From positions 372,001 through 436,000 of the forward strand of contig PNMZ01000001.1 in NCBI GenBank assembly GCA_013823945.1: DNA of 64,000 bases, written 5' to 3'. A model generated the notes under the pieces. That model was not told the DNA's origin. It saw only the letters and a program-made list of their open reading frames with translations, and ran no database searches. Position 1 is the first letter of the stretch. Every line of letters begins with the position of its first letter. Shown here piece by piece: positions 1-64,000 of this stretch. The translations under genes were made by a program, and so were the position numbers. Source of the stretch: a bacterium (GTDB lineage: Bacteria; Armatimonadota; Fimbriimonadia; Fimbriimonadales; Fimbriimonadaceae).

Positions 1-712
1 TCGCATAAGCCTCCGCATGACGCGGATCAAGTCGAATCGCGGTTCGGAACGTCTCCTCTGCGTGAGAAATCTGCCCCAACGCCGCTAGCGACTTACCCAA
101 AACGTTGTAAGCCGGAACGTAATTCTTGTTAATCATCAGCGCCGAGTGGCAAGCCGACATCGCTTCTTCAAATTCACCTAACTTGTAGTGACATTTGGCC
201 AACTCCGTGTACGCCTGAGCGTGTGAAGGATCAAACCCGACTGCCTTCCGAAAATATTGCGCCGCATTCATCCACTCTTTGAGCGAAGCGTAAAGCTGGG
301 CAAGGTGGTAATGAGTATCACTGAGCGATGGGTTCAAATCTAACGCTCGGTGGAACGCATCCATAGCCTCCTCCGGCTTACCTGCACCTGTGAGTGCCGA
401 ACCCAGATTCGACCAAGCCTCGGCATATTCAGGATGAGCCGAAGTCAGTCGCTGCAAGAGGCTAACTGCCTCATCATATTCCTTATGTCCCAATCGAACC
501 GTTGATAGCAAAAACAAAGCATCAGGATTTTCCGGATCCGTCGCCAATACCTTTTCATAAATTGGCTCCGCCATATGGAGCCTGTGTTCACGCTGATGTG
601 ACAACCCTTCCTGAATCTGAACCGTAAACGGTGAACCAACCGTTCGGAGCGTGTACTCTTTCGTCAAGTCACGCGCAGATCGATCAGCTGTCTTCCTCAG
701 GAACCTATTCAT
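1..712 (-). CDS. TPR-repeat protein, C-terminus cut by window edge
   Basis: The reading frame is open from an ATG at 712 to the window edge, giving 237 residues without a stop. From about residue 50 the sequence is a run of tetratricopeptide repeats of about 34 residues. Signature blocks include AEAWSNLGSALTGAGKPEEA, ALDLNPSLSDTHYHLAQLYA and AYNVLGKSLAALGQISHAEE. Each has the usual small/aromatic spacing and the D/NP turn between units. TPR arrays are scaffolds for protein-protein contacts. The first 48 residues are not TPR-like and show no clear signal peptide. A catalytic or other domain could lie in the missing C-terminal part, so no specific function is assigned. The gene is separated from the next minus-strand gene by about 120 bases with no obvious signal. 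Confidence 0.85.
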   Translation of the reverse strand, partial: MNRFLRKTADRSARDLTKEYTLRTVGSPFTVQIQEGLSHQREHRLHMAEPIYEKVLATDPENPDALFLLSTVRLGHKEYDEAVSLLQRLTSAHPEYAEAWSNLGSALTGAGKPEEAMDAFHRALDLNPSLSDTHYHLAQLYASLKEWMNAAQYFRKAVGFDPSHAQAYTELAKCHYKLGEFEEAMSACHSALMINKNYVPAYNVLGKSLAALGQISHAEETFRTAIRLDPRHAEAYA

Positions 713-833
713 GAACACTCCGGACAAGTTCAATCCTCTTGCCCAGTATTTCTATCGGGGACTACTTGAGGTTTTTGCAGTCAAAATCTAAAAAATTCAT
801 CCGCATTTTTACTGGGGTCGCCCGGACAAATAA

Positions 834-1430
834 TCACCGCACGATTTTCTCCGTAATCTTACGAATCCACTCCTTTCGCAATCGAGCATTGCCCCAGTGC
901 GTTGACTTGACTCGGGGCTCCACCTGAAGCCGCACCAACTTCCCCCCGACTTCCGCATCAACTGCCACCCAGCCCCCCAATCCTAAGAGAGAGTGTATGT
1001 TTGCACGCTTGCCTACCCTTGTAATCGCCGAATAAGGCAATGAAACGTGATGAACCTCCCCAAAAAACTCGAGTTCCTCATCCCGAAACACTAAGAATCC
1101 TAAATCCTCGTGCGGATCAAGTAATCCGTATTTCCCCGGACGACTAAACCCAGCGAAAAATCGCTCTGACTGATCATATTCGTACTCATCCTTGAACCGC
1201 ATCTCAATGGCATGGCGCAAGCCCCGATTGCCGAACAATCCCAGAAAATTCACCCCCACCCATCCCACAACAAAAAAAGCAATCCCAAGCAAAACTCCCT
1301 TTGGGGTGACGCCAAATCGAACAATCTCCTGAACCGATAACCCCAAAAGCGGAAACGAAAGCAGAACCGGAATCAAATTTCCCGGAATTTGCCGCGCCAA
1401 ACTCCAAACCCGCTTCCGTTCCGAAGGCAT
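834..1430 (-). CDS. Small two-helix membrane protein of unknown function
   Basis: A 198-residue protein that I do not recognise. Two hydrophobic stretches, roughly residues 14-36 and 44-66, look like a transmembrane hairpin. They are followed by a soluble C-terminal domain of about 130 residues rich in charged and beta-prone sequence. The soluble part (FRDEELEFFGEVHHVSLPYS, then IHSLLGLGGWVAVDAEVGG) resembles membrane-tethered PH-like or YdbS-type domains, but this is only a resemblance. The ATG at 1430 lies 15 bases from the start of the divergent helicase gene, so the two transcription units share a very short promoter region or have promoters inside each other. Confidence 0.6.
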   Translation of the reverse strand: MPSERKRVWSLARQIPGNLIPVLLSFPLLGLSVQEIVRFGVTPKGVLLGIAFFVVGWVGVNFLGLFGNRGLRHAIEMRFKDEYEYDQSERFFAGFSRPGKYGLLDPHEDLGFLVFRDEELEFFGEVHHVSLPYSAITRVGKRANIHSLLGLGGWVAVDAEVGGKLVRLQVEPRVKSTHWGNARLRKEWIRKITEKIVR

Positions 1431-1445
1431 AATGATTATTCAACT

Positions 1446-4328
1446 ATGGCAGATCGAAGACCTCAGGTGGTCATCGTGCCTCCCGGAGGCGCGGGCCTCC
1501 ATGCCGCCATCAATAAGCTTGTAACTCACGAAACTGTCGTCACCGCCCTCGAGGATAGTGCCCTCCACAGTGCCAAGCAAATGCTCGGAGATCGAGAGAT
1601 CGAAGAATATCTTCCGTTCGGCTCATGCGTCGGAAGATTCGCTGCCATGTGCGGAGATACCGGCTTTCCGCGCCTCACTGGCCCTCAAAGCTTTCATCTC
1701 ATCCAGCGTTCCGCTAGCGAACTTCATTTCGACAATGTCCTGTCCGCCGCCGCTTTCTCTCTCGGACTCGCCAAAAACCTCGCCCGAACCCTGACCGAAC
1801 TGCGTTACCACGGATTCCGCCCCGATGATCTCCGTCAATCTGCCGAAAAAACCGCCGACCATATCTCTGCCGAGCGGTTCAAATCTCTCGCCGAACTGAT
1901 CGAGATTTACGAAGCCCAGTGTCACACTCATGGTCGAGAATTTGCATCCGAAAGAGCCGAATTTTGCATCAGCCAATCCGAACCTCGCCATTTCACCTTC
2001 CGACATCTCATCATCATCGTTTCCGGCGATCGTAGCCCCATCTATGACCAATGGATTCAATGGGTCGCCTCGCAAGGTATTCGAGTGGACTGCATTGTCG
2101 CTGCGTGGCCAGGCGATAATTCTCCCTTTCAGTACGAACTCACTTGGGCAGATCAGCTTGGCGATGTTACTGACTGGACAACTGAACTTTCCCAAAACGA
2201 AAGCTGGACACAACACCTATTCCATCGTCCATCAAGAAACATCCCTGATTGTCCCGTCACCGCAAGACATTTCACCATGGGCGATATGCTCAGCGAATGC
2301 GAATGGATCGTGCGGGAGATTCAATCACTCCTCCGATCCGGCACTGAACCGGGTCAAATTGGCATCTTCATTCGGGGAGCTACCGATACCATTCCCCTCT
2401 TGAACACCGCCGCCGAACGGTTCGGCCTTCTGCTCACCGGGACTCGATCCGCCCCTCTTCACTCCAATGGGTTTGTTGCCGCCACGCTCGAACTCCTCCG
2501 GGCATTCGCCAGCCCAGATATCCGCAACCTCCGTTTCGCATTTGGCAATAGCTATTTCGGCATTCCTCCTCAAGACTACGACGACCTCGTTAAATCTCTC
2601 TACGCGATCCAAGCCAACCATCCCGAACCTTGGATCGAACTCATGGGAGTACTCAGCGAGAACCCAGAATTCAACTGGATCAACCACCTCTTGGAATGGC
2701 GCAAAAATGCATCTGAATCCCCTAAAACCCTCAGCTACTGGGCCGAGAATATCCACACAATTTGGTCAGATACGCCAATTCTGGACAATGCAATCTCCGG
2801 GCCAACCACGGCAATTCGACGAGACCAACACGCCTGGACCGTCATGCAACGGACTATCCGCGACGCCGCGCTATCTTACAACAACGACTTCACAATTGAC
2901 TTATCCCACTTCGTTTCACTCGCAGAAACAATTTGGAAAGAAGAAGTCGTCATCTGGGAAGCCGACCCCGGACATATCCGCCTCTGTACCAATCCCAATC
3001 AATTAGTCGGATTTGAACACGTTTTTTGCCTCCAAATGCTGGAAGGATCCCTTCCTCGCCGCCGACGTCAAGATCCCGTACTCGACGATTTCGACCGCCA
3101 AATCCTTAACGAATCATTGCCTGACCACCCGCCCCTTCCCTACTCAACCATTACGTCTGCCAGAGAGCGCGCCCTTTTCACCACCCTTGCTGCATCCGCG
3201 CAAAAATCTATCACGTTCTCTCACGCAGATGCCGGCGAGGAACGCGACAATATCGCCACGTTTTACTTGGAAGAAGTGAAGTCGCTCATCCCAACTCGCT
3301 CCCACACCTTTAAGAGATCAGAACTGACTCCACCTGCTCCCGACTGCCAAACCTGGCCTGATCGAACACTTCGCGATGCTTTGGATTCTCCGCGCACCGA
3401 ATTCACGCCCCCGGAACTCACCACCGAAGTCGCCCAAGCCGCCGCCCGTCCAGATTTCAGCAAGGCAATCTCGATTCAGCAACTCGCACAAGCCGCCGCA
3501 TGCCCATTCCGATCAGTTTTCAACCATCAGGTGATATACAAAGCTCCCGACCGGAGCATTCCCATCGCTATTATGCGGACGCTTCCAAAGAAAGCCCAGC
3601 TAATCCATCAGCCGTCCGCCACCGCCGCCCGAGAAACTCTCATGGCCCTCGCCAAGTCAGAGCTCGAAGAACATCTCCACCGCCTAGACGAGTGGGAGCA
3701 AATCCTCTACCAAGACACAATTGATCGTGTTGTTCAAGGCTGGATCACACGCGAGTTTGAATCGCGTCAACTCTTAAACCTCGAATCTTACCAACTGGTT
3801 GACAACTTCGTTCCTCGCTCTGAGCTCAAAGGCGACCCAAACATCCAACTCAAGTTTCACCTCGATGCCCTCTACCAAAAGGGGCCGAACAAAATCGGAT
3901 TCCTCTACAGCGGATATATCCCTCGCTACCTCTCCAACAAGGACGATATCGAAAACGCCCTCCTGTCAACGCTCATGCTCTACGCTCTGGACCGCCAAAA
4001 CCAAGACAACGTTGCCATTCTCGTTGATTCGCTCGAAGGGGATCGTGCCCTCCTCACCAAACGAGCGAAAATTGACTGGCTAGCCAACTCAACTTACGGC
4101 ACTTCGATTTTCCACTCGCCTCTCGAATCCAAAAACCCCGAATACCAGTCCTCATCAATTCTCGACTCCCTGCAATCAGAAATCAATCGGGCCCAAATCG
4201 CCATCCGCAAAGCTACCGCCATTCCCCAAAATGGTGACCACTGCGCCCGCTGCGCCCTCGGTGACCTCTGTCGCACCCACAACGAATTCGGTGAAATCCA
4301 ATCCATATTTGATGAGGCCCAGCCATGA
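1446..4328 (+). CDS. addB: AddB-like helicase-nuclease subunit with Fe-S cysteines and a doubtful nuclease site
   Basis: This is a 960-residue protein if translation starts at the ATG at 1446, which begins MADRRPQVVIVPPGGAG. An in-frame start at 1389 would overlap the divergent gene. Length, position and C-terminus match AddB, the partner of AddA in double-strand-break processing. The C-terminal domain keeps the iron-sulfur ligands: one Cys in AAACPFRSVF (about residue 686) and CARCALGDLC near residue 933. Two features are degenerate. The N-terminal segment where AddB often carries a Walker A motif reads PPGGAGLHAAI. The PD-(D/E)XK segment expected to read like IDRID...DYK reads FHLDALYQKG...GFLYSG, so the D-x-K pair is not visible. 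A structural Fe-S domain without active nuclease is therefore likely. The stop overlaps the next start as ATGA, so both subunits are probably translated together. Confidence 0.8.
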   Translation: MADRRPQVVIVPPGGAGLHAAINKLVTHETVVTALEDSALHSAKQMLGDREIEEYLPFGSCVGRFAAMCGDTGFPRLTGPQSFHLIQRSASELHFDNVLSAAAFSLGLAKNLARTLTELRYHGFRPDDLRQSAEKTADHISAERFKSLAELIEIYEAQCHTHGREFASERAEFCISQSEPRHFTFRHLIIIVSGDRSPIYDQWIQWVASQGIRVDCIVAAWPGDNSPFQYELTWADQLGDVTDWTTELSQNESWTQHLFHRPSRNIPDCPVTARHFTMGDMLSECEWIVREIQSLLRSGTEPGQIGIFIRGATDTIPLLNTAAERFGLLLTGTRSAPLHSNGFVAATLELLRAFASPDIRNLRFAFGNSYFGIPPQDYDDLVKSLYAIQANHPEPWIELMGVLSENPEFNWINHLLEWRKNASESPKTLSYWAENIHTIWSDTPILDNAISGPTTAIRRDQHAWTVMQRTIRDAALSYNNDFTIDLSHFVSLAETIWKEEVVIWEADPGHIRLCTNPNQLVGFEHVFCLQMLEGSLPRRRRQDPVLDDFDRQILNESLPDHPPLPYSTITSARERALFTTLAASAQKSITFSHADAGEERDNIATFYLEEVKSLIPTRSHTFKRSELTPPAPDCQTWPDRTLRDALDSPRTEFTPPELTTEVAQAAARPDFSKAISIQQLAQAAACPFRSVFNHQVIYKAPDRSIPIAIMRTLPKKAQLIHQPSATAARETLMALAKSELEEHLHRLDEWEQILYQDTIDRVVQGWITREFESRQLLNLESYQLVDNFVPRSELKGDPNIQLKFHLDALYQKGPNKIGFLYSGYIPRYLSNKDDIENALLSTLMLYALDRQNQDNVAILVDSLEGDRALLTKRAKIDWLANSTYGTSIFHSPLESKNPEYQSSSILDSLQSEINRAQIAIRKATAIPQNGDHCARCALGDLCRTHNEFGEIQSIFDEAQP

Positions 4329-6577
4329 GCCTCACTTGGAACCCTGAACAAGCAAAAGCGATTGCCAGCCCGCTCAACCACTTGGTCATTATTGCAAGTG
4401 CCGGTGCAGGGAAGACGGAAGTCATCGTCCAGCGCTACCTCCGCTATGTCACCGAGCATGGATTCTCGCCCAGCCAAATCCTCGCCGTCACCTACACATA
4501 CCGCGCCGCGGCCAGCATGAAGCAGCGCATTTGCCGTATCCTTCGTGATCAAGAACTCTACGATGCCGCACAAGAAGCAGAAACCGGCCCGATCCAGACA
4601 ATCCACAGCTTTTATGAACGCATACTCCGCGAGAATTCCGTTTGGTCGGGCCTCAACCCAGACTTCGAAATCGTCTCGGAGTCAGAAGCTGATCGCCTCT
4701 GGGATCTCTCTCTCCGATTAGCCCTCACTCAACCCGAAGCCGATCAGCCCGAAGTCAAAAAGTACCGCCAGCAAACCGCCGGAAAGCGAAGATGGAAAGG
4801 CATCCTTGATCTCGACACCCTCCTCCGCTCCCAAGTCGTCCATGACATCATTCAACCTGCGAGAAGTCAGGGGCTAACTTACGCAGAACTTGAAGAGTCG
4901 TTCACCACGATTGAACAGGTCAACCTAATGGTTGCCAAAATCATAAGTGATCCCGCTTGGCCAACCGACCCAACTCTGACCATCGGTGCTAAAGCTCAGC
5001 ACTATTCTAAACCATCAAAAGAACATCTCGTCGGCAATCAGCTCGATGTCGAAGTCGATCTGTTCCTCGGACTGATGCGTCTCGCCGTTCAAACATGGCA
5101 CAACTACGAAACCGAACTCGCCAAAAGAAGCCAACTTGATTTTTCAATGCTGGAGCAGCGTGCTCTCAACCTCTTGGATGAAAACCCCACGCTAGCGTCC
5201 AGAATCCGCCACCAGTTCCAAGTCATCCTGCTGGACGAATCCCAAGACGCCAATCACAACCAGTTCCGGTTCCTCAAGTCACTCAGTCTCAACCACTCCC
5301 TGAGCGTCGGCGACCAAAAGCAATCCATCTACGGATTCCGAGGCTCCGCTCTTCAAGAATTTGAGCGGCAAATTGACGATAACACGATCAAACTCGAACT
5401 GAATTACCGCTCCCAACCTGGCATCATTAATTTCGTCAATCACCTCTTCCACAACCAATGGGGTAACCAATACGACCCCATGAACCCAGGAAAGCACGCG
5501 CCAATCAACCCTCTTGATTTCTCCGGAGTTGAACTTCTCGAATCAGAATCCACCACCGCCGCTTCCCGAACCGCAAACTTCATCCACCAAATGATTAAGG
5601 AAGGAACCAAGCTTCAGGATATTGTCATTCTTACGCAAGGCCGACGGGCAATGGGGCAAATCCAATCCCTTCTCACTGCAAAAGATATCCCCACGGAAGC
5701 CGCTGGCACCACCGACTCTCTCTTCACCCGAATGGAAGCCCGCGACATGGCGAATCTCCTCACATGCTGCGTCCATCCAACGAGCGATTACTACCTCGCG
5801 TGCCTCCTGCATAGTCCCTATGTCGGTCTGAGTCTCGACTCCATCATTCTCCTCGGTCAATCACAAAATATCTTCGACCAATTGGCTGAATTCGACTACC
5901 CCATGGACTCTGACAAGTCCAAGATTCAAGAATTTTTGAGCTGGTTCACCGAGATCCGCGCCTTTTGCGACCGATTCAGTGCATACGAAATCATCAATCA
6001 AGCCCTCAAGCGCTCTACATATCTCGCCAATCTAGGCACAAAAACTGGCGGTGAACAAAACATCGCCAATGCCCGCAAACTCCTCGTGCTCGCAACTCGA
6101 AATCCCGAACTTACCCCTCTTCAACTCGCCGACCGCTTCCGGCATCTCCAAGCCGTTGCTCAGCGCGAACCTCTCGCCCCTCTCCACGATCCGGACGCCG
6201 AAGTTGTCCGCCTCATGACAATCCACAAATCAAAGGGGTTAGAATTCCCCAACGTCATCGTCCACGGACACGACCTCAACGACTACAAAAGAAACCAAGA
6301 CATCACCACCGACTTTCGTAACCAAGCTGCATTCACCAAATTCAAGGGGAAAAATGTCATTCACGATCAGCTCAAAGAACGTCTGCACCAAGCTGAAATG
6401 GCCGAGAAGATGCGCCTCCTCTATGTTGCCTGCACACGCGCCGAATCACGCCTGATTCTCGGCATTCGCCCACCGAATTCAAAAGCAAAGAACAATCTCC
6501 TCACGCAACTCCTCCTAAAGCCCCTGCCGCGGAGCGACTATGCTCAACATAACGTCCGACTCCACCCCGCTCCTTAA
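4325..6577 (+). CDS. addA: UvrD/AddA-type superfamily 1 helicase lacking a C-terminal nuclease
   Basis: This 750-residue superfamily 1A helicase carries Walker A (ASAGAGKT, residues 24-31), motif Ia (AVTYTYRAAASMKQR), Walker B (LLDESQD, about residue 302), motif III (VGDQKQSIYGFRGS), motif IV (LELNYRS), motif V (TIHKSKGLEFPNVIV, about residue 632) and motif VI (LLYVACTRAESRL, about residue 695). It should be an ATP-driven 3'-5' DNA translocase. Canonical AddA proteins are about 1200 residues and end in a RecB-family nuclease. This one stops about 40 residues after motif VI, so that domain is absent. It overlaps the AddB-like gene by four bases. Together they resemble a recombination helicase pair from which nuclease activity may have been lost, or is supplied by another protein. 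Confidence 0.85.
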   Translation: MSLTWNPEQAKAIASPLNHLVIIASAGAGKTEVIVQRYLRYVTEHGFSPSQILAVTYTYRAAASMKQRICRILRDQELYDAAQEAETGPIQTIHSFYERILRENSVWSGLNPDFEIVSESEADRLWDLSLRLALTQPEADQPEVKKYRQQTAGKRRWKGILDLDTLLRSQVVHDIIQPARSQGLTYAELEESFTTIEQVNLMVAKIISDPAWPTDPTLTIGAKAQHYSKPSKEHLVGNQLDVEVDLFLGLMRLAVQTWHNYETELAKRSQLDFSMLEQRALNLLDENPTLASRIRHQFQVILLDESQDANHNQFRFLKSLSLNHSLSVGDQKQSIYGFRGSALQEFERQIDDNTIKLELNYRSQPGIINFVNHLFHNQWGNQYDPMNPGKHAPINPLDFSGVELLESESTTAASRTANFIHQMIKEGTKLQDIVILTQGRRAMGQIQSLLTAKDIPTEAAGTTDSLFTRMEARDMANLLTCCVHPTSDYYLACLLHSPYVGLSLDSIILLGQSQNIFDQLAEFDYPMDSDKSKIQEFLSWFTEIRAFCDRFSAYEIINQALKRSTYLANLGTKTGGEQNIANARKLLVLATRNPELTPLQLADRFRHLQAVAQREPLAPLHDPDAEVVRLMTIHKSKGLEFPNVIVHGHDLNDYKRNQDITTDFRNQAAFTKFKGKNVIHDQLKERLHQAEMAEKMRLLYVACTRAESRLILGIRPPNSKAKNNLLTQLLLKPLPRSDYAQHNVRLHPAP

Positions 6578-6594
6578 TCGGTAAACTCTCCCCA

Positions 6595-7470
6595 ATGCCA
6601 AATCGCCTTGATCATTTTCAGGTTGCATGTCTTCAAACCAAACCGATCAAAGGTGACCTCGACGCAACTCTTAACCATTTGGCTGAATCAATCCGCCAAG
6701 CCGCCGACGAAGGAGCCGACCTTGTTGTCCTCCCCGAGTCTGCCCCCACCGGATATGTATTGGAAGGCGGAGTCAACTCCCTCGCTCTCACTGCCCAAGA
6801 ACTCAATGATCACCTCAGCCAGCGCCTCCAAAACCTCCCCAAACCCCTGGACATCGCCATCGGCTATTACGAGTCAAGCTCAGTGCGGCCATACAATTCT
6901 GCGGCCTACATCTCGATAGAAGAAAACCGGGCCACTCTCCTCCACAACTACCGTAAGTTCTTTCTCCCCACATACGGCGTCTTCGATGAACACCGATTCC
7001 ATGAGCCAGGTGCCGAACTTGGCATTGTCGAGACGCGGTTCGGACGAATCGGTCTGCTCATTTGTGAAGATATCTGGCATTCAATCCTCCCGACTCTTCT
7101 CACCGTTGCTGGCGCCGAGCTCATCGTAGTCCACTCCGCAAGTCCCGCCCGAGAATTCCAATCCGACAAACCCGGCAATTTGATCCGATACGACAATATG
7201 ATCCAAAGCCTCTGCTCTGAGCACGGCGTTTTCTGCGCAATGGCCATGCTCGCCGGATTTGAAGGTGGCAAAGGCTTAACTGGAGGATCACAAATCGTAA
7301 GCCCGCTGGGAGACTGCCTCGTCCAAGCCAAAAACTTTGGCGAACAAATCATCATCACTGAGGTTGACCTCCGGCTGGTTGAGCAAGCTCGGTCAAATAC
7401 TCCCCTCGCCGCAGATCTCAAAGAACGGTGGCGCGACATCGTCCGCATTGCCATGCAACTGGAAAAATAG
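6595..7470 (+). CDS. Carbon-nitrogen hydrolase (nitrilase superfamily), NadE-glutaminase-like
   Basis: A complete 291-residue single-domain nitrilase-superfamily amidase. The Glu-Lys-Cys triad is visible as E48 (VVLPES), K121 (NYRKFFLPTYGVFDEHRF) and C157 (GLLICEDIW). The wording around Lys and Cys is closest to the glutaminase domain of glutamine-dependent NAD synthetase, but no synthetase domain follows. The protein could be a stand-alone amidase or a glutaminase partner for a separate NadE; substrate cannot be read from sequence. It starts 17 bases after the helicase gene without a Shine-Dalgarno sequence. TAAACT at 6582-6587 lies seven bases before the ATG, consistent with a leaderless transcript of its own. 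Confidence 0.85.
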   Translation: MPNRLDHFQVACLQTKPIKGDLDATLNHLAESIRQAADEGADLVVLPESAPTGYVLEGGVNSLALTAQELNDHLSQRLQNLPKPLDIAIGYYESSSVRPYNSAAYISIEENRATLLHNYRKFFLPTYGVFDEHRFHEPGAELGIVETRFGRIGLLICEDIWHSILPTLLTVAGAELIVVHSASPAREFQSDKPGNLIRYDNMIQSLCSEHGVFCAMAMLAGFEGGKGLTGGSQIVSPLGDCLVQAKNFGEQIIITEVDLRLVEQARSNTPLAADLKERWRDIVRIAMQLEK

Positions 7471-7473
7471 AAA

Positions 7474-7498
7474 TCCCCCAGCTCATCGAGCCAGGGGA
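7474..7498. terminator. Bidirectional hairpin between convergent genes
   Basis: An imperfect inverted repeat of 11 bases per arm with a three-base loop and two central mismatches lies between the nitrilase and rplA stops. On the minus strand it is followed by a T-rich run (complement of the A-rich 7463-7473), so it fits best as the rplA terminator. Confidence 0.6.
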
Positions 7499-7521
7499 TA
7501 TGTCAATTCGAGAAAGCCCGA

Positions 7522-8247
7522 TTAGTGACCGGAGTCTTTGCTCGCCTGAACCGGATCCAATTTGAAACCCGGGCCCATTGTGCTGCTCATCGTCAACGTT
7601 TGCAAAAACCGGCCCTTACTGCTGCTCGGCTTAGCCTTGATGACCGCATCCAGCAACGTAACCACGTTTTCCTTCAATTGCTCGTTGCTGAAGCTGACTT
7701 TCCCAACCGGAACGTGAACAACGCCCGCTTTGTCAATTCGATACTCAACCCGCGCCGCGGATTTGATTTCCTTAACCGCTTGACCAACCGCATTGGTCAC
7801 CGTGCCATTCTTCTTGTTCGGAGTCTTGGGGCCGAGGAAGCGACCAATTTTCCCGATCTGCGGAGCCATATCGTCGGAAGCAACCATGACATCAAAGTCC
7901 TTCCAACCATCTTGGATTTTCTTGATCAAATCTTCATCACCAATGAAATCCGCGCCAGCTGCTTCGGCTTCCTTTGCCGCATCCCCTTTCGCCAAAACTG
8001 CAACCGATTTCTTCTTGCCCGTTCCATGTGGCAAATTCGTGATGCCTCGAACGTTTTGGTCGCTTTTGCGTGAATCAATCCCAAGCTTGATCGCGATGTC
8101 AACTGTTTCGTCAAATTTCGCACTCGCCTTGCTCTTCACTGCCGCGATTGCATCTTCAATCGTGTGCATCGTCTCAAGGTCAAGTCCCTTGGTGAGTTCC
8201 AAATAGCGCTGAGAATGCGCATCCTTCTTTTTAACTTTATTAGCCAT
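7522..8247 (-). CDS. rplA: 50S ribosomal protein L1
   Basis: A 241-residue ribosomal protein L1, which forms the mobile stalk of the large subunit near the E site and represses its own mRNA in many bacteria. Diagnostic blocks are KFDETVDIAIKLGIDSRKSD, VRGITNLPHGTGK, KIGRFLGPKTPNKKNGTVT and the C-terminal GRFLQTLTMSSTMGPG. The ATG at 8247 is chosen because the protein then opens MANKVKKK and has AGAGG a few bases upstream; an upstream in-frame start would add 15 implausible residues. L1 normally follows rplK. Here no rplK, rplJ or rplL is adjacent, and the gene stands alone between a convergent nitrilase and a divergent dehydrogenase. Confidence 0.97.
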   Translation of the reverse strand: MANKVKKKDAHSQRYLELTKGLDLETMHTIEDAIAAVKSKASAKFDETVDIAIKLGIDSRKSDQNVRGITNLPHGTGKKKSVAVLAKGDAAKEAEAAGADFIGDEDLIKKIQDGWKDFDVMVASDDMAPQIGKIGRFLGPKTPNKKNGTVTNAVGQAVKEIKSAARVEYRIDKAGVVHVPVGKVSFSNEQLKENVVTLLDAVIKAKPSSSKGRFLQTLTMSSTMGPGFKLDPVQASKDSGH

Positions 8248-8270
8248 GTCAGCCTCTGTGGTTCTAGATC

Positions 8271-8286
8271 GGCTGGCGCACCAGCC
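8271..8286 (-). promoter_or_regulatory. Perfect 6-bp hairpin in the rplA leader
   Basis: GGCTGG and CCAGCC pair perfectly around a four-base loop, about 24 bases upstream of the rplA start codon. L1 commonly binds a stem-loop in its own leader to repress translation, so this is a candidate operator. The full L1-binding consensus was not verified. Confidence 0.35.
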
Positions 8287-8457
8287 TCCCACGCTCGCGA
8301 ATAATACCCGCCCCCTATGTGCCCACCTCGGGTCCCGTAATTCGCCCTACACCACCGAGCCATCCCCCTGACCCGCTAGGTAACCTACCACCGTCACAAA
8401 AGTTAGCCGCCCGCACCCCTTGGCATGCAACGGCGCACCCTCAAGGAACACCACTAT

Positions 8458-9633
8458 ATGCAAAACACTTACGCCATCCTCGGCTCCGGAATGCAAGGCA
8501 CAGCTGCCGCCTACGATCTCGCTAAATTCGCCGAAGACCCCAAAATCATTATGGGCGACATGAGTCTCGAACAAGCCGAAAAGGCCGCCGCCCGTGTCAA
8601 CCGACTCGCCGGCAAAGATGTCTGTTCCGCCGCCCAAGTTGACGCCCTAAACCCAGATTCACTGCGTACTTTCCTCCACGAAGCGGATATCGTTATCTCG
8701 TGTGTGCCTTATTGGATGCACCCCCAAATCGCAAAAATCGCGATTGAAACCATCACCGACATGGTTGACCTCGGCGGAAACACCGACATCACTATGCAAA
8801 CCTTGGAGCTTGATGCTCAAGCCAAAGAAGCCGAAATCTCCCTCGTCCCCGACACCGGTCTCGCCCCCGGTTTGGTGAACAACGTCGGCCTCTATCTCAT
8901 CGAGAACATGGACAAATGCGATTCCGCAAAAATGTACTGCGGCGTCCTCCCCCAAAATCCTAAGCCCCCGTTCAATTACAAACTTACCTTTAACGTCGAG
9001 GGACTTGTGACTGAGTACGACTATGAAGCCATCGTCCTTCGTGAGGGCCAAATCGAAAAAGTCCCCACCCTCACAGAGCTCGAAGACCTTCACATCGATC
9101 AGCTCGGCGACATGGAAGCATTTGTCACTTCCGGTGGAACTTCAACCGCGCCCTACACCCTTCAAGGCAAAGTGACCAACTACGAATACAAAACGATTCG
9201 ATTCCCCGGCCACTGTGAACGCATGAAAATCTTCAAGGACTTCGGATTCTGGAACGAAAGCAAGGTCAATGTTCGCGGCACAGAAGTCGTCCCCAAAGAT
9301 GTCTTCAACACTGTATTCGGCCCAGAACTCGATAAATTTGTCGATCAAGACCTCTGCGCCGTCCGCGGCGTCGGAATCGGAACCACCAACGGCGAGCCCA
9401 CTCGAATCCAAGTGGACATCTTCGACAAGCAAGATCCCGAAACCGGATTCACATCCATGGAGCGATTGACCGGCTTCAGCACCTCGATCATCGCTCAAGA
9501 AGTTGTCAACGGTCGCGTCGCCAAAGGTGCTGTCCGCTACGAAAATGCAATGACCGGAACCGACTTCCTTGCTGCCCTTCACAAGCGCGGGATCGACATC
9601 CGAATCAAGAAAACCATCGAGCACGTTTTCTAA
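8458..9633 (+). CDS. Saccharopine dehydrogenase-family oxidoreductase, lysine 6-dehydrogenase-like
   Basis: A 391-residue NAD(P)-dependent enzyme. The N-terminal Rossmann fold shows the nucleotide loop AILGSGMQG (residues 6-14). Typical family blocks follow: ADIVISCVPYWMHPQIAKIA, DLGGNTDI, then LVPDTGLAPGLVNNVG. Length and motifs match the saccharopine dehydrogenase-like group that includes lysine 6-dehydrogenase, which oxidises the epsilon-amino group of L-lysine to a cyclic imine. Related members act on carboxynorspermidine or saccharopine, so the substrate is inferred. The ATG at 8458 is preferred because AAGGA lies at 8443-8447; an ATG at 8425 lacks this. No lysine-pathway genes are adjacent. 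A strong hairpin follows the stop. Confidence 0.75.
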   Translation: MQNTYAILGSGMQGTAAAYDLAKFAEDPKIIMGDMSLEQAEKAAARVNRLAGKDVCSAAQVDALNPDSLRTFLHEADIVISCVPYWMHPQIAKIAIETITDMVDLGGNTDITMQTLELDAQAKEAEISLVPDTGLAPGLVNNVGLYLIENMDKCDSAKMYCGVLPQNPKPPFNYKLTFNVEGLVTEYDYEAIVLREGQIEKVPTLTELEDLHIDQLGDMEAFVTSGGTSTAPYTLQGKVTNYEYKTIRFPGHCERMKIFKDFGFWNESKVNVRGTEVVPKDVFNTVFGPELDKFVDQDLCAVRGVGIGTTNGEPTRIQVDIFDKQDPETGFTSMERLTGFSTSIIAQEVVNGRVAKGAVRYENAMTGTDFLAALHKRGIDIRIKKTIEHVF

Positions 9634-9656
9634 GAAACTTATTGCGCAAATCGGTG

Positions 9657-9686
9657 ACAAAGCAGCTTGACTTCAAGCTGCTTTGT
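9657..9686 (+). terminator. Perfect 14-bp inverted repeat, probable terminator
   Basis: Left arm ACAAAGCAGCTTGA and its exact complement flank two bases, beginning 23 bases after the dehydrogenase stop. The downstream sequence TTAAATTT is only moderately T-rich. The perfect symmetry means the site could also bind a dimeric protein, but its position favours termination. Confidence 0.65.
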
Positions 9687-9705
9687 TAAATTTCCAGCTC
9701 TAGAC

Positions 9706-9734
9706 TTGACAGCTACTGCGTTCTCAACTACACT
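9706..9734 (+). promoter_or_regulatory. Sigma-70-type promoter for the PEP-CTERM protease
   Basis: TTGACA at 9706-9711 and TACACT at 9729-9734 are separated by exactly 17 bases, a near-consensus housekeeping promoter. It sits 52 bases upstream of the next start codon and just after the preceding terminator. Confidence 0.75.
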
Positions 9735-9786
9735 TGTTGCATATGGTCAGATATTGATCTGACTTGCTTGGAGAAGAGAAACGAAT

Positions 9787-10770
9787 ATGACAATCAACCT
9801 GAAATTCGGGGCTTTGAGCCTCGCCCTAGTGACAACTTCTGCCTATGCCAGCTTTGCTGTAGTCGGAGCCAACGGAGGCGATGGCGATGCCTGGGAACAG
9901 TACGTCGCCGCCGACGCTTTCAATCAGTCGGTGCGCCTGGACATGGGCAATTCCTACGGTTCCGGCGGACTTTTCAGCCGAGAAACCTTCACATTTCAAG
10001 GTGAAGAGTACATCAAGCTCTGCTTCGCCACCGCCGATCACGTGGTTCGAAACAAAACCCTCAACGACATCACCTTCGCCGGAGCTTCCGCACCCGTTAC
10101 GCTTAGCCCTGCCGGATGGTTCACCCAGGTTCACTTAGGAGGATACGACGGTAATGATGACTTGGCCTTTGTTGGGATGCGGGCAAAACGAAGCGATCTT
10201 TCGGCAGCAACCCTCACATTTCTCGACAACCTTGCCCCTCTTGCTCTAGCCACACCAGACACTTCCGACGTTACCAACTACGGCTTCGGGACGAGTGCCA
10301 ACTACACACGCGATGGAAACAACGACATTGATGGATTCTTTTGGAGACCAAATTTCGAAGACTTTGCTGTCTCTCGGGGTTATACCAATCACCGCTGGGT
10401 TAACAGTGATGTCACCGCTGTCGAAAATTTTGCCTATAGCATTTATAACTTTGAAGCCATCAAGTGGAACGTGAGCAACGCAACGACGTTTGGCGGAATC
10501 AACCAAGGCGATTCCGGAGGAGTGATCCGCCAAAACGGAAAATTCGTTGGCGTCAACAGCTTCAACCAATACGTCGAAGGGTCAGATCTCCAAGGCCTGT
10601 ATCGAATCTATCAACTCGGATCTCAGCAAGGTGGCAATGCATTCACACAAGACAATATCGATTGGCTTGGCGATCACTGCGCTGAGCTAGAAGCAGTTCC
10701 CGAGCCAGGCACCATCGCCGCCCTCGTCGGCCTCTCCCTCGCCGCCGCAGCCAAGCGTCGGAAGCGCTAA
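9787..10770 (+). CDS. Secreted trypsin-like serine protease with PEP-CTERM anchor
   Basis: A 327-residue exported protein with three parts. The signal peptide (about residues 1-21) ends LVTTSAYA. The central chymotrypsin-fold region has plausible triad residues H85 (FATADHV), D125 (NDDLAFVGM) and S243 (NQGDSGGVI). The C-terminus is a PEP-CTERM tail with VPEPGT from residue 304, a hydrophobic helix and KRRKR. PEP-CTERM proteins are cleaved and anchored by an exosortase, usually in organisms making exopolysaccharide. No exosortase lies in this window, although a polysaccharide locus does. A GGAGAAG Shine-Dalgarno sequence precedes the ATG and a strong promoter lies upstream. Protease activity is inferred from the motifs only. 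Confidence 0.8.
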   Translation: MTINLKFGALSLALVTTSAYASFAVVGANGGDGDAWEQYVAADAFNQSVRLDMGNSYGSGGLFSRETFTFQGEEYIKLCFATADHVVRNKTLNDITFAGASAPVTLSPAGWFTQVHLGGYDGNDDLAFVGMRAKRSDLSAATLTFLDNLAPLALATPDTSDVTNYGFGTSANYTRDGNNDIDGFFWRPNFEDFAVSRGYTNHRWVNSDVTAVENFAYSIYNFEAIKWNVSNATTFGGINQGDSGGVIRQNGKFVGVNSFNQYVEGSDLQGLYRIYQLGSQQGGNAFTQDNIDWLGDHCAELEAVPEPGTIAALVGLSLAAAAKRRKR

Positions 10771-10854
10771 TCACTCAAAATGTGCCGTATCTTCGAAAAA
10801 ATTCAGGATGCGGCACAAAACCATTTTCGCTCTCCTTCGTTTATACTTTATGAT

Positions 10855-11226
10855 ATGAAACTGCTTCTGACTTTCGTTGCCGCCAGTGCCGTTCTCGGCG
10901 TCGGCCTTCTCACCCCCGCCCAAGCCCAAACCAAAGAAGTCAGTTTCAAGAAAGACGTCACTCCCGTCCTCAAAAAGTACTGCTACAACTGTCACGCTGG
11001 AGAAAAATCCAGCCACGGACTCAAAGTTGACAGCTACGACAACATCATGAAAGGCTCGAAATACTCGAAGGTCGTCAAGCCCGAGAAGAGTGCCGAAAGC
11101 GTTATCATCCGATCCGTCAAAAACCAACCCGGCGGAACCAAAATGCCTCCCGGACGCCGCTCTGTCTCAGAATCAGAAATCAAAATTATCGCCGACTGGA
11201 TTGACCAAGGCGCAAAGAACAACTAA
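10855..11226 (+). CDS. Small periplasmic c-type cytochrome
   Basis: A 123-residue exported protein with a signal peptide ending about AQAQ (residues 21-25) and one haem c site, C43-Y-N-C46-H47. A later Met in GGTKMPPGRR could be the distal haem ligand, and the protein ends in the helix IKIIADWIDQGAKNN. This is the short planctomycete-type cytochrome domain (PSCyt1-like), normally fused to larger proteins, here free-standing. The start at 10855 is chosen because the signal peptide begins there. TATACT at 10842-10847 lies seven bases upstream with no Shine-Dalgarno sequence, suggesting a leaderless mRNA. The next gene is a lipoprotein version of the same domain, so the pair probably carries electrons in the same envelope pathway. 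Confidence 0.8.
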   Translation: MKLLLTFVAASAVLGVGLLTPAQAQTKEVSFKKDVTPVLKKYCYNCHAGEKSSHGLKVDSYDNIMKGSKYSKVVKPEKSAESVIIRSVKNQPGGTKMPPGRRSVSESEIKIIADWIDQGAKNN

Positions 11227-11257
11227 ATTCCATAACGATTAGGATAAACTGCCGCAC

Positions 11258-11695
11258 ATGAAACGTGTGGCAGTTCCCATTTTGGCTCTTGGCATTTTCT
11301 TGATCGCCTGCTCATCCCAAACTCCCGAGCCAAAACCATCAACCTCGGAAACCACCCAATCCGCTGATTCCAACCAGGAGCCCCGCGTCGAACCTGGTCT
11401 CCAAACCGTCACCGTCTCGTTCAAAGAAGACATCAACCCGCTGATCCAAGCCAACTGTCTTGGTTGCCATAGTGGCCCCAAGGCAAAAGAAGGCATCGAC
11501 ATGTCTTCATATGACCTTTTGACCACCTCCGGTGAGCACGGCGCGATCATTAAACCCGGCGATTCATCCGGCAGCCTCATGATCAAAGCCATGACGGGCG
11601 ACGGCGTCGACATTATGCCCCCCGCCGGAAAACTCCCCGACGACAAGATCGAACTCGTTGCTCAATGGATCGATGCCGGCGCCAAAAACGACTAG
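11258..11695 (+). CDS. c-type cytochrome lipoprotein
   Basis: A 145-residue protein with a lipoprotein signal (FLIAC, lipidated Cys at residue 18). A Pro/Ser/Thr-rich linker of about 30 residues follows, then a cytochrome domain with C67-L-G-C70-H71 and a possible distal Met in VDIMPPAGK. The domain is clearly paralogous to the preceding gene: FKEDINPLIQANCLGCH here against FKKDVTPVLKKYCYNCH there, and both end in W-I-D-x-G-A-K-N. The lipid anchor would tether this copy to a membrane while the neighbour is soluble. TAAACT at 11245-11250 lies seven bases before the ATG, again without a ribosome-binding site. Confidence 0.8.
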   Translation: MKRVAVPILALGIFLIACSSQTPEPKPSTSETTQSADSNQEPRVEPGLQTVTVSFKEDINPLIQANCLGCHSGPKAKEGIDMSSYDLLTTSGEHGAIIKPGDSSGSLMIKAMTGDGVDIMPPAGKLPDDKIELVAQWIDAGAKND

Positions 11696-11768
11696 GTCAA
11701 CCCCCTAGGCCACTGCCGAACCAATCCAACCCAAACGAGTAGAATCCATTAGGTTCAAACCGACCTCC

Positions 11769-13565
11769 ATGGATCAATCGCACATCCGGAATTTCTGCAT
11801 CATTGCTCACATCGATCACGGCAAATCAACCCTTGCCGACCGGATCCTTGAGTTTTGCGGAGCTGTGCGTGGAACCGCCCAAGAGCAAATGCTCGACACC
11901 ATGGAGCTCGAACGCGAACGCGGAATCACCATCAAGATGACCGCCGTGCGCATGGAGTACACCGCCAAAAACGGTGAAACCTACCAATTTAATCTCATCG
12001 ATACCCCCGGCCATGTCGACTTCACCTACGAAGTCTCCCGCGCCCTGGATGCTTGCGAAGGTGCAATTCTCATCGTAGACGCCACCCAAGGGGTCGAAGC
12101 TCAAACCATCGCCAACGCAAACATGGCGATGACCCAAAATCTCACGATCGTCCCCGTGATCAACAAAATGGATCTGCCGCACGCTGATCCCGAGATGGCC
12201 CGCGACGAAATCGAAAACACCCTCATGATAGATGGCTCTGAAGCCATCCCCTGCTCCGCAAAAACAGGGCTCGGCATTCAAGACATTCTCGAAGCCGTTG
12301 TCGAACGTGTCCCCGCTCCAAAAGGCGACGCCAACGCCCCCCTCCGCGCCCTCATCTTCGATAGCCACTTCGACACTTACCAAGGTGCCGTCGCCTACTG
12401 CCGCGTGATGGATGGATCAGTCAAACCCGGCGACAAAATCCAAATGATGTCCACCGGAAAAACCTTCGACGTGGACGAAGTCGGCGTCTTCCGACCCCGG
12501 CTCGAGCGCGGACTCGATCTCAACTGTGGCGAAGTCGGGTTCATTACTGCCGCCATCAAAACAATCGGCGACGCAAGCGTCGGTGACACCATCACCAACG
12601 GCGTTACCCCCGCCACCCAAGCCCTCCCCGGCTACCGCAAGGCCAAATCAATGGTCTACTGCGGACTTTATCCCACCGATTCCGATCAATACGAAGACCT
12701 CCGCGACGCCATCCAAAAGCTTCAACTCAACGACGCTTCTCTCGAATACGAACCCGAAACCTCCGCCGCTCTCGGATTCGGATTCCGCTGCGGATTCCTT
12801 GGCCTCCTTCATATGGACATCATGCGCGAGCGATTGGAACGAGAATTCGATCTCGATCTCATCCTCACCGCCCCCAGCGTGGACTATCACGTCTACAAAA
12901 CCGACGGCGAAGTCCTCTACATCTCCAACCCTAGCGAACTCCCCCCGAGCAACCACATCGCCAGCATCGAAGAACCCGTTGTCACCAGCGTCATCATGGT
13001 GCCCAACGATTACGTCGGCCCTGTCATGAATCTCTGCCAAGAGCGGCGCGGCGTCTACCGCAAAACCGAATACCTCACCCCCACCCGGGCCATGCTCACT
13101 TATACTCTCCCCCTCGGCGAAATCCTCCTCGACTTTTTCGACAAGCTCAAATCCTCGACCAAAGGCTACGCGAGTTTCGATTACGAATTCGCCGGATACG
13201 AAGCCAGCGACCTCGTCAAAGTGGACATTCTCCTCAATGGCGATCCCGTGGATGCCCTCAGCTTCATCGTCAACCGCTCATTCAGCTACCAGCGCGGCAA
13301 AGCCATCGTCGAACAACTCCGCAAAGTCGTCCCCCGGCAACAGTTCGAAGTCAAAATCCAAGCCGCGATCGGGGCCAAGATCATATCCGCCGATGTCATC
13401 AAACCGTTCCGCAAAAACGTCATCGCCAAGTGCTACGGTGGCGACGTCAGCCGCAAGCGCAAACTCCTGGAGAAGCAAAAGAAAGGGAAAAAGCGCATGA
13501 AGAACATCGGCAGCATCGAAGTCCCCCAAGAAGCTTTCCTCAGCGTCCTCAAAGTTGCAGAATAA
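11769..13565 (+). CDS. lepA: Elongation factor 4 (LepA)
   Basis: A complete 598-residue translational GTPase. G motifs are AHIDHGKST (G1), DTPGHVDF (G3), NKMDLP (G4) and SAKTG (G5). The LepA-specific C-terminal region is present, including [18 protein letters not shown] and [18 protein letters not shown]. LepA binds the ribosome and back-translocates or remodels stalled complexes, and is tied to ribosome biogenesis. Length matches the family. The ATG at 11769 has no obvious Shine-Dalgarno sequence. Neighbours are functionally unrelated, so it is probably transcribed alone. Confidence 0.98.
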
Positions 13566-13587
13566 TTGAAATCTTTTTTGCCATAAT

Positions 13588-13624
13588 CCCTCCTCGTTGG
13601 GGAGGGGTAAGGGTTGGGGCAGCC
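13588..13624. repeat. C/G-rich palindromic intergenic repeat, copy 1
   Basis: A CCCTCC...GGAGGG palindrome followed by a GGGTAAGGGTTGGGGC-type G-run, located between lepA and the next gene. The same architecture recurs at 17364-17428 and, weakly, near 14575. It looks like a dispersed REP-type element rather than a gene-specific terminator. Confidence 0.45.
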
Positions 13625-13757
13625 TTAAGCTGGATCCGGTGCCCGCTGGTTGTTTCCAGTCGATCCTCGCAAAAGTACCAGTTTCCCCCGCAAATCCCCC
13701 ACCCTTAACACAACCACAACCCACTCTGATATACTTGGGCCTGAGGTTTAAATTCAC

Positions 13758-14450
13758 ATGCGTAGAGGAACATTGGTGCTTCTCGCGGGTGTACTGGCTG
13801 GCAGTGCTCACGCGATTTTGATTGACGATTTCACCTCCGGTTTCGCCGGAGCCACGACCACAACCGCTGCTTACTACAACACTGCATCTGCCAACTCCAT
13901 TGGTGGATTCCGATACGTTGATCATCAGTTCTCGTCCAACCCCCTCAGCCGACCTATTGCAACTGAAGTTGCAAGCGCGGTTCCCGGCAACATGTTCATC
14001 GAAGCTGGGTCTGGCGTCAACGGTTCGGTAACCCTCGCTTGGGGTGGTGCCACCTCATCAGCCTCAGGTTCCGGTCTCCTCAATTCGTCAGCTTTCAGCG
14101 GACTAGGCTCGCTTGATTTCACGAACGAACTGAACTTCGAAGTTGGCTATGTCAACAATGACCAGGCTTCAACCCAACTTCTCATGTTTGTGTACGATGG
14201 TGCAAACGCGCTGAGTACAACACCATTGCAAAACGCCGCCATTGGAAGTGGAACCCTCAATTTCAGCCTGGCATCGTTTTCCGGAACCGCTGACCTGACG
14301 GATGTCAAGATCGTTGGAATCGCACTCCTCCTCCCCAGTGGCAACGATATCACCCTCACCCGGGTTGAAACTGAAGCCATCCCCGAGCCAGCCACTCTAG
14401 CCGTCCTCGGACTCGCCGCTGCCGCCATCGCCCGCCGCAAACGCAAATAA
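13758..14450 (+). CDS. PEP-CTERM protein of unknown function
   Basis: A 230-residue exported protein. A short signal peptide (LVLLAGVLAGSAHA) precedes a beta-rich, Ser/Thr/Gly/Asn-rich domain of about 185 residues without cysteines. It ends in a PEP-CTERM tail (AIPEPATLAVLGLAAAAIAR plus RKRK). Such proteins are sorted by exosortase and often glycosylated. The mature part resembles the variable adhesin-like PEP-CTERM family but shows no catalytic motif. TATACT at 13730-13735 and GAGG at 13743-13746 could serve as its -10 and ribosome-binding site. A strong terminator follows directly. Confidence 0.75.
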   Translation: MRRGTLVLLAGVLAGSAHAILIDDFTSGFAGATTTTAAYYNTASANSIGGFRYVDHQFSSNPLSRPIATEVASAVPGNMFIEAGSGVNGSVTLAWGGATSSASGSGLLNSSAFSGLGSLDFTNELNFEVGYVNNDQASTQLLMFVYDGANALSTTPLQNAAIGSGTLNFSLASFSGTADLTDVKIVGIALLLPSGNDITLTRVETEAIPEPATLAVLGLAAAAIARRKRK

Positions 14451-14463
14451 AAGCCAACAGAAT

Positions 14464-14500
14464 AAACCCCCGATGACCAACTCGGCTTCGGGGGTTTTTT
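14464..14500 (+). terminator. Rho-independent terminator after PEP-CTERM gene
   Basis: AAACCCCCGA (14464-14473) pairs with TCGGGGGTTT (14488-14497) across a 14-base loop and runs into a six-T tract, 14 bases after the stop codon. Confidence 0.9.
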
Positions 14501-14625
14501 CATGCCTCCGGAAACCCTTTGTCAGAGAGTAAGCAAAGGGCAAAGAACCTATACTAACCGTGAATATTCTTTATCCCCATCCTTACCCCTCATAAAGCGG
14601 CCCAAACCGAGTATCCTCTGTAAAA

Positions 14626-16062
14626 ATGCCCAACTTTCCCATGATCATTCAAGGCGGCATGGGCGTCGCCGTCAGCAACTACACCCTTGCCCGAGCAGTA
14701 GGCAAAACAGGCAACATGGGTGTCATCTCCGGAACCGGAGTGGATGCGGTTCTCTCACGCCGACTTCAAATGGGTGATCCCACCGGCGAGCTCAAGGACG
14801 CCTTCGCTGCATTCCCCCTCCCCGACATGGCCAAAAGAGTCTGGGATAAGTACTTCCGCGCCGACCGCGACCCCAGCAAGCCATTCCTCTCCCGACCACT
14901 CCCAAACAACGAACCGGGCAAAGCCTGGTTCGAACTCGCCATCGTCGCCAATTTCGTCGAAGTCTGGCTGGCCAAACGCGACCATTCCGCCCCCATTGGC
15001 ATCAATCTTCTCGAAAAAATCCAAATTCCCCACCTCGCTTCCCTCTTCGGAGCGATGCTCGCGGAAGTTGACTTTGTTCTCATGGGTGCCGGAATCCCCC
15101 GCCAAATCCCTGCCGCCCTTGATTCCTTGGCGGAGATGAAGGAAACCAAGTACCGCATCAACGTAGATGACAATCCCGACAACGAAGCCTTCTATCACAC
15201 CTTCGACCCCAAAGCCATCGCAGAATGGGGCATCAGCAAACTCAAGCGACCCAAATTTCTCGCCATCATCAGTAGCAACATCCTCGCCCTTCAGATGGTC
15301 AAAAAGTGCACTCCGCCCGTCGATGGACTCATCGTTGAATTCCCCCTCGCCGGTGGACACAATGCTCCCCCACGAGGCCCCATGGTTCTCGACGAGAACA
15401 ACGAACCGATTTACGGACCCAAAGACGAAGTTGATCTCGCCCAAATCGCTGAACTCGGAGTTCCCTTCTGGCTGGCCGGAGCCTACGGTCAGCCAGAAAA
15501 GCTCAACGAGGCCCTCGAAGCTGGCGCCTGCGGAATCCAAGTCGGCACTGCATTCGCTTTCTGCAACGAAAGCGGCATCGAACCCACCCTCAAACAACAA
15601 ATTATCAACGACGTGAAGGCGGGCAATATGAGCGTCCACACGAACGCATCGGCTTCTCCCACCGGATTCCCCTTCAAAGTCGCCCAAGTCAAAGGCACTC
15701 TCAGCGAAATCGCAACCTACAAGAAGCGTAATCGCATCTGCGACCTCGGCTATCTCCGCACACCCTACCGAAAAGACGATGGCACTCTCGGCTACCGCTG
15801 TCCCTCTGAACCTGTCGAGGACTACCTCAAAAAAGGCGGCAAACTCGAAGAAACCGTCGGTCGAATGTGCGTCTGCAACGGCCTGTATGGCACTATCGGA
15901 ATGCCCCAAATTCGCAAAGATGGAGCCATCGAACCAACTCTTGTCACCTCAGGAAACGACTTGATCAAGATCACCGACTTCCTCCCCGGAGACAAAACGA
16001 GCTACTCCGCCGCCGACGTCGTCGCCCATCTGCTAAGCAAACTCCCGGTGACAGCAAAGTAA
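14626..16062 (+). CDS. Nitronate monooxygenase-family flavoprotein
   Basis: A 478-residue protein of the FMN-binding nitronate monooxygenase / 2-nitropropane dioxygenase TIM-barrel family. The opening MIIQGGMGVAVSNYTLARAV and the later LAGAYGQPEKLNEALEAGAC then GIQVGTAFAFCNESG are the usual FMN-site blocks. It is longer than the roughly 320-350 residues of classical nitronate monooxygenases, with an extra C-terminal part containing several cysteines (RICDLGY, RCPSEP, MCVCNG). FabK-type enoyl reductases share the fold, so the substrate is uncertain. TATCCT at 14612-14617 lies eight bases before the ATG and no Shine-Dalgarno sequence is visible. Confidence 0.75.
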   Translation: MPNFPMIIQGGMGVAVSNYTLARAVGKTGNMGVISGTGVDAVLSRRLQMGDPTGELKDAFAAFPLPDMAKRVWDKYFRADRDPSKPFLSRPLPNNEPGKAWFELAIVANFVEVWLAKRDHSAPIGINLLEKIQIPHLASLFGAMLAEVDFVLMGAGIPRQIPAALDSLAEMKETKYRINVDDNPDNEAFYHTFDPKAIAEWGISKLKRPKFLAIISSNILALQMVKKCTPPVDGLIVEFPLAGGHNAPPRGPMVLDENNEPIYGPKDEVDLAQIAELGVPFWLAGAYGQPEKLNEALEAGACGIQVGTAFAFCNESGIEPTLKQQIINDVKAGNMSVHTNASASPTGFPFKVAQVKGTLSEIATYKKRNRICDLGYLRTPYRKDDGTLGYRCPSEPVEDYLKKGGKLEETVGRMCVCNGLYGTIGMPQIRKDGAIEPTLVTSGNDLIKITDFLPGDKTSYSAADVVAHLLSKLPVTAK

Positions 16063-16072
16063 ACGGCGCGCC

Positions 16073-17206
16073 TTAACCCCCAACCGCCGTCGACCAACCC
16101 ACCTCGTCCGTCCCCCGGTAGCGACTCGTCGCGACCGACGATCCCCGAACGCGTTTCCCCGCCAGCCAACCCGCAACGTGCTGCCCAACTCGCCGCGCAA
16201 ACTCCACTGGCACGGCATTCCCCACCTGCCGATACTGATCCGCAATTTTCCCACAAACCACCCACTCGTCCGGAAAAGTTTGAATCCGCTTGTATTCCTG
16301 AACGCTCAAAGGGCGCAGCTCTTCCGGATGCCCCAAAAGCGTTGCCGGCATATTTGGCAAAGTCAATAGCGTCGGCGATGGTTTATCCCATGCCAACCGT
16401 CGCAAGAACCCCGTACGCCCACCGTTACTCAAAAACGCCCCTCCCATGGCCGCTTTCGCCATTTCTGGTTCGAGCACTCGCCAATTTTCCCCCGGGCCAA
16501 CGAACGGTAAATACGGAACCACCCGACTCCGAAGCGGTACAAAATCATGGCGATCCGTCAATCCCGCCAGAATCTCTCGTAAAGTCACAACTCCCGATCC
16601 CGTTGGAACGGGCGGCATCACCCGACCATCGCGCTCCGCCACAATCACCAGCCGCTCTCGAACCTGAGGCACTCCATACAAACTCGTATCATAGAGCCGA
16701 AAACTCACCCCATATCCCGCCCGCTCAAATCGCCCCAAAATCTCCTTCAACGCCCCACCCCGTTGCTCAGCTTCACTCAATGACGGGAAGCCCGTCCCTC
16801 GCTCCTCATGCGGGCGGTGAACAAGCGGCGCACTGAGCAACCCTCGTACGTTCTCGATCAAAACCACCCTCGGCCGCAAATCCAGAGCCAATTCCACAAA
16901 GTGCAAAAACACATTCCCCCGCTCGTCGTTCAGCCCTTGCCGTTTCCCCGCCGTAGAAAATGCCTGGCAAGGCGGTCCCCCAACCACCGCATCCAATTCA
17001 CCCACCCCAATTCCTAACTCTTGACAAACCCGAAACGCCGAAAGCTCCCGAACATCCCCCTCAAACAGCCGCAAACCCGGACGATTAGCGCGAATCGTCG
17101 CGCATGCTTGCTTGTCAATCTCGCTCACGCCCACGCACTGCCAACCAGCCCGCTCTAAGCCCAAGTCGAGTCCGAGTGCCCCTGAAAAGAGGCTCAGGTA
17201 TCTCAT
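16073..17206 (-). CDS. DNA (cytosine-5) methyltransferase, apparently orphan
   Basis: This 377-residue Dcm-type C5 methyltransferase has motif I LSLFSGALGLDLGLE, motif IV VVGGPPCQAFS with nucleophile C80, motif VI IENVRGLL and motif VIII YGVPQVRERLVIVA. Motif IX/X blocks follow (PSPTLLTLPNMPATLL, YRQVGNAVP). It should methylate C5 of cytosine within a short DNA site that cannot be predicted here; the target-recognition stretch between motifs VIII and IX is short. No restriction endonuclease, Vsr nuclease or specificity subunit is adjacent, so a solitary regulatory or protective role is likely. Its stop is only 10 bases from that of the convergent flavoprotein gene. Confidence 0.9.
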   Translation of the reverse strand: MRYLSLFSGALGLDLGLERAGWQCVGVSEIDKQACATIRANRPGLRLFEGDVRELSAFRVCQELGIGVGELDAVVGGPPCQAFSTAGKRQGLNDERGNVFLHFVELALDLRPRVVLIENVRGLLSAPLVHRPHEERGTGFPSLSEAEQRGGALKEILGRFERAGYGVSFRLYDTSLYGVPQVRERLVIVAERDGRVMPPVPTGSGVVTLREILAGLTDRHDFVPLRSRVVPYLPFVGPGENWRVLEPEMAKAAMGGAFLSNGGRTGFLRRLAWDKPSPTLLTLPNMPATLLGHPEELRPLSVQEYKRIQTFPDEWVVCGKIADQYRQVGNAVPVEFARRVGQHVAGWLAGKRVRGSSVATSRYRGTDEVGWSTAVGG

Positions 17207-17363
17207 CCGTGATCCAAATTCAAACCCACCATCCTAGCGGGGAAACAGCCCAATCGCCGTTACAGTCATAGTTTTCCACATCCCCTACTAAAATTGCTAG
17301 CCCCGCAAGATATCGGCAATGCCATAAGGCAATACGGAGCACTTTGAACGCCATGAACGAGTT

Positions 17364-17428
17364 CATCCCTCCCCAGATGGGGAGAGCCTGCCCCTGGCTT
17401 AAACAGCGGGCAAGGGGTGGGGTGAAAG
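17364..17428. repeat. C/G-rich palindromic intergenic repeat, copy 2
   Basis: CATCCCTCCCC...GGGGAGAG, then a second imperfect palindrome (TGCCC...GGGCA) and GGGGTGGGGTGAAAG. It lies in the 294-base gap between the methyltransferase and ftsY, a gap that otherwise shows nothing I can assign. It resembles the element at 13588. Confidence 0.45.
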
Positions 17429-17500
17429 GCGAAACTAGCTAAACACCAGACTCGACTAACTCCTAGACCACACGCTTTACCCTGCCATACTCAAACCAAG

Positions 17501-18370
17501 ATGTTTAAAGGCTTCATGAACAACGTCGACCGACTCCTCGGGCGCGGCGTCATTGATGAAGACCTCTACGAAGAACTCGAGGAAGCTCTCCTCGCCGCCG
17601 ATACCAGCATCACCACCACCACAGAAATCCTCAACGAGCTCCGCCAAGCCGTCCGCGAAGAAAAAGTCAAAACTCCCGACGCCATTAAAGAACGGCTGAA
17701 AGAGTCAATTCGCGCCCGGTTTTCCCAGCCCGGCGAATCCCTCCTCTTCCGCAATTTCCCCCCCTGTGTGTATCTCTTCGTTGGGGTAAATGGAGTCGGC
17801 AAAACCACGTCCATCGGCAAACTCGCCACTCGCCTCACCAAGGAAGGCCGAAAAGTCATCCTCGCCACTGGCGATACATTCCGCGCCGCCGCCATTGAAC
17901 AACTCGAAATCTGGGCTGAGCGATCCGGAGCCGATATTGTCAAAGGTCAGCCCGGCTCAGACCCCGCCGCCGTCATATTTGATGCCATCCAAGCCGCCAA
18001 AGCCCGGGGAGCCGACTACGTCCTTGCCGATACCGCCGGTCGCCAGCACAACAAAGCGAACCTGATGAACGAACTCGCCAAAATCGCCCGAGTCGTCGAA
18101 AAAGGAATCGGACGTAAAGCTGATGAAACCCTCCTTGTTCTCGATGCCAATACTGGCCAAAACGCTATCCGCCAAGCCGAGGAATTTTCTGTCGCCACAG
18201 GCGTCACCGGCTTGGTTCTCACCAAACTCGATGGCACCGCCCGTGGCGGCGCCCTCATCGGCATTTACGACAAATTCGGAATTCCGATCAAGCTCATTGG
18301 TGTCGGCGAAAAAGCCGAAGACCTCCAGGATTTCAACCCAGAGGTCTTCGCCAACAACATGTTTAATTAG
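17501..18370 (+). CDS. ftsY: Signal recognition particle receptor FtsY
   Basis: A 289-residue SRP-receptor GTPase that docks ribosome-SRP complexes at the cytoplasmic membrane. It has an N domain of four helices (residues 1-80) and an NG GTPase with GVNGVGKTTSIGKLA, the insertion-box DTFRAAAIEQLE, DTAGRQHNKANLMNEL and TKLDGTARGG. The acidic A domain found in enterobacterial FtsY is absent, so this is the short form. CATACT at 17486-17491 lies nine bases before the ATG and no Shine-Dalgarno sequence is present. The stop codon overlaps the stop of the convergent DUF1232 gene. Confidence 0.96.
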   Translation: MFKGFMNNVDRLLGRGVIDEDLYEELEEALLAADTSITTTTEILNELRQAVREEKVKTPDAIKERLKESIRARFSQPGESLLFRNFPPCVYLFVGVNGVGKTTSIGKLATRLTKEGRKVILATGDTFRAAAIEQLEIWAERSGADIVKGQPGSDPAAVIFDAIQAAKARGADYVLADTAGRQHNKANLMNELAKIARVVEKGIGRKADETLLVLDANTGQNAIRQAEEFSVATGVTGLVLTKLDGTARGGALIGIYDKFGIPIKLIGVGEKAEDLQDFNPEVFANNMFN

Positions 18371-18642
18371 TAGCTGTTTGGAATCTGCGGCTCACGCGCC
18401 ACCACATCAACAACCTGCGGCTTCGCTCCTTGCGTGCGCATCGCTCGCTTATGCTTCATAAAGCCAAGCACCGCAAATGCCAAGAACATCGGCACGGCCA
18501 CCGCATCGTCAACCCAACCCAGCAAGATGATCACATCCGGGATCAAGTCGATCGGTGAAGCACCGTAAACCACTGCGGCCAGGATGTTCAATATCCCCGC
18601 CCACGGAATGGTTGACTTCGCTACTGCTGGAATTTTTTCCAT
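18367..18642 (-). CDS. DUF1232 (YkvA-like) small membrane protein
   Basis: A 91-residue protein with the DUF1232 core (AAVVYGASPIDLIPDVIILL then GWVDDAVAV). This conserved SPxDLIPD-x4-GxxDD motif flanks two hydrophobic segments at about residues 15-35 and 45-63. The family is widespread and of unknown biochemical role. Its 3' end overlaps that of ftsY by four bases in convergent orientation. Confidence 0.85.
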   Translation of the reverse strand: MEKIPAVAKSTIPWAGILNILAAVVYGASPIDLIPDVIILLGWVDDAVAVPMFLAFAVLGFMKHKRAMRTQGAKPQVVDVVAREPQIPNSY

Positions 18643-18704
18643 CGTTATCCGTTTGACGACAAATGATGACTAGGGGTTGAGAACCACTAGGACCCTCCCA
18701 CTGA

Positions 18705-18730
18705 GTCATCCCGGACTTAATCCGGGATCT
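18705..18730. repeat. Short intergenic palindrome (TCCCGGA...TCCGGGA)
   Basis: A perfect 7-base inverted repeat with a five-base spacer, followed by TCTATCC, in the 184-base gap upstream of the DUF1232 gene. It is of the same general kind as the element at 57928-57943 (palindrome ending GGGATC). Likely a dispersed repeat. Confidence 0.4.
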
Positions 18731-18826
18731 ATCCGCCATAACAACTTATCATGAATTGGAAGAGTGAGAGACTCATCCGTCTAGCGGTCAAGAAGATTCA
18801 GTTCTGACAAGGCTGTGGCGTAATAT

Positions 18827-20041
18827 TCACCCCACAACCAATTTCACGAACAACTTTTTCCCAACTCGCAAAATTTTCCCGTCCAAATCCGCTGCCCCGT
18901 AAGAGGCAGCCAAATCCGAAACCCTCTCACCATCCAGCGAAACCGCTCCCGCCTGAATGAGCTTTTTCGCCGACCCACGAGAATCTGCTCCGCCCACTAA
19001 TGTCACCAAGTAAGCCACTGGCAAACCTCCACCGAATCCACCCCCCGAAAATGCCTCCCGATCAATCACAAACTCCGGCGCATCCGTCACCTGCTTCTTC
19101 TGACTAAACGTCTCTACAAAGAACTGCTCCGCCGCATTTGCATCTTCAATCGAATGGTAAAGCGCAACAATTTCTTTCGCCAAACGCACCTTGGCATCGC
19201 GCGGATTTTTCCCCGGTTCAACCATCGCCCGCGCCTCGTCCATCGGCACATCCGTGCAAAGCTCAAACCAATTCAAAATCAACTCATCTGGTATCGACAT
19301 CGTTTTGCCAAACACATCATTCGGCGTATCCACCACGCTCACATAATTCCCCAAACTCTGGGACATCTTCTCTTTCCCATCTGTCCCTACCAAAAGCGGA
19401 GAGAGTATCACCACCTGGGGTTCTAGACCGTACTGCTCCATCAAAGTCCGCCCCACCAAATTGTTGAACATCTGGTCATTCCCTCCAAGTTCGACATCTG
19501 CCTTGAGCTCAACCGAGTCCATCCCCTGACACAGCGGATACAAAATTTCGTGCATTGCGATTGGCTGGTGTGCTTCCCACCGTTTGGTGAAATCATCCCG
19601 TTCCATGATCCGCGCTACCGTGTACCGCGAGCAAAGCCGAATCACATCTTCAAAGCTCATCTTCCCCAACCAATCCTTGTTGTAATAAATCTCCGTGAGT
19701 TCAGGATCAAGAATCTTGTAAATCTGACTGGAAACCGCATCCACGTTCGCCTGAACTTCCTCACGTGTCAACTGTTTTCGGGTCTTGCTCTTCCCGCTTG
19801 GGTCACCGATCATCGCCGTAAAGTCCCCGATGATCAAACACGCCGTATGCCCCAACTTCTGGAAATCGCGGAGCTTCCGCAAAACCACTCCCCATCCCAG
19901 CGTCACATGCGCCGCGGTTGGGTCAACCCCCAGCTTCACCCGGAGCTTCTTTCCGCTCGCCAATTTTGTGCGCAGATCATCTTCGCCATAAATATCCGTC
20001 GTACCCCGGCGCAATATTGCAATCTGCTCGTCAATCGTCAT
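18827..20041 (-). CDS. tyrS: Tyrosyl-tRNA synthetase
   Basis: A 404-residue class I aminoacyl-tRNA synthetase. The HIGH-type motif reads HVTLGWG and the KMSKS loop reads KMSQS. The catalytic domain shows GVDPTAAHVTLG, YNKDWLGKMSF and ELGGNDQMFN. The C-terminal S4 RNA-binding domain (about residues 340-404) contains AVSLDGERVSDLAASYG. It charges tRNA-Tyr. The length fits the bacterial TyrZ-like subgroup, in which a histidine and serine variant of the signatures is usual. Confidence 0.96.
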   Translation of the reverse strand: MTIDEQIAILRRGTTDIYGEDDLRTKLASGKKLRVKLGVDPTAAHVTLGWGVVLRKLRDFQKLGHTACLIIGDFTAMIGDPSGKSKTRKQLTREEVQANVDAVSSQIYKILDPELTEIYYNKDWLGKMSFEDVIRLCSRYTVARIMERDDFTKRWEAHQPIAMHEILYPLCQGMDSVELKADVELGGNDQMFNNLVGRTLMEQYGLEPQVVILSPLLVGTDGKEKMSQSLGNYVSVVDTPNDVFGKTMSIPDELILNWFELCTDVPMDEARAMVEPGKNPRDAKVRLAKEIVALYHSIEDANAAEQFFVETFSQKKQVTDAPEFVIDREAFSGGGFGGGLPVAYLVTLVGGADSRGSAKKLIQAGAVSLDGERVSDLAASYGAADLDGKILRVGKKLFVKLVVG

Positions 20042-20084
20042 CTGAAAGCCAAGTCTACCGCCCCAAAATGAACCTGCGTCAGAC

Positions 20085-21527
20085 TCACATAAACTGGAAT
20101 TCGGGGGTCGCTGATATCAGTTTGCCAACCGCTCCACAGGTCGCATTGGCGTTCCGTTGTGTGACTCGCCCTCCGCTCGCCTTCTTGGCGGCAGCGTTCA
20201 ACTGCGCCACTTTCTCCGCTGGAAGTTGACAGTCCACCGCCTTCAGTAAGTTCTGAACCAAGCTTTCTGGTTGTCCGTCTGCACCAAAAGTCGTGAAATT
20301 CGGCAAAGCCCGTGCATAACGGGTGAATAATTCTTCGCCGAAGTCCATCCGCGCAACCATGGTCGAAGTGGAAATCCATTCAATTCCATAACCCCAGCCC
20401 GCAACGTCCGGCGGGAACATTAAATCCATCCCCATGATCGAAGTCGCCCGGCGAATCTCGAATCCAGCAACTACAATCCCTCGTCGCTTCCGCTCAGTTT
20501 CTTCCCCATTCCCAGAAACATCGCCCGCTGCCTCAAAAGCTCTGGTCATTGCTGCGCCCATTCCGATCTCGCGCGCCATCGGAATCGTGAAGTCAAACGG
20601 ATTCTTGAGGATTGTTCGCCGCACTTTCTCAGATTTGAATTCATCCGAGAGCATGATCGCTTTCACCAATTCCTTGACATTCAAATTGCTCTTGCGGAAA
20701 ATTTGCGCGAATTTTTCAATCGTCGCCTTGCTCGGGTTCGGTTCAACAAACCACTTCAACAACTTCTCCGTCAAGTACTGCGCCGTTCGCGGGTTAGAAA
20801 CCAACATACCGACGACGTCTTCGCCCGACCATTCCCCACTGTTGCCAAAAATGACCTTTGTGCCGTCATCATGCTTTGGCGCATCCAAATAGAACTCCGT
20901 CTGCGGTCCAGGAACTTGCTGGCGTGTTGGCACCAACCGATTTCCACGTCGCTGGGCATAAGTCCACCCGGTGAACGAACGTGCTGCTTCCTGAATGTCT
21001 TTCTCGGTGTAGTTCCCAACCCCCAACGTAAACAACTCCATAATCTCGCGCGCAAAGTTCTCATTAGCTTTCCCCTTAACATTCTCAATATTGTCCAGCC
21101 AATAAAGCATCGCCGGATCTTTGCTGACTGCCATCAAGAGCTCACCAAAATAACCCAAGCCCTGATCGCGCAATAAATGCAGATGTCGTAGCATCGTCGG
21201 ACCATTGCTCACTTTTTGCGCACTGGTCGCAAAGTGATCATGCCAAAACATCGCCATCTTATAAACAAGCGGTCGGTTGGTCACGAGCTGCTCGGCGTAC
21301 CAAACCGCCTGAGCTCGTTGCGGCGCCCCAACAACGTTTCCATCATTGTTCTGCAAAAATTCAATCCCAAAGGTAACTGGCTCTTCGTGTTCTGCGCTCT
21401 TCAAAAGTCGATCAACTGCTTTTTCATATCCACCTCGCCCATAAAACTCAACTTCCGCTTCACTCGCTCCCAGTCCGAAACGGCGAAGCAAATGCTTCAC
21501 CAACTCCACTTCTTCCCGTGATTGCAT
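20085..21527 (-). CDS. DUF1800 protein, copy B
   Basis: A 480-residue DUF1800 protein. Signature blocks are LLRRFGLGASEAEVEFYGRG near the N-terminus, MFWHDHFATSAQKVSNGP, KDPAMLYWLDNIENVKGKAN and NFAREIMELFTLGVGNYTE, then PPDVAGWGYG. The function is not established; the family is abundant in Planctomycetes and Armatimonadota and is usually paired with a DUF1501 protein. No signal peptide is obvious. The ATG at 21527 has AGGAGG a few bases upstream. The next gene upstream is a paralogue of near-equal length with the same C-terminal residues (TPEFQFM), indicating tandem duplication. Confidence 0.85.
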   Translation of the reverse strand: MQSREEVELVKHLLRRFGLGASEAEVEFYGRGGYEKAVDRLLKSAEHEEPVTFGIEFLQNNDGNVVGAPQRAQAVWYAEQLVTNRPLVYKMAMFWHDHFATSAQKVSNGPTMLRHLHLLRDQGLGYFGELLMAVSKDPAMLYWLDNIENVKGKANENFAREIMELFTLGVGNYTEKDIQEAARSFTGWTYAQRRGNRLVPTRQQVPGPQTEFYLDAPKHDDGTKVIFGNSGEWSGEDVVGMLVSNPRTAQYLTEKLLKWFVEPNPSKATIEKFAQIFRKSNLNVKELVKAIMLSDEFKSEKVRRTILKNPFDFTIPMAREIGMGAAMTRAFEAAGDVSGNGEETERKRRGIVVAGFEIRRATSIMGMDLMFPPDVAGWGYGIEWISTSTMVARMDFGEELFTRYARALPNFTTFGADGQPESLVQNLLKAVDCQLPAEKVAQLNAAAKKASGGRVTQRNANATCGAVGKLISATPEFQFM

Positions 21528-21574
21528 CTAAATCATCTCCTCCTTCTGAATTGACGGCAAACTTTCAGAATTGT

Positions 21575-23011
21575 TTACATAAACTGAAACTCTGGCGTGC
21601 TAAAAAGCAACTTAGCCACCTCAATGGCAACCTGAGAGCCGTTTGTTCTGGAAACTCGCCCTCCGTTCAAGATGCGATCGGCACCCGCCACCAAAGTGTC
21701 AACCTTTTCTTGCGGCAAACGGGCATCAAACACGCTCAACATCTTGGAAACCACCTCCTGACTCGTCGTTCCAAAAGGAGCAACAACCGGAACCGTCACG
21801 AGCGATGTTCCTCTCCCACCAAAGACTTTGTCACTCCATTTGATCCGCTCCACCATCGTCGCCGTACTCACCCACTGCAGTTGGCTCGGCCATCCTGCAA
21901 CATCAGGAGGAAGGAGCAGAGCCATCCCCATCGCTTCGGTCGATTTATGCGTTTCTCGAGCAACCAACAACCGCGCCCGAGTCGTAATCCCCGAAGTATG
22001 GGTGTAATCCTTAATCGCCGGAGCCAGAGACGCCCCAACTCCCAACTGGCGCAAAGTTGGTATGCAAAAATCAATCGGATTCTTAACAATAGTTCTTTCC
22101 GCCTTGGACGAATAAAACTCCTCATCCATCATAATTCCGCGCAACGCTACCTTAATGTCCAATCCACTCTTCAAAAAAGTTGCCGCATGATTCTCAATCA
22201 GCGACCTCTCCGGTTTAGCATATGCAAAAAACTCCCAGAGTTTCTCTACCAAATAATACGCAGTCCTTGGCATTCCGCAAAGCTCCTTGATAATCCCATC
22301 CCCATTCCAATTCGCCTTCTTCCCAAAGAACGACTTCTCCTCATTGTCATGATTTCGCTCATCAAAGACGAAAACCGAATTCAGACGAGGAACCTGACCC
22401 CGATTCGGCAGAACTCGACTATTTGCATTGAACTGAAAACCAAAACTCCAACCCGTAAAGGCTCGCGCCGCCTCCTGAATATCCTCCTCCGTATAGTGGT
22501 CAACCCCCAAAGTAAACAGCTCCATAACTTCCCGAGCAAAGTTCTCGTTCGCTCGACCCTTCACATTCTCAATATTGTCTAACCAATACAGCATCGCCGG
22601 ATCTTTACTGATCGAAAGAAGCAAATTTTCGAATTTCCCCAATGCCCCCTCCCACAAAGTGTTCCAGTGCTTATACATCGCTGGACCGTTACTCACTTTC
22701 TCACTACTGGTCGCAAAATGATCGTGCCAAAAAACCGTCATCTTCGCCTGAAGTGGACGATTCGTAGTTAAGAGCCACGAATAAATCGTCGTCTGGGTCT
22801 GAATTGGATTCGGTGGCATCCGACCATCTTGGTCCTTCAAAAACTCCTCTGTATAGATGACCGGCTCATCAATCGATTCACACGCCAATAGCCGATCAAC
22901 CGCGCTTCGCCACCCCCCAGCGCCGTAGTACTCGATTTCCGCCTCGCTCGCCCCTAATCCAAATCTCCTCAATAAATGAGCCGTGCGATCCCGATCACTG
23001 ATTAATGCCAT
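21575..23011 (-). CDS. DUF1800 protein, copy A
   Basis: A 478-residue DUF1800 protein if translation starts at the ATG at 23011 (MALISDRDRT). An upstream TTG at 23041 is possible but less likely. Blocks shared with the neighbouring copy are HLLRRFGLGASEAEIEYYGA, VFWHDHFATSSEKVSNGP, KDPAMLYWLDNIENVKGRAN, EVMELFTLGVDHYTEEDIQE and the C-terminal TPEFQFM. The order suggests cotranscription with copy B, 47 bases downstream. No DUF1501 gene accompanies the pair here. Confidence 0.85.
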   Translation of the reverse strand: MALISDRDRTAHLLRRFGLGASEAEIEYYGAGGWRSAVDRLLACESIDEPVIYTEEFLKDQDGRMPPNPIQTQTTIYSWLLTTNRPLQAKMTVFWHDHFATSSEKVSNGPAMYKHWNTLWEGALGKFENLLLSISKDPAMLYWLDNIENVKGRANENFAREVMELFTLGVDHYTEEDIQEAARAFTGWSFGFQFNANSRVLPNRGQVPRLNSVFVFDERNHDNEEKSFFGKKANWNGDGIIKELCGMPRTAYYLVEKLWEFFAYAKPERSLIENHAATFLKSGLDIKVALRGIMMDEEFYSSKAERTIVKNPIDFCIPTLRQLGVGASLAPAIKDYTHTSGITTRARLLVARETHKSTEAMGMALLLPPDVAGWPSQLQWVSTATMVERIKWSDKVFGGRGTSLVTVPVVAPFGTTSQEVVSKMLSVFDARLPQEKVDTLVAGADRILNGGRVSRTNGSQVAIEVAKLLFSTPEFQFM

Positions 23012-23051
23012 GCCACGCAAGAACGCAATCTCAAACCGCAATGTTCAACCG

Positions 23052-23093
23052 AAAAAACAAAAGCTGGTCAATTTCACAAGGAAATTGACCAGC
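23052..23093 (-). terminator. Strong rho-independent terminator
   Basis: Perfect 13-bp stem (23063-23075 with 23081-23093, five-base loop). On the minus strand it leads into TTTTGTTTTTT, ending transcription of the 64-residue gene before the DUF1800 pair. Confidence 0.92.
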
Positions 23094-23122
23094 ACAATGA
23101 AATTCTTCAGCCAATCAGTCGC

Positions 23123-23317
23123 TTAGACTTCAGGCACGTCCATCGACTTGAAAGTCGCTTCATTCACAAACTTGAACAAAGTGCTTCCGTTGTAAGTTGC
23201 CTTCAGGGCGTAGCGCACCTGCTCGCCGTTCTTTGTCTTGCGAATCATTTTGGTCTTGCGGATGTCCCCTTCCGGAACGTCAACGTGAGATCGGGTTTTC
23301 AGATCGTAGAATTGCAT
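23123..23317 (-). CDS. Small conserved-looking basic protein, function unknown
   Basis: A 64-residue protein starting MQFYDLKTRSHVDVPEGDI, with AAGGAAG upstream of the ATG at 23317. It is rich in Lys/Arg (IRKTKMIRKTKNGEQVRY) and beta-prone segments (ALKATYNGSTLFKFV), with no cysteine or membrane segment. Size, charge and its own strong terminator suggest a well-expressed small protein, perhaps nucleic-acid binding, but I do not recognise the family. Confidence 0.65.
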   Translation of the reverse strand: MQFYDLKTRSHVDVPEGDIRKTKMIRKTKNGEQVRYALKATYNGSTLFKFVNEATFKSMDVPEV

Positions 23318-23418
23318 TTCTTCCTTCCAAACCAACTTTTGAACTTGGGTTGTTTCTCTTCGGACGAAAAACTGAATCAAAGCGATTCGGCATTTTTCAG
23401 CCCAAAGTGAGCGTAGTT

Positions 23419-23438
23419 TGAACTAAGGTGAACCTAAC
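23419..23438. promoter_or_regulatory. Tandem 10-bp direct repeat in a divergent promoter region
   Basis: TGAACTAAGG is followed immediately by TGAACCTAAC, midway between the 64-residue gene and the Fur-family gene. GAATC...GATTC also occurs about 35 bases away. Adjacent half-sites one helical turn apart are a plausible regulator site, but no consensus match was established. Confidence 0.3.
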
Positions 23439-23526
23439 GTGCAAGACGTAAACCAAAAAAAAGTCCGGAATCAACAAAATTCCCCAAAAAACGTTCAAAA
23501 TTAGCCCAATTCCACCCCAAATTCCC

Positions 23527-23961
23527 ATGAATCACGACTTCATCGACCGAATAAAAGCCTCTGGTCTCCGCCTCACTCAACCCAGAATCGACATCATTAA
23601 TGCCCTCAAGCTTATTGACCGACCCATCGGCGTCTACCAACTGCACGAAAAAATGACGACCGCCGGGTCAAAAGTCAATGTCGTCAGCATCTATCGCACC
23701 CTCGCTGCATTCCAAGAACTCGGCATAGTTCACTACATCCCCAGCCAACAAGGGTTCATGTTGTGCACTGCAACTTGCAAAGACGACCAACAAACCGAAC
23801 ACCTCGTCTGCGATGAATGTGGGAGCGTCACCGAACTGCCCATGCCCATGTGCGCCACCAATGACCTTCAAGAGCAAGCCGACGCCCGAGGATTCCAAAC
23901 ACGCCGGATCCGAGTTGAAGTCGCCGGCACCTGCCAAGATTGCACTACCGCAAAAAATTAA
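23527..23961 (+). CDS. Fur-family metal-responsive regulator
   Basis: A 144-residue Fur/Zur/PerR-family repressor. The winged-helix domain (residues 1-80) contains GLRLTQPRIDIINAL and KVNVVSIYRTLAAFQELGIV. The dimerisation domain has the structural zinc cysteines CDECG (about residue 98) and CQDC (about residue 138). The HHHxHxxCxxC block of true Fur is reduced to TEHLVCDECGS, as in many Zur-like members, so the sensed metal is unclear. It would bind DNA as a metal-loaded dimer. It is divergent from a small-protein gene with a repeated sequence between them. It is convergent with htrA. Confidence 0.88.
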   Translation: MNHDFIDRIKASGLRLTQPRIDIINALKLIDRPIGVYQLHEKMTTAGSKVNVVSIYRTLAAFQELGIVHYIPSQQGFMLCTATCKDDQQTEHLVCDECGSVTELPMPMCATNDLQEQADARGFQTRRIRVEVAGTCQDCTTAKN

Positions 23962-24008
23962 GGGCCGGGGAATAACCCCAACCCATTGACCGCAAGCACA
24001 AAATCGAA

Positions 24009-25526
24009 CTATCGAATCCGTCGGGTCTGTGTCAGGCGCGACATCTTTCCATCTTCGAATCGCTCCAAAACCACGGTGACCCGGTCGCCCCAGTTCACAT
24101 CCTCAAGGATCGTTCGCAAATCGCCGACTTTGGTGACCGCTTCGCCGTTCAACTCAACCAGCAAGTCGCCTTGCTTCGCCCCGACTTGGGCACCGAAGCT
24201 ATTCTCATCAATCGACATCACGACAACACCTTTGGATTCAGCCGGCAATTTGAATTGACTCCGGAGGGTCGCATCCACTTCGCGAACTCCTAGACCGAGC
24301 CGAACCGGCCCATCCGGCATCTGTGGTGCCTGTCCCTGGTCACCAAACAATCGGTCAAACGGAAACTCTTGCATGTTGCCCTGTCCTGGCTGACCCATCA
24401 TGCCAAGTTGCTGAGGCTGCTCTGGCTCCGCCAACTTCAAAGATGTCTGCTTTCGGACACCATCTCGAATGTAGCCAACTTGGACAGACTGCCCCGGCGA
24501 TGCTTCGTAAAGCTTGATTCGCAAAGCGAGCTCGGTAGGAACTTCTTTGCCGTCCAAACTCACAATGACGTCTTTTGCGACCAATCCCGCTTCAGCAGCA
24601 GGGGTCCCCGCAACAACATCGTCGATCATTGCTCCGCCTGGAGCCTTAAACTCAGTTTTTTCAATCGGCTTCAATTCACGGATGAATGCACCCAATACAC
24701 CACGATCAAACTTTCCTGTTTCGATCAATTCATCCGCAACGGCGCGAACTACATTGCTCGGAATGGAGAACCCGATCCCCGCACTTGCCGCCGTCGTCGA
24801 AACAATCGTGGAATTCACCCCGATCACCTCGCCATGGATGTTGAGAAGCGGTCCGCCACTATTGCCTGGATTGATCGAAGCATCGGTCTGGATCAAACCG
24901 GAGTAACCTCGCGCCGTCATAGAGTTCGGATCATTCACTGTACTCCCCCGACCAAGCGCGCTGACATGGCCGACTGTAACCGTATCATCTAACCCGAATG
25001 GCGAACCAACTGCGATTGTGAATTGTCCGACCCGCACCAAATTACTATTGGCGAGCGGAAGTGCCGTCAAACCATCGGCGTCGATCTTTACAACCGCTAA
25101 GTCAATCTGAGCATCTCCGCTCTTAGTCACTTTCCCGGGCACAGTCCGTCCATCGGGCAATGCAACCTGAACTGTGTCCGAGTTCCCGACAACATGGTCG
25201 TTGGTTACGATCCAACCGTCGGTCCGATAGACAAACCCTGAGCCACTTGCCCCCTGACCGCTTTGGATACTTACTACCCCAAGTGATGCCTGCTCGGAAA
25301 TTCCCGCAAAAGTAGAATCAAGCTCTTCCAACATCGCCATCCCTGCTTTGGTGGCTTTTGCTTCCGGAGCATAATTGACTGGCTTGGAAACCGGAGCCTT
25401 GTTCCCTAAACCAAGCATCAAGCTCTTGCCCGCATTTGCCGGCGAATTATTGAGTGCCAATGCAAATCCGCCAACCGCAACCACGGCGGCCAATGCAATC
25501 ATCAAGATCGGTTTTTTTGTAATCAT
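24009..25526 (-). CDS. htrA: HtrA/DegP-type envelope serine protease with two PDZ domains
   Basis: A 505-residue trypsin-like protease. An uncleaved anchor or signal segment (residues 8-26) is followed by the protease domain with H111 (VTNDHVVG), D142 (QIDLAVVKI) and S223 (NPGNSGGPL). Two PDZ domains lie at about residues 300-365 and 415-490, the second with GAQVGAKQGDLLVELNGEAV. It should degrade or refold misfolded envelope proteins. It is the last gene of a run containing an ECF sigma factor, a zinc anti-sigma factor and an RseB-like sensor, the same content and order as rpoE-rseA-rseB plus degP logic in proteobacteria. AGGAAAC precedes the start. Confidence 0.93.
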   Translation of the reverse strand: MITKKPILMIALAAVVAVGGFALALNNSPANAGKSLMLGLGNKAPVSKPVNYAPEAKATKAGMAMLEELDSTFAGISEQASLGVVSIQSGQGASGSGFVYRTDGWIVTNDHVVGNSDTVQVALPDGRTVPGKVTKSGDAQIDLAVVKIDADGLTALPLANSNLVRVGQFTIAVGSPFGLDDTVTVGHVSALGRGSTVNDPNSMTARGYSGLIQTDASINPGNSGGPLLNIHGEVIGVNSTIVSTTAASAGIGFSIPSNVVRAVADELIETGKFDRGVLGAFIRELKPIEKTEFKAPGGAMIDDVVAGTPAAEAGLVAKDVIVSLDGKEVPTELALRIKLYEASPGQSVQVGYIRDGVRKQTSLKLAEPEQPQQLGMMGQPGQGNMQEFPFDRLFGDQGQAPQMPDGPVRLGLGVREVDATLRSQFKLPAESKGVVVMSIDENSFGAQVGAKQGDLLVELNGEAVTKVGDLRTILEDVNWGDRVTVVLERFEDGKMSRLTQTRRIR

Positions 25527-25593
25527 CTTCTGTTTCCTCGAATGAGTCGGTATCTCTAACTAACTTCCATTCACTCCGACCCGTTCCCAGGGC

Positions 25594-26556
25594 CTATTCT
25601 GTTCGGCTCAAAAAAGACCGCACAAGTCCCTTTTTGACCGAGTCCGGTACATCACCTACGAACCCTATTGCCACGTCCTTGGCCTTATCAATAGCTTCGG
25701 CCCTAATTTCCGAACGCTGCGGAACCGCTCCCTTCTTGTATTGCCACAAATAAACATGCACCATTGTCAGGCCATCGGTTAATCGTGCCGCAAAGAAAGG
25801 ATCCGATTCTCGCCCGACCAGTTGCTTAGCGTAGATTTCAAATCCAGAGGGCAATTTGGTCGGAACAGTCGGGGTAAAGCCCAATTTCCCCGTTGCAAAC
25901 TTAATATCCTTGATGTCCATCGGACCAAACAATTTATCACGTTTCGCCGAAGAAGGCACGGAAAGCTTGATGTCAAATTCATCGTCAGCTCCAAGGTCAA
26001 GCTCCATCACTCGCCAAGTCGTCACCGACTTACTCCCTCGGAAATTCTCAACTTCAAAGGCTACCGGCACTGACCTTCCAACCGTGAATTTGGTCTTCCC
26101 CATCGCGGAATCCTTCGCCTTGGCTTCAATCATCACTACCGAGTGACCGAGTCGAGTTCCGCGACCAACTTCACGGAAGTCATAGTTCCGAACCGCTTTC
26201 CGATACATTTCATCTGGAGTTGGCCAAAACGTAAAGAACGAGCGCCTCGTCCTTAGCAAATTATCATCTGCAGAATAGTACTGATTCTCGCGCCCATTAT
26301 CCAAAATAGAAATCCCCTGCATCGAGCTCGGATGGATATGGCTAATCTTCATTCCCTTGTTCCGAACCACGGTCACTTTCACAAGCGAACTCTCCGAATC
26401 CCACCCTTCAGAGCGCACAAGCATTTCCGCTGAAAGGTCAAACGACTCAGTCAGCACTGGACGAAGCACCTTCGAGAAATCTTCGCCGCTCGAAAGCGCA
26501 AAGAGCCCAAACCCCAAAAATGCCGCTACCATCCTGCACCTAATCAACGAGAACAC
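25594..26556 (-). CDS. MucB/RseB-like periplasmic stress sensor
   Basis: A 320-residue exported protein with a likely signal peptide (AAFLGFGLFALSSG). The N-terminal lipid-binding-like beta domain and C-terminal domain arrangement is that of MucB/RseB: VKVTVVRNKGMKISHIHPSS, then TRLGHSVVMIEAKAKDSAMG, then GFTPTVPTKLPSGFEI and TDGLTMVHVYLWQYKKG. RseB binds the anti-sigma factor and shields it from proteolysis until it senses envelope damage. The assignment rests on these patterns plus position, 10 bases after a zinc anti-sigma factor. Start choice is uncertain: GTG at 26556 or ATG at 26532, both leaving a signal sequence. Confidence 0.75.
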   Translation of the reverse strand: MFSLIRCRMVAAFLGFGLFALSSGEDFSKVLRPVLTESFDLSAEMLVRSEGWDSESSLVKVTVVRNKGMKISHIHPSSMQGISILDNGRENQYYSADDNLLRTRRSFFTFWPTPDEMYRKAVRNYDFREVGRGTRLGHSVVMIEAKAKDSAMGKTKFTVGRSVPVAFEVENFRGSKSVTTWRVMELDLGADDEFDIKLSVPSSAKRDKLFGPMDIKDIKFATGKLGFTPTVPTKLPSGFEIYAKQLVGRESDPFFAARLTDGLTMVHVYLWQYKKGAVPQRSEIRAEAIDKAKDVAIGFVGDVPDSVKKGLVRSFLSRTE

Positions 26557-26566
26557 GTATACCGTA

Positions 26567-27022
26567 CTACTCGGGCGCGCTGACCAACATCACCGGAGAA
26601 CCCGGAGAATATGATCCTCGTACATCAACAACCGTGTCTTGCCCCTGAGCAAAATCACTCCGGTCACCCGCCACGATCGGTGATTGCCCTTGCACTTCGA
26701 CCCAGCGCATCACCGCAAAAACTAAAAACAACATTGCTGCCGCCATTCCAATCGTAGCAATCGACTTCCGCCGAGTCTCCGCAGTTGGCACGGGAGCCAC
26801 AACGGCAAATACTGCCCCCTTCACTCGATCTAACAAATCATCGGATGGCTCGACCATCGGCATTGTGAGCAATGACGACTTCACCCACCGCAGTTCTTCA
26901 AACTCTGCCGAACACTCCGCACATTGACAAACGTGATCGCGAACCAAGAGCATCTCCTCGCCCGTCAATTCTCGATCCAAATACGCCGATAGCAAATTCT
27001 TGACCCGAAAACAACTATTCAT
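26567..27022 (-). CDS. Zinc anti-sigma factor (RseA-like)
   Basis: A 151-residue single-pass membrane protein. The cytoplasmic ZAS domain carries H30-x3-C34-x2-C37 (HVCQCAEC), the zinc site of anti-sigma factors. A transmembrane helix follows at about residues 88-106 (GMAAAMLFLVFAVMRW), then an extracytoplasmic tail. It should sequester the ECF sigma factor encoded immediately upstream, with which it overlaps by four bases (ATGA). Release would depend on regulated proteolysis, probably guarded by the RseB-like protein encoded next. Confidence 0.9.
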   Translation of the reverse strand: MNSCFRVKNLLSAYLDRELTGEEMLLVRDHVCQCAECSAEFEELRWVKSSLLTMPMVEPSDDLLDRVKGAVFAVVAPVPTAETRRKSIATIGMAAAMLFLVFAVMRWVEVQGQSPIVAGDRSDFAQGQDTVVDVRGSYSPGSPVMLVSAPE

Positions 27023-27630
27023 TCCGTTACTCCTTGGTGCTCAACACCGGACAAATGCTCCAAATGCTCACGAATCTGTTTACGTCCTCTATGAATCCGA
27101 GATCGCACCGTCCCAACCGAAGTATCCATGATTGTCGCGATTTCCTCGTAACTCAACCCTTCCACGTCAGCCAAAACCACCGCCATTCGAAAATCCGGTG
27201 TCATCGCCTGCAAAGCCCTCTGAAGTGGCTCACCTAAGGTGTCATCAATTTTCTGATCACCGCGCGCCGCATCGGAATCTTCCAGATCCCACGCCGAACT
27301 GCTTTCCCCAACTGGCTGGTCAATACTGACTGTCTTAAGCCGACTGGTACGGCGCACATTGTCAATGTGCAAATTAGTCATGATCCGGTAAAGCCACGCC
27401 GTGAACGGCAACGCTTCATCGTATCGGTGGAAGTAACGGTAAGCCCGGATGTAAGTTTCTTGCAACAAATCTTCTGCCTCAGCTCGGTTTGAGGTGAAAC
27501 GATAAGCCATCTGAAAAGCCTGCTGATAGCTATTCGCCATCAACTTTTCAAATAGCGGCCTCCGCGATTCCGCATCGCCTGCTTTTGGTTTCACCCAGGA
27601 CACAATCACTCCAACAACTCCTTGTTTCAT
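27019..27630 (-). CDS. ECF sigma factor, RpoE-like
   Basis: A 203-residue group IV sigma factor. Region 2 spans about residues 30-95 (AEAEDLLQETYIRAYRYF, then PFTAWLYRIMTNLHIDNVRR) and region 4 about residues 137-190 (MAVVLADVEGLSYEEIATIM, then VGTVRSRIHRGRKQIREHL). It directs RNA polymerase to envelope-stress promoters when freed from the anti-sigma factor. It begins three bases after holB, so it probably shares that transcript, in addition to any autoregulated promoter inside holB. Confidence 0.94.
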   Translation of the reverse strand: MKQGVVGVIVSWVKPKAGDAESRRPLFEKLMANSYQQAFQMAYRFTSNRAEAEDLLQETYIRAYRYFHRYDEALPFTAWLYRIMTNLHIDNVRRTSRLKTVSIDQPVGESSSAWDLEDSDAARGDQKIDDTLGEPLQRALQAMTPDFRMAVVLADVEGLSYEEIATIMDTSVGTVRSRIHRGRKQIREHLEHLSGVEHQGVTE

Positions 27631-27633
27631 CCT

Positions 27634-28524
27634 TTACCTCTCACCCGCTCCGACCGGTTCCAACGTTTTCGCCAACATCATGCCAAAAAGGGTATCAAAG
27701 CCCAATTGGGCTTGAGAATAACCCGAAATCTCCCGGGCAATCAAGTGGCACTCTGCCCCAATATCCGCCCATTCCGGTCGTTTCGCAAAAATCCATCGCG
27801 CAATCATCTCCACCAAAAAGACCTGCGACTCCCTTGCCGGAATACCCAAGCCATCCGAAACCCCCTTCGCCAACCCCGTGACCTGTTCCCCCAAACGAAC
27901 TGCTGCACCCCGAGGTGTTTGGTCAATCGCCTCCAAAATCATCCACAAAGTCTCCATTTCCTCTGGAACCGACCGAATCCGAATCAAGTCACCCCCATTT
28001 TTTGCCCAAACCCGCTCCATTTCCGATTCCGGTTCGACCCCGCCCCACCCCTCAAAACCCGACGCGACACACAAACACCGTGATCGGATCGTTGGTAAAA
28101 CCTGGGCAAACGCACAAGTGGTCAAAACTACCCGAGCGTGACTTGGCAACTCTTCTAAAGTCTTCAAGAATGCGTTTGAAGCTGAACCGTTCATCCTCTC
28201 AGCCTGCCGAATCCACACCACTTTATTCACCGCCATCATTGGTCGTGTTCGATAAAACACGATCATCGGAATCCCCAAAAATTTCCCCTCTTCCTCCGTA
28301 TATTTGACCGGGTGAACCGCTTCGGTTTTGATCTGTCGCCCCGACCCCCAAGGCTCAATCAACTGGTAATCAACATGCCGACTCAGATCCCGATCCCCAT
28401 CCACCCCCAACCAATGCCGAATCAAACGATCAGCATACCGACCTAACTGAGCCTCATCCGCTCCATAGATGAGTAAAGCCTGAGGGTCAACTCCCCCCGC
28501 CTCAATCCGGTCAATCAACTCCAT
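27634..28524 (-). CDS. holB: DNA polymerase III delta-prime-like subunit
   Basis: A 296-residue clamp-loader-type protein. The most diagnostic block is VVWIRQAERMNGSASNAFLK followed by TLEELPSHARVVLTTCAFAQ and VLPTIRSRC, matching the sensor region of HolB/DnaX-type AAA+ proteins. The Walker A region is not conserved (LLIYGADEAQLGRYA), as expected for delta-prime, which need not hydrolyse ATP. It would help load the sliding clamp during replication. The start overlaps the stop of the darA-like gene as TAATG. The darA-holB neighbourhood is also known in Firmicutes, supporting both calls. Confidence 0.85.
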   Translation of the reverse strand: MELIDRIEAGGVDPQALLIYGADEAQLGRYADRLIRHWLGVDGDRDLSRHVDYQLIEPWGSGRQIKTEAVHPVKYTEEEGKFLGIPMIVFYRTRPMMAVNKVVWIRQAERMNGSASNAFLKTLEELPSHARVVLTTCAFAQVLPTIRSRCLCVASGFEGWGGVEPESEMERVWAKNGGDLIRIRSVPEEMETLWMILEAIDQTPRGAAVRLGEQVTGLAKGVSDGLGIPARESQVFLVEMIARWIFAKRPEWADIGAECHLIAREISGYSQAQLGFDTLFGMMLAKTLEPVGAGER

Positions 28525-28853
28525 TAGAACCGGTGAAATTCCTCCACATTCATCACAAACATCACCGCACCTCCAACCGGAACTTTCAGTGGTGTCGGCA
28601 AAAATCCCCCCGGCGAACCAGAATCAAACGGCGCCACGTTCACCATCTGCTCGCGCTGTTCGCAATTCGCCTGAACCACCTCCTGCAATTCCACAAGCTT
28701 CTCTTCTTCAACCCCGATCAACATCGTCGTATTCCCCTCGCGCAAAAATCCCCCGCTCGACCCAATCACCGTGAACTTAAACCCCAGCCGAACCATCTCG
28801 TCCGTCACCCGGTTCCGATCTCGGTTATGAACCACACAAACCACGAGCTTCAT
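28524..28853 (-). CDS. darA: Cyclic-di-AMP receptor, PII-like (DarA/PstA family)
   Basis: A 109-residue protein starting MKLVVCVVHNRDRNRV at the ATG at 28853, with GGGGGA just upstream. The blocks GGFLREGNTTMLIGVEEEKL, VQANCEQREQMV and the C-terminal PVGGAVMFVMNVEEFHRF match the DarA/PstA (DUF970) family. These PII-like trimers bind cyclic-di-AMP between subunits. The nucleotide signals osmotic and cell-wall state; the downstream effector of DarA is poorly known. Here the gene heads a run with holB and the envelope-stress sigma system. Confidence 0.92.
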   Translation of the reverse strand: MKLVVCVVHNRDRNRVTDEMVRLGFKFTVIGSSGGFLREGNTTMLIGVEEEKLVELQEVVQANCEQREQMVNVAPFDSGSPGGFLPTPLKVPVGGAVMFVMNVEEFHRF

Positions 28854-28888
28854 CGTCCCCCTATTGTAGCAAATGTTGAACAAAACAC

Positions 28889-28921
28889 AAAAAAGCGAGT
28901 GAAGCTCATACTTCACTCGCT
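28889..28921 (-). terminator. Rho-independent terminator of the first pseudopilin-lipoprotein unit
   Basis: An 11-bp perfect stem (AGCGAGTGAAG with its complement, six-base loop) leads on the minus strand into six T residues, 14 bases after the lipoprotein stop. Confidence 0.93.
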
Positions 28922-28934
28922 CTGACTTAACAGT

Positions 28935-29084
28935 TTAACGGACTTCTTCTTCAGCCCCGATTGCCTTGTTTCCAGCTTCAATGTCCGCTTGGCGATCATA
29001 TGCCTTTTGGGCTGCCTGCTCCTCGCTGCAACCCCCAAGGACAAGACCGCCAAGACAAAGAACCGCCAGGACAAGGATTCTCAT
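28935..29084 (-). CDS. Tiny lipoprotein coupled to pseudopilin 1
   Basis: A 49-residue protein. [19 protein letters not shown] is a lipoprotein signal with lipidated Cys19, leaving about 30 residues of a charged, Ala/Glu-rich helix (EEQAAQKAYDRQADIEAGNK). The ATG overlaps the pseudopilin stop as TAATG, so translation is probably coupled. A second, unrelated-looking short lipoprotein occupies the same position after pseudopilin 3. No function is known; the arrangement suggests a role with the pilin or its export machinery. Confidence 0.75.
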   Translation of the reverse strand: MRILVLAVLCLGGLVLGGCSEEQAAQKAYDRQADIEAGNKAIGAEEEVR

Positions 29085-30061
29085 TACTGACCGAGACCCC
29101 AGAACGGATAGTCGATGTTCAAGTTCAACGTATCCGCCAATGTGGTGTTGGAACTTGCAAGACCACATCGCATGGATGTACCTGGTGCGTACTCAGCAAT
29201 TGTCGGAGTCTTCGCGATGATCGAGCCGATCTTCTCGAACTTCGTGTGACCATCGGCAAATCCAACCGTCATACCCTCGCTCACGATCGCCGTCGAGTCT
29301 AGTCTGCCGTTTCCGACAACGCCCGGGCAGTCGGCCGGACCACCTGGGTGAATATAGTAGTCGTTGATCATGTGCTCGCGGACAACTCCGGGATAGACCG
29401 TCAAACTAAAGTTCCCGGTCTCTGAAGTTCGAATTCCGTTCGGGATAACCGAAGTCAACGGACTCGTTGATTCCATGATCAACATCGTCGCTGCAACGTT
29501 AGGAATAGCTGTCTGAACGCCGCCAATCCAACTATTTCGCAAAACGCGAGCCGTTGCCATCGGAATATCGCCAGTATTCAACGAACCCGTAATAGCGAGG
29601 TTCATCGCAAAGCTACCGTTGATTTGACCGAACGTGCTGTAGTAATTCGTTCCTGCGATGAAAGCAGGAGCATCAAATTTCGGCTTTGCCGGGTGGAAGA
29701 ACATCTCGTTACTCTTGATGTACGGCACAACCCACTTCTGCCAACTAAAGTGATTCATCCGCCAGGCAAAACTTCCCGCGCTCGTCTGGCAACGCGTCTG
29801 CGGATTCGTTCCCGCCGGGGCACCGTTCAAAGCAGGGTTCAGCGAGCTGTTCAACACGCAATCGTCGTTGCGAGGATAAACATCGTCGTAGTCCGAAGTG
29901 TAAAGAATGATCCCAAGGTTGATTTGCTTGTTGTTACTGATGGCAGCCGTTCGCTTTGCCGCAGTTTTTGCTTGAGCAAAGACCGGGAACAAAATGGCCG
30001 CGAGAATCGCAATGATCGCAATGACGACCAAGAGCTCGATGAGCGTAAATGCTTTTTTCAT
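29084..30061 (-). CDS. Type II/IV pseudopilin 1 (H-X9-DG type)
   Basis: A 325-residue prepilin starting at the ATG at 30061 ([20 protein letters not shown]). The class III leader is cut after the short basic stretch before FTLIEL by a prepilin peptidase, and the hydrophobic helix then polymerises or anchors the protein. The mature part is large and ends with a [10 protein letters not shown] block typical of prepilin-processing-associated H-X9-DG proteins of Planctomycetes and Armatimonadota. GGAGG lies upstream of the start. It is the first of three tandem paralogues, which share the leader but diverge strongly afterwards. Confidence 0.9.
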
Positions 30062-30153
30062 GATGATTGCCTCCGCGCGCAGGCGCGAGATATCATCCAC
30101 ACCTTAACAAAATTTTTATAAAGGTATGTTAAGTTTCTCAAAATTTAACAATT

Positions 30154-30183
30154 CTGGGTCGCAATTGTTAAATTGCGACCCAG
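30154..30183 (-). terminator. Terminator of the pseudopilin 2 unit
   Basis: A perfect 13-bp stem with a four-base loop lies 20 bases beyond the pseudopilin 2 stop on the minus strand, followed by AATTGTTAAATTTT. It insulates pseudopilin 2 from pseudopilin 1. Confidence 0.8.
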
Positions 30184-30203
30184 ATACGAACGGCCAAATT
30201 ACC

Positions 30204-31073
30204 CTAGGGACAAGCCGACATGCCCGCCTTCCAAGGATCCCACATGGAGTTGTTCGGGTTGTCCCGAAGATCCCACATGACTTTCTTAGAAGGAGTCGTT
30301 TTCGCGTGGCTGTCTGCGTGAATCACAACCAACGTACCGCTGTATCGCTGATCAATCAGCTTTTCTGCTTCTGCATCGCTCGGCTCATTCGGCGCACCGT
30401 TCCATCGGAACAAGTAGCTGTTCCCAAGATTCTTCCAGTAGCGCGATCGGCTGCTGCTCGTACATGGAACCGTCCAGGACGTCAAACCGTTGAACCGTCG
30501 CAAGTTGCCGTCAAATCGCGGCAAGACATTGTAATAGCTCGCATCCACGATAACCAGCGTATTGGCAACATCAGCAATCGCGGTGTGCGGCATCGAACCG
30601 CCCGTTCCGTCCGATTCAAAGATTGCCGTGTTGGAAGCCATGGAGTTTTGTCCACCGTAGCTTCGGAACGGCGGCTCTTGGTTCGCACCCGTTGGGTCTT
30701 CGCCAACCCAGGAACTGGTTTGGCCCGGTGATTTGAAAATCTGGTCGTTCTTGGTGTACGGACGGAGCAACTGATTCCAGAATGTTCGCGGTCGGGTTTG
30801 GACACCAAAAATCGTGTTACAGTCAGTTCGACCTGCATTCACGCACTTAACGTAGTCCGGGTTTGGATCATTCGTTCGGTACAGATACAGAACATCGTCA
30901 TAGTCCGCCAAATAGATGTGCTGGGAAGTACCAACTTGCTTCATCTGGGCCAGACCTTGGGTCTTCTTTGCTGCTTCTTTCGCCTTTGCAAAGACTGGGA
31001 ACAAAATCGCCGCCAAGATTGCAATGATTGCAATCACGACGAGCAATTCAATGAGGGTGAACGCTTTTCGCAT
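30204..31073 (-). CDS. Type II/IV pseudopilin 2
   Basis: A 289-residue prepilin starting at the ATG at 31073 ([20 protein letters not shown]), with the same leader and helix as its neighbours and an FPVFAKAKEAAKK continuation. The mature domain is distinct and ends with an HADSHAK version of the FADGHTK block. It has four cysteines. Unlike pseudopilins 1 and 3, it is followed directly by its own terminator, not by a coupled lipoprotein. Confidence 0.9.
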   Translation of the reverse strand: MRKAFTLIELLVVIAIIAILAAILFPVFAKAKEAAKKTQGLAQMKQVGTSQHIYLADYDDVLYLYRTNDPNPDYVKCVNAGRTDCNTIFGVQTRPRTFWNQLLRPYTKNDQIFKSPGQTSSWVGEDPTGANQEPPFRSYGGQNSMASNTAIFESDGTGGSMPHTAIADVANTLVIVDASYYNVLPRFDGNLRRFNGLTSWTVPCTSSSRSRYWKNLGNSYLFRWNGAPNEPSDAEAEKLIDQRYSGTLVVIHADSHAKTTPSKKVMWDLRDNPNNSMWDPWKAGMSACP

Positions 31074-31203
31074 AATCGTTTCCGGAGACGAGTCACAAAA
31101 CTCGCCGCACCCATGGAGTAGACCTGACAACCCTTACAGAAATGTTAAGAAAAGGGAGCAATTCCAAAGTATTTTAACTGGATTTTCCCCAAGTTTATTA
31201 ACA

Positions 31204-31238
31204 AAAGAGGGCTGAAGCAAAATTCTCCAACCCTCTTT
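31204..31238 (-). terminator. Terminator of the pseudopilin 3-lipoprotein unit
   Basis: AAAGAGGG (31204-31211) pairs with CCCTCTTT (31231-31238). On the minus strand the stem runs into TTTGTTAATAAA, 20 bases after the lipoprotein stop. The rest of the 185-base gap up to pseudopilin 2 holds only AT-rich sequence. Confidence 0.7.
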
Positions 31239-31258
31239 CCCGCAGTTACAATTGAACT

Positions 31259-31480
31259 TTATTCGCCGTAATCACTTTGTCTGCGACGCTCAGCTTCGGC
31301 TTTCTCTTTTTCAAGTTCATCACCGCGACCAGCTTCTTTCATTGCCTTTTCGTAGTTCTCACGGGACATTTCTTCCTTGACGGCGTCCATGTCCGAAGTG
31401 CTCACATCACCAGTGTTACATCCTGTAAGGACAACCGAGAACATCAGCAATCCGACCAATCCAAGGAAAGACTTCCGCAT
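31259..31480 (-). CDS. Small lipoprotein coupled to pseudopilin 3
   Basis: A 73-residue protein with a lipoprotein signal (LLMFSVVLTGC, lipidated Cys at about residue 21). About 50 charged residues follow that look fully helical (MDAVKEEMSRENYEKAMKEA, then EKEKAEAERRRQ). The ATG overlaps the pseudopilin 3 stop as TAATG. Position and size parallel the lipoprotein after pseudopilin 1, although the mature sequences differ. Confidence 0.75.
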   Translation of the reverse strand: MRKSFLGLVGLLMFSVVLTGCNTGDVSTSDMDAVKEEMSRENYEKAMKEAGRGDELEKEKAEAERRRQSDYGE

Positions 31481-32433
31481 TACTGACCGAAGCCCCACAT
31501 CGGATAGTTGATTGAACTGTTCGGAGTGGATGCAAAACCAAGGTTTCCGCCAGGACTGCTGAAGTTGCAGTAGGAAGAAGCGTTGAAGCTAACGGTCGTT
31601 CCCAATTCTGTGATCGAAGGTGTTCGAGCCAAGAACTGCGAAGCAGGCATTGCCTTCGCGCTACTGTCGGTGAAACCAAGTACGACCAAGCCGTTACTTG
31701 TCTTTCGGTTATCCGGCACCAAGCCACGAGTACCGTTGACACAGTCAGCTGCCGTACCTTCCATCAAGCGATAGCGCCAGAATTCTCGAATTGCAACCGG
31801 GTAAGTCGGTTGGCGATTAACGAACGGATCAACCGTAACGTGAGGAATGTGCGGACTTCCTGATCCACCAATTTCCATCAAAAGCATAGCTTCCGAAGGG
31901 CTGTTGATCGCGGTCATGCTACCACCAGTCCACGAATCTCGGAATGCTCCATTTCGGTTTGGATTTCCGTAAGTGTTCAAGGCACCAGTCAAACCAGTGT
32001 TGATCCCAAATTGGTCAACAATGTTGTTCTGGGTCCAAGCCGTTTCGTTGCGCTGACGAGTTGGCAAGAAGAAGATGTCAATGTTCTTCGTGTAAGGAAG
32101 AATCCATGCCTGCCAAGTAAAGTGGTTCTTTCGGTAAAGAAATCCGTTGACTCCAGCAGAAGTCGTACATCCTGCACCCGTCGGGTTGAACGGAACTCCA
32201 GAGAGACTCTTGTTCAACAATTCCGGCGTGCAGTCGTCGTTTCGGGGAAGAACATCATCGTAGTCAGCAACATAAATTTGGATTGAAGTTCCAACTTGCT
32301 TGACATTGCTGAGAGAAGCAGTTCGCTTTGCGGCTTGCTTTGCTTGAGCAAAAACTGGGAAGAGGATCGCAGCCAAGATTGCAATAATCGCAATCACGAC
32401 CAAAAGTTCGATGAGGGTGAACGCCTTTCGCAT
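31480..32433 (-). CDS. Type II/IV pseudopilin 3
   Basis: A 317-residue prepilin that begins directly with [20 protein letters not shown], so the start at 32433 is clear; GGAAGGA lies upstream. The leader and helix match pseudopilins 1 and 2. The mature domain resembles pseudopilin 1 in several blocks ([20 protein letters not shown] here, [20 protein letters not shown] there; both have [16 protein letters not shown]). The two are therefore recent duplicates and pseudopilin 2 is an outlier. The C-terminus ends [10 protein letters not shown], like the DYPFWGLGQ of pseudopilin 1. Confidence 0.92.
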
Positions 32434-32475
32434 GGTGAATGATTCCTTCCGGGAAGCCCCGGTCGTACGACTATT

Positions 32476-32504
32476 AGTCTACGAAACACCCTCTTGATGT
32501 TCAA
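32476..32504 (-). promoter_or_regulatory. Candidate sigma-70 promoter of pseudopilin 3
   Basis: On the minus strand TTGAAC (32504-32499) and TAGACT (32481-32476) are separated by 17 bases, 42 bases upstream of the start codon. Confidence 0.55.
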
Positions 32505-32578
32505 CTACCCTGGGTCTAAATTGATTAAGATTTCCCCCGTAAATTCAAAATGAAACCCCAAAGTACAACGAGCTAGGA

Positions 32579-33760
32579 CTAACGATACAAATAATATTCC
32601 CGGCACGACCGCCGTAATCTCGCCGAACTCTGCGCAATCCAATCCCGCATCTCCCCGACGGCGGCCCCTCGGTCAACCATTTCCCGAACCCCCGTCCCCC
32701 CCGCCAAAATATCAATCGCCAACTTCTCATACTCGTACTCATAAGGCCCGTCCTGCCACTCAAATCTCTCCCCATAAAGCCTACGAACCTCACCCAAAAT
32801 CGCCATCGTCGTCAAAACCGGCTCAAACGCATCCTCATCCAAAACATGGATAAACCCGCCCCCACAAATCTCACCTTTCCATTTTTGGAAAGTCGGCTCA
32901 AAGTGCACCGGACGAAGCAGAACCCCCTCCAACCCCAATCCATTCACCGCTTCACACAATTGCCAGGCATCAATAAATGGTGCCCCAAAAAACTCAAATG
33001 GTCGCGTCGTCCCCCGCCCCTCACTGAGCTTCGTGCCTTCCACCAAGCACTGGCCCGGATAAACCAAAGCCGTCGCTTCACCCGGCATATTCGGACTCGG
33101 CATCCCCCAATGCAATCCCGTATGGCGGAACTTCATCGCACGCTGCCACCCCTCCATCGCCACCACATTCACTTCACAACCCGGAATGTATGTATCCCGC
33201 AGATAAAGCCCAATTTCACCCACCGTCATCCCGTGCCTAACGGGCAACGAATACAGCCCCACAAAACTCTTGAACACCAAATCATGCCCCGGCCCCTCGA
33301 CCCGATCACCCCCAATCGGGTTGGGCCGATCTAGAATTGTCACCGGAATCCCAAGTTCCGCGCATGCTTCCATGCAGTGAGCCAGAGTCCAAATAAAGGT
33401 GTAGTAACGCGCTCCCACATCCTGCACATCAAAAATCAACTCATCAACCCCCGCCAGCATCGCCGCACTCGGCTTCCTATGCTCACCATACAACGAATAG
33501 AAGGCCAACCCCGTTCTGGGATCGGTGTATCCCTCCCATTCAATCATGTTGTCCTGCGTGTGCCCCCAAATCCCATGCTGGGGGCCAAAGCAAGCCGCGA
33601 TCTTCAACGCCCCGGTCTTATGAAACGGCAACAAGTGGTCGAGCAAATGACGGCAATCCTTCGCGATGCTCGCCTGGTGACAAACCACCGCCACCGACTT
33701 GCCCGCAAACCTGGAAAACCCTTCCTTCGCACAAACATCAAGTCCCGTCAAAACCGCCAT
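32579..33760 (-). CDS. namZ: Exo-beta-N-acetylmuramidase NamZ family (DUF1343)
   Basis: A 393-residue DUF1343 protein. Blocks such as FGPQHGIWGHTQDNMIEWEG, DELIFDVQDVGARYYTFIWT and LDRPNPIGGDRVEGP are diagnostic. Characterised members (NamZ) remove terminal MurNAc from peptidoglycan fragments during cell-wall recycling. Many homologues carry a signal peptide; none is evident here, since the protein starts MAVLTGLDVCAKEG, so this copy may act in the cytoplasm. It lies five bases downstream of the DUF1854 gene, suggesting it belongs to the ABC transporter operon, and could process imported muropeptides or exported wall material. Confidence 0.88.
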   Translation of the reverse strand: MAVLTGLDVCAKEGFSRFAGKSVAVVCHQASIAKDCRHLLDHLLPFHKTGALKIAACFGPQHGIWGHTQDNMIEWEGYTDPRTGLAFYSLYGEHRKPSAAMLAGVDELIFDVQDVGARYYTFIWTLAHCMEACAELGIPVTILDRPNPIGGDRVEGPGHDLVFKSFVGLYSLPVRHGMTVGEIGLYLRDTYIPGCEVNVVAMEGWQRAMKFRHTGLHWGMPSPNMPGEATALVYPGQCLVEGTKLSEGRGTTRPFEFFGAPFIDAWQLCEAVNGLGLEGVLLRPVHFEPTFQKWKGEICGGGFIHVLDEDAFEPVLTTMAILGEVRRLYGERFEWQDGPYEYEYEKLAIDILAGGTGVREMVDRGAAVGEMRDWIAQSSARLRRSCREYYLYR

Positions 33761-33765
33761 AACGT

Positions 33766-34233
33766 CTAGACCGTCACCGTTAAAAGTGCCCGACTCCGCT
33801 CATCCAGAGCCTCAATATTCTGAATCTCGTACCGATTCCCGTCCACGTCCGCGAGGAGCAAATAAGTCGGAGACAGCCACTGCGCGTTCTCACTCAAACT
33901 CTGAGTAATAAACTCCTTTTCCCCTCGGTCCGTCAGCACCTTCCAATACGTTGACCCAAATTCGGTTTTGGCATCAACAATCTTCTCGATCACCCCATTG
34001 AGATATCTCCGCTGAATCTCCCGCTTCGCAACTTCCCAAACATCGGCTGGGAGTTCCGCCCGAGGATCAGTGACCATGAAAATCTCATGGCCCTTTCCAT
34101 CCATAAACGCCAGATACCGATCCGGAAAACTCAACGGCGATGCCCAAGCCAACTTGACATCTGTGTAGCTTCGGTTCCCTTTCGTTAACCTCAGCCGGCC
34201 CTCCGGCGCGTAAAACAGCTTCATTTCTTCCAT
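33766..34233 (-). CDS. DUF1854 protein coupled to an ABC transporter
   Basis: A 155-residue soluble protein starting at the ATG at 34233 (MEEMKLFYAPEGRLRL). It overlaps the ABC transporter stop as TGATG. Blocks LSFPDRYLAFMDGKGHEIFM and EIQRRYLNGVIEKIVDAKTE followed by YWKVLTDRG match DUF1854. This family is repeatedly found beside ABC transporters, including ones near cyanophycin genes in some proteobacteria. No cyanophycin gene is seen here. A role as a regulatory subunit of the adjacent transporter is inferred from coupling only. Confidence 0.75.
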   Translation of the reverse strand: MEEMKLFYAPEGRLRLTKGNRSYTDVKLAWASPLSFPDRYLAFMDGKGHEIFMVTDPRAELPADVWEVAKREIQRRYLNGVIEKIVDAKTEFGSTYWKVLTDRGEKEFITQSLSENAQWLSPTYLLLADVDGNRYEIQNIEALDERSRALLTVTV

Positions 34234-36410
34234 CAAACTGCTCCAATACCAATTATTTCGTTCACCGCACTCTGAGTCTGCACAAGGTCATAGAACTTGC
34301 CTTTCTTTTCCATCAACTCCTCGTGCGTTCCCTCTTCAACCACCTTCCCCCGATCCATAACAAACAGTCGATCTGCATTCCGCAACGTCGAAAGTCGGTG
34401 GGCGATGGCGAACGTTGTGCGGCCTTTGACCAAGTTCAAAATTGCTTCCTGAATCTTACGCTCCGTTTCCACGTCCACGCTCGATGTTGCCTCGTCCAGA
34501 ATCAAAATCTTTGGATCATGCAAAATCGCCCGAGCAATTGAGATGCGTTGCTTTTGCCCGCCACTGAGCTTCGCGCCCCGCTCACCAACCACCGTGTCAT
34601 AACCATCCGATTTATCCAGAATAAAATCGTGGGCATTCGCTGCCCGGGCCGCCGCAACGACTTCCTCAAATGTCGCATCAGGATTCCCGTACTTAATATT
34701 CTCCGCTATCGTCCCTGCAAACAAGAACGGCTCCTGCAAAACAATCCCAATCTGATTCCGATAGCTCCGCAAGTCAAGATCGCGATAGTCAACCCCGTCA
34801 ATCATAATCTGACCCTGATCAGGCTCATAAAACCGACTGACCAGATTAATCGTCGTTGATTTCCCTGCCCCCGAATGACCAACTAGACCGATCATCTCTC
34901 CAGGCTTCACATCAAAACTAACCCCGTTGATGACTGGATTAGACTTGTCGTACCCAAACCGCACATCCCGGAACTCCACTCGACCCTCAATCTTCTTTTC
35001 AATCGCTCCAACCCCCGTCGGTTCCGATGTCATATCCAGAATCTCAAAAATTCGCTCTGCTCCCGCCATCGCCCGGCTAAACCAGTTATTCACACTCGCA
35101 AACCACTGCAACGGACCATAAACCATCCCCAGGTACATCTGCACTCGGTAAAAATCACCTAGTGAAAGCTGATTATTCAGCATCATCGTCCCCCCAATCG
35201 CCCAGTGAATAACCGTCCCCAAAGTCACACAAAGCGTCATCACACCAAAAGCCGTATGCCACGTCTGATCCGCCCGAACGTGCGCATTTCGCAACTCTTG
35301 ACTCCGTGTCTCGAAGCGAACAAACTCGTCATCTTCCTTCGCAAAAGCCTTCACAACCCGAATCCCCATCAAGCTTTCGTTCAGGTGCATATGCACCCGG
35401 GCCATCTTCTGACTCACCCGGAAAAACAGGTTCGAAATCCTCCGCCAAACTTTCATTGAGATCAATGCAACCAGCGGAATTGGCATCAAAACCGCAATCG
35501 CCAGCATCCAATTCACACTAAAAATCATCACCGCAACCGCGAGGAGCATCATGCCATTGATAATAATAAATGGCAAGCCATCAACAAGGAAAAACCAAAC
35601 GCGATCCGTATCCTGAGTGACCCGACTCGCAATTGCTCCTACTGGCTTCTTGTCAAAGTAGGTCATCTGCAAGTGCTCAATCGCCCGGTACGTGGTCGTC
35701 CGCAAATCACTCGCCAAATGTGCCCCCAAAAACGTCATCAACCGACCATTAAGAATCTGGAAGACCGCCATCGCAACCAAAACAACCACCCACAATCCAA
35801 TGAATGGATAAAGTTGCTCTGTCGTCAAAGTCCCCTTGTTAAAGCGATCAAGTGCCTCACCCTGAATCGTCGGCGGCACCAACGCAAGCAAAGTTGAAAC
35901 TGCCGCCATCCCGAGCAGCAACACCACGCGGGATTTATACGGCCCCAAAAATCCACCCAATCGGAGCATCGTCTTGCCCCGGTTGATACAACTCGGACAC
36001 ACCCCATCCCGTTCCGGCAAGAGCTTCCCACACTTGTCACAACGGAGTTTCTCAAGCGACAACTTAATGTCCAGAGAATTCCCTTTCGCCAGCTGTTCAA
36101 TCCCCCGGGCTAATTCTCCAAATTGTTGGGCATGGGTCAAAGAATAATAAGCCACCACAAGGTCCTCGTGGGCTTTCGTGCGCAGGATGAGACGTCCACC
36201 ACTCACCAAAGAATCATTGCGAGCCGACTCCAAATCTGCAATCGGAACCGAAACAAGCGTTGCTCCCGCCCCATCCAATACTCGAACAGTATCCGCTGAA
36301 ACCTGAACAACTCGCTCGCCATAACGCCCTTCTTCCGTCAAATCAGCCGGAAGTTCAGCAAGGATTTTCTGTCCCGAAATCATGCCAGAATTAGGGTCGG
36401 CGGAGAGCAT
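34233..36410 (-). CDS. ABC transporter, fused permease-ATPase with N-terminal zinc ribbon
   Basis: A 725-residue half-transporter. Residues 1-110 form a beta-rich domain unlike ordinary exporters. A four-Cys zinc ribbon follows (C124, C127, C138, C141). Six transmembrane helices span about residues 155-450. The nucleotide-binding domain has Walker A GHSGAGKST, signature LSGGQKQRISIARAI, Walker B ILILDEATSS and the H-loop FAIAHRLSTLRNAD. It should work as a homodimeric exporter. The added N-terminal domain with a zinc ribbon is shared with the DUF1854-associated transporter group. The substrate is unknown; neighbouring NamZ hints at a cell-wall link. It starts an operon with DUF1854 and namZ. 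Confidence 0.88.
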   Translation of the reverse strand: MLSADPNSGMISGQKILAELPADLTEEGRYGERVVQVSADTVRVLDGAGATLVSVPIADLESARNDSLVSGGRLILRTKAHEDLVVAYYSLTHAQQFGELARGIEQLAKGNSLDIKLSLEKLRCDKCGKLLPERDGVCPSCINRGKTMLRLGGFLGPYKSRVVLLLGMAAVSTLLALVPPTIQGEALDRFNKGTLTTEQLYPFIGLWVVVLVAMAVFQILNGRLMTFLGAHLASDLRTTTYRAIEHLQMTYFDKKPVGAIASRVTQDTDRVWFFLVDGLPFIIINGMMLLAVAVMIFSVNWMLAIAVLMPIPLVALISMKVWRRISNLFFRVSQKMARVHMHLNESLMGIRVVKAFAKEDDEFVRFETRSQELRNAHVRADQTWHTAFGVMTLCVTLGTVIHWAIGGTMMLNNQLSLGDFYRVQMYLGMVYGPLQWFASVNNWFSRAMAGAERIFEILDMTSEPTGVGAIEKKIEGRVEFRDVRFGYDKSNPVINGVSFDVKPGEMIGLVGHSGAGKSTTINLVSRFYEPDQGQIMIDGVDYRDLDLRSYRNQIGIVLQEPFLFAGTIAENIKYGNPDATFEEVVAAARAANAHDFILDKSDGYDTVVGERGAKLSGGQKQRISIARAILHDPKILILDEATSSVDVETERKIQEAILNLVKGRTTFAIAHRLSTLRNADRLFVMDRGKVVEEGTHEELMEKKGKFYDLVQTQSAVNEIIGIGAV

Positions 36411-36503
36411 AGAATTCTAACCTACCTCCCTCAACCATAACAAAACCGCCCGTCCCGAATATCCGGGCACTTCGCCCCTGACACTTCACCATCACCGGAT
36501 TCC

Positions 36504-38390
36504 TTAGCGCATCCGCTCACTCGGCCATCCCCGATCCCCACCAACTGCTTTTTCGGGCGACCCCTCAACAAGTTCCATCAACTCACGACGAACTGCTTCT
36601 CCATCACCCACCTCACAAAGCCGCCCCAATTCCATCAACCGACCTTCCAAGTCGTCCCAACCCACCCGATCCAAAGACTTCAATCGAAGAACTTTCCCCC
36701 CATCAATCCGCTCCAAGTCTTCGCTCTCCCAACTCAATTCCTCATGAATCTTCTCGCCCGGGCGGGCCCCAATGAACTCAACCTCAATATCTTTCCCTTC
36801 CTCCAACCCATACAATTTCAACAACCCCCGGACAACATCAACAATCTTCACCGGCTCACCCATGTCGAGGATAAAAATCTCTCCCGCCCCACCATGCGAT
36901 CCCGCTTGAATCACCAACTGTGCCGCCTCTGGGATCGTCATAAAAAACCGAGTCATTCGCTCATCCGTGATCGTGACTGGCCCCCCCTTCGCGATCTGCT
37001 TTTTCAAAATCGGAATCAAACTCCCGCGGCTACCCAAAACGTTTCCAAACCGCACCGCCGCAAACTGAGTCTCTGAGCGACCAGCCATCGCCATGATAAC
37101 TATTTCTGCTGCCCTCTTCGTCGCTCCCATAACGTTGGTCGGATTCACCGCCTTATCTGTCGAAATCAAAATAAACTTCTTAACCCCTGCCGCCATTGCC
37201 GCCTGTGCAACGTTCAACGTTCCAAAAATATTGTTCCGAACTGCTTCAATCGGAACTCGTTCCATGAGCGGAACGTGCTTGTGTGCCGCCGCGTGAAAAA
37301 CGACTTCAGGGCCGTACTCCGTTATAACTCGATCCATCGTCGCCCGATCACGAACATCGCCGACCACCGGAACAACCGACCCAAATCCTCCCGAACGCAA
37401 TTCTTGCTCTGATTCAAAAATTGAGTTCTCCCCCTTGCCCAGCAACACAATCTGCTTCGGCCTCAGAGTAGCAATCTGACGTGCCAGTTCACTCCCGATA
37501 CTCCCTCCGCCGCCAGTGATCAAAATCACCCGATCTGTGATATATCCCGCCGCGGCCGACATATCGGTCTCAATCGAATCTCGACGCAACATCTCTTCGG
37601 GCGCAACTTCCCGCAATTTGGGCAAACTATGTCCTGCCTCCGCCAACTGACGCGAAATTGAGGGCATCATCCAAAGCTTCGCTCCAACCCCCTCACACAA
37701 ACCTAAAATCCGCTGCTGACCCGCCCGATCCAAGCTTGGGATGGCAAGAATGACCTCATCAATCTTCTCTTGTGGAACAATCTCCCTCAGCAAATCTATT
37801 CCCCCTAAAACTGGCTTGCCGTGAAGCAAACTCCCCACTTTCTGCGGATCATCATCAAGCAAACCAACCACCGTAACATGGGGCCTCTGTCGCTCAAATT
37901 CCGCCAAGAGCATTTCCGCTGCTGACCCCGCCCCGATCAAAAGTGCTCGCTTTCCATCCTTGACTGATTCCACCGAATCCGTCCCCAATTGAGGAACGAG
38001 CCCCCGTTGATAACGATCCCAAATCATAACCGCAGTTGCCAATAAGCCCGTAACAACCCCAAATCCCAGCGGCGCATCAAACCGGAATGCAACCCCCATC
38101 AAAGCTGCAACACCAAATACGCCCAAGGCATGAAGCCACATGAGACGCCACTCCCGAATCGCTACCGGAAATTTCCGAAGTCGGAACAGTTGCAAATAGT
38201 TCTGAAGAAGCCCCGCACAAAAAGCCGTAATTACAACCCCCGCCAGATGAACGGACCACAAAGTGCTGGGCATCTGAACAAATAGCGCACCCAATATCCC
38301 CGCCGCCAAAACCCATCCCACATCCAAAATCAGTCGTCGAACCGCTGGACGCTGCCAGTTCTTCTGGAGTAGGTTTTCGTGAGCGATCAA
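36504..38390 (-). CDS. UDP-sugar 4,6-dehydratase, CapD/PglF/FlaA1 family
   Basis: A 628-residue membrane-bound nucleotide-sugar dehydratase. Four N-terminal transmembrane helices are followed by a first Rossmann-like domain (ALLIGAGSAAEMLLAEF). The SDR dehydratase domain comes next, with ILITGGGGSIGSELARQI, VFHAAAHKHVPLMER and DKAVNPTNVMGATKR, where Met replaces the usual catalytic Tyr as in CapD/PglF. It converts UDP-GlcNAc to the 4-keto-6-deoxy intermediate used for QuiNAc, FucNAc or bacillosamine. TTG at 38390 is chosen as start because AGGAGA lies seven bases upstream and it begins just after the export gene's stop. An upstream TTG lies inside that gene. Confidence 0.87.
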   Translation of the reverse strand: MIAHENLLQKNWQRPAVRRLILDVGWVLAAGILGALFVQMPSTLWSVHLAGVVITAFCAGLLQNYLQLFRLRKFPVAIREWRLMWLHALGVFGVAALMGVAFRFDAPLGFGVVTGLLATAVMIWDRYQRGLVPQLGTDSVESVKDGKRALLIGAGSAAEMLLAEFERQRPHVTVVGLLDDDPQKVGSLLHGKPVLGGIDLLREIVPQEKIDEVILAIPSLDRAGQQRILGLCEGVGAKLWMMPSISRQLAEAGHSLPKLREVAPEEMLRRDSIETDMSAAAGYITDRVILITGGGGSIGSELARQIATLRPKQIVLLGKGENSIFESEQELRSGGFGSVVPVVGDVRDRATMDRVITEYGPEVVFHAAAHKHVPLMERVPIEAVRNNIFGTLNVAQAAMAAGVKKFILISTDKAVNPTNVMGATKRAAEIVIMAMAGRSETQFAAVRFGNVLGSRGSLIPILKKQIAKGGPVTITDERMTRFFMTIPEAAQLVIQAGSHGGAGEIFILDMGEPVKIVDVVRGLLKLYGLEEGKDIEVEFIGARPGEKIHEELSWESEDLERIDGGKVLRLKSLDRVGWDDLEGRLMELGRLCEVGDGEAVRRELMELVEGSPEKAVGGDRGWPSERMR

Positions 38391-38391
38391 A

Positions 38392-39786
38392 TTATCTCCT
38401 GAAAAGCGAATCAATCAACAGTGCACTAGACAAAAGCGAACTCACTTGACCAATCGTAAGCCCTCGCCGCTCGCCGACCAGAACGATGTCGCCCGGCATA
38501 ATCTCCGGATTCTGACTCATGTCCCCATCCTTCAAGAACGCCGCCAATTGATACTCTTTCACTTCAACTTTCCCACCCTCGCCTTGCCGTCCGACATAAA
38601 CACGCTGGGTCGTCCCTTGTGCATCCGGACCACCCGCTTCCGTCACGGCATCCGCTAGCCGATACTCACGACCAATCAACATGGGCACAGGTCGGGGTCG
38701 GGCAACATTCCCAACCACCAAGAACCGTCTTTCATTCCGTCGGACAAATATCAAATCCCCATCTTCAACCGGAAAAGCCGGAACACTAGAACCCGTTTGG
38801 AACCGCGAAAGATCAATCAGAAAACTCTCTTGACCCCGAATCACCAAAACATCCGCCAGAGATCCATCTGCGCGCACCCCCCCCGCCCGCTGGATCGCTG
38901 TGAACAAGTCCGTACCTTTCCGCAAAGTCTGCTGACCCGCCGTTCCAATTTCACCCCCAATATTCACCCGAATCCGCTCCGGAATCGATACCAAAATCGT
39001 ATCGCCAGCCTCGAGCGTAAATCGAGGCAACTTTGGATCGTCGTTGACTTCAAAAACGTTTGTTCCCCGCCGAACCTCAATCGAATACTCAATCTCGCCA
39101 AATGTCGCTTCTGTAGTCCCTCCCGCCAAAGCTAACGCCTGCAACGCATCCGTCCCCTCTAAAACCTGGAACTCACCTGGACGCAATACTCGCCCTCCTA
39201 CATAAATGCGATGTTTCACCACTTCCGCCAACGTCACGACATCATTCGGCTTCAATTTGGTTGATCCAAATTCACCCACCCCTTTCAATACTCGCTCAAG
39301 AGACTCTCGACCAACCAAATTACCGTCACGAAAAAGACGCAACTCAAACTCCTGAGAGTTGACCGGTAAGGGAACCCCCGAAACTGCCCGCCGAACATCC
39401 AATTCCGGCTCAAAAGGAATCGGACCCGGCGCAACTCCGACCAAACTGGTGACAAAGACAAATTTCGGCTTCTGTTCAACAATGACCAAGGAAACCGTCG
39501 GCGACCTGAGAATTTTGAGAAATTGATTCCGCAAAAGGATACGTGTTTCTTCGACCGTCTTCCCCGCCACAACAAGCCGACCAAAACCAACCCCGGTCAA
39601 TGATCCATCATCCAGAACAACATATTCCCCGTTGTACCGTTCATCTTCTGTCACGACCACGCGTAACTTATCCCCAACTTGAATCTTCGCCACCGGAGCT
39701 GTCTGCCCCGTCATCAATGCCACCAAAAGGAGTGCCGAAGCTCCTGCCATAACTACCAGGATACCAAAGCGAACCCGAAAGCCCAA
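38392..39786 (-). CDS. Polysaccharide export protein with SLBB repeats (Wza-like)
   Basis: A 464-residue exported protein. An N-terminal hydrophobic segment (residues 8-27) precedes a Poly_export domain (IQVGDKLRVVVTEDERYNGE, then VVLDDGSLTGVGFGRLVVAG). SLBB repeats follow, for example RIYVGGRVLRPGEFQVLEGT then ALQALALAGG, and RVNIGGEIGTAGQQTLRKGT. A third is VVGNVARPRPVPMLIGREYR. The C-terminus is hydrophobic. It would form the outer-membrane or periplasmic conduit for the glycan made by the surrounding cluster. TTG at 39786 is kept because it gives a basic n-region; the ATG at 39750 would remove it. It is divergent from the legF operon with only 48 bases between. Confidence 0.85.
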   Translation of the reverse strand: MGFRVRFGILVVMAGASALLLVALMTGQTAPVAKIQVGDKLRVVVTEDERYNGEYVVLDDGSLTGVGFGRLVVAGKTVEETRILLRNQFLKILRSPTVSLVIVEQKPKFVFVTSLVGVAPGPIPFEPELDVRRAVSGVPLPVNSQEFELRLFRDGNLVGRESLERVLKGVGEFGSTKLKPNDVVTLAEVVKHRIYVGGRVLRPGEFQVLEGTDALQALALAGGTTEATFGEIEYSIEVRRGTNVFEVNDDPKLPRFTLEAGDTILVSIPERIRVNIGGEIGTAGQQTLRKGTDLFTAIQRAGGVRADGSLADVLVIRGQESFLIDLSRFQTGSSVPAFPVEDGDLIFVRRNERRFLVVGNVARPRPVPMLIGREYRLADAVTEAGGPDAQGTTQRVYVGRQGEGGKVEVKEYQLAAFLKDGDMSQNPEIMPGDIVLVGERRGLTIGQVSSLLSSALLIDSLFRR

Positions 39787-39834
39787 CAGGATTTAGATTT
39801 CCACCCCCACGCGGTACCCTCATAACCGGAACGA

Positions 39835-40560
39835 ATGGCACAACCCCACCCTATTCTTGCCGTAATCCCTGCCCGTGGCGGGAGCAAAGGGCTACCTGGC
39901 AAAAATCTCAAAATCCTAGGTGACATCCCCCTCATCGGCCACGCCATCAAACTTGCTCAATCTATTACCGACATAGCCCAAGTCATTGTCTCGACCGATT
40001 CACCAGAAATCGCCGCCGCTGCCAACGCATTAGGTGCCGAAACTCCGTTCTTCCGCCCGCCTATCCTCGCAACTGATACCGCCCCAATGTGGCCCGTGAT
40101 TCAGCACGCACTGAGCTCCGCACGTGAGCATTACGGAGTCGATTACCAAAGCATCCTGCTCCTTGACCCTACTGCCCTTGGGCGGACACCACTTGACATC
40201 ATCTCTGCAATTCAAACTCTCACTGACGATGAATCCGCCGATGGCGTAATAAGCGTTTCGGAATACGAACACAATCCACTCTGGTACGCTGTTCATCAAC
40301 CAAATGGTTACATGCAAGACCTTTGCCCAGAAGGCAAAACTTATACTCGAAGACAAGATTTACCCCCCGTTTACCGAATCAATGGCCAATACTATTTATG
40401 GCGATCAACCTTCGTTCAATCGACCGACAATTGGCGAATTTCAGACAAGCTCATTCCCTCCCCCATGTCAAATCCAAATCTTGCCCTCATCGACACCCCT
40501 GAAGACTTCAATCGAGCCGAAGAACTGGTCTCTCTGAACCTACTCTGGAGTCCGAAATGA
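39835..40560 (+). CDS. legF: CMP-nonulosonate synthetase (LegF/NeuA-like)
   Basis: A 241-residue cytidylyltransferase of the NeuA family: IPARGGSKGLPGKNLKILG at the N-terminus binds CTP, then VIVSTDSPEIAAAA and LLLDPTALGRTP. It activates a nine-carbon nonulosonic acid as its CMP-sugar. Downstream genes point to legionaminic rather than sialic acid. It is the first gene of the plus-strand operon and overlaps the next gene by four bases (ATGA). Confidence 0.88.
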   Translation: MAQPHPILAVIPARGGSKGLPGKNLKILGDIPLIGHAIKLAQSITDIAQVIVSTDSPEIAAAANALGAETPFFRPPILATDTAPMWPVIQHALSSAREHYGVDYQSILLLDPTALGRTPLDIISAIQTLTDDESADGVISVSEYEHNPLWYAVHQPNGYMQDLCPEGKTYTRRQDLPPVYRINGQYYLWRSTFVQSTDNWRISDKLIPSPMSNPNLALIDTPEDFNRAEELVSLNLLWSPK

Positions 40561-41573
40561 ACAATAGCCGATCGTTTATCATTGCCGAAGCGGGCGTCAA
40601 CCATAACGGCTCGCTCGCAAAAGCCCTCGAACTGATTGAAGTCGCCGCCTCCGCCAAAGCCGACGCCGTCAAATTTCAAACCTTTCGTGCCGAAGACCTC
40701 GTCACAACCACCGCGCCAAAAGCTGACTACCAAAAGCGCGCTACTGGAGAAAATCAATCACAGTTCGAAATGCTAAAGTCGCTCGAACTCACGATGGCAG
40801 ATTTCCAAATGCTGTTCGACCACTGTCAAAAACATGGGATCGAATTCATGTCCACACCATTCGATGAAAAATCCGCCGACGAACTCGAAAGCATCGGAAT
40901 GACCACATTCAAAATCCCATCTGGCGAGCTCACCAACCACCCCCTGATCCGCCACATCGCCCAAAAACAAAAGCCCGTTATTCTCAGCACTGGCATGGCA
41001 ACCCTAGAAGAAGTCCACCAAGCGGTGGAAGTCATCCGCTCCGTCGGAAACACTCAGATTCAACTCCTCCACTGCGTCAGCGACTACCCAGCCGACCCTG
41101 CTACCGCCAATCTCCGAGCGATGCAAGTCATGCGCGAACGATTCCAAGTTCCGGTCGGTCTGAGCGATCACACGCTCGGAATTCATATCCCCATCGCCGC
41201 CGTTGCCATGGGTGCCAGTTGTATAGAAAAGCACTTCACGCTAGATAAATCTCTTCCCGGACCTGATCACCAAGCGTCTCTCAATCCCGAAGAACTTCAC
41301 CAAATGGTGAAACAAATCCGAGAAGTGGAAAGTGCCTTTGGTTCTGGCATCAAGCAGCCCACTGACGCCGAAAGACAAACTGCTCTAATTGCTCGTCGCT
41401 CAGTCGTTCTCGCCCAAGATCTTCCCGCTGGTCACCTCCTTTCATCCAATGACTTGCTTCTCCGCCGACCAGGAACTGGATTGCCTCCCAGGGAGCTACC
41501 ATTTCTCGTCAATAGAAAGCTCAAATCGAGCCTCCCCAAAGACCATATCCTCCAGGAATCTGATCTCCAATGA
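40557..41573 (+). CDS. legI: N-acetylneuraminate/legionaminate synthase with SAF domain
   Basis: A 338-residue NeuB-family synthase: AEAGVNHNGSLAKALELIE, MSTPFDEKSADELESIGM, KIPSGELTNHPLIRHIA, LLHCVSDYPADPATANLRAM and GLSDHTLGI. It condenses phosphoenolpyruvate with a six-carbon 2-epimerised amino sugar. The C-terminal antifreeze-like SAF domain (about residues 275-338) starts ARRSVVLAQDLPAGH. Overlaps of four bases on both sides suggest tight coupling with the CMP-synthetase and the epimerase genes. Confidence 0.92.
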   Translation: MNNSRSFIIAEAGVNHNGSLAKALELIEVAASAKADAVKFQTFRAEDLVTTTAPKADYQKRATGENQSQFEMLKSLELTMADFQMLFDHCQKHGIEFMSTPFDEKSADELESIGMTTFKIPSGELTNHPLIRHIAQKQKPVILSTGMATLEEVHQAVEVIRSVGNTQIQLLHCVSDYPADPATANLRAMQVMRERFQVPVGLSDHTLGIHIPIAAVAMGASCIEKHFTLDKSLPGPDHQASLNPEELHQMVKQIREVESAFGSGIKQPTDAERQTALIARRSVVLAQDLPAGHLLSSNDLLLRRPGTGLPPRELPFLVNRKLKSSLPKDHILQESDLQ

Positions 41574-42739
41574 GACGGAACATTGCCGCCGTCACCGTCG
41601 CCCGCAGCGACTATGGGCTCTACATTCCCATCTTTGACGAGATCATCAAACACCCCGATCTCGACCTGCAAGTCATTGCCGCCGCCGCTCATCTCAGCCC
41701 CCGATTCGGAAGCACTATCGACCAAATCCGAGCTGATGGTTATCCGATAGCGGCCACCATCGAAATGACCCAAGAGCTCGACGATCCTCACTCGGTCAAC
41801 ATCGGGACTGCAACAAGCATCCCTCTTTTCAGCAAAGCATATCAAGACCTCAATCCTGATATCCTCCTCCTCCTCGGAGACCGGTACGAAATGCATGCTG
41901 CCGGCCTTGCTTCTGTTCCTCATCTCATACCAATTGCCCACATCCACGGCGGCGAAGAAACCACCGGTGCAATCGATAACGTCTTCCGCCATTCCCTCAC
42001 AAAACTCAGCCACCTTCACTTCGCCAGCAATCAAGAACATGCCGATCGAATCATCCAAATGGGCGAAGAGCCTTCGCGCGTCTTTGTTTCAGGTGCACCG
42101 GGACTTGACCGAATCCTAAATTCCAATCCGCCCACATTGGAGGAACTCCAATCCCACCTCCCCAAAAAATTTACTCCCCCGTATATCATCGCCACGTTCC
42201 ACCCTGTCACAACGGAACCTTCAGAAGCCAAAATCCAATCCCAAAATTTCCTCCGCGCTCTCCAAAGCCAAACTCTGCCAGTTCTTCTAACCATGCCAAA
42301 TGCCGACACCGGAGGACTCGCCGTAAGGCAAGCCATCAAAGAGATTGAGCCGCATTTCCCCCACCTCATCGCTGTAGAAAATCTAGGTGCCCGCCTCTAC
42401 CTCACAGCCATGAAAAACGCCCGATACATGGCCGGAAATAGCAGCAGCGGAATCATTGAAGCCGCAAGTTTTGGACTCCCCGTGGTCAATATCGGAAATC
42501 GTCAGCAAGGGCGGGCCCAATCAGGGAACGTCATCAACTGCGGCACCGCTCAATTCGAAATTGAACAAGCTCTTCAAAAAGCCTTTGATACAAACAAGTT
42601 CACCGGGATGAATATCTACGGAGATGGCCATGCGGCCCAGAGAATTGTTAAGACTTTGGCGTCAATAGAGCTTTCGCCCGATTATATTAAGAAATCGTTC
42701 TATTCCCAAGCAATAATGAGAGGGGAACAAGACGTCTAA
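41570..42739 (+). CDS. legG: NDP-sugar 2-epimerase, hydrolysing (LegG/NeuC-like)
   Basis: A 389-residue member of the UDP-GlcNAc 2-epimerase superfamily: VTVARSDYGLYIPIFDEIIK, LLLGDRYEMHAAGLA, AHIHGGEETTGAIDNVFRHS and MAGNSSSGIIEAASFGLPVV. In sialic acid synthesis NeuC gives ManNAc; in the legionaminic route LegG releases 2,4-diacetamido-2,4,6-trideoxymannose from the nucleotide. The presence of ptmE, legB and legC next to it favours the GDP-linked legionaminic substrate. It overlaps legI by four bases; a 77-base gap follows before ptmE. Confidence 0.9.
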   Translation: MRRNIAAVTVARSDYGLYIPIFDEIIKHPDLDLQVIAAAAHLSPRFGSTIDQIRADGYPIAATIEMTQELDDPHSVNIGTATSIPLFSKAYQDLNPDILLLLGDRYEMHAAGLASVPHLIPIAHIHGGEETTGAIDNVFRHSLTKLSHLHFASNQEHADRIIQMGEEPSRVFVSGAPGLDRILNSNPPTLEELQSHLPKKFTPPYIIATFHPVTTEPSEAKIQSQNFLRALQSQTLPVLLTMPNADTGGLAVRQAIKEIEPHFPHLIAVENLGARLYLTAMKNARYMAGNSSSGIIEAASFGLPVVNIGNRQQGRAQSGNVINCGTAQFEIEQALQKAFDTNKFTGMNIYGDGHAAQRIVKTLASIELSPDYIKKSFYSQAIMRGEQDV

Positions 42740-42816
42740 CCTGTGCGACTAACAATGAGGGCAACAAAGTCGATGCCTACGCCATTGAGTCACACCACTC
42801 AAATAAGGGACACGAA

Positions 42817-43884
42817 ATGCTTCGACAAACTGAATTGGGAAAATTTATTTGCCACGAAAACCACACTCTCCGGGATGTCCTCCGGAAAATTAACGATAAT
42901 GTCGCCGGAATCGCCCTGGTCACCGACAATGATGATCGTCTCAAGCGGGCCATCACCGATGGAGATATCCGCCGCGCCATCCTTGCTGGCCATTCCATAG
43001 ATTCAACCGTCGCCGAATTTGAGCGAGATTTTCCTGGTCGCGAACCAACAGTCGCCCATCAGAGCGAATCCCCTGCACTGATGCGCCAACTCATGCTCCG
43101 CGACCACATTCGCCAGCTTCCTCTGGTTGATCACGATTTTCGAGTGGTGGACATCATTCTTCTCGACGATCTTCTCCTCAGCGAAAAACCCCCAATAAAT
43201 GCCGTAGTCATGGCTGGCGGATTCGGTACTCGGCTTCGACCGCTTACCGAAGACCTCCCAAAACCTATGCTCCCCGTGGGCGACCGGCCCCTTCTTGAGC
43301 GAATCATCGGCCAACTCAGTGTTTCCGGCATTAGCGGGGTCAGCGTGACAACCCACTATATGCCCGAAGTGATCCAAGAACACTTCGGCGACGGATCAGA
43401 TTTCGGCGTCAACATGAGCTATGTTCACGAGGAAACTCCTCTCGGAACTGCTGGTGCACTCCGCATGATTCCCCGTCCCGAAGGCCCGCTCCTGGTTATG
43501 AACGGCGACATCCTCACCGGAATTGACTTTCGGCACATGACAAACTATCACACCGAGCATCAAGCCGACCTCACTCTCGCCGTTCGCCCGTACGAAGTCT
43601 ACATTCCTTACGGCGTGGTCGAATCTGACGGTCCAATGCTCACCAACCTTGTCGAAAAGCCAACTCAAACCCATTTCGTCAACGCAGGAATCTATCTCCT
43701 CAGCCCCACCGCATTTGACTACCTAGGTTCAGAAGGCAAACTCGACATGACCCAACTCGTAGATCGCCTGCTCGAAAACGGACGCCGCGTCGCTACCTTC
43801 CCTGTCACCGAATATTGGCTCGATATCGGCCATATCGACGACTACAACCAAGCCCAACAAGACGCCGCCGAAGGCCTGGTCTGA
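42817..43884 (+). CDS. ptmE: CBS-domain nucleotidyltransferase (PtmE-like, sugar-1-phosphate guanylyltransferase)
   Basis: A 355-residue fusion. Two CBS motifs (residues 1-120, with AITDGDIRRAILAG and LPLVDHDFRVVDIIL) precede a nucleotidyltransferase domain beginning INAVVMAGGFGTRLRPLTED and continuing LPKPMLPVGDRPLLERII. This architecture is that of PtmE in the Campylobacter legionaminic pathway, which makes GDP-glucosamine from glucosamine-1-phosphate; CBS domains may give allosteric control. Related enzymes make GDP-mannoheptose or dTDP-glucose, so the substrate rests on context. Confidence 0.85.
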   Translation: MLRQTELGKFICHENHTLRDVLRKINDNVAGIALVTDNDDRLKRAITDGDIRRAILAGHSIDSTVAEFERDFPGREPTVAHQSESPALMRQLMLRDHIRQLPLVDHDFRVVDIILLDDLLLSEKPPINAVVMAGGFGTRLRPLTEDLPKPMLPVGDRPLLERIIGQLSVSGISGVSVTTHYMPEVIQEHFGDGSDFGVNMSYVHEETPLGTAGALRMIPRPEGPLLVMNGDILTGIDFRHMTNYHTEHQADLTLAVRPYEVYIPYGVVESDGPMLTNLVEKPTQTHFVNAGIYLLSPTAFDYLGSEGKLDMTQLVDRLLENGRRVATFPVTEYWLDIGHIDDYNQAQQDAAEGLV

Positions 43885-43914
43885 TTGATCTTCTTTCATG
43901 CTTAAATAACAAGC

Positions 43915-44898
43915 ATGAACTGGAACGGCAAGCGCGTCCTCGTCACCGGAGCCGGAGGCTTCATCGGAAGCCACCTCGCCGAAGAACTCGTTCGACGTGG
44001 AGCCGAAGTCACTAGCTTCGTTCGCTACAACGGCCCCGGACGATGGGGCTGGCTCGACGAGTCCCCACTCGCTAACCAAATGCGCATCCACGCCGGAGAC
44101 ATTGGCGACAACGAATCAGTCGTCGAGGCAATGACCGGTCAAGAAATCGTTTTCCATCTTGCCGCCCTGATTGCCATCCCGTATAGCTATTCCGCACCCC
44201 GCAGCTACATCCGCACAAATATCGAAGGCACCATGAACGTCGTGAATGCTGCTCGCACTCTCGGAACCGAACGCATCATCCACACCAGTACGTCCGAAAC
44301 CTATGGAACCGCCATCACCGTCCCAATCACCGAAGACCACCCTCTCCAAGGGCAATCCCCGTACAGCGCTTCAAAAATTGGCGCCGACAAAATCGCAGAG
44401 AGCTTTTATCTCAGCTTCAACGTTCCAGTGGTAACGATTAGACCGTTCAATGCATTTGGTCCTCGCCAATCCGCCCGCGCCGTCATCCCAACCATCATCA
44501 GTCAGCTTTACAAGGGCGAAGCCGTCAAACTCGGCTCAATCACCCCAACCCGTGACCTCAACTTTGTTTCCAACACCGTCGAAGGATTCCTTGCCGCCGC
44601 TGAGCCAACCGCTGCCATCGGACAAACGATCAACCTCGGCAGTAACCGCGAAATCAGTATCGGCGACCTCGCCCACCTCATCGCGAAACTCATGGGCAAG
44701 CCAATCGAGATCATTACCGATTCCCAACGCCTGCGCCCCGAAAATTCCGAAGTCGAGCGCCTCCTCGGTTCCGCCGAGAAAGCCCGCGAACTCCTTGGCT
44801 GGACCCCCCGCGTCACTCTGGAAGACGGACTCATTCAAACAATTGATTGGATGGCCAACCATCTTGCTAAATACCGACCGGAAATTTACGCCGTCTAA
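43915..44898 (+). CDS. legB: NDP-sugar 4,6-dehydratase, LegB-like
   Basis: A 327-residue extended SDR. The NAD loop is VTGAGGFIGSHLAEEL, active-site threonine-region HTSTSETYGTA, and the catalytic YSASK lies in SPYSASKIGADKIAESF. The early block FVRYNGPGRWGWLDE is typical of LegB-type dehydratases. It would convert GDP-GlcNAc to the 4-keto-6-deoxy sugar. TTAAAT at 43902-43907 lies seven bases before the ATG with no Shine-Dalgarno sequence, so an internal promoter is possible. legC follows after four bases. Confidence 0.88.
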   Translation: MNWNGKRVLVTGAGGFIGSHLAEELVRRGAEVTSFVRYNGPGRWGWLDESPLANQMRIHAGDIGDNESVVEAMTGQEIVFHLAALIAIPYSYSAPRSYIRTNIEGTMNVVNAARTLGTERIIHTSTSETYGTAITVPITEDHPLQGQSPYSASKIGADKIAESFYLSFNVPVVTIRPFNAFGPRQSARAVIPTIISQLYKGEAVKLGSITPTRDLNFVSNTVEGFLAAAEPTAAIGQTINLGSNREISIGDLAHLIAKLMGKPIEIITDSQRLRPENSEVERLLGSAEKARELLGWTPRVTLEDGLIQTIDWMANHLAKYRPEIYAV

Positions 44899-44902
44899 AC
44901 CC

Positions 44903-46078
44903 ATGGCCTCAGAAAACAATCAATTTCACGAGCTCATCCCCCTTTCTATTCCCCACATCGCGGGGAACGAATGGAAATACGTCAAAGACTGTCTCGATAC
45001 CGGATGGGTCAGCAGTGTTGGGAGCTACGTGAATCAGTTTGAAGAGGACTTCGCCAATGTGACCGAAACAAGTCACGCTGTGGCTTGCGTCAACGGAACC
45101 GCCGCCCTTCATACCGCGTTGATTACATGCGGAGTCAATCCCGGTGACCAAGTCCTTGTCAGCAATCTCACGTTCATCGCATCCGCCAACAGCATCTCTC
45201 ATGCTGGAGCCACTCCGATCTTCATCGATGCCGAGCCCGATTACTGGCAAATCAATCCCACCGAGGCCGAAAATTACCTTCGCAACGAGTGCCAAATGGT
45301 AAACGGCGAATCCATCCACAGATCTTCCGGACAGCGAGTTAAAGCCATCATGCCCGTCCATATCCTCGGCAATCCCGTTGATATGGATCCTATTCTCACC
45401 CTTGCAAAGGAGTTCAACCTTACCGTCATCGAAGATGCAACCGAATCACTGGGTGCAACCTATAAAGGCAAACCCGTCGGCTCACTCGGCGATATGGCCG
45501 CCTTTAGCTTTAACGGTAACAAACTCATCTCCACCGGCGGTGGCGGAATGATCACTACCAACAACCCCGCACTTGCCCAAAGGGCAAAACACCTCACCAC
45601 CACCGCAAAAATCGAGCCCATAGAATTCATCCACGATGAAATCGGCTACAACTACCGCCTCGTCAATCTCCTCGCCGCAGTTGGTGTCGCCCAACTCGAA
45701 CAGCTCCCTGCATTCCTTGCAAAAAAACAAGAAATCACCTCCTGGTACGCCGAACTTCTCGGAGATCATCCCGGCATCCAACTCATGCCCGAACCGGCGT
45801 ACGGCACCTCCGCAAAATGGCTGTACACAATTCGTTTACGCAATAACCATTGGAAACCCATTTATGAATTCCTTGCTGGAAAAAACATCCAAACCCGCCC
45901 GCTGTGGCAGCCAATGCACGAATCACCAGCATATAGTCAACTGAATAACAGGAATTGCCCAATTTCTGAATTATTGCAAACGCACTGCTTGAGCATTCCC
46001 TGCTCTGTGAACCTGACGAAGTCCCAGGCCGAACACGTAGCGACCCAACTTAAATTGGCCCTAACCCAAGTAAAATAG
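44903..46078 (+). CDS. legC: PLP aminotransferase, LegC-like (DegT family)
   Basis: A 391-residue DegT/DnrJ/EryC1 aminotransferase. The PLP lysine is in AFSFNGNKLISTGGGGM; other blocks are TGWVSSVGSYVNQFEEDFA, VACVNGTAALHTALITCGV and VIEDATESLGATYKGKPVGS. It would transfer an amino group from glutamate to C4 of the keto sugar made by LegB. The start is taken at the ATG at 44903 (MASENNQFHE), four bases after the legB stop; a longer open frame upstream merely reads through legB in another frame. Confidence 0.88.
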   Translation: MASENNQFHELIPLSIPHIAGNEWKYVKDCLDTGWVSSVGSYVNQFEEDFANVTETSHAVACVNGTAALHTALITCGVNPGDQVLVSNLTFIASANSISHAGATPIFIDAEPDYWQINPTEAENYLRNECQMVNGESIHRSSGQRVKAIMPVHILGNPVDMDPILTLAKEFNLTVIEDATESLGATYKGKPVGSLGDMAAFSFNGNKLISTGGGGMITTNNPALAQRAKHLTTTAKIEPIEFIHDEIGYNYRLVNLLAAVGVAQLEQLPAFLAKKQEITSWYAELLGDHPGIQLMPEPAYGTSAKWLYTIRLRNNHWKPIYEFLAGKNIQTRPLWQPMHESPAYSQLNNRNCPISELLQTHCLSIPCSVNLTKSQAEHVATQLKLALTQVK

Positions 46079-46105
46079 CTAACGCTACAACACAACGAGA
46101 AACGA

Positions 46106-47452
46106 ATGGCAAAAAAGTACCCCGCCCGCCGAGATATAGACTATTCCAAATACAATAAGCCCGAAGGCCAACTAGAAACTTTTTACGGACTTCCCCAGGA
46201 AATAAAGTTTTGTCGCAGATGTGTCATTTCCAACCAACGTCCAAACTCCGCCGTTGAATTCAAGCACACCAAAGAAAGTAAAAAAGTAACCATCAACTTC
46301 GATGATGAGGGGATCTGTGATGCATGCCGACTGGCCGAACAAAAGCACGACGGACGAATCGATTGGGATCTCCGAGAAAAGGAACTGATCGATCTCTGCG
46401 ATCGCTTCCGAAAGTCCGACGGCTCCTACGACTGTCTCATTCCTGGGTCTGGCGGCAAAGACAGCTTCTACGCCGCTCACATTCTCAAAGAGAAATACGG
46501 GATGCACCCCCTCACGGTGACCTGGGCGCCGCACGTCTACACGGAATGGGGTTGGCGCAACTTCCAAAAGTGGATCCACGCTGGATTTGATAACTACCTC
46601 TGCACACCGAACGGACGCGCCCACCGACTCCTCACAAGACTTGCGGTCGAAAACCTCTTCCACCCCTTCCAGCCGTTCATCTTCGGTCAAAAGCTGCTCG
46701 CACCAAAAATGGCTGCACTTTTCAACCTTCCCCTTGTCTTCTATGGCGAAAACGAAGCGGAATATGGCAACCCCATCGCCGACACAACAACGGCCAAGCG
46801 AGACTATTCCTACTTTGCCGATCAAGACAACTCAGAAATTTATATCGGTGGAACCAGTGTCCAAGACCTCATCGACTACTTCGGATTCGACCTTGCTGAT
46901 CTCAATCCGTACCTCCCCGCCGATCCGGAAGAACTCGAAAAGAAAAAAGTTGAAGTCCATTACACCGGCTACTATCTCAAATGGCACCCCCAGAGCTGCT
47001 ACTACTATAGCGTCGAACATGGCGGGTTCGAGGCTTCGCCCGAGAGAACACCAGGTACCTACAGCAAATACAATTCAATCGACGACCGCATTGACGATTT
47101 TCATTACCACACCACCTATACAAAGTTTGGCATCGGCCGAGCAACCTACGACGCTGCCCAAGAAATCAGGTCTCAAGATATCGAGCGAGAAGAAGGAGTC
47201 GCCTTGGTCAAAAAATTTGATGGTGAATTCCCGGAGCGATTTGCCGACGAAATCTTTGCCTACCTCAGCCTTCCAGAAAGAGAATTTCCAGAAGCATCAA
47301 AAATGTTCGAACAACCCATCATGGATCGAGCTTATTACGACAATCTCGCTGATTCTTTCCGGTCACCCCATCTTTGGAAACACGAAAATGGTGTCTGGAA
47401 ACTCCGAAAAACCATCTTCGAAACCGAAGCCCTGTCCGCAAGCTACCAATAA
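46106..47452 (+). CDS. N-acetyl-sugar amidotransferase (WbpG/PtmG/PseA family)
   Basis: A 448-residue PP-loop amidotransferase. Cysteine pairs near the N-terminus (FCRRCVISNQRPN and GICDACRLAEQKHDG) form a probable zinc site. The ATP-binding PP-loop is CLIPGSGGKDSFYAAHIL. Later blocks VTWAPHVYTEWGWRNFQKW and LVFYGENEAEYGNP are specific for this family. Such enzymes turn an N-acetyl group into an N-acetimidoyl (acetamidino) group on surface sugars, taking ammonia from a partner HisH/HisF complex. Both partners are encoded next. This implies an acetamidino-modified legionaminic acid or a related residue. Confidence 0.9.
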   Translation: MAKKYPARRDIDYSKYNKPEGQLETFYGLPQEIKFCRRCVISNQRPNSAVEFKHTKESKKVTINFDDEGICDACRLAEQKHDGRIDWDLREKELIDLCDRFRKSDGSYDCLIPGSGGKDSFYAAHILKEKYGMHPLTVTWAPHVYTEWGWRNFQKWIHAGFDNYLCTPNGRAHRLLTRLAVENLFHPFQPFIFGQKLLAPKMAALFNLPLVFYGENEAEYGNPIADTTTAKRDYSYFADQDNSEIYIGGTSVQDLIDYFGFDLADLNPYLPADPEELEKKKVEVHYTGYYLKWHPQSCYYYSVEHGGFEASPERTPGTYSKYNSIDDRIDDFHYHTTYTKFGIGRATYDAAQEIRSQDIEREEGVALVKKFDGEFPERFADEIFAYLSLPEREFPEASKMFEQPIMDRAYYDNLADSFRSPHLWKHENGVWKLRKTIFETEALSASYQ

Positions 47453-47455
47453 ACC

Positions 47456-48214
47456 ATGCGTGACGTTCGCGTAATCGCCCGACTCGACATCAAAAGCCCG
47501 AATCTCATCAAGGGGATTCGGCTCGAAGGTCTGCGCAAACTGGGAGACCCTCAGCCGTTTGTCGAGAGTTATTACGCCCAAGGAATTGACGAAATTTGTT
47601 ACATGGATATCGTCGCTAGTCTATACGACCGAAATTCCCTCGAAGACCTTCTCCGCAAAACCGCCGAAAACATCTTTGTTCCGCTCACCGTCGGCGGCGG
47701 TATTCGAACTGTAGAGAATGCCGCAACTCTTCTCCAATCGGGAGCTGATAAAGTCGCGATCAATACCGCTGCAATTCGAAATCCTGACCTGATCCGCCAA
47801 ATCAGCGAGCGGTTCGGCAGTCAATGCATGGTTCTCAGCATCGAAGCAAAATCAACCACACTAGGCAAGTGGACAGCCTTCACCGACAACGGGCGTGAAC
47901 ACACCAATCGAGACGTCATCGAGTGGGTTCAAGAAGCCGTCGAACTAGGAGTCGGCGAAATCCTCCTCACAAGTGTCGACCAGGAAGGCACCCAAAAAGG
48001 TTTCGATCTCGAACTTTGCCGTGCCGTGACAAACGTAGTTGAAGTCCCTGTCATCCTCAGCGGTGGCCTCGGCTCCCTGGACGATGCAAAAGTGGCTGTT
48101 TCACATGGAAAAGCGGATGCAATCGCGGTTGCACATGCCCTCCACTACAATAAATTTACCGTTGCACAACTGAAAAACGCCGTTAAAGGGGCCCAAAGCG
48201 AGAGTGCAGCATGA
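47456..48214 (+). CDS. hisF2: HisF2-type acetamidino-modification protein
   Basis: A 252-residue HisF-like TIM barrel starting MRDVRVIARLDIKSPNLIKG. Compared with histidine-pathway HisF, Asp11 is kept but the second catalytic position, residue 130, is Glu (LSIEAK) not Asp. The N-terminal CLDV block reads RLDIK and the KDGRVVKG loop reads KSPNLIKG. These features and position favour the AglZ/HisF2 group that channels ammonia to a sugar amidotransferase, not imidazole glycerol phosphate synthesis. No other his genes are nearby. It overlaps hisH2 by four bases. Confidence 0.85.
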   Translation: MRDVRVIARLDIKSPNLIKGIRLEGLRKLGDPQPFVESYYAQGIDEICYMDIVASLYDRNSLEDLLRKTAENIFVPLTVGGGIRTVENAATLLQSGADKVAINTAAIRNPDLIRQISERFGSQCMVLSIEAKSTTLGKWTAFTDNGREHTNRDVIEWVQEAVELGVGEILLTSVDQEGTQKGFDLELCRAVTNVVEVPVILSGGLGSLDDAKVAVSHGKADAIAVAHALHYNKFTVAQLKNAVKGAQSESAA

Positions 48215-48840
48215 ACCTCTCCCTGATTGACTACGGAACCGGAAATCTTTTCAGCGTTCGGCGTGCCTTGGAGGTTTGTGGCGCCAACATTAAGGTCATC
48301 CACCACCCTAGCGAAGCAAAGAATTCAGATCGGCTCGTCGTCCCCGGAGTAGGAGCATTCGGAAGCTGCATTACAGAACTGCATCGCCTCCACTTCAACG
48401 AAGCGATCGCAGAACATATCGCAACTGGTCGTCCGTTCCTCGGAATTTGTGTGGGAATGCAAATGCTGATGACCACTAGCTACGAATTCGGACAACACTC
48501 CGGTCTCAATCTCATCCCCGGCATCGTTACAGAAATTCCAAACCGAACGGATGCGGGCGAAGTCAGAAAACGCCCCCACATCGGTTGGACATCACTTTCC
48601 GAAAGCCAACCCTGGACAAAAACTATGCTTTCCCAAACAACCAAAGACGACCGATTTTATTTTGTTCATAGCTTCAGCGTAATCCCAGATAATCCGGCAC
48701 ACATTCTAGCAACAACTGATTACGACGGATATGAGATCGTCGCTGCCGTAAAAAGGGACAATATCTTGGGCACCCAATTCCACCCTGAGAAATCCGGCCC
48801 CGCTGGTCTAACAATCCTTAAGCAGTTTTTATCTCTGTAG
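48211..48840 (+). CDS. hisH2: HisH2-type glutamine amidotransferase
   Basis: A 209-residue class I glutaminase. The nucleophile is C80 in FLGICVGMQMLMT; His and Glu of the triad are in LGTQFHPEKSGPAG near the C-terminus. It would release ammonia from glutamine for the HisF2-linked amidotransferase. The sequence is a normal HisH, so the role in sugar modification comes from its place as last gene of the legionaminic operon. Its 3' end overlaps the convergent membrane-protein gene by 23 bases. Confidence 0.88.
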   Translation: MNLSLIDYGTGNLFSVRRALEVCGANIKVIHHPSEAKNSDRLVVPGVGAFGSCITELHRLHFNEAIAEHIATGRPFLGICVGMQMLMTTSYEFGQHSGLNLIPGIVTEIPNRTDAGEVRKRPHIGWTSLSESQPWTKTMLSQTTKDDRFYFVHSFSVIPDNPAHILATTDYDGYEIVAAVKRDNILGTQFHPEKSGPAGLTILKQFLSL

Positions 48841-49840
48841 GCGAAACATTAACTCCATTCCTTCTAAAAAACCAAATGTAAAACGAGAGGAAGTAAATCG
48901 GTACTGCCGAAGCAAGAGTCGAAAATCCAAATGCGCCACCAGCAATCCCAAGCAGACAGGCCAAGCCTATAATTGTTTCCGGACTCCCGCGCCGAATTCC
49001 CTTCAATACCCATGTACATGCGACTAATCCAAATGCGACAAAACTCAAACTCGTTAATACCGCCAAAACCGGATCAGCAGGCAACACCTTCCCTGCACCG
49101 TGTCGTAACATCTCGACAAATCCACCGTAAAACCGAATATTCTTAATGAGTCCAGCGATAAAAATTGGCGACACAAAAACCAGCCCAAATATTGAAAAAG
49201 ACAATTTGAACAACAGCCAGCGCGATAGTTTTGGCCATGTTCGAAAAGCCCACCCAAAGCTAGTAATCGCCAAAAACAAAAAACCAACCACAAGTGCACC
49301 ACTCGAAACCGAAGTCAAAAGCAACCCAACAATAATCCAAATAGGATTCGGCCGGTGAGTCCAAGCTGAGACAGTGAACGAAAAAATAAGGCAATAAGTC
49401 AGAACCGATAATCCCAAAATTGCAAACGCAATTCGTCCATTCATGATAAAACTCAATCCAAAGAGAGGCAAAGCTGTTAACTGATAGACCAGCCAAACCC
49501 GCTTACTATTGCCGACTACAAAATGTGCCAGCACGCGCGCGCAAAGCCAAGAACTTACAATCATAAATACTGGAACGGCAACTGAAAACAAACGGTCGGC
49601 GGATATGTCAGTAAGCTCGCTCGCAAAGAGAAAGGGAAATACAACGAGCAATCGGAGTGCATGGGGGTGAAAAGACCTGATCAGCTCAAGCGGATTCGCC
49701 CAACCCAAATCCAATATTTGCTGCCAAAGCGAGAACTCCTTAACGCCAGAAAAAATCACTGCAAAGTAGATCAGAGTGACAAAAATTCCGAGCAAGGCGG
49801 GCCAAATGTCTTGCTCGTGGATTGTCAAACGCTTCGCCAT
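48818..49840 (-). CDS. Polytopic membrane protein, possible glycan polymerase
   Basis: A 340-residue protein with about ten transmembrane segments and few conserved polar motifs. The block FGLSFIMNGRIAFAILGLSV resembles a recurring pattern in EpsG/Wzy-type polymerases. Context supports a Wzy role: it is the last gene of an operon with a chain-length regulator, a flippase and a phosphoglycosyl transferase, and no other polymerase candidate exists. The ATG at 49840 is one base beyond the preceding stop; an earlier start would lie inside the upstream gene. The call is tentative. Confidence 0.5.
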   Translation of the reverse strand: MAKRLTIHEQDIWPALLGIFVTLIYFAVIFSGVKEFSLWQQILDLGWANPLELIRSFHPHALRLLVVFPFLFASELTDISADRLFSVAVPVFMIVSSWLCARVLAHFVVGNSKRVWLVYQLTALPLFGLSFIMNGRIAFAILGLSVLTYCLIFSFTVSAWTHRPNPIWIIVGLLLTSVSSGALVVGFLFLAITSFGWAFRTWPKLSRWLLFKLSFSIFGLVFVSPIFIAGLIKNIRFYGGFVEMLRHGAGKVLPADPVLAVLTSLSFVAFGLVACTWVLKGIRRGSPETIIGLACLLGIAGGAFGFSTLASAVPIYFLSFYIWFFRRNGVNVSPTEIKTA

Positions 49841-49841
49841 T

Positions 49842-51089
49842 TCAACTTCGCTTCCGGCGAGTTCCAACTAACAAACCAAAAAGTCCACCCGCAAAACCCG
49901 GAATTGCCACGTTGGTCAATAACGATTTGTTGACTGGCTTGTCAAGAATGTATGGATCGTCAATCGCTACCCAATCTGGTACCGCTGTTGAAACCTTCAG
50001 TTGCTCAGAATCAAACTGCTCACGAATCAGCATATATGCCTTGCGCTCAAGCTCAATCTTGTTCAGCAACTCTCGAAACCGAGAAGCCTCTTCCGGTGCC
50101 GCGATCGCCTTTTTCCGCAGATCATCCGCTTGGAACTCCAATACGACTTTCCGACCGAGTAAATCGGCCGTTTCGGCATTCGCTCCACTTTGAACACTCT
50201 TGACATAGTTTGTTATGCGAGTACGCAAGTTCTTTTGAGCATCGTCAAGCTTCTCTTTAGCTTCCCGGTACTGAGAAGTCCCCGGCTGGTACTTCGCCTT
50301 AGCCGCATCAAACTCAACCTGAGCTTCGGCCAGTTTCTCGCGCCACACCTTCTCTTCTTCCAATCCCGTCGGCAGACCAACCGAACTCGCTGACCCAATT
50401 CGAGAAGCAGACTTCTGAACCTCTGCAATCTCTTCTTTGACCGAGCTCAGCTCAAACTGAACCCGTTGAAGCTGCGCCAAATAGGTGCCCCCTGTGTATT
50501 CGTCTTCTTTGGTTGGAACAGTATCAGAAGTCTCAAGGGCGTCCAGAAGTTGAGATTCCAAGTCATCCACCTCTTTTCCCTTTTCCTCCATTCGTTTGAT
50601 CAAACCCACCATCCGATTCGCACTCGCTCCAGTCGAAACCTGGCTGTTTGCTGTATCAACAAATGATTCTGCGCGCCTCAGTGAAGCCAAAGCCTGATCT
50701 ACACTATCTCCAACAAACCCCACCCTCAACTGACGCGAAATCGGGTCAGCCTCAACCGTCATCGCTTTGCGCACATCCAAAGGCTTCATTTTGGCAACCT
50801 CACCAATCGCCTCTAATGCTGATCTTGTTGAGAGTAACCCCGCCACGTAACTGATTCCCGAAACATCAGATCCGTCAATTGCTCCCGTCAACACACTCAA
50901 TTCCGCTTTAGCCGAAGCGGGAAATACTAAAGTCATCTCTGCGCGATATTTTGGCGGAGCAATGAAGTGAACGCCCAACCCAACAACCCCAAATAGAACC
51001 GCCCCACCTAAAGCTGATTTCCAGTTCCAGAACCGAGAACTCAAAAGCTCTGCGACATCAATTTCATCTCGGCCCGGCTCATCCGCCAT
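49842..51089 (-). CDS. Polysaccharide co-polymerase (Wzz/GNVR-type chain-length regulator)
   Basis: A 415-residue protein with the PCP layout. A short cytoplasmic tail and a first transmembrane helix (about residues 26-46, GGAVLFGVVGLGVHFI) come first. A long periplasmic region follows, with extended coiled coil at about residues 160-330 (for example EDELEDD-type heptads in LEEEKVWREKLAEAQVEFDA). A second transmembrane helix lies near residues 390-408. No tyrosine-kinase domain is attached. It should set chain length or assist export of the polymer. Confidence 0.82.
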   Translation of the reverse strand: MADEPGRDEIDVAELLSSRFWNWKSALGGAVLFGVVGLGVHFIAPPKYRAEMTLVFPASAKAELSVLTGAIDGSDVSGISYVAGLLSTRSALEAIGEVAKMKPLDVRKAMTVEADPISRQLRVGFVGDSVDQALASLRRAESFVDTANSQVSTGASANRMVGLIKRMEEKGKEVDDLESQLLDALETSDTVPTKEDEYTGGTYLAQLQRVQFELSSVKEEIAEVQKSASRIGSASSVGLPTGLEEEKVWREKLAEAQVEFDAAKAKYQPGTSQYREAKEKLDDAQKNLRTRITNYVKSVQSGANAETADLLGRKVVLEFQADDLRKKAIAAPEEASRFRELLNKIELERKAYMLIREQFDSEQLKVSTAVPDWVAIDDPYILDKPVNKSLLTNVAIPGFAGGLFGLLVGTRRKRS

Positions 51090-51136
51090 ACAAGCAATTT
51101 TAGCATATCACCCCAATTCGCCAAATCCGAACAAAT

Positions 51137-52948
51137 TTAGACAATCAGCGCTTCTTCAGGCAGATGAGCGTCCAATTCATTTCGATCAATGAACAATCGG
51201 AACCAAATCTCCAATGCAAGAAGCAGTCGAATTTGACGGGTGTGATCAACTGCCCCCGATTCATGCTCCTCAAGCATCCTGCTGACAACTTCAGGTTCAA
51301 AAAGTCCTCTCTCCATAAACCGGTCTGAATGAAGCAACCCCTTGGTGAACCCTGCCAAAACATCCTTGAACCACTCCCCAATCGGCACGGTGAACATCCG
51401 TTTATCTCGATAAGTCAGCTCATCACCAAGTAACTCCCGAACCGCTTTTTTGTAACCATAACGGGTGACATCGCCCCGCACCTTCAAATCCCCCGGAACG
51501 CTCAAAGCAAACTCTGCCAAATGCTTATCCAGGAACGGATCTCTAGCTTCGAGCGAAACCGCCATCGCCATCCGATCAGGCTTCACCAAGTTGTTTCCCG
51601 GCAACAAAAGTGAAATATCAAGCCACAAAGATTGGCTAATTCGATCAAAATGGGGCACCTGTTTAAGCCAATGTCTTGACACATCAATCGAATCCAATTC
51701 CTTTACTTTTGCCGACTGATTACCCGAATAAAGCCCATGTTTCTCATCCTCTGTGAACAATGTAATGTGCTTGTGGTAACCCCCAACGAACTCCTCAAAT
51801 GGCTGATCTAATCCATTTTGATTAAAATAACTTGGATATTTCGTGTACCCCCCAAACAACTCGTCTCCTCCATCACCAGTGAGCACCATCTTGACGTGCT
51901 GTACCGCCAACTCGCTCAACCGCATGGTTGGCAAAAAGCTCACATCACTGTGCGGCTGATCGCAGTGATAAACCGCACTGACCCATTTGTGAACAATTTC
52001 CGGCCCAACGAACTCCACATGGTGGTCGGTTCCAAACCGCTCACTCGCCATCCGACCCCACAAGGATTCATCAAATCGCTCATCATGAAACCCAATAGAA
52101 AACGTCTTCACTGGCTGATCCGTAAACCGACCCATCAACCCCACCACGGAACTTGAATCCAGCCCACCACTCAAAAAAGCGCCGAACGGAACATCACTTC
52201 TCATTCGAAGCCGAACCGATTCTTCGAGTAGCCCTAAAAACTGATCACAAAACTCGGACTCTCCAATCGACCGTTGTTCCGTTTTCGCCGGCTCCCACCA
52301 TTGCCATTCCGATACCCCCGTATCAGAAACTGTTACCCCCCAACCTGGCATCAAATGCTGGATTCCCTCAAACAAAGTATAGGGTGGAGGAACAAAACCA
52401 TAACTTAGAAAGTGATGGAGAGCCTCGTCCGAAACTTTGCGGTCAACCCCTGCCGCTAAAATCGCTTTGATCTCACTTCCAAAGAAAACCCGGTCTCCCG
52501 ACTCACATAGAAACATCGGTTTAACCCCCAGGGCATCCCGAATGACGTGCAATGACCCCGACCGCTCATCCCAAATCGCAATCCCAAACATCCCTGTGAG
52601 ACGATGAACAAATTCCAAGCCCCATGTCAAATACCCCTGAAGAAGAACTTCCGTATCACTATTCGTCTCAAACTTACATCCAAGCTCCTTCAAGTCATTC
52701 CGCAACTCCAAGTAGTTATAAATTTCTCCGTTCTGCACCAAAGCAACTTGGCCACAAGTTGAAACCATCGGCTGATGCCCACTCGCTAAATCAATAATCG
52801 ACAAGCGCATATTCCCGATCGCCGCTTTCGAACCAACAAAAACCCCCGCATCGTCCGGTCCCCTGTGCCGAATGCAAGCCCCCATGACCCCACATAGTTC
52901 AGCCGAGACATTACCCCCGCGATCAAAAACCCCCTGAATGCCGCACAT
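51137..52948 (-). CDS. asnB: Asparagine synthetase-type amidotransferase
   Basis: A 603-residue glutamine-dependent amidotransferase. It begins MCGIQGVF, so Cys2 becomes the N-terminal nucleophile. The Ntn domain shows RHRGPDDAGVF and NGEIYNYLELRNDL, and the synthetase domain has the PP-loop FLSGGLDSSSVVGLM. In exopolysaccharide and exosortase loci such proteins often amidate a sugar carboxylate or a peptide instead of making free asparagine. The position, between a chain-length regulator and a phosphoglycosyl transferase, supports a glycan role, but ordinary asparagine synthesis cannot be excluded. Confidence 0.9.
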   Translation of the reverse strand: MCGIQGVFDRGGNVSAELCGVMGACIRHRGPDDAGVFVGSKAAIGNMRLSIIDLASGHQPMVSTCGQVALVQNGEIYNYLELRNDLKELGCKFETNSDTEVLLQGYLTWGLEFVHRLTGMFGIAIWDERSGSLHVIRDALGVKPMFLCESGDRVFFGSEIKAILAAGVDRKVSDEALHHFLSYGFVPPPYTLFEGIQHLMPGWGVTVSDTGVSEWQWWEPAKTEQRSIGESEFCDQFLGLLEESVRLRMRSDVPFGAFLSGGLDSSSVVGLMGRFTDQPVKTFSIGFHDERFDESLWGRMASERFGTDHHVEFVGPEIVHKWVSAVYHCDQPHSDVSFLPTMRLSELAVQHVKMVLTGDGGDELFGGYTKYPSYFNQNGLDQPFEEFVGGYHKHITLFTEDEKHGLYSGNQSAKVKELDSIDVSRHWLKQVPHFDRISQSLWLDISLLLPGNNLVKPDRMAMAVSLEARDPFLDKHLAEFALSVPGDLKVRGDVTRYGYKKAVRELLGDELTYRDKRMFTVPIGEWFKDVLAGFTKGLLHSDRFMERGLFEPEVVSRMLEEHESGAVDHTRQIRLLLALEIWFRLFIDRNELDAHLPEEALIV

Positions 52949-52951
52949 CGA

Positions 52952-53506
52952 TTAATTGCCTCCGCGGAAGAGTACCTGCCGGACTGTCAAACCCAAGACC
53001 TTCAAGTCTAAGCCAATCCCTGCTCCATCAACATACTCGAGGTCTAGACGTGTGCGCTCTTCCGGAGTCGCCGAGCTACGCAAAGTCGCCTGTGCCAAGC
53101 CCGTAATCCCTGGACGAACCGAGCATCGCTTGGCCCACTCCTCTGCAGAATAATTCTCTTCCTGCATCGGGGTGTCCGGTCGCGGACCCACTAAGCTCAT
53201 GTCACCCTTAATCACATTCCAAAGCTGAGGTAACTCATCAAGCGACGCCTTCCGGATCAAGCGTCCCGGTGCAGTAATGCGATTATCCCCATCTGTAGTA
53301 GAATAGCCCCCAATCTTGTCCGCATCCGAAACCATACTTCGGAATTTATACACCTCAAACACTTTGCCTCCCAGCCCAACTCGCTTTTGTCGATAAATTG
53401 CACCCCCGGGAGAATCCACTGCAATCCAAATCGCAAGTATCACTAAGATTGGCCACAAGAATATTAACAAAACAACGCTTACGACAAGATCAAAAATTCG
53501 CTTCAC
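52952..53506 (-). CDS. Phosphoglycosyl transferase, PglC-like
   Basis: A 184-residue monotopic phosphoglycosyl transferase: an N-terminal hydrophobic helix (LVVSVVLLIFLWPILVIL), VYKFRSMVSDADKIGG, RKASLDELPQLWNVIKG and MSLVGPRPDTP. It transfers a sugar phosphate to undecaprenyl phosphate, initiating the repeat unit. The small PglC class often uses UDP-bacillosamine-type sugars, which the CapD-like dehydratase of this locus could help make. The GTG start overlaps the aldolase stop by four bases. Confidence 0.92.
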   Translation of the reverse strand: MKRIFDLVVSVVLLIFLWPILVILAIWIAVDSPGGAIYRQKRVGLGGKVFEVYKFRSMVSDADKIGGYSTTDGDNRITAPGRLIRKASLDELPQLWNVIKGDMSLVGPRPDTPMQEENYSAEEWAKRCSVRPGITGLAQATLRSSATPEERTRLDLEYVDGAGIGLDLKVLGLTVRQVLFRGGN

Positions 53507-54327
53507 CCACCCCTCCGAATTCGATCCACAATCATCCGCGTTCTCTCACCCAACTCTTTACGATCTGCCTCCCGCTGATCATCATCCCGTCGACTTAAAT
53601 CGTCCAGACACTCTCGAACCAGCTCAACTTCGCGAGCGAAGTCAAGCTCCTGGGGCATCTCATTCAATGATTTCACCCCACCTGTAAAGGCCCGGCTCAG
53701 AATGACCGCTTCACTGCCTAATCGTTCATGTTCTCCCAAAATCAGCCGCGCTGGCAAATCCCCGCCCCCCACCCGGGCAACTCCACCAAATCCAAACGAA
53801 ACTCCATGCTCAAGCGACTTGACCGCTGCCAAATCAACCAGTCCCCCCGCCAAAACCTCAAAGAGAAAATCAAGCCCAATGTCAAGGTGTAAATCATTCA
53901 GCCCAAAGTGAATTTCATCTAAGCCACCATCCATCAAAATCGAATCTAACCGCGCAAGACCCGCCGAAGTCTCACACAATCCAACCTTCAAACATCTATC
54001 ACCAACGCACGAACTGAATGCTGCCACTTCATCCGCATGGCGAAACATCGGCAGCATCACCGCCCCCGCTCCAGCTACAATAACCGCTTCAATTTCTTCC
54101 GGCGACTCTGCATGCCATGGATTCACCCTAACCATCAACTGGCTCGTATCAACAACTTCCTGAACCGCTCGCACATCATCCAAAGTGTGCCGACTAATCA
54201 CCGTATCCTTGTGTCCTTGCCGCTCGACCTTACCGTTAATCTCCAGGTCAACAAATATCCGATCAACTCCCGCCCCCACCGCCATCAGGGCCATCCCCGG
54301 ATCCGCCGTTATCATGTAAAGCCGCAT
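53503..54327 (-). CDS. HpcH/HpaI aldolase/citrate lyase-family protein
   Basis: A 274-residue TIM-barrel protein from the ATG at 54327, which overlaps the flippase stop as TGATG. Blocks MRLYMITADPGMALMAVGAG, RIFVDLEINGK, AVMLPMFRHADEVAAF and KVGLCETSAGLARLDSILMD, then EIHFGLNDLHLDIGL, fit the pyruvate-utilising aldolase superfamily. Members cleave or form bonds between pyruvate (or acetyl-CoA) and an aldehyde. Location inside a glycan operon suggests it acts on a keto-acid sugar, but the substrate is unknown. Confidence 0.78.
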   Translation of the reverse strand: MRLYMITADPGMALMAVGAGVDRIFVDLEINGKVERQGHKDTVISRHTLDDVRAVQEVVDTSQLMVRVNPWHAESPEEIEAVIVAGAGAVMLPMFRHADEVAAFSSCVGDRCLKVGLCETSAGLARLDSILMDGGLDEIHFGLNDLHLDIGLDFLFEVLAGGLVDLAAVKSLEHGVSFGFGGVARVGGGDLPARLILGEHERLGSEAVILSRAFTGGVKSLNEMPQELDFAREVELVRECLDDLSRRDDDQREADRKELGERTRMIVDRIRRGG

Positions 54328-55835
54328 CAACTTCGCCCCATCTTGCGCAAGATTACTCCCTTCACCTTCCCCCGAATCTCCCGATCAACCATCAGCCCTC
54401 CGATCATTGCAAATCCACCTGCTGAAATCGCCAGGAGCACAACGAAAATCGGTGGAAAAAGAAACACTTTAACCTGCTGTAATCCAACAAAACAAACCCC
54501 AAAGACCCCAATTGTCGCTCCTAACCGGATCAAAGCCTGCCCCCCCACAAATGCGTCGACAAGCCACATCTTGTGGCGACCTCCCAGCGAAATTAAAAGC
54601 CCGAGCATAACCACCCAATGAAATCCCGAATATAGCCACGCCAAACTCATCAGGTCAATAACCCCCGCAAATCCAAACCCTAAGAAAACCGCAAGCCCAA
54701 TCAAGCTGATCCAAAACGGTGTCCACATATCACGGTATCCATTAAAAATTGCGAGAAGCATTGTATTCACTGCTTGGGGAATCAATCCCACCATCATGAT
54801 CGCACCCAACTGAGCAATCAATCGGGCATCATTAAAGGTCATTTCTCCATGCCGATAAAGTAAATCCGCAAAGCCTTGCGCGAAGAATCCCATCCCTAAA
54901 GCAATTGGAACTGCTAAAGCCAAGATCACCCCGATTCCTTGACGCGCAAAATCCCGCGCTTCTTCAAAACCATCCTCTTTCGCCAACGCCGCCGCAACTG
55001 CGGGAAACATTGCAATGCTCACCACACTCAAAAGTGTCCCCATCGGAAGTTCAACCAATTTAGCGGCAAGATAAGCCGTTGTCTGCCCTCCCACCCCATT
55101 TGCAGAGGCAAATCCCCGCAACGCAACCGGAACAATTAAGATCATCATCCCTGCAACCAGAGCCCCCAAAAATCTACCGACCAATCCCCACTCAATTTGC
55201 CAAGCATTAACTCCCGGCGCCCGAAATCGCCACGCATCCCAGACCTGCATCAACAAGCTCAACCCCGCCCCTAAAACGGCCGCAACCGCCAACCCCGTCA
55301 AATTCCCAATCCCACTTGCAAAAACAAGCCCCGCGACAATCATCAAATTATAGAAAAACCCCGCCAGCGACGGCACCGCGAACCTCTCTTCCCCCTGCAA
55401 CCTCGCCCGCACTACCGCCGAGACCGCCGTAATCGGAACCGCCAGCAAAGCGACCATCACCAATTTCGCCGTACCAGGAATAGCATCCTCCGGCAACCCA
55501 GAAACCAGCATACGGGTCAACCCCTCCGCCGACAAAATCAAAGCCGCCGTCACGATCCCGACGATCACCAAAACTAATCCTGATGCCTGCCGGAGCAATG
55601 CCCAATTTTCTTCCGCATTCCGGCGTTTGAACTCCGGAATCAACGCCGCTCCCATCGCCCCTCCGATCAATATATTAATCATCACATCCGGAATCGTAAT
55701 CACGAACACCGCGCGATCTGCCTCAACGCCCACCCCAAATTGATTCCCAATGATGACATCCCGAACCAAGCCCAAAATACGACCCAACATGATCCCTACA
55801 AAAAGCCAAGCTCCTGCTCCTAAGAAGCGTTTCAT
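54327..55835 (-). CDS. MviN/MurJ-family lipid-linked glycan flippase
   Basis: A 502-residue protein with about 13-14 transmembrane helices. The N-terminal GRILGLVRDVIIGNQFGVG then EADRAVFVITIPDVM is the MurJ/MviN signature, and the later ALAVPIALGMGFFAQGFADLL fits too. MurJ flips lipid II; related members flip other undecaprenyl-linked oligosaccharides. As it sits in an operon with PglC- and Wzz-like genes and this locus lacks a Wzx, it may flip the glycan repeat unit. Whether the genome has another MurJ cannot be told from here. Confidence 0.88.
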   Translation of the reverse strand: MKRFLGAGAWLFVGIMLGRILGLVRDVIIGNQFGVGVEADRAVFVITIPDVMINILIGGAMGAALIPEFKRRNAEENWALLRQASGLVLVIVGIVTAALILSAEGLTRMLVSGLPEDAIPGTAKLVMVALLAVPITAVSAVVRARLQGEERFAVPSLAGFFYNLMIVAGLVFASGIGNLTGLAVAAVLGAGLSLLMQVWDAWRFRAPGVNAWQIEWGLVGRFLGALVAGMMILIVPVALRGFASANGVGGQTTAYLAAKLVELPMGTLLSVVSIAMFPAVAAALAKEDGFEEARDFARQGIGVILALAVPIALGMGFFAQGFADLLYRHGEMTFNDARLIAQLGAIMMVGLIPQAVNTMLLAIFNGYRDMWTPFWISLIGLAVFLGFGFAGVIDLMSLAWLYSGFHWVVMLGLLISLGGRHKMWLVDAFVGGQALIRLGATIGVFGVCFVGLQQVKVFLFPPIFVVLLAISAGGFAMIGGLMVDREIRGKVKGVILRKMGRS

Positions 55836-55838
55836 GAA

Positions 55839-57005
55839 CTAGCGCCCCTCAAGCAACGACTCAACCACTCGAACAACCCTCATAGTCGCCGGCCCACTTT
55901 CAAAACTGCCAAAGGCAAGTTGAGATTCCAGGACTTCAAATACTCCCTCGACTGTCTCCGCAACTCGGCCAATCCCCATCGCTGCATAAGGAGCCGGATC
56001 AGCAAAGACCGGAACATCCAAAGTCACCATCGGCTTACCCAAAATAGCCGCTTGCAACCCTACACTTGAACTCACAACCACACAAGCATCACAACCTGCG
56101 AGTGCTCCCCACAGAGAATCTTCGCGGTCGCTTATTGGTGTTCCACATGGCAAACCACCCGGATCAAACTGCTCGTTGGGATGCGGTCTCACCACAACGG
56201 TCCACCCATGAGCCTTTCCAACTTCAACAAGTTGAGTACCAACAGTCGTCCCAAGATATTGGTACCGATCTGGCTGTGACGCAAAGAGTAAAACCCGTTC
56301 ATCTTCGCTAAATCCAAACTTTTTACGCCATACAGCTCTCTCGGTTTGTTCATCCATCAAAAACAGCTCATCAAATGCGGCATTTCCTGTTACGACCACT
56401 TCTGTTTCAGGTCGTCCCGCATCAACAAGTCTTTGCTTAACCCCCTCACTCAAGACACAGACAGCCTTCCCATAACCCGCATCGCGTAACCACTCAACTT
56501 CGCTCTGCGGCATCAAATCCACGACCACAACCGCCGGAATGTGACGTTCTTTGGCAACCAAAACCGCCGCCCGCTCGGCCCTCGGGCTATTCGTCGCAAG
56601 AATCAAATCTGGTTGAACTTCATCAAAAACCCGGCTCAAGACTTCAAGCGGGAGAAATGCCTGCCTCCCTCTTTGCTCATATGCCTCCCGAGCCCCTTCG
56701 ACCCCCAACCGAGCTTCCAAGCATTTGTAACTCAACCCCAGATAAGCCTGAGTCTCTTCCGGATGAACGTCCGCGTGTGCCTCCACGGTGCCGGCAAGCT
56801 CCCGTCCCAACTTCAGCACGGACTCATCGCCTGCCAAAAAGTCACGGAACCCAATCGTCTGCAAACCCGCTCGGCTGACCGGCCCCCAAGCCGTCGTCAA
56901 CGCCAAAACCACAACCTCGTAACCCAATTCCTGCAATCGAAGTGCAACCGGAATCACCATATTCGCATGACCTGCCCCATAGGTCACCGCCAATATTTTC
57001 TTCAC
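55839..57005 (-). CDS. GT-B-type glycosyltransferase
   Basis: A 388-residue GT-B protein: TYGAGHANMVIPVALRLQEL at the N-terminus, ILATNSPRAERAAVLVAKE, VVVTGNAAFDELFLMD in the linker, and WTVVVRPHPNEQFDPGG then ACVVVSSSVGLQAAILGKPM as the nucleotide-binding half. It resembles the capsule/nonulosonic-acid or CDP-glycerol-like transferase group. It is the only clear glycosyltransferase of the whole locus besides the phosphoglycosyl transferase, so it is the best candidate to add the CMP-nonulosonic acid. It starts with GTG and heads the minus-strand operon. Confidence 0.72.
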   Translation of the reverse strand: MKKILAVTYGAGHANMVIPVALRLQELGYEVVVLALTTAWGPVSRAGLQTIGFRDFLAGDESVLKLGRELAGTVEAHADVHPEETQAYLGLSYKCLEARLGVEGAREAYEQRGRQAFLPLEVLSRVFDEVQPDLILATNSPRAERAAVLVAKERHIPAVVVVDLMPQSEVEWLRDAGYGKAVCVLSEGVKQRLVDAGRPETEVVVTGNAAFDELFLMDEQTERAVWRKKFGFSEDERVLLFASQPDRYQYLGTTVGTQLVEVGKAHGWTVVVRPHPNEQFDPGGLPCGTPISDREDSLWGALAGCDACVVVSSSVGLQAAILGKPMVTLDVPVFADPAPYAAMGIGRVAETVEGVFEVLESQLAFGSFESGPATMRVVRVVESLLEGR

Positions 57006-57090
57006 GCCAAACGCACCGCCATCAGGAATTCCCCATCATGATAGCAGTTCTTATAGCAATTTCCGCCGAAACGGTAACCTTATCAACGCT

Positions 57091-57870
57091 ATGAATCCCA
57101 GAATCCTATGCCTGCTGGTCGGAATCCTTGCCGCCGCAACCGTATCCGCCCAACAAGGATTCTATCGACCGGGTCAGTACCCGTCACTCCGCAACCTCAA
57201 TGGACTTCCCGGTCAAGCTTTCGGCATCAACCGTCAAGGCCATCCAGATTTCCGAGGGGCATTCAGTTTTTCGACTCCAACCGCCTATGCCCTCAGCGAT
57301 TGGCACTGGGTTCTCAGCGGCACATTTGTTTCAAACGACCTTTCCCTGGGCTTCGCCGAAAGCTCATCCGGCGCAACCACTTCCGCCAACGGCACCGCTG
57401 TCCTCCAAATCGGTACCCGGCTCAAAGGCATTGGCAATTTCAGCTACGGCTTCGCCCTTCTCTCCAGCGAACTCGATAACATTGGCTCCGCCCACTTCAC
57501 TCCCGAACAGTCCGGCCCCGTCACCTTCGGAATCGGCGTCATGGATGTCAGCGGCTCTGGCGGTACTTCCGGGTTCGGCAACCCTGGTGATAACCGCTCG
57601 TCCCGCAGCCCCTACGTTGTAGGAACTTATGAATACCAACCCGGCACCTTCATCACCCTTGGTTATGGAAACACCCGGTTCCGAGGCGTTTTCGGCTCCG
57701 TGTCCACCCTGATCACCCCCCGCCTCCGCGCATTGCTTGAGTACGACTCCTTCCACTGGAACCAAATGCTTGCCTACGATATCGGTCGCGTCGGCCCCGC
57801 TCACATCACCGCCACCCTCGGCACTCAAGCCGGCCGGTACGGAACCTGGGCCCTGTCCTTCGGCTTCTAG
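57091..57870 (+). CDS. Exported beta-rich surface protein, possible outer-membrane barrel
   Basis: A 259-residue protein with a clear signal peptide (LCLLVGILAAATVSA) followed by alternating hydrophobic/polar strands, many Gly, Ser, Thr and Tyr, and no Cys in the mature part. It ends ...WALSFGF, and a terminal Phe is the usual outer-membrane-protein assembly signal. Blocks like YVVGTYEYQPGTFITLGYGN and RLRALLEYDSFHWNQMLAYD look like barrel strands with girdle aromatics. The family is not recognised. It is divergent from the glycan operon. Confidence 0.65.
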   Translation: MNPRILCLLVGILAAATVSAQQGFYRPGQYPSLRNLNGLPGQAFGINRQGHPDFRGAFSFSTPTAYALSDWHWVLSGTFVSNDLSLGFAESSSGATTSANGTAVLQIGTRLKGIGNFSYGFALLSSELDNIGSAHFTPEQSGPVTFGIGVMDVSGSGGTSGFGNPGDNRSSRSPYVVGTYEYQPGTFITLGYGNTRFRGVFGSVSTLITPRLRALLEYDSFHWNQMLAYDIGRVGPAHITATLGTQAGRYGTWALSFGF

Positions 57871-57927
57871 TTCCAGGATCAACCGCGCCCCTCCCATGTC
57901 CCATTTCCAAAATCGCACGAACTGGTT

Positions 57928-57943
57928 CCCTGCGAAGGCAGGG
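57928..57943. repeat. Short intergenic palindrome CCCTGC-GAAG-GCAGGG
   Basis: A perfect 6-bp stem with a GAAG tetraloop followed by ATCC, in the 235-base gap between the surface protein and the tRNA genes. It resembles the dispersed CCCGCGAAAGCGGG-type repeats of other bacteria. It could also terminate the upstream gene. The rest of this gap shows nothing else. Confidence 0.4.
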
Positions 57944-58105
57944 ATCCAGAGCCTGTGAAATACCCTGCTCCATATTCGTCACTGATTCCAAACTGCCCCC
58001 CTCCGTCACTTCGACTTCAGAGTTCCAGAGTGACATTGAAATCCCGCCCCATCGACGTCCCAGACCCCAAACCCCACCCCCTCAGGTATCATAAAGCAGA
58101 CCCGA

Positions 58106-58179
58106 GCGGGAGTAGCTTAGTGGTAAAGCTCCAGCCTTCCAAGCTGGCTATGCGAGTTCGATTCTCGTCTCCCGCTCCA
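58106..58179 (+). tRNA. tRNA-Gly (anticodon TCC)
   Basis: A complete cloverleaf with encoded CCA: acceptor GCGGGAG pairs with CTCCCGC, D arm GCTT/AAGC, anticodon stem CCAGC/GCTGG with loop CTTCCAA (anticodon TCC at 58138-58140), T arm GCGAG-TTCGATT-CTCGT. It reads GGA and GGG. A T-rich run follows immediately. Confidence 0.97.
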
Positions 58180-58242
58180 AGTTTTTCTAATCTGCCCTCC
58201 CCACTTAACACAACATTTATCGTACAATCAACCTAACTGAAC

Positions 58243-58317
58243 GCGGGAGTAGTTCACTGGTAGAACGTCAGCTTCCCAAGCTGAATGTAGCGAGTTCGAT
58301 TCTCGTCTCCCGCTCCA
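58243..58317 (+). tRNA. tRNA-Gly (anticodon CCC)
   Basis: A second cloverleaf with the same acceptor and T arms as the preceding tRNA. D arm GTTC/GAAC, anticodon stem TCAGC/GCTGA with loop TTCCCAA (anticodon CCC at 58275-58277), five-base variable loop, encoded CCA. It reads GGG. Sequence identity in both arms shows it arose with its neighbour by duplication. Confidence 0.96.
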
Positions 58318-58429
58318 AGTTCAAAATCCCCCTCCAAAATGTCGGCAAATTTTGTGGAGCTGAACGTACGACAGCTTTCCGAGCTGGACGTAACTCACCC
58401 CAAATACACTTCATAATCTCAGTACAGCA

Positions 58430-59023
58430 ATGGCCCCCATCCTCATCCACGGCGCCGGCGGACACGCCAAAGTCGCCTACACCGTCGCTATCGCAAGCCA
58501 AAGAGAAGTCATCGGCTTCCTCGATCCCCACTCCCCCCTCCAAACCCTCTTCGATCTCCCCGTATTCAAATCAAACCCCTACCGGTCGGACGCGGAAAAC
58601 ATCATCGCCATCGGCAACAACATGATCCGCCAGCAACTCGCCGAAAAAGAACTCAACGCCTTCGCCACCCTCGTCCATCCGTCCGCGATCATCGCCCCCG
58701 GAGTGACCCTTGGCCCCGGAACTCTCGTCTGCGCCGGCGCAATCGTCGAAGCCGATTCCACCATCGGCGCCCACACCATCATCAACACGGGCGCAACCAT
58801 CAACCACGACTGCACCATCGGAAACTACGTCCACATCGCCCCCGGTGCCAATCTCTGCGGAGGGATTACGATTCACGATCAAGCCCTCATCGGGGCCGGG
58901 TCAACCATCATCCCCAACATCACGGTGAACAAAGAATCAACCCTCGCCGCTGGAGCGACCCTCATCGAAGACCTCCCCCCCGGCGAAACTTGGGGCGGAG
59001 TCCCCGCTCGGTACCTCGGCTAA
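58430..59023 (+). CDS. NeuD/PglD-family sugar acyltransferase
   Basis: A 197-residue left-handed beta-helix transferase. The N-terminal nucleotide-binding-like domain starts ILIHGAGGHAKVAYTVAIA. Hexapeptide repeats follow (VHPSAIIAPGVTLGPGTLVC, then HTIINTGATINHDCTIGNYV, with the catalytic His in NHDC), ending GVPARYLG. The family includes PglD (N-acetylates UDP-4-amino sugars), NeuD and LegH-like enzymes. The legionaminic operon lacks exactly such an N-acetyltransferase, so this separate gene could fill the step. CATAAT lies 12 bases before the ATG and no Shine-Dalgarno sequence is seen. Confidence 0.85.
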   Translation: MAPILIHGAGGHAKVAYTVAIASQREVIGFLDPHSPLQTLFDLPVFKSNPYRSDAENIIAIGNNMIRQQLAEKELNAFATLVHPSAIIAPGVTLGPGTLVCAGAIVEADSTIGAHTIINTGATINHDCTIGNYVHIAPGANLCGGITIHDQALIGAGSTIIPNITVNKESTLAAGATLIEDLPPGETWGGVPARYLG

Positions 59024-59027
59024 ACCG

Positions 59028-59510
59028 TTAAACCAAAGCCGCCGTGTAGCCTGTCTCCCGCAAAACTTTCACCGTCTCCGGAAATCGTGCCAAAACCGCC
59101 CGCAAGGTTCCCCGCACATCGGGAGTCCCGTGGTGGGTGTGCAACTCATGCTCTTCCAACAAAACCTCAATCTTCGCCCGCGCTCCATCCACCGTGCCAT
59201 CTTCCCAAACATCACGCGCCCAGTCCGCCGCCGCCGCATCGCCTAGGTGCAAATCCTTCCCATTGATCACCAAAAACGCGACAAATCCCACAAACGCCGT
59301 TGCTTCATTTCCCGACTTAAAGGCCCGCTTCCCCGGAAATTGCGCCAAGAATTTTGCCGCCTGTCCAACCAAATCCGCACTCGCGCCATAGCTGTACTGC
59401 AAAAAAACCGCTTCCTCCAGCGTCGCGTAGTTCCACGGCTGCGGGGATTTCATAATCTCCAAATTCACCCACATCATGTCGGGCACAGTCATGTAGTTCA
59501 GCGAAGCCAT
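59028..59510 (-). CDS. Degenerate Fic/Doc-fold protein
   Basis: A 160-residue protein of the Fic/Doc fold. ATLEEAVFLQYSYG and QAAKFLAQFPGKRAFKSGNE followed by ATAFVGFVAFLVINGKDL match the Doc core. The active Fic motif (HxFxxGNKR) is replaced by RAFKSGNEA at about residues 62-70: the catalytic His and the basic residues are missing. It is therefore unlikely to AMPylate or phosphorylate. It is the last gene of a SPFH-RHH-Fic run, 40 bases after the RHH gene, and may act as a binding partner rather than an enzyme. Confidence 0.7.
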   Translation of the reverse strand: MASLNYMTVPDMMWVNLEIMKSPQPWNYATLEEAVFLQYSYGASADLVGQAAKFLAQFPGKRAFKSGNEATAFVGFVAFLVINGKDLHLGDAAAADWARDVWEDGTVDGARAKIEVLLEEHELHTHHGTPDVRGTLRAVLARFPETVKVLRETGYTAALV

Positions 59511-59550
59511 TGCCTTATTATGTCCTGCTCGAAACTATGAAAAAAGACCT

Positions 59551-59715
59551 CTATTTCTCCTCACCCTTCACATCCACCCCCCGCCTCTTCAACGCCTCTC
59601 GCAAAAGAACCTCCATCTGGACGTTCACACTCCGGAGTTCTGCGTCGGCCAAACGTTGAACCGCCGCATAAACCTCCGCCGAAATCCGGAGTGGGAACGC
59701 CTTCTTATCTGCCAT
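59551..59715 (-). CDS. Arc-like ribbon-helix-helix protein
   Basis: A 54-residue protein starting MADKKAFPLRISAEVYAAVQ at the ATG at 59715, four bases after the SPFH stop. The strand KAFPLRI and two helices (ISAEVYAAVQRLADAELRSV and NVQMEVLLREALKRRG) form a ribbon-helix-helix. It belongs to the Arc-like group often annotated as HicB-family antitoxins. RHH dimers bind repeated operator boxes cooperatively. The three 11-bp-spaced repeats upstream of this operon are a natural target. Confidence 0.82.
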   Translation of the reverse strand: MADKKAFPLRISAEVYAAVQRLADAELRSVNVQMEVLLREALKRRGVDVKGEEK

Positions 59716-59719
59716 TAGC

Positions 59720-60580
59720 TCAATAAAGGGATCCCGCGTTGACAACCGGAGCCGCGGCATGCTCACTACACAGAACAACCATCAAGTTGCTCACCATCTG
59801 TGCCTTCCGCTCATCATCCAAATTAATCATTTTCTCCCGATCCATTCGCTCCAATGCCATCTCAACCATCCCGACGGCACCATCGACGATTTTCTGTCGG
59901 GCTGCAATCACCGCATGAGCCTGCTGTCGGCGGAGCATCGCCCCCGCAATCTCCGGAGCATAGGCCAGATGAGCAATCTTTGTCTCAAGAACGTCAACTC
60001 CCGCCAATATGAGTTTGCCCTGCAACTCCTGGCGAATGTGCTCGCTGACTTCTTCTGCATTCTGCCGCAAACTCGGCTCGTGATCCTCTGCATCATAGGG
60101 ATAGCTACTCGCGGAGTGGCGCAGAGCCGTCTCGCACTGAAGCCGAACATAATTCTCATAGTCATCAACCGCAAAACTTGCCGAGTGCGTATCAACAACT
60201 TTCCAAACCAAAACAATTGCAATCTCAATCGGGTTACCACTCAGGTCATTGACCTTCAACTGATCACCGTTCAATGTTCGTACCCGCAAACTCAAATTCC
60301 TCTTGGAATATAACGGATTCGCCCAGTGGAATCCGTCGTCCTTCACTGTGCCGACATATTTTCCAAAGAGCAACAAAACTTTACTCCCGTTTGGCTCAAT
60401 TACAAAGAACCCACTGATCATCAAAATCCACGCGATCAAGATGACCACACCACCCAATGCGAATAAACCATTGTTCTGTTGCTCCGCTTGGACAAACGAC
60501 CAAATCATTCCGCCAAAGCCCGCCAACGCCAAAAACAACATCGGCATCCCCGGCAGAACTCGAATCTCTTTTTCATTCAT
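59720..60580 (-). CDS. SPFH/band-7 (slipin-like) membrane protein
   Basis: A 286-residue protein from the ATG at 60580 (MNEKEIRVLPGMPMLFLALA). Two hydrophobic segments at about residues 12-28 and 36-58 precede the SPFH domain. The domain contains FFVIEPNGSKVLLLFGKYVG, then FHWANPLYSKRNLSLRVRTL, NDLSGNPIEIAIVLVWKVVD and an AQRQAHAV-like coiled coil (RRQQAHAVIAARQKIVDGAV). SPFH proteins oligomerise on membranes into ring- or cage-like scaffolds that organise proteases and lipids. It heads the SPFH-RHH-Fic run. An in-frame TTG at 60601 overlaps the operator repeats and is less likely. Confidence 0.88.
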   Translation of the reverse strand: MNEKEIRVLPGMPMLFLALAGFGGMIWSFVQAEQQNNGLFALGGVVILIAWILMISGFFVIEPNGSKVLLLFGKYVGTVKDDGFHWANPLYSKRNLSLRVRTLNGDQLKVNDLSGNPIEIAIVLVWKVVDTHSASFAVDDYENYVRLQCETALRHSASSYPYDAEDHEPSLRQNAEEVSEHIRQELQGKLILAGVDVLETKIAHLAYAPEIAGAMLRRQQAHAVIAARQKIVDGAVGMVEMALERMDREKMINLDDERKAQMVSNLMVVLCSEHAAAPVVNAGSLY

Positions 60581-60593
60581 TGCTTGCAGTCCC

Positions 60594-60622
60594 GATATCA
60601 ATGTGATATCACAATGATATTA
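60594..60622. promoter_or_regulatory. Three GATAT(C/T)A repeats at 11-bp period, candidate operator
   Basis: GATATCA at 60594 and 60605 and GATATTA at 60616 recur exactly every 11 bases. The central copy sits in the perfect palindrome GTGATATCAC. The array begins 14 bases upstream of the SPFH start and lies in the divergent region to the zinc-ribbon gene. Confidence 0.6.
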
Positions 60623-60678
60623 CAGCAAAAACGAAATTGAGTTGCACGCAGGTCCCAAAATTCTCGTAAAATCACCGG

Positions 60679-60951
60679 ATGGGCGATCCTTGGCTCTGCA
60701 TCTGTGGCGAAACCAATACTGGCCCTGCCTGTTCCAACTGTGGTCAGTCTTTTGCCGCCTCAACTCAGCAAGATCAGTTCCAAGAAAGTGACGCCCTGAT
60801 CGCTCAGGGCCGCGGGAACATGCTCGGAATCCTCACCACCAATTCTCGATCTGCTGCAATTCCCGGATGCCAAATCATGATATGGATCATCATCATCGGC
60901 ATTCTCGGCTCATGGCTCGTTCCCGTTGTTCTTGGTTTCCTCCGAACCTAG
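60679..60951 (+). CDS. Small zinc-ribbon membrane protein
   Basis: A 90-residue protein. The N-terminal zinc ribbon has CICGETNTGPACSNCGQSF (C-x-C...C-x2-C), followed by a polar linker and one C-terminal transmembrane helix (about residues 66-86, QIMIWIIIIGILGSWLVPVV). The family is not recognised. TAAAAT at 60667-60672 lies six bases before the ATG, suggesting a leaderless mRNA. It is divergent from the SPFH operon and shares the repeat array with it. Its last four bases overlap the convergent SRPBCC gene. Confidence 0.65.
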   Translation: MGDPWLCICGETNTGPACSNCGQSFAASTQQDQFQESDALIAQGRGNMLGILTTNSRSAAIPGCQIMIWIIIIGILGSWLVPVVLGFLRT

Positions 60952-61529
60952 TTCTCAAGCCCCGCCTTTAAGTCATCCAAAAATTGCCCCCAAGCCCGCC
61001 TCAGCCCATCGGCCTCCGCCCGAGTCTGGATCCGCTGATGGTTCAGAACTACACCCGTTTTCCCTTTGCCCTTGTCTGTCAAAGCGCAATCCACAAGCGT
61101 CTCGAACTCAATTCCCGCCGTCTTCCATTGCAATCGCACATCCTTACCCGGCCTTAGCCGCAACCAAGTCCCGGAATTCGCTTCAGGATCAGAGTAATCA
61201 TTTCCTTCTTTCGCCGTCCCTGCCAAGGCAAAGTAAACAATCTCGACTGGCGCAGAGATCGTCTTGGTGCAGCAAATGTTGTATCCCTCCGCCAGCCCAT
61301 CTTTCTTCACGATCCCCTTCGCTGCCTCATATTCCACCCAGATCGTCGTCGGCCACCAAACATCCGCCCCCCGACCCGTCGCATCGTAGATCGCGTTCAC
61401 AACATTTCGGCGCCCCTCTCCCCCCGCTCCAGAATCAATCCACACAAACCACTCCGCAAGGGTCTTTCCCGTCGCCGCCCGGCACGATTCGTCCGTCACC
61501 TCAAAATCCGGTCGCAATTCAACTTTCAT
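60948..61529 (-). CDS. SRPBCC (AHSA1-like) domain protein
   Basis: A 193-residue protein in two parts. Residues 1-60 form a small helical domain (AATGKTLAEWFVWIDSGA) of the kind that precedes START-like domains. The C-terminal AHSA1-type fold shows DVWWPTTIWVEYEAAKGI, SAPVEIVYFALAG, GKDVRLQWKTAGIEFETLVD and a final helix RRAWGQFLDDLKAGL. Such domains bind hydrophobic ligands or chaperones. No specific role can be assigned. Confidence 0.75.
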   Translation of the reverse strand: MKVELRPDFEVTDESCRAATGKTLAEWFVWIDSGAGGEGRRNVVNAIYDATGRGADVWWPTTIWVEYEAAKGIVKKDGLAEGYNICCTKTISAPVEIVYFALAGTAKEGNDYSDPEANSGTWLRLRPGKDVRLQWKTAGIEFETLVDCALTDKGKGKTGVVLNHQRIQTRAEADGLRRAWGQFLDDLKAGLEN

Positions 61530-61550
61530 CGTAACGACTACTATATCAAA

Positions 61551-62612
61551 CTATGCAGATACTTTCGCTCTCGCTTGTGCCAATCGTTCCAACATCAATT
61601 CACATGTCGCCAAATTCACGCAAGCATCCGTGATGCTCTGACCATTCACCATCCCCCCATCCGGAGAATAATCCTGACGCCCTTCCACCAAAAACGCCTC
61701 AATCATCACCCCGAAAATTTTTGATCCCCCTTCCTCAATCTGACGGGCGATCGCTTCATTCACCACCGGCTGTCGGGCATGATCTTTGCCTGAATTCCCA
61801 TGCGAACAGTCCACCATCACACTCGGCCTTCGGCCAACCGCCCGCAACCGTTCGCATGCTTCTGCAATATGGAACGGTTCAAAATTCGGCCCCGATTGCC
61901 CACCCCGCAAAATGATATGGCACGATTCATTCCCGGTCGTTTCCGAAAGAGCCGCAACCCCCTCCTTAGTTGTTGATGGGAACCAGTGACTCCGCGCCGC
62001 CGCCAAAACTGCATCCACCGCCGGCTGGATCCGACCATCCGTAGCATTCTTGAATCCAATCGGCATTGAAAGTCCGCTCGCCAATTCCCTGTGCGTCTGA
62101 CTCTCCACTGTTCTCGCCCCAATCGCTCCCCAGCTCACCAAATCCGCAATATGCTGCGGAACCGTCGTATCCAGAAACTCCGTCCCCGCCGCGATCCCGA
62201 GCTCCGCCAGATCTCGCAAAAAACCCCGCGCTAACCGCAAACCCTTGTTGATCTTGTGCGTTCCGTCAAGCTCTGGATCATTGATCAACCCCTTCCAACC
62301 CCCCACCGTCCTCGGCTTTTCAAAATAAGCCCGCATCACAATCAGCAAATCGTCCGAATATCGCTCACCCAGACCCTTCAACTGCTCTGCAAACTCCAAA
62401 GCCGCCTCTGGATCATGAATACTGCACGGCCCCGCAATCACCAACAGCCGCTGATCATCCCCCCGAATCACCGCCTCAACATCGTTGCGCCAACCCGCAA
62501 TCCGCACAGAATGCTCAGGGGTTCGGACAATCTCCTCCGTCAGAATCGCAGGCTGAATCAATGGCCGCGTCTGCCGAATCCGGATGTCATCGATCGGTAA
62601 GTCGTTTCTCAA
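61551..62612 (-). CDS. aroG: DAHP synthase, class I (AroG/F/H type)
   Basis: A 353-residue 3-deoxy-7-phosphoheptulonate synthase, the first step of the shikimate pathway (phosphoenolpyruvate plus erythrose-4-phosphate). Blocks: VIAGPCSIHDPEAALEFAEQ, MRAYFEKPRTVGGWKGLIND, GTEFLDTTVPQHIADLVSWG, AIGARTVESQTHRELASGLS and MVDCSHGNSGKDHARQP. Metal and substrate ligands of the class (Cys, His, Glu, Asp) are in place. The start is TTG at 62612 with GAAGGAA just upstream. It is not next to other aro genes. Confidence 0.95.
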   Translation of the reverse strand: MRNDLPIDDIRIRQTRPLIQPAILTEEIVRTPEHSVRIAGWRNDVEAVIRGDDQRLLVIAGPCSIHDPEAALEFAEQLKGLGERYSDDLLIVMRAYFEKPRTVGGWKGLINDPELDGTHKINKGLRLARGFLRDLAELGIAAGTEFLDTTVPQHIADLVSWGAIGARTVESQTHRELASGLSMPIGFKNATDGRIQPAVDAVLAAARSHWFPSTTKEGVAALSETTGNESCHIILRGGQSGPNFEPFHIAEACERLRAVGRRPSVMVDCSHGNSGKDHARQPVVNEAIARQIEEGGSKIFGVMIEAFLVEGRQDYSPDGGMVNGQSITDACVNLATCELMLERLAQARAKVSA

Positions 62613-62652
62613 AATTCCTTCTCCGTTGTACCTGCCATTCCGTTCAGCCCCA

Positions 62653-63453
62653 TCACAGCACCCTCACTGGCTCCACCCCCGCGTCATCAAGCCAAGGCTG
62701 CAATCTCTGCGCCAAAATCGGCAAATTGTGCGAAGGGACGAGCGGATAAAGATGATGCTCCAAGTGATAAGCCAAGGGTAGAAACATCTGCGGAATGAAC
62801 CGCCCTCGGACTGTCCATGCTTGCCGCAACGGAATTCCTTCTTCAAAATGCCGATGAGGCAAGTGAACGGCAAAAAGCGGATAGAACCAAGAACTCACCA
62901 GGACAACGAGCGAATAAGCCAACACAGCATCTGTCCAGGGCAAAGAAAGCATCCCCACCCCTATCCCCATAACGGGCAAAAGCGCTTCCACAGCTAACCA
63001 CCATCTCTGGTCAACGCGATCATCGGTCGCTTGCCATGCCCAAATCCAGAGCCGAGGCAAAAACAGCGGCCCCGACACCAAGACCTTCCACATCGGCTGA
63101 TGAGCCGCCTCCCCTTCCGGATCATCGTGATGAGGAAACCGTTTGTGATGAGCTAAGTGTGTTGCTCGGTATGCATGTCCGCTTTCCAAAATCGGCAATC
63201 CTAGAAAAAAAAGCAACCACTCCGTCGCTCGTCGAGAATGTCCGAGCGAGCGATGGACAACATCATGCGTCGAGGTTGAACAAGCCGAAAAGACACAAAT
63301 CAGACACAGAAAACTAACGATATGTACACCAAAGTGCCAACTGACTATGAACCCACTCGCATAGAGATAAGGCATCGGAATCGGCATCCAACGTTGCCGA
63401 GGCGTGCTTAAGAGTAAATCTGATCCGAGTTCTGACATCGACGGCAATCTCAT
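62653..63453 (-). CDS. Membrane fatty-acid desaturase/carotenoid hydroxylase-like enzyme
   Basis: A 266-residue di-iron membrane oxygenase. Three histidine boxes are visible: HDVVHRSLGH, HLAHHKRFPHH and LEHHLYP. Four to five hydrophobic segments surround them. Length and box wording fit the CrtR/CrtW-like beta-carotene hydroxylase-ketolase side of the fatty-acid desaturase superfamily as well as short desaturases. The substrate is therefore a carotenoid or acyl lipid. No other carotenoid gene is in the window. It is divergent from a LacI-type regulator that may or may not control it. Confidence 0.78.
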   Translation of the reverse strand: MRLPSMSELGSDLLLSTPRQRWMPIPMPYLYASGFIVSWHFGVHIVSFLCLICVFSACSTSTHDVVHRSLGHSRRATEWLLFFLGLPILESGHAYRATHLAHHKRFPHHDDPEGEAAHQPMWKVLVSGPLFLPRLWIWAWQATDDRVDQRWWLAVEALLPVMGIGVGMLSLPWTDAVLAYSLVVLVSSWFYPLFAVHLPHRHFEEGIPLRQAWTVRGRFIPQMFLPLAYHLEHHLYPLVPSHNLPILAQRLQPWLDDAGVEPVRVL

Positions 63454-63555
63454 ATTTCAATTATTTCTGAAAAGAGAGAACTCATATAGTCCGGTCCCAA
63501 TTTCCATTTCCTGGCATCAGATTCGAGCTTGATGTAATATACACACCAAGTAGCT

Positions 63556-64000
63556 GTGGCCGATTCAAGAAGACCGAACCGTATTACTCTCAAAGATGTC
63601 GCCAAAGTTGCTGGGGTCTCGATTCAAACCGTCAGCCATGTACTCAGCGGCAATACCAAAGTTTCACTACCGGAAACAACAAGGACTCGAGTTCGCGCCG
63701 CTGCCGAAAAAGTCGGCTATCAACCCAACCGCCACGCCCAAGCCATCCGCGGAGGAAAAACCAAGCTTATCAGTGTCTGGATGCCCGTTGACCGACCAAT
63801 CGTCACCTACATGCGCTATCTCAAACTGATTAGCGAATACGCCAAGCGAGACGGCTACGAACTGATGGTCAATTGCCTCCAACGCAACGACGCCCTCATC
63901 GAAGGCGGCAAGCCCCCAACTCTCTACCCGGTTGATGGCATCATCAGTATCGACTCCGGAAAAGCCATCCTGGAATACCGCAAAATCAAAGGGAACGACC
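63556..64000 (+). CDS. LacI-family transcriptional regulator, C-terminus cut by window edge
   Basis: The frame runs from a GTG at 63556 to the window end (148 codons). It starts MADSRRPNRITLKDVAKVAG, then VSIQTVSHVLSGNTKVSLPE, the classic LacI helix-turn-helix and hinge start. It then enters the periplasmic-binding-protein-like effector domain (TKLISVWMPVDRPIVTYMRY). The GTG start is preferred because the only nearby upstream ATG is followed at once by a stop. Effector and targets are unknown. It is divergent from the desaturase gene, 102 bases away. Confidence 0.92.
   Translation, partial: MADSRRPNRITLKDVAKVAGVSIQTVSHVLSGNTKVSLPETTRTRVRAAAEKVGYQPNRHAQAIRGGKTKLISVWMPVDRPIVTYMRYLKLISEYAKRDGYELMVNCLQRNDALIEGGKPPTLYPVDGIISIDSGKAILEYRKIKGND

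Follow-up and report, generated by a model that had tools for sequence, protein, structure and literature searches.

Candidate -10 boxes directly before start codons in a genome of the Armatimonadota

The window, a stretch of 64 kb (G000:C1:372001-436000) from a genome (G000) that comprises 19 contigs and 3.16 Mb, carries seven plus-strand genes whose ATG is closely preceded by a putative -10 box. TAAACT (6582-6587), with CGG just before it, stands seven bases ahead of the ATG at 6595 of a carbon-nitrogen hydrolase gene (6595-7470). Two genes for PSCyt1-type cytochromes (10842-11695 with the upstream region) lie 31 nt apart and each has a candidate box of its own before the start: TATACT (10842-10847) for the small first one (10855-11226; gap of 7 to ATG 10855) and TAAACT (11245-11250) for the second (11258-11695; gap of 7 to ATG 11258). 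TATCCT (14612-14617), directly behind GAG, precedes by eight bases the ATG at 14626 of a nitronate-monooxygenase-like gene (14626-16062), and the -10-like CATACT (CCCTGCCATACT; 17486-17491) precedes by nine the ATG at 17501 of ftsY (17501-18370), which has another in-frame ATG five codons downstream. The remaining two are a candidate TAAAAT (60667-60672), six bases before the ATG at 60679, whose gene product (90 aa) matches no family, and a weak candidate, TTAAAT (43902-43907), for which position is the one argument, seven bases before the ATG at 43915 of a LegB-like dehydratase gene that follows a co-directional one at a distance of 30 nt. A preliminary description of this DNA had placed hexamers before these same seven starts, and all seven were found where it put them. 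It counted three sites with exactly seven bases to the ATG, a number that has to be corrected to four (the gaps are 7, 7, 7, 8, 9, 7 and 6), and its wording TAnnnT-like holds strictly for five of the seven hexamers, not for CATACT (17501) and TTAAAT (43915).

That description covered the plus strand only, and the minus strand of the window has additional candidates. TAAAAT (51097-51102) and TATCCT (39758-39763) both stand seven bases from an ATG, at 51089 (gene 49842-51089) and at 39750 (an alternative start of the ORF 38392-39786) respectively, and both are found in the relative G061 too, the former with its flank partly changed. TACAAT (28863-28868; gap of 9 to ATG 28853) is present in another relative, G117, between diverged flanks, and G117 has TAAAAT at a place like that of TAGACT (20052-20057; CGG just before; gap of 10 to ATG 20041). 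On the plus strand, TATCAT (58087-58092, AGG just before) lies upstream of the tRNA-Gly gene at 58106 and serves as a reference for the housekeeping -10. Upstream of lepA (start 11769; region 11740-11768), TAGAAT is found 23 nt before the ATG, with no Shine-Dalgarno (SD)-like word between the two, and also TAGGTT at 13 nt; G117 has TAAAAT about 24 nt before its lepA start. This gene possibly represents a third mode, a short leader without SD sequence. As to base composition, GC skew is negative in 16 of 16 4-kb blocks of the window (-0.13 to -0.36) and AT skew is positive, with genes on both strands; over 1-64000 the skews are a strong strand bias.

We analysed the position of the box in a 1.21-Mb sample of G000, window included, in which a simple home-made coding-score script gave 923 genes with uncurated starts. 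Before 552 ATG starts, TANNNT was found at gap 6 in 6.7 % and at gap 7 in 3.3 %, against about 1 % far upstream and 0.5-0.6 % at gaps 6 and 7 before 6219 internal in-frame ATGs. GTG starts (163 genes) peak as well (7.4 % and 4.9 %), and no TANNNT peak was seen for the TTG starts (208 genes), perhaps because many of these are miscalled. A genome-wide -10 peak near -13 had been proposed as a check in the preliminary description; carried out here, this check shows the peak, and the hexamer begins at about -12 to -13. In the window alone, 23 of the 2004 ATGs on both strands have TANNNT at 6-7 nt. A free mixture model (TA class 52 %) was discarded, as its class had come to capture unspecific A-rich sequence irrespective of distance.

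For 756 of the 923 genes, those that have an ATG no more than 60 nt from the start given by the coding score and also the required neighbour, the context could be taken into account: 427 are operon-first, 131 have a co-directional neighbour 20-99 nt away, and 198 are tightly linked (less than 20 nt or overlapping). Compared with 200 dinucleotide-shuffled versions of the 40 nt upstream of every start, TANNNT at gaps 6-7 is in clear excess in operon-first genes (46/427 vs 9.3 ± 2.9, maximum 18; z 12.5) and in those with a neighbour at 20-99 nt (18/131 vs 3.3 ± 1.8; z 8.3), and is above chance in tightly linked genes still (13/198 vs 2.8 ± 1.6; z 6.3). Over gaps 5-13 the observed and shuffled numbers are 112 vs 41.1, 43 vs 13.6 and 21 vs 12.3 in the same order. 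The summed excess amounts to 109 of the 756 starts (14 %) at gaps 5-13 and to 73 (10 %) at gaps 5-8, a strict measure, since variants such as CATACT are uncounted. The excess at 9-13 nt implies that part of the boxed set would carry leaders of a few bases. The peak at gaps 6-7 is also found in relatives, with 22 of 301 starts in G061 (5.9 expected), 19 of 296 in G117 (8.7 expected) and 21 of 259 in G026 (2.9 expected).

The preliminary description held that boxes and SD sites coexist in this DNA, and SD-like 4-mers indeed exceed their control stretch in both contexts: they precede 86 of the 427 operon-first starts vs 42 in the control stretch, and 87 of the 198 tightly linked starts vs 22. A box at gaps 5-8 is present in 65/427 operon-first genes, 25/131 genes with a neighbour at 20-99 nt and 14/198 tightly linked genes, so that in the last group the box is about half as frequent, and SD more frequent, than in operon-first genes. 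An SD-like 4-mer occurs in none of the 65 boxed operon-first genes, where 5.3 would be expected from implanting the box letters into unboxed genes (0.007 of simulations); in the smaller boxed groups the counts are 1/25 and 1/14, no departure from the implant expectation. A stronger mutual exclusion of SD and TA signals, at p 1.5e-7, was dropped, much of it being the overlap of the two windows, for which the implant control gives the 0.007 above. Ribosomes without a working anti-SD occur in some Bacteroidota. In those the 16S 3' end is altered; here it is unaltered, as the 16S 3' ends of G000, G061, G026 and G012 all read GGATCACCTCCTTA, with the anti-SD kept. An altered anti-SD, suggested when the 16S-tail word GGCTGGATCACCTCCT went unmatched in two genomes, was rejected, because the 16S itself reads GGGTGGATCACCTCCTTA and is intact.

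The likeness of the box to housekeeping promoters was assessed on the 21 tRNA genes of the 1.21 Mb, of which 2 lie behind another tRNA and were set aside, leaving 19 leading ones. TANNNT is found 5-20 nt before the mature 5' end in 17 of the 19, and at 30-45 nt in 1. A nine-column matrix (threshold 5 bits) was built on 17 of the 21 tRNAs, with sites 8-17 nt upstream, a set slightly different from the 17 of 19. At these sites a G stands two bases before the hexamer in 14/17, one base before it in 11/17, and at either in 16/17. The three positions before start-codon boxes are G in fractions of 0.49, 0.44 and 0.36, vs 0.29, 0.33 and 0.23 for control hexamers, and the GG pair merely in 0.15 vs 0.11, a weaker lean than at the tRNAs. 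The matrix trained on tRNAs peaks 6-7 nt before the ATG: at gaps 5-8 it scores 42 hits over the 427 operon-first genes vs 9.0 per equal bin at 20-59 nt, and gives 19 vs 1.9 and 7 vs 1.8 per equal bin in the groups of 131 and 198 genes, while 3000 internal ATGs yield 13 matches. One tRNA-Val gene is preceded by CCTGCCATACT, identical to the sequence before ftsY. The strict word GTA[AG][AC][AC]T occurs at -21..-5 of operon-first genes 23 times in sense and never in antisense orientation; at -95..-15 of the same genes it has no strand bias (19 sense vs 16 antisense) and so gives no sign of many similar promoters further upstream. A -35 element (TTGACA, at least 4 matches, spacing 16-18) is not preferred, being found at 0.18 of 91 boxed sites vs 0.18 of 258 control hexamers. 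Judged by its sequence, then, the box looks like a housekeeping promoter; this indirect evidence favours a promoter role, and we prefer that reading because tRNA genes are not expected to have a signal for translation upstream. Outside the window, ARAGORN reports a tRNA-SeC in G000, with TAAACT 12 nt upstream, which suggests selenocysteine use.

We then compared G000 with its relatives. G061 is Armatimonadetes bacterium Uphvl-Ar1 (CP021423.1; unclassified Armatimonadota at NCBI), with 96 % protein identity over 750 residues; 248 of the 756 starts were compared (251 matches), 58 operon-internal ones being left out of the footprint. In 30 boxed genes that are not tightly linked, identity is 0.93-1.00 at the hexamer positions and 1.00 and 0.97 at the two bases ahead of them, vs an average of about 0.84 for positions -40 to -10 before the box and a flat profile of about 0.89 over 84 control hexamers further upstream. 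Over the last 15 nt, conservation is similar in boxed (0.93) and in 160 unboxed genes (0.91), and the contrast is therefore one with the boxed genes' own flanks. For G117 (median protein identity 69 %), 920 queries gave 266 matches, 252 of them kept, and 147 pairs with a shared start; a box at 5-8 occurs in both genomes in 11 of the 147, with 2.7 expected. Control bins also exceed expectation (7 vs 1.0 at d30-33, 5 vs 0.43 at d50-53), partly because some upstream sequence is coding. Among the 83 pairs with free upstream sequence, 8 have the box in both (2.2 expected), with controls of 3 vs 0.43 at d22-25 and 4 vs 0.66 at d30-33, and 7 of these 8 have just 17-40 % ungapped identity further up. 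The comparison with G026 is too small (756 queries, 113 matches, 110 kept, 62 usable; box in both for 2 genes).

Looking at the seven sites individually, the relatives' sequences give good support at 6595 (TAAACT in G061, TAGACT in G117), at 10855 (CGTTTATACT at the same gap in G061 though the sequence upstream differs) and at 17501 (CCCTGCCATACTCAA retained in G117, at 85 % protein identity, between diverged flanks). Support is moderate at 14626, where the box is kept in G061 and G117 has none, and weak at 11258, where the flanks are kept in G061 as well as the box. It is absent at 43915, with no match in the G117 stretch, and at 60679; at both, the flanks are conserved equally in G061.

The 6595 gene was followed through the family (f1): 57 of 61 family genomes searched have a match, and the best 30 of the 57 loci were analysed, in 20 genera, our own included. 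In 28 of these best 30 loci, and in 18 of the 20 genera, TANNNT lies 5-10 nt ahead of the start, in most cases with a gap of 6 or 7, and no SD-like word was found in any of the 30. With the starts that we chose for these loci, the gene begins five codons later than in the window in 26 of the 30 and four codons later in 1, and the box is shifted accordingly. For the 14626 gene, 16 of the best 30 of 34 family loci, own included, have TANNNT 4-14 nt before the start. Five family orthologs of this gene (L154, L158, L159, L161 and L164) are listed with one in-frame stop each (TAG, TGA, TGA, TAA and TAA) within the match, which may reach past the start.

To measure the distribution in the phylum we counted TANNNT-N6-ATG over whole genomes and compared it with the same-phase control TANNNT-N18-ATG; being counts at gap 6, they would miss families that prefer another gap, and AT-rich genomes have a high background. 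Counts of TATAAT alone are too sparse for G000 (7 matches). N6 exceeds N18 in 60 of the 61 genomes of family f1, with z > 2 in 48 and a median ratio of 1.40, vs a median of 0.99 in the 56 non-family genomes of the phylum sample, where 27 are above 1. Among these 56, z exceeds 2 in four, G013 (ratio 1.93), G027, G052 and G004 (1.09), and is below -2 in another four. G013, G027 and G052 belong to one order, in which 19 of 19 genomes are above 1 and 12 have z > 2 (median 1.20). The signal sits, by these counts, in two lineages, the family and this one other order. The group of G000 we take to be the Fimbriimonadia of GTDB. Two family genomes of 1.5 Mb, G088 and G105 (genus g75), gave no match when searched for the 6595 gene, and their ratios are 0.97 and 1.05, which may reflect either genome reduction or just a high background.

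The sequence evidence bears out the reading of these starts as leaderless-type in the preliminary description. On this evidence, it is very probable that many operon-first genes of G000 are leaderless or near-leaderless and transcribed from a -10 without detectable -35, beside SD starts. The promoter would be a housekeeping-type TANNNT -10, often with a G just before it, 6-7 nt (range about 5-13) before the start codon, and RNA polymerase would initiate at the A or G of the start codon or a few bases from it. The resulting mRNA would have no leader, or almost none, and its translation would proceed without SD pairing. We infer the exact transcription start and leaderless translation from what is observed: the box, its spacing and statistics, its conservation, its likeness to tRNA promoters and its lower frequency inside operons. 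The box could also be a real but minor promoter, the main transcript beginning further upstream with an ordinary leader. This would suit the 25 boxed genes (of 131) that lie 20-99 nt behind a co-directional gene, where read-through is possible, and likewise the 14 boxed ones of the 198 closer genes. We consider it unlikely, however. The 65 boxed operon-first genes are devoid of SD-like words, which would leave a leadered transcript with no ordinary place for the ribosome to dock; the region further up is no more conserved, and across the family start codon and box shift together.

Miscalled start codons, with the true start downstream and the box within a normal leader, are a very improbable explanation. 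Our starts were picked by a simple coding score, and ftsY does have its in-frame ATG five codons on. Against it, 27 of the best 30 of 57 loci of the 6595 gene have, by our choice, a start four or five codons further down than in the window, and in 28 of the 30 the box is 5-10 nt ahead of the start; alignments with G061 start at residue 1 for all seven window genes, and the peak is confined to one narrow distance. Since the hexamer adjoins the start codon, it might instead act on the mRNA as a translation signal, an AU-rich enhancer or S1 site, and passages of PMC5397173 discuss AU-rich start regions as possible S1 sites. We give this hardly any credence, as a similar box precedes untranslated tRNA genes, a matrix made from tRNAs alone detects the start-codon boxes, and tightly linked starts, which need translation signals equally, carry the box about half as often. 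Finally, TANNNT is loose, as the 23 of 2004 window ATGs illustrate, and the sites at 43915 and 60679 are without independent support, which would be in keeping with chance AT-rich hexamers picked by eye. The genome-wide excess (z 12.5), together with conservation, refutes this for the set as a whole, and we attach next to no weight to it.

That bacteria have leaderless genes whose start is preceded by a -10 box is already established, as the main texts of PMC3160421 and PMC12340547 describe. The TA-led genes of Zheng et al. (2011, PMC3160421) carry, according to its main text, a -10-like hexamer of the TAnnnT type some 10 bp ahead of the start and are mixed with SD-led genes, as here; they are negatively related to the operon-distal share, and here too the box is rarer in tightly linked genes. 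The leaderless groups that this text names include Acidobacteria, Actinobacteria, Aquificae, Chloroflexi, Deinococcus-Thermus and others; the terms Armatimon-, Fimbriimon- and Chthonomonas are absent from it. In Deinococcus-Thermus, the main text of Zhong et al. (2025, PMC12340547) reports a -10 adjacent to ORFs that is sufficient without a -35, gives leaderless mRNA and coexists with classical genes. G000 resembles this in having a putative -10 directly before the ORF, without detectable -35 and coexisting with SD starts; it differs in extent, with a strict excess of about 10-14 % of starts vs an average of about 30 % of ORFs. Armatimonad- is absent from that main text, whose domain-wide "common phyla" figure stands in the supplement. 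Within the phylum, Table 1 of PMC10783764 (PLoS One 2024) lists SD-bearing mRNAs at 25 % in Fimbriimonadia vs 70 % in Chthonomonadetes, which fits the within-phylum contrast; in section 16 of that study the Fimbriimonadia genes are not assigned to leaderless mRNAs or a -10 box. The words "promoter" and "leader" are absent from the main text of the Fimbriimonas genome paper (PMC4072686). In the main texts of the freely searchable literature, no record of the leaderless mode in Armatimonadota, a phylum that has received little study, was found. Other bacteria are already known to use this mode, and the lineage is apparently new for it.

Taken over the phylum, we tentatively propose, as a possibility somewhat short of an even chance, that leaderless starts mark family f1 and one other order and, being undetected in most other genomes sampled, were gained or lost within Armatimonadota; that the ORF-adjacent -10 lacking a -35 forms, in the lineage of G000, a class of promoter passed on by descent, with box and start codon moving together, as in 18 of 20 genera for the 6595 gene; and that, counting degenerate boxes such as the CATACT of ftsY, it may be the usual start of operon-first genes. 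Gene-calling programs built around SD sites may place starts wrongly in such genomes. The changes that enable leaderless initiation have so far been studied mainly in Deinococcota and Actinobacteria. Should some lineages of Armatimonadota prove to initiate commonly without a leader while their relatives do not, the phylum would offer a comparative test bed for the promoter, initiation-factor and ribosome changes that permit it.
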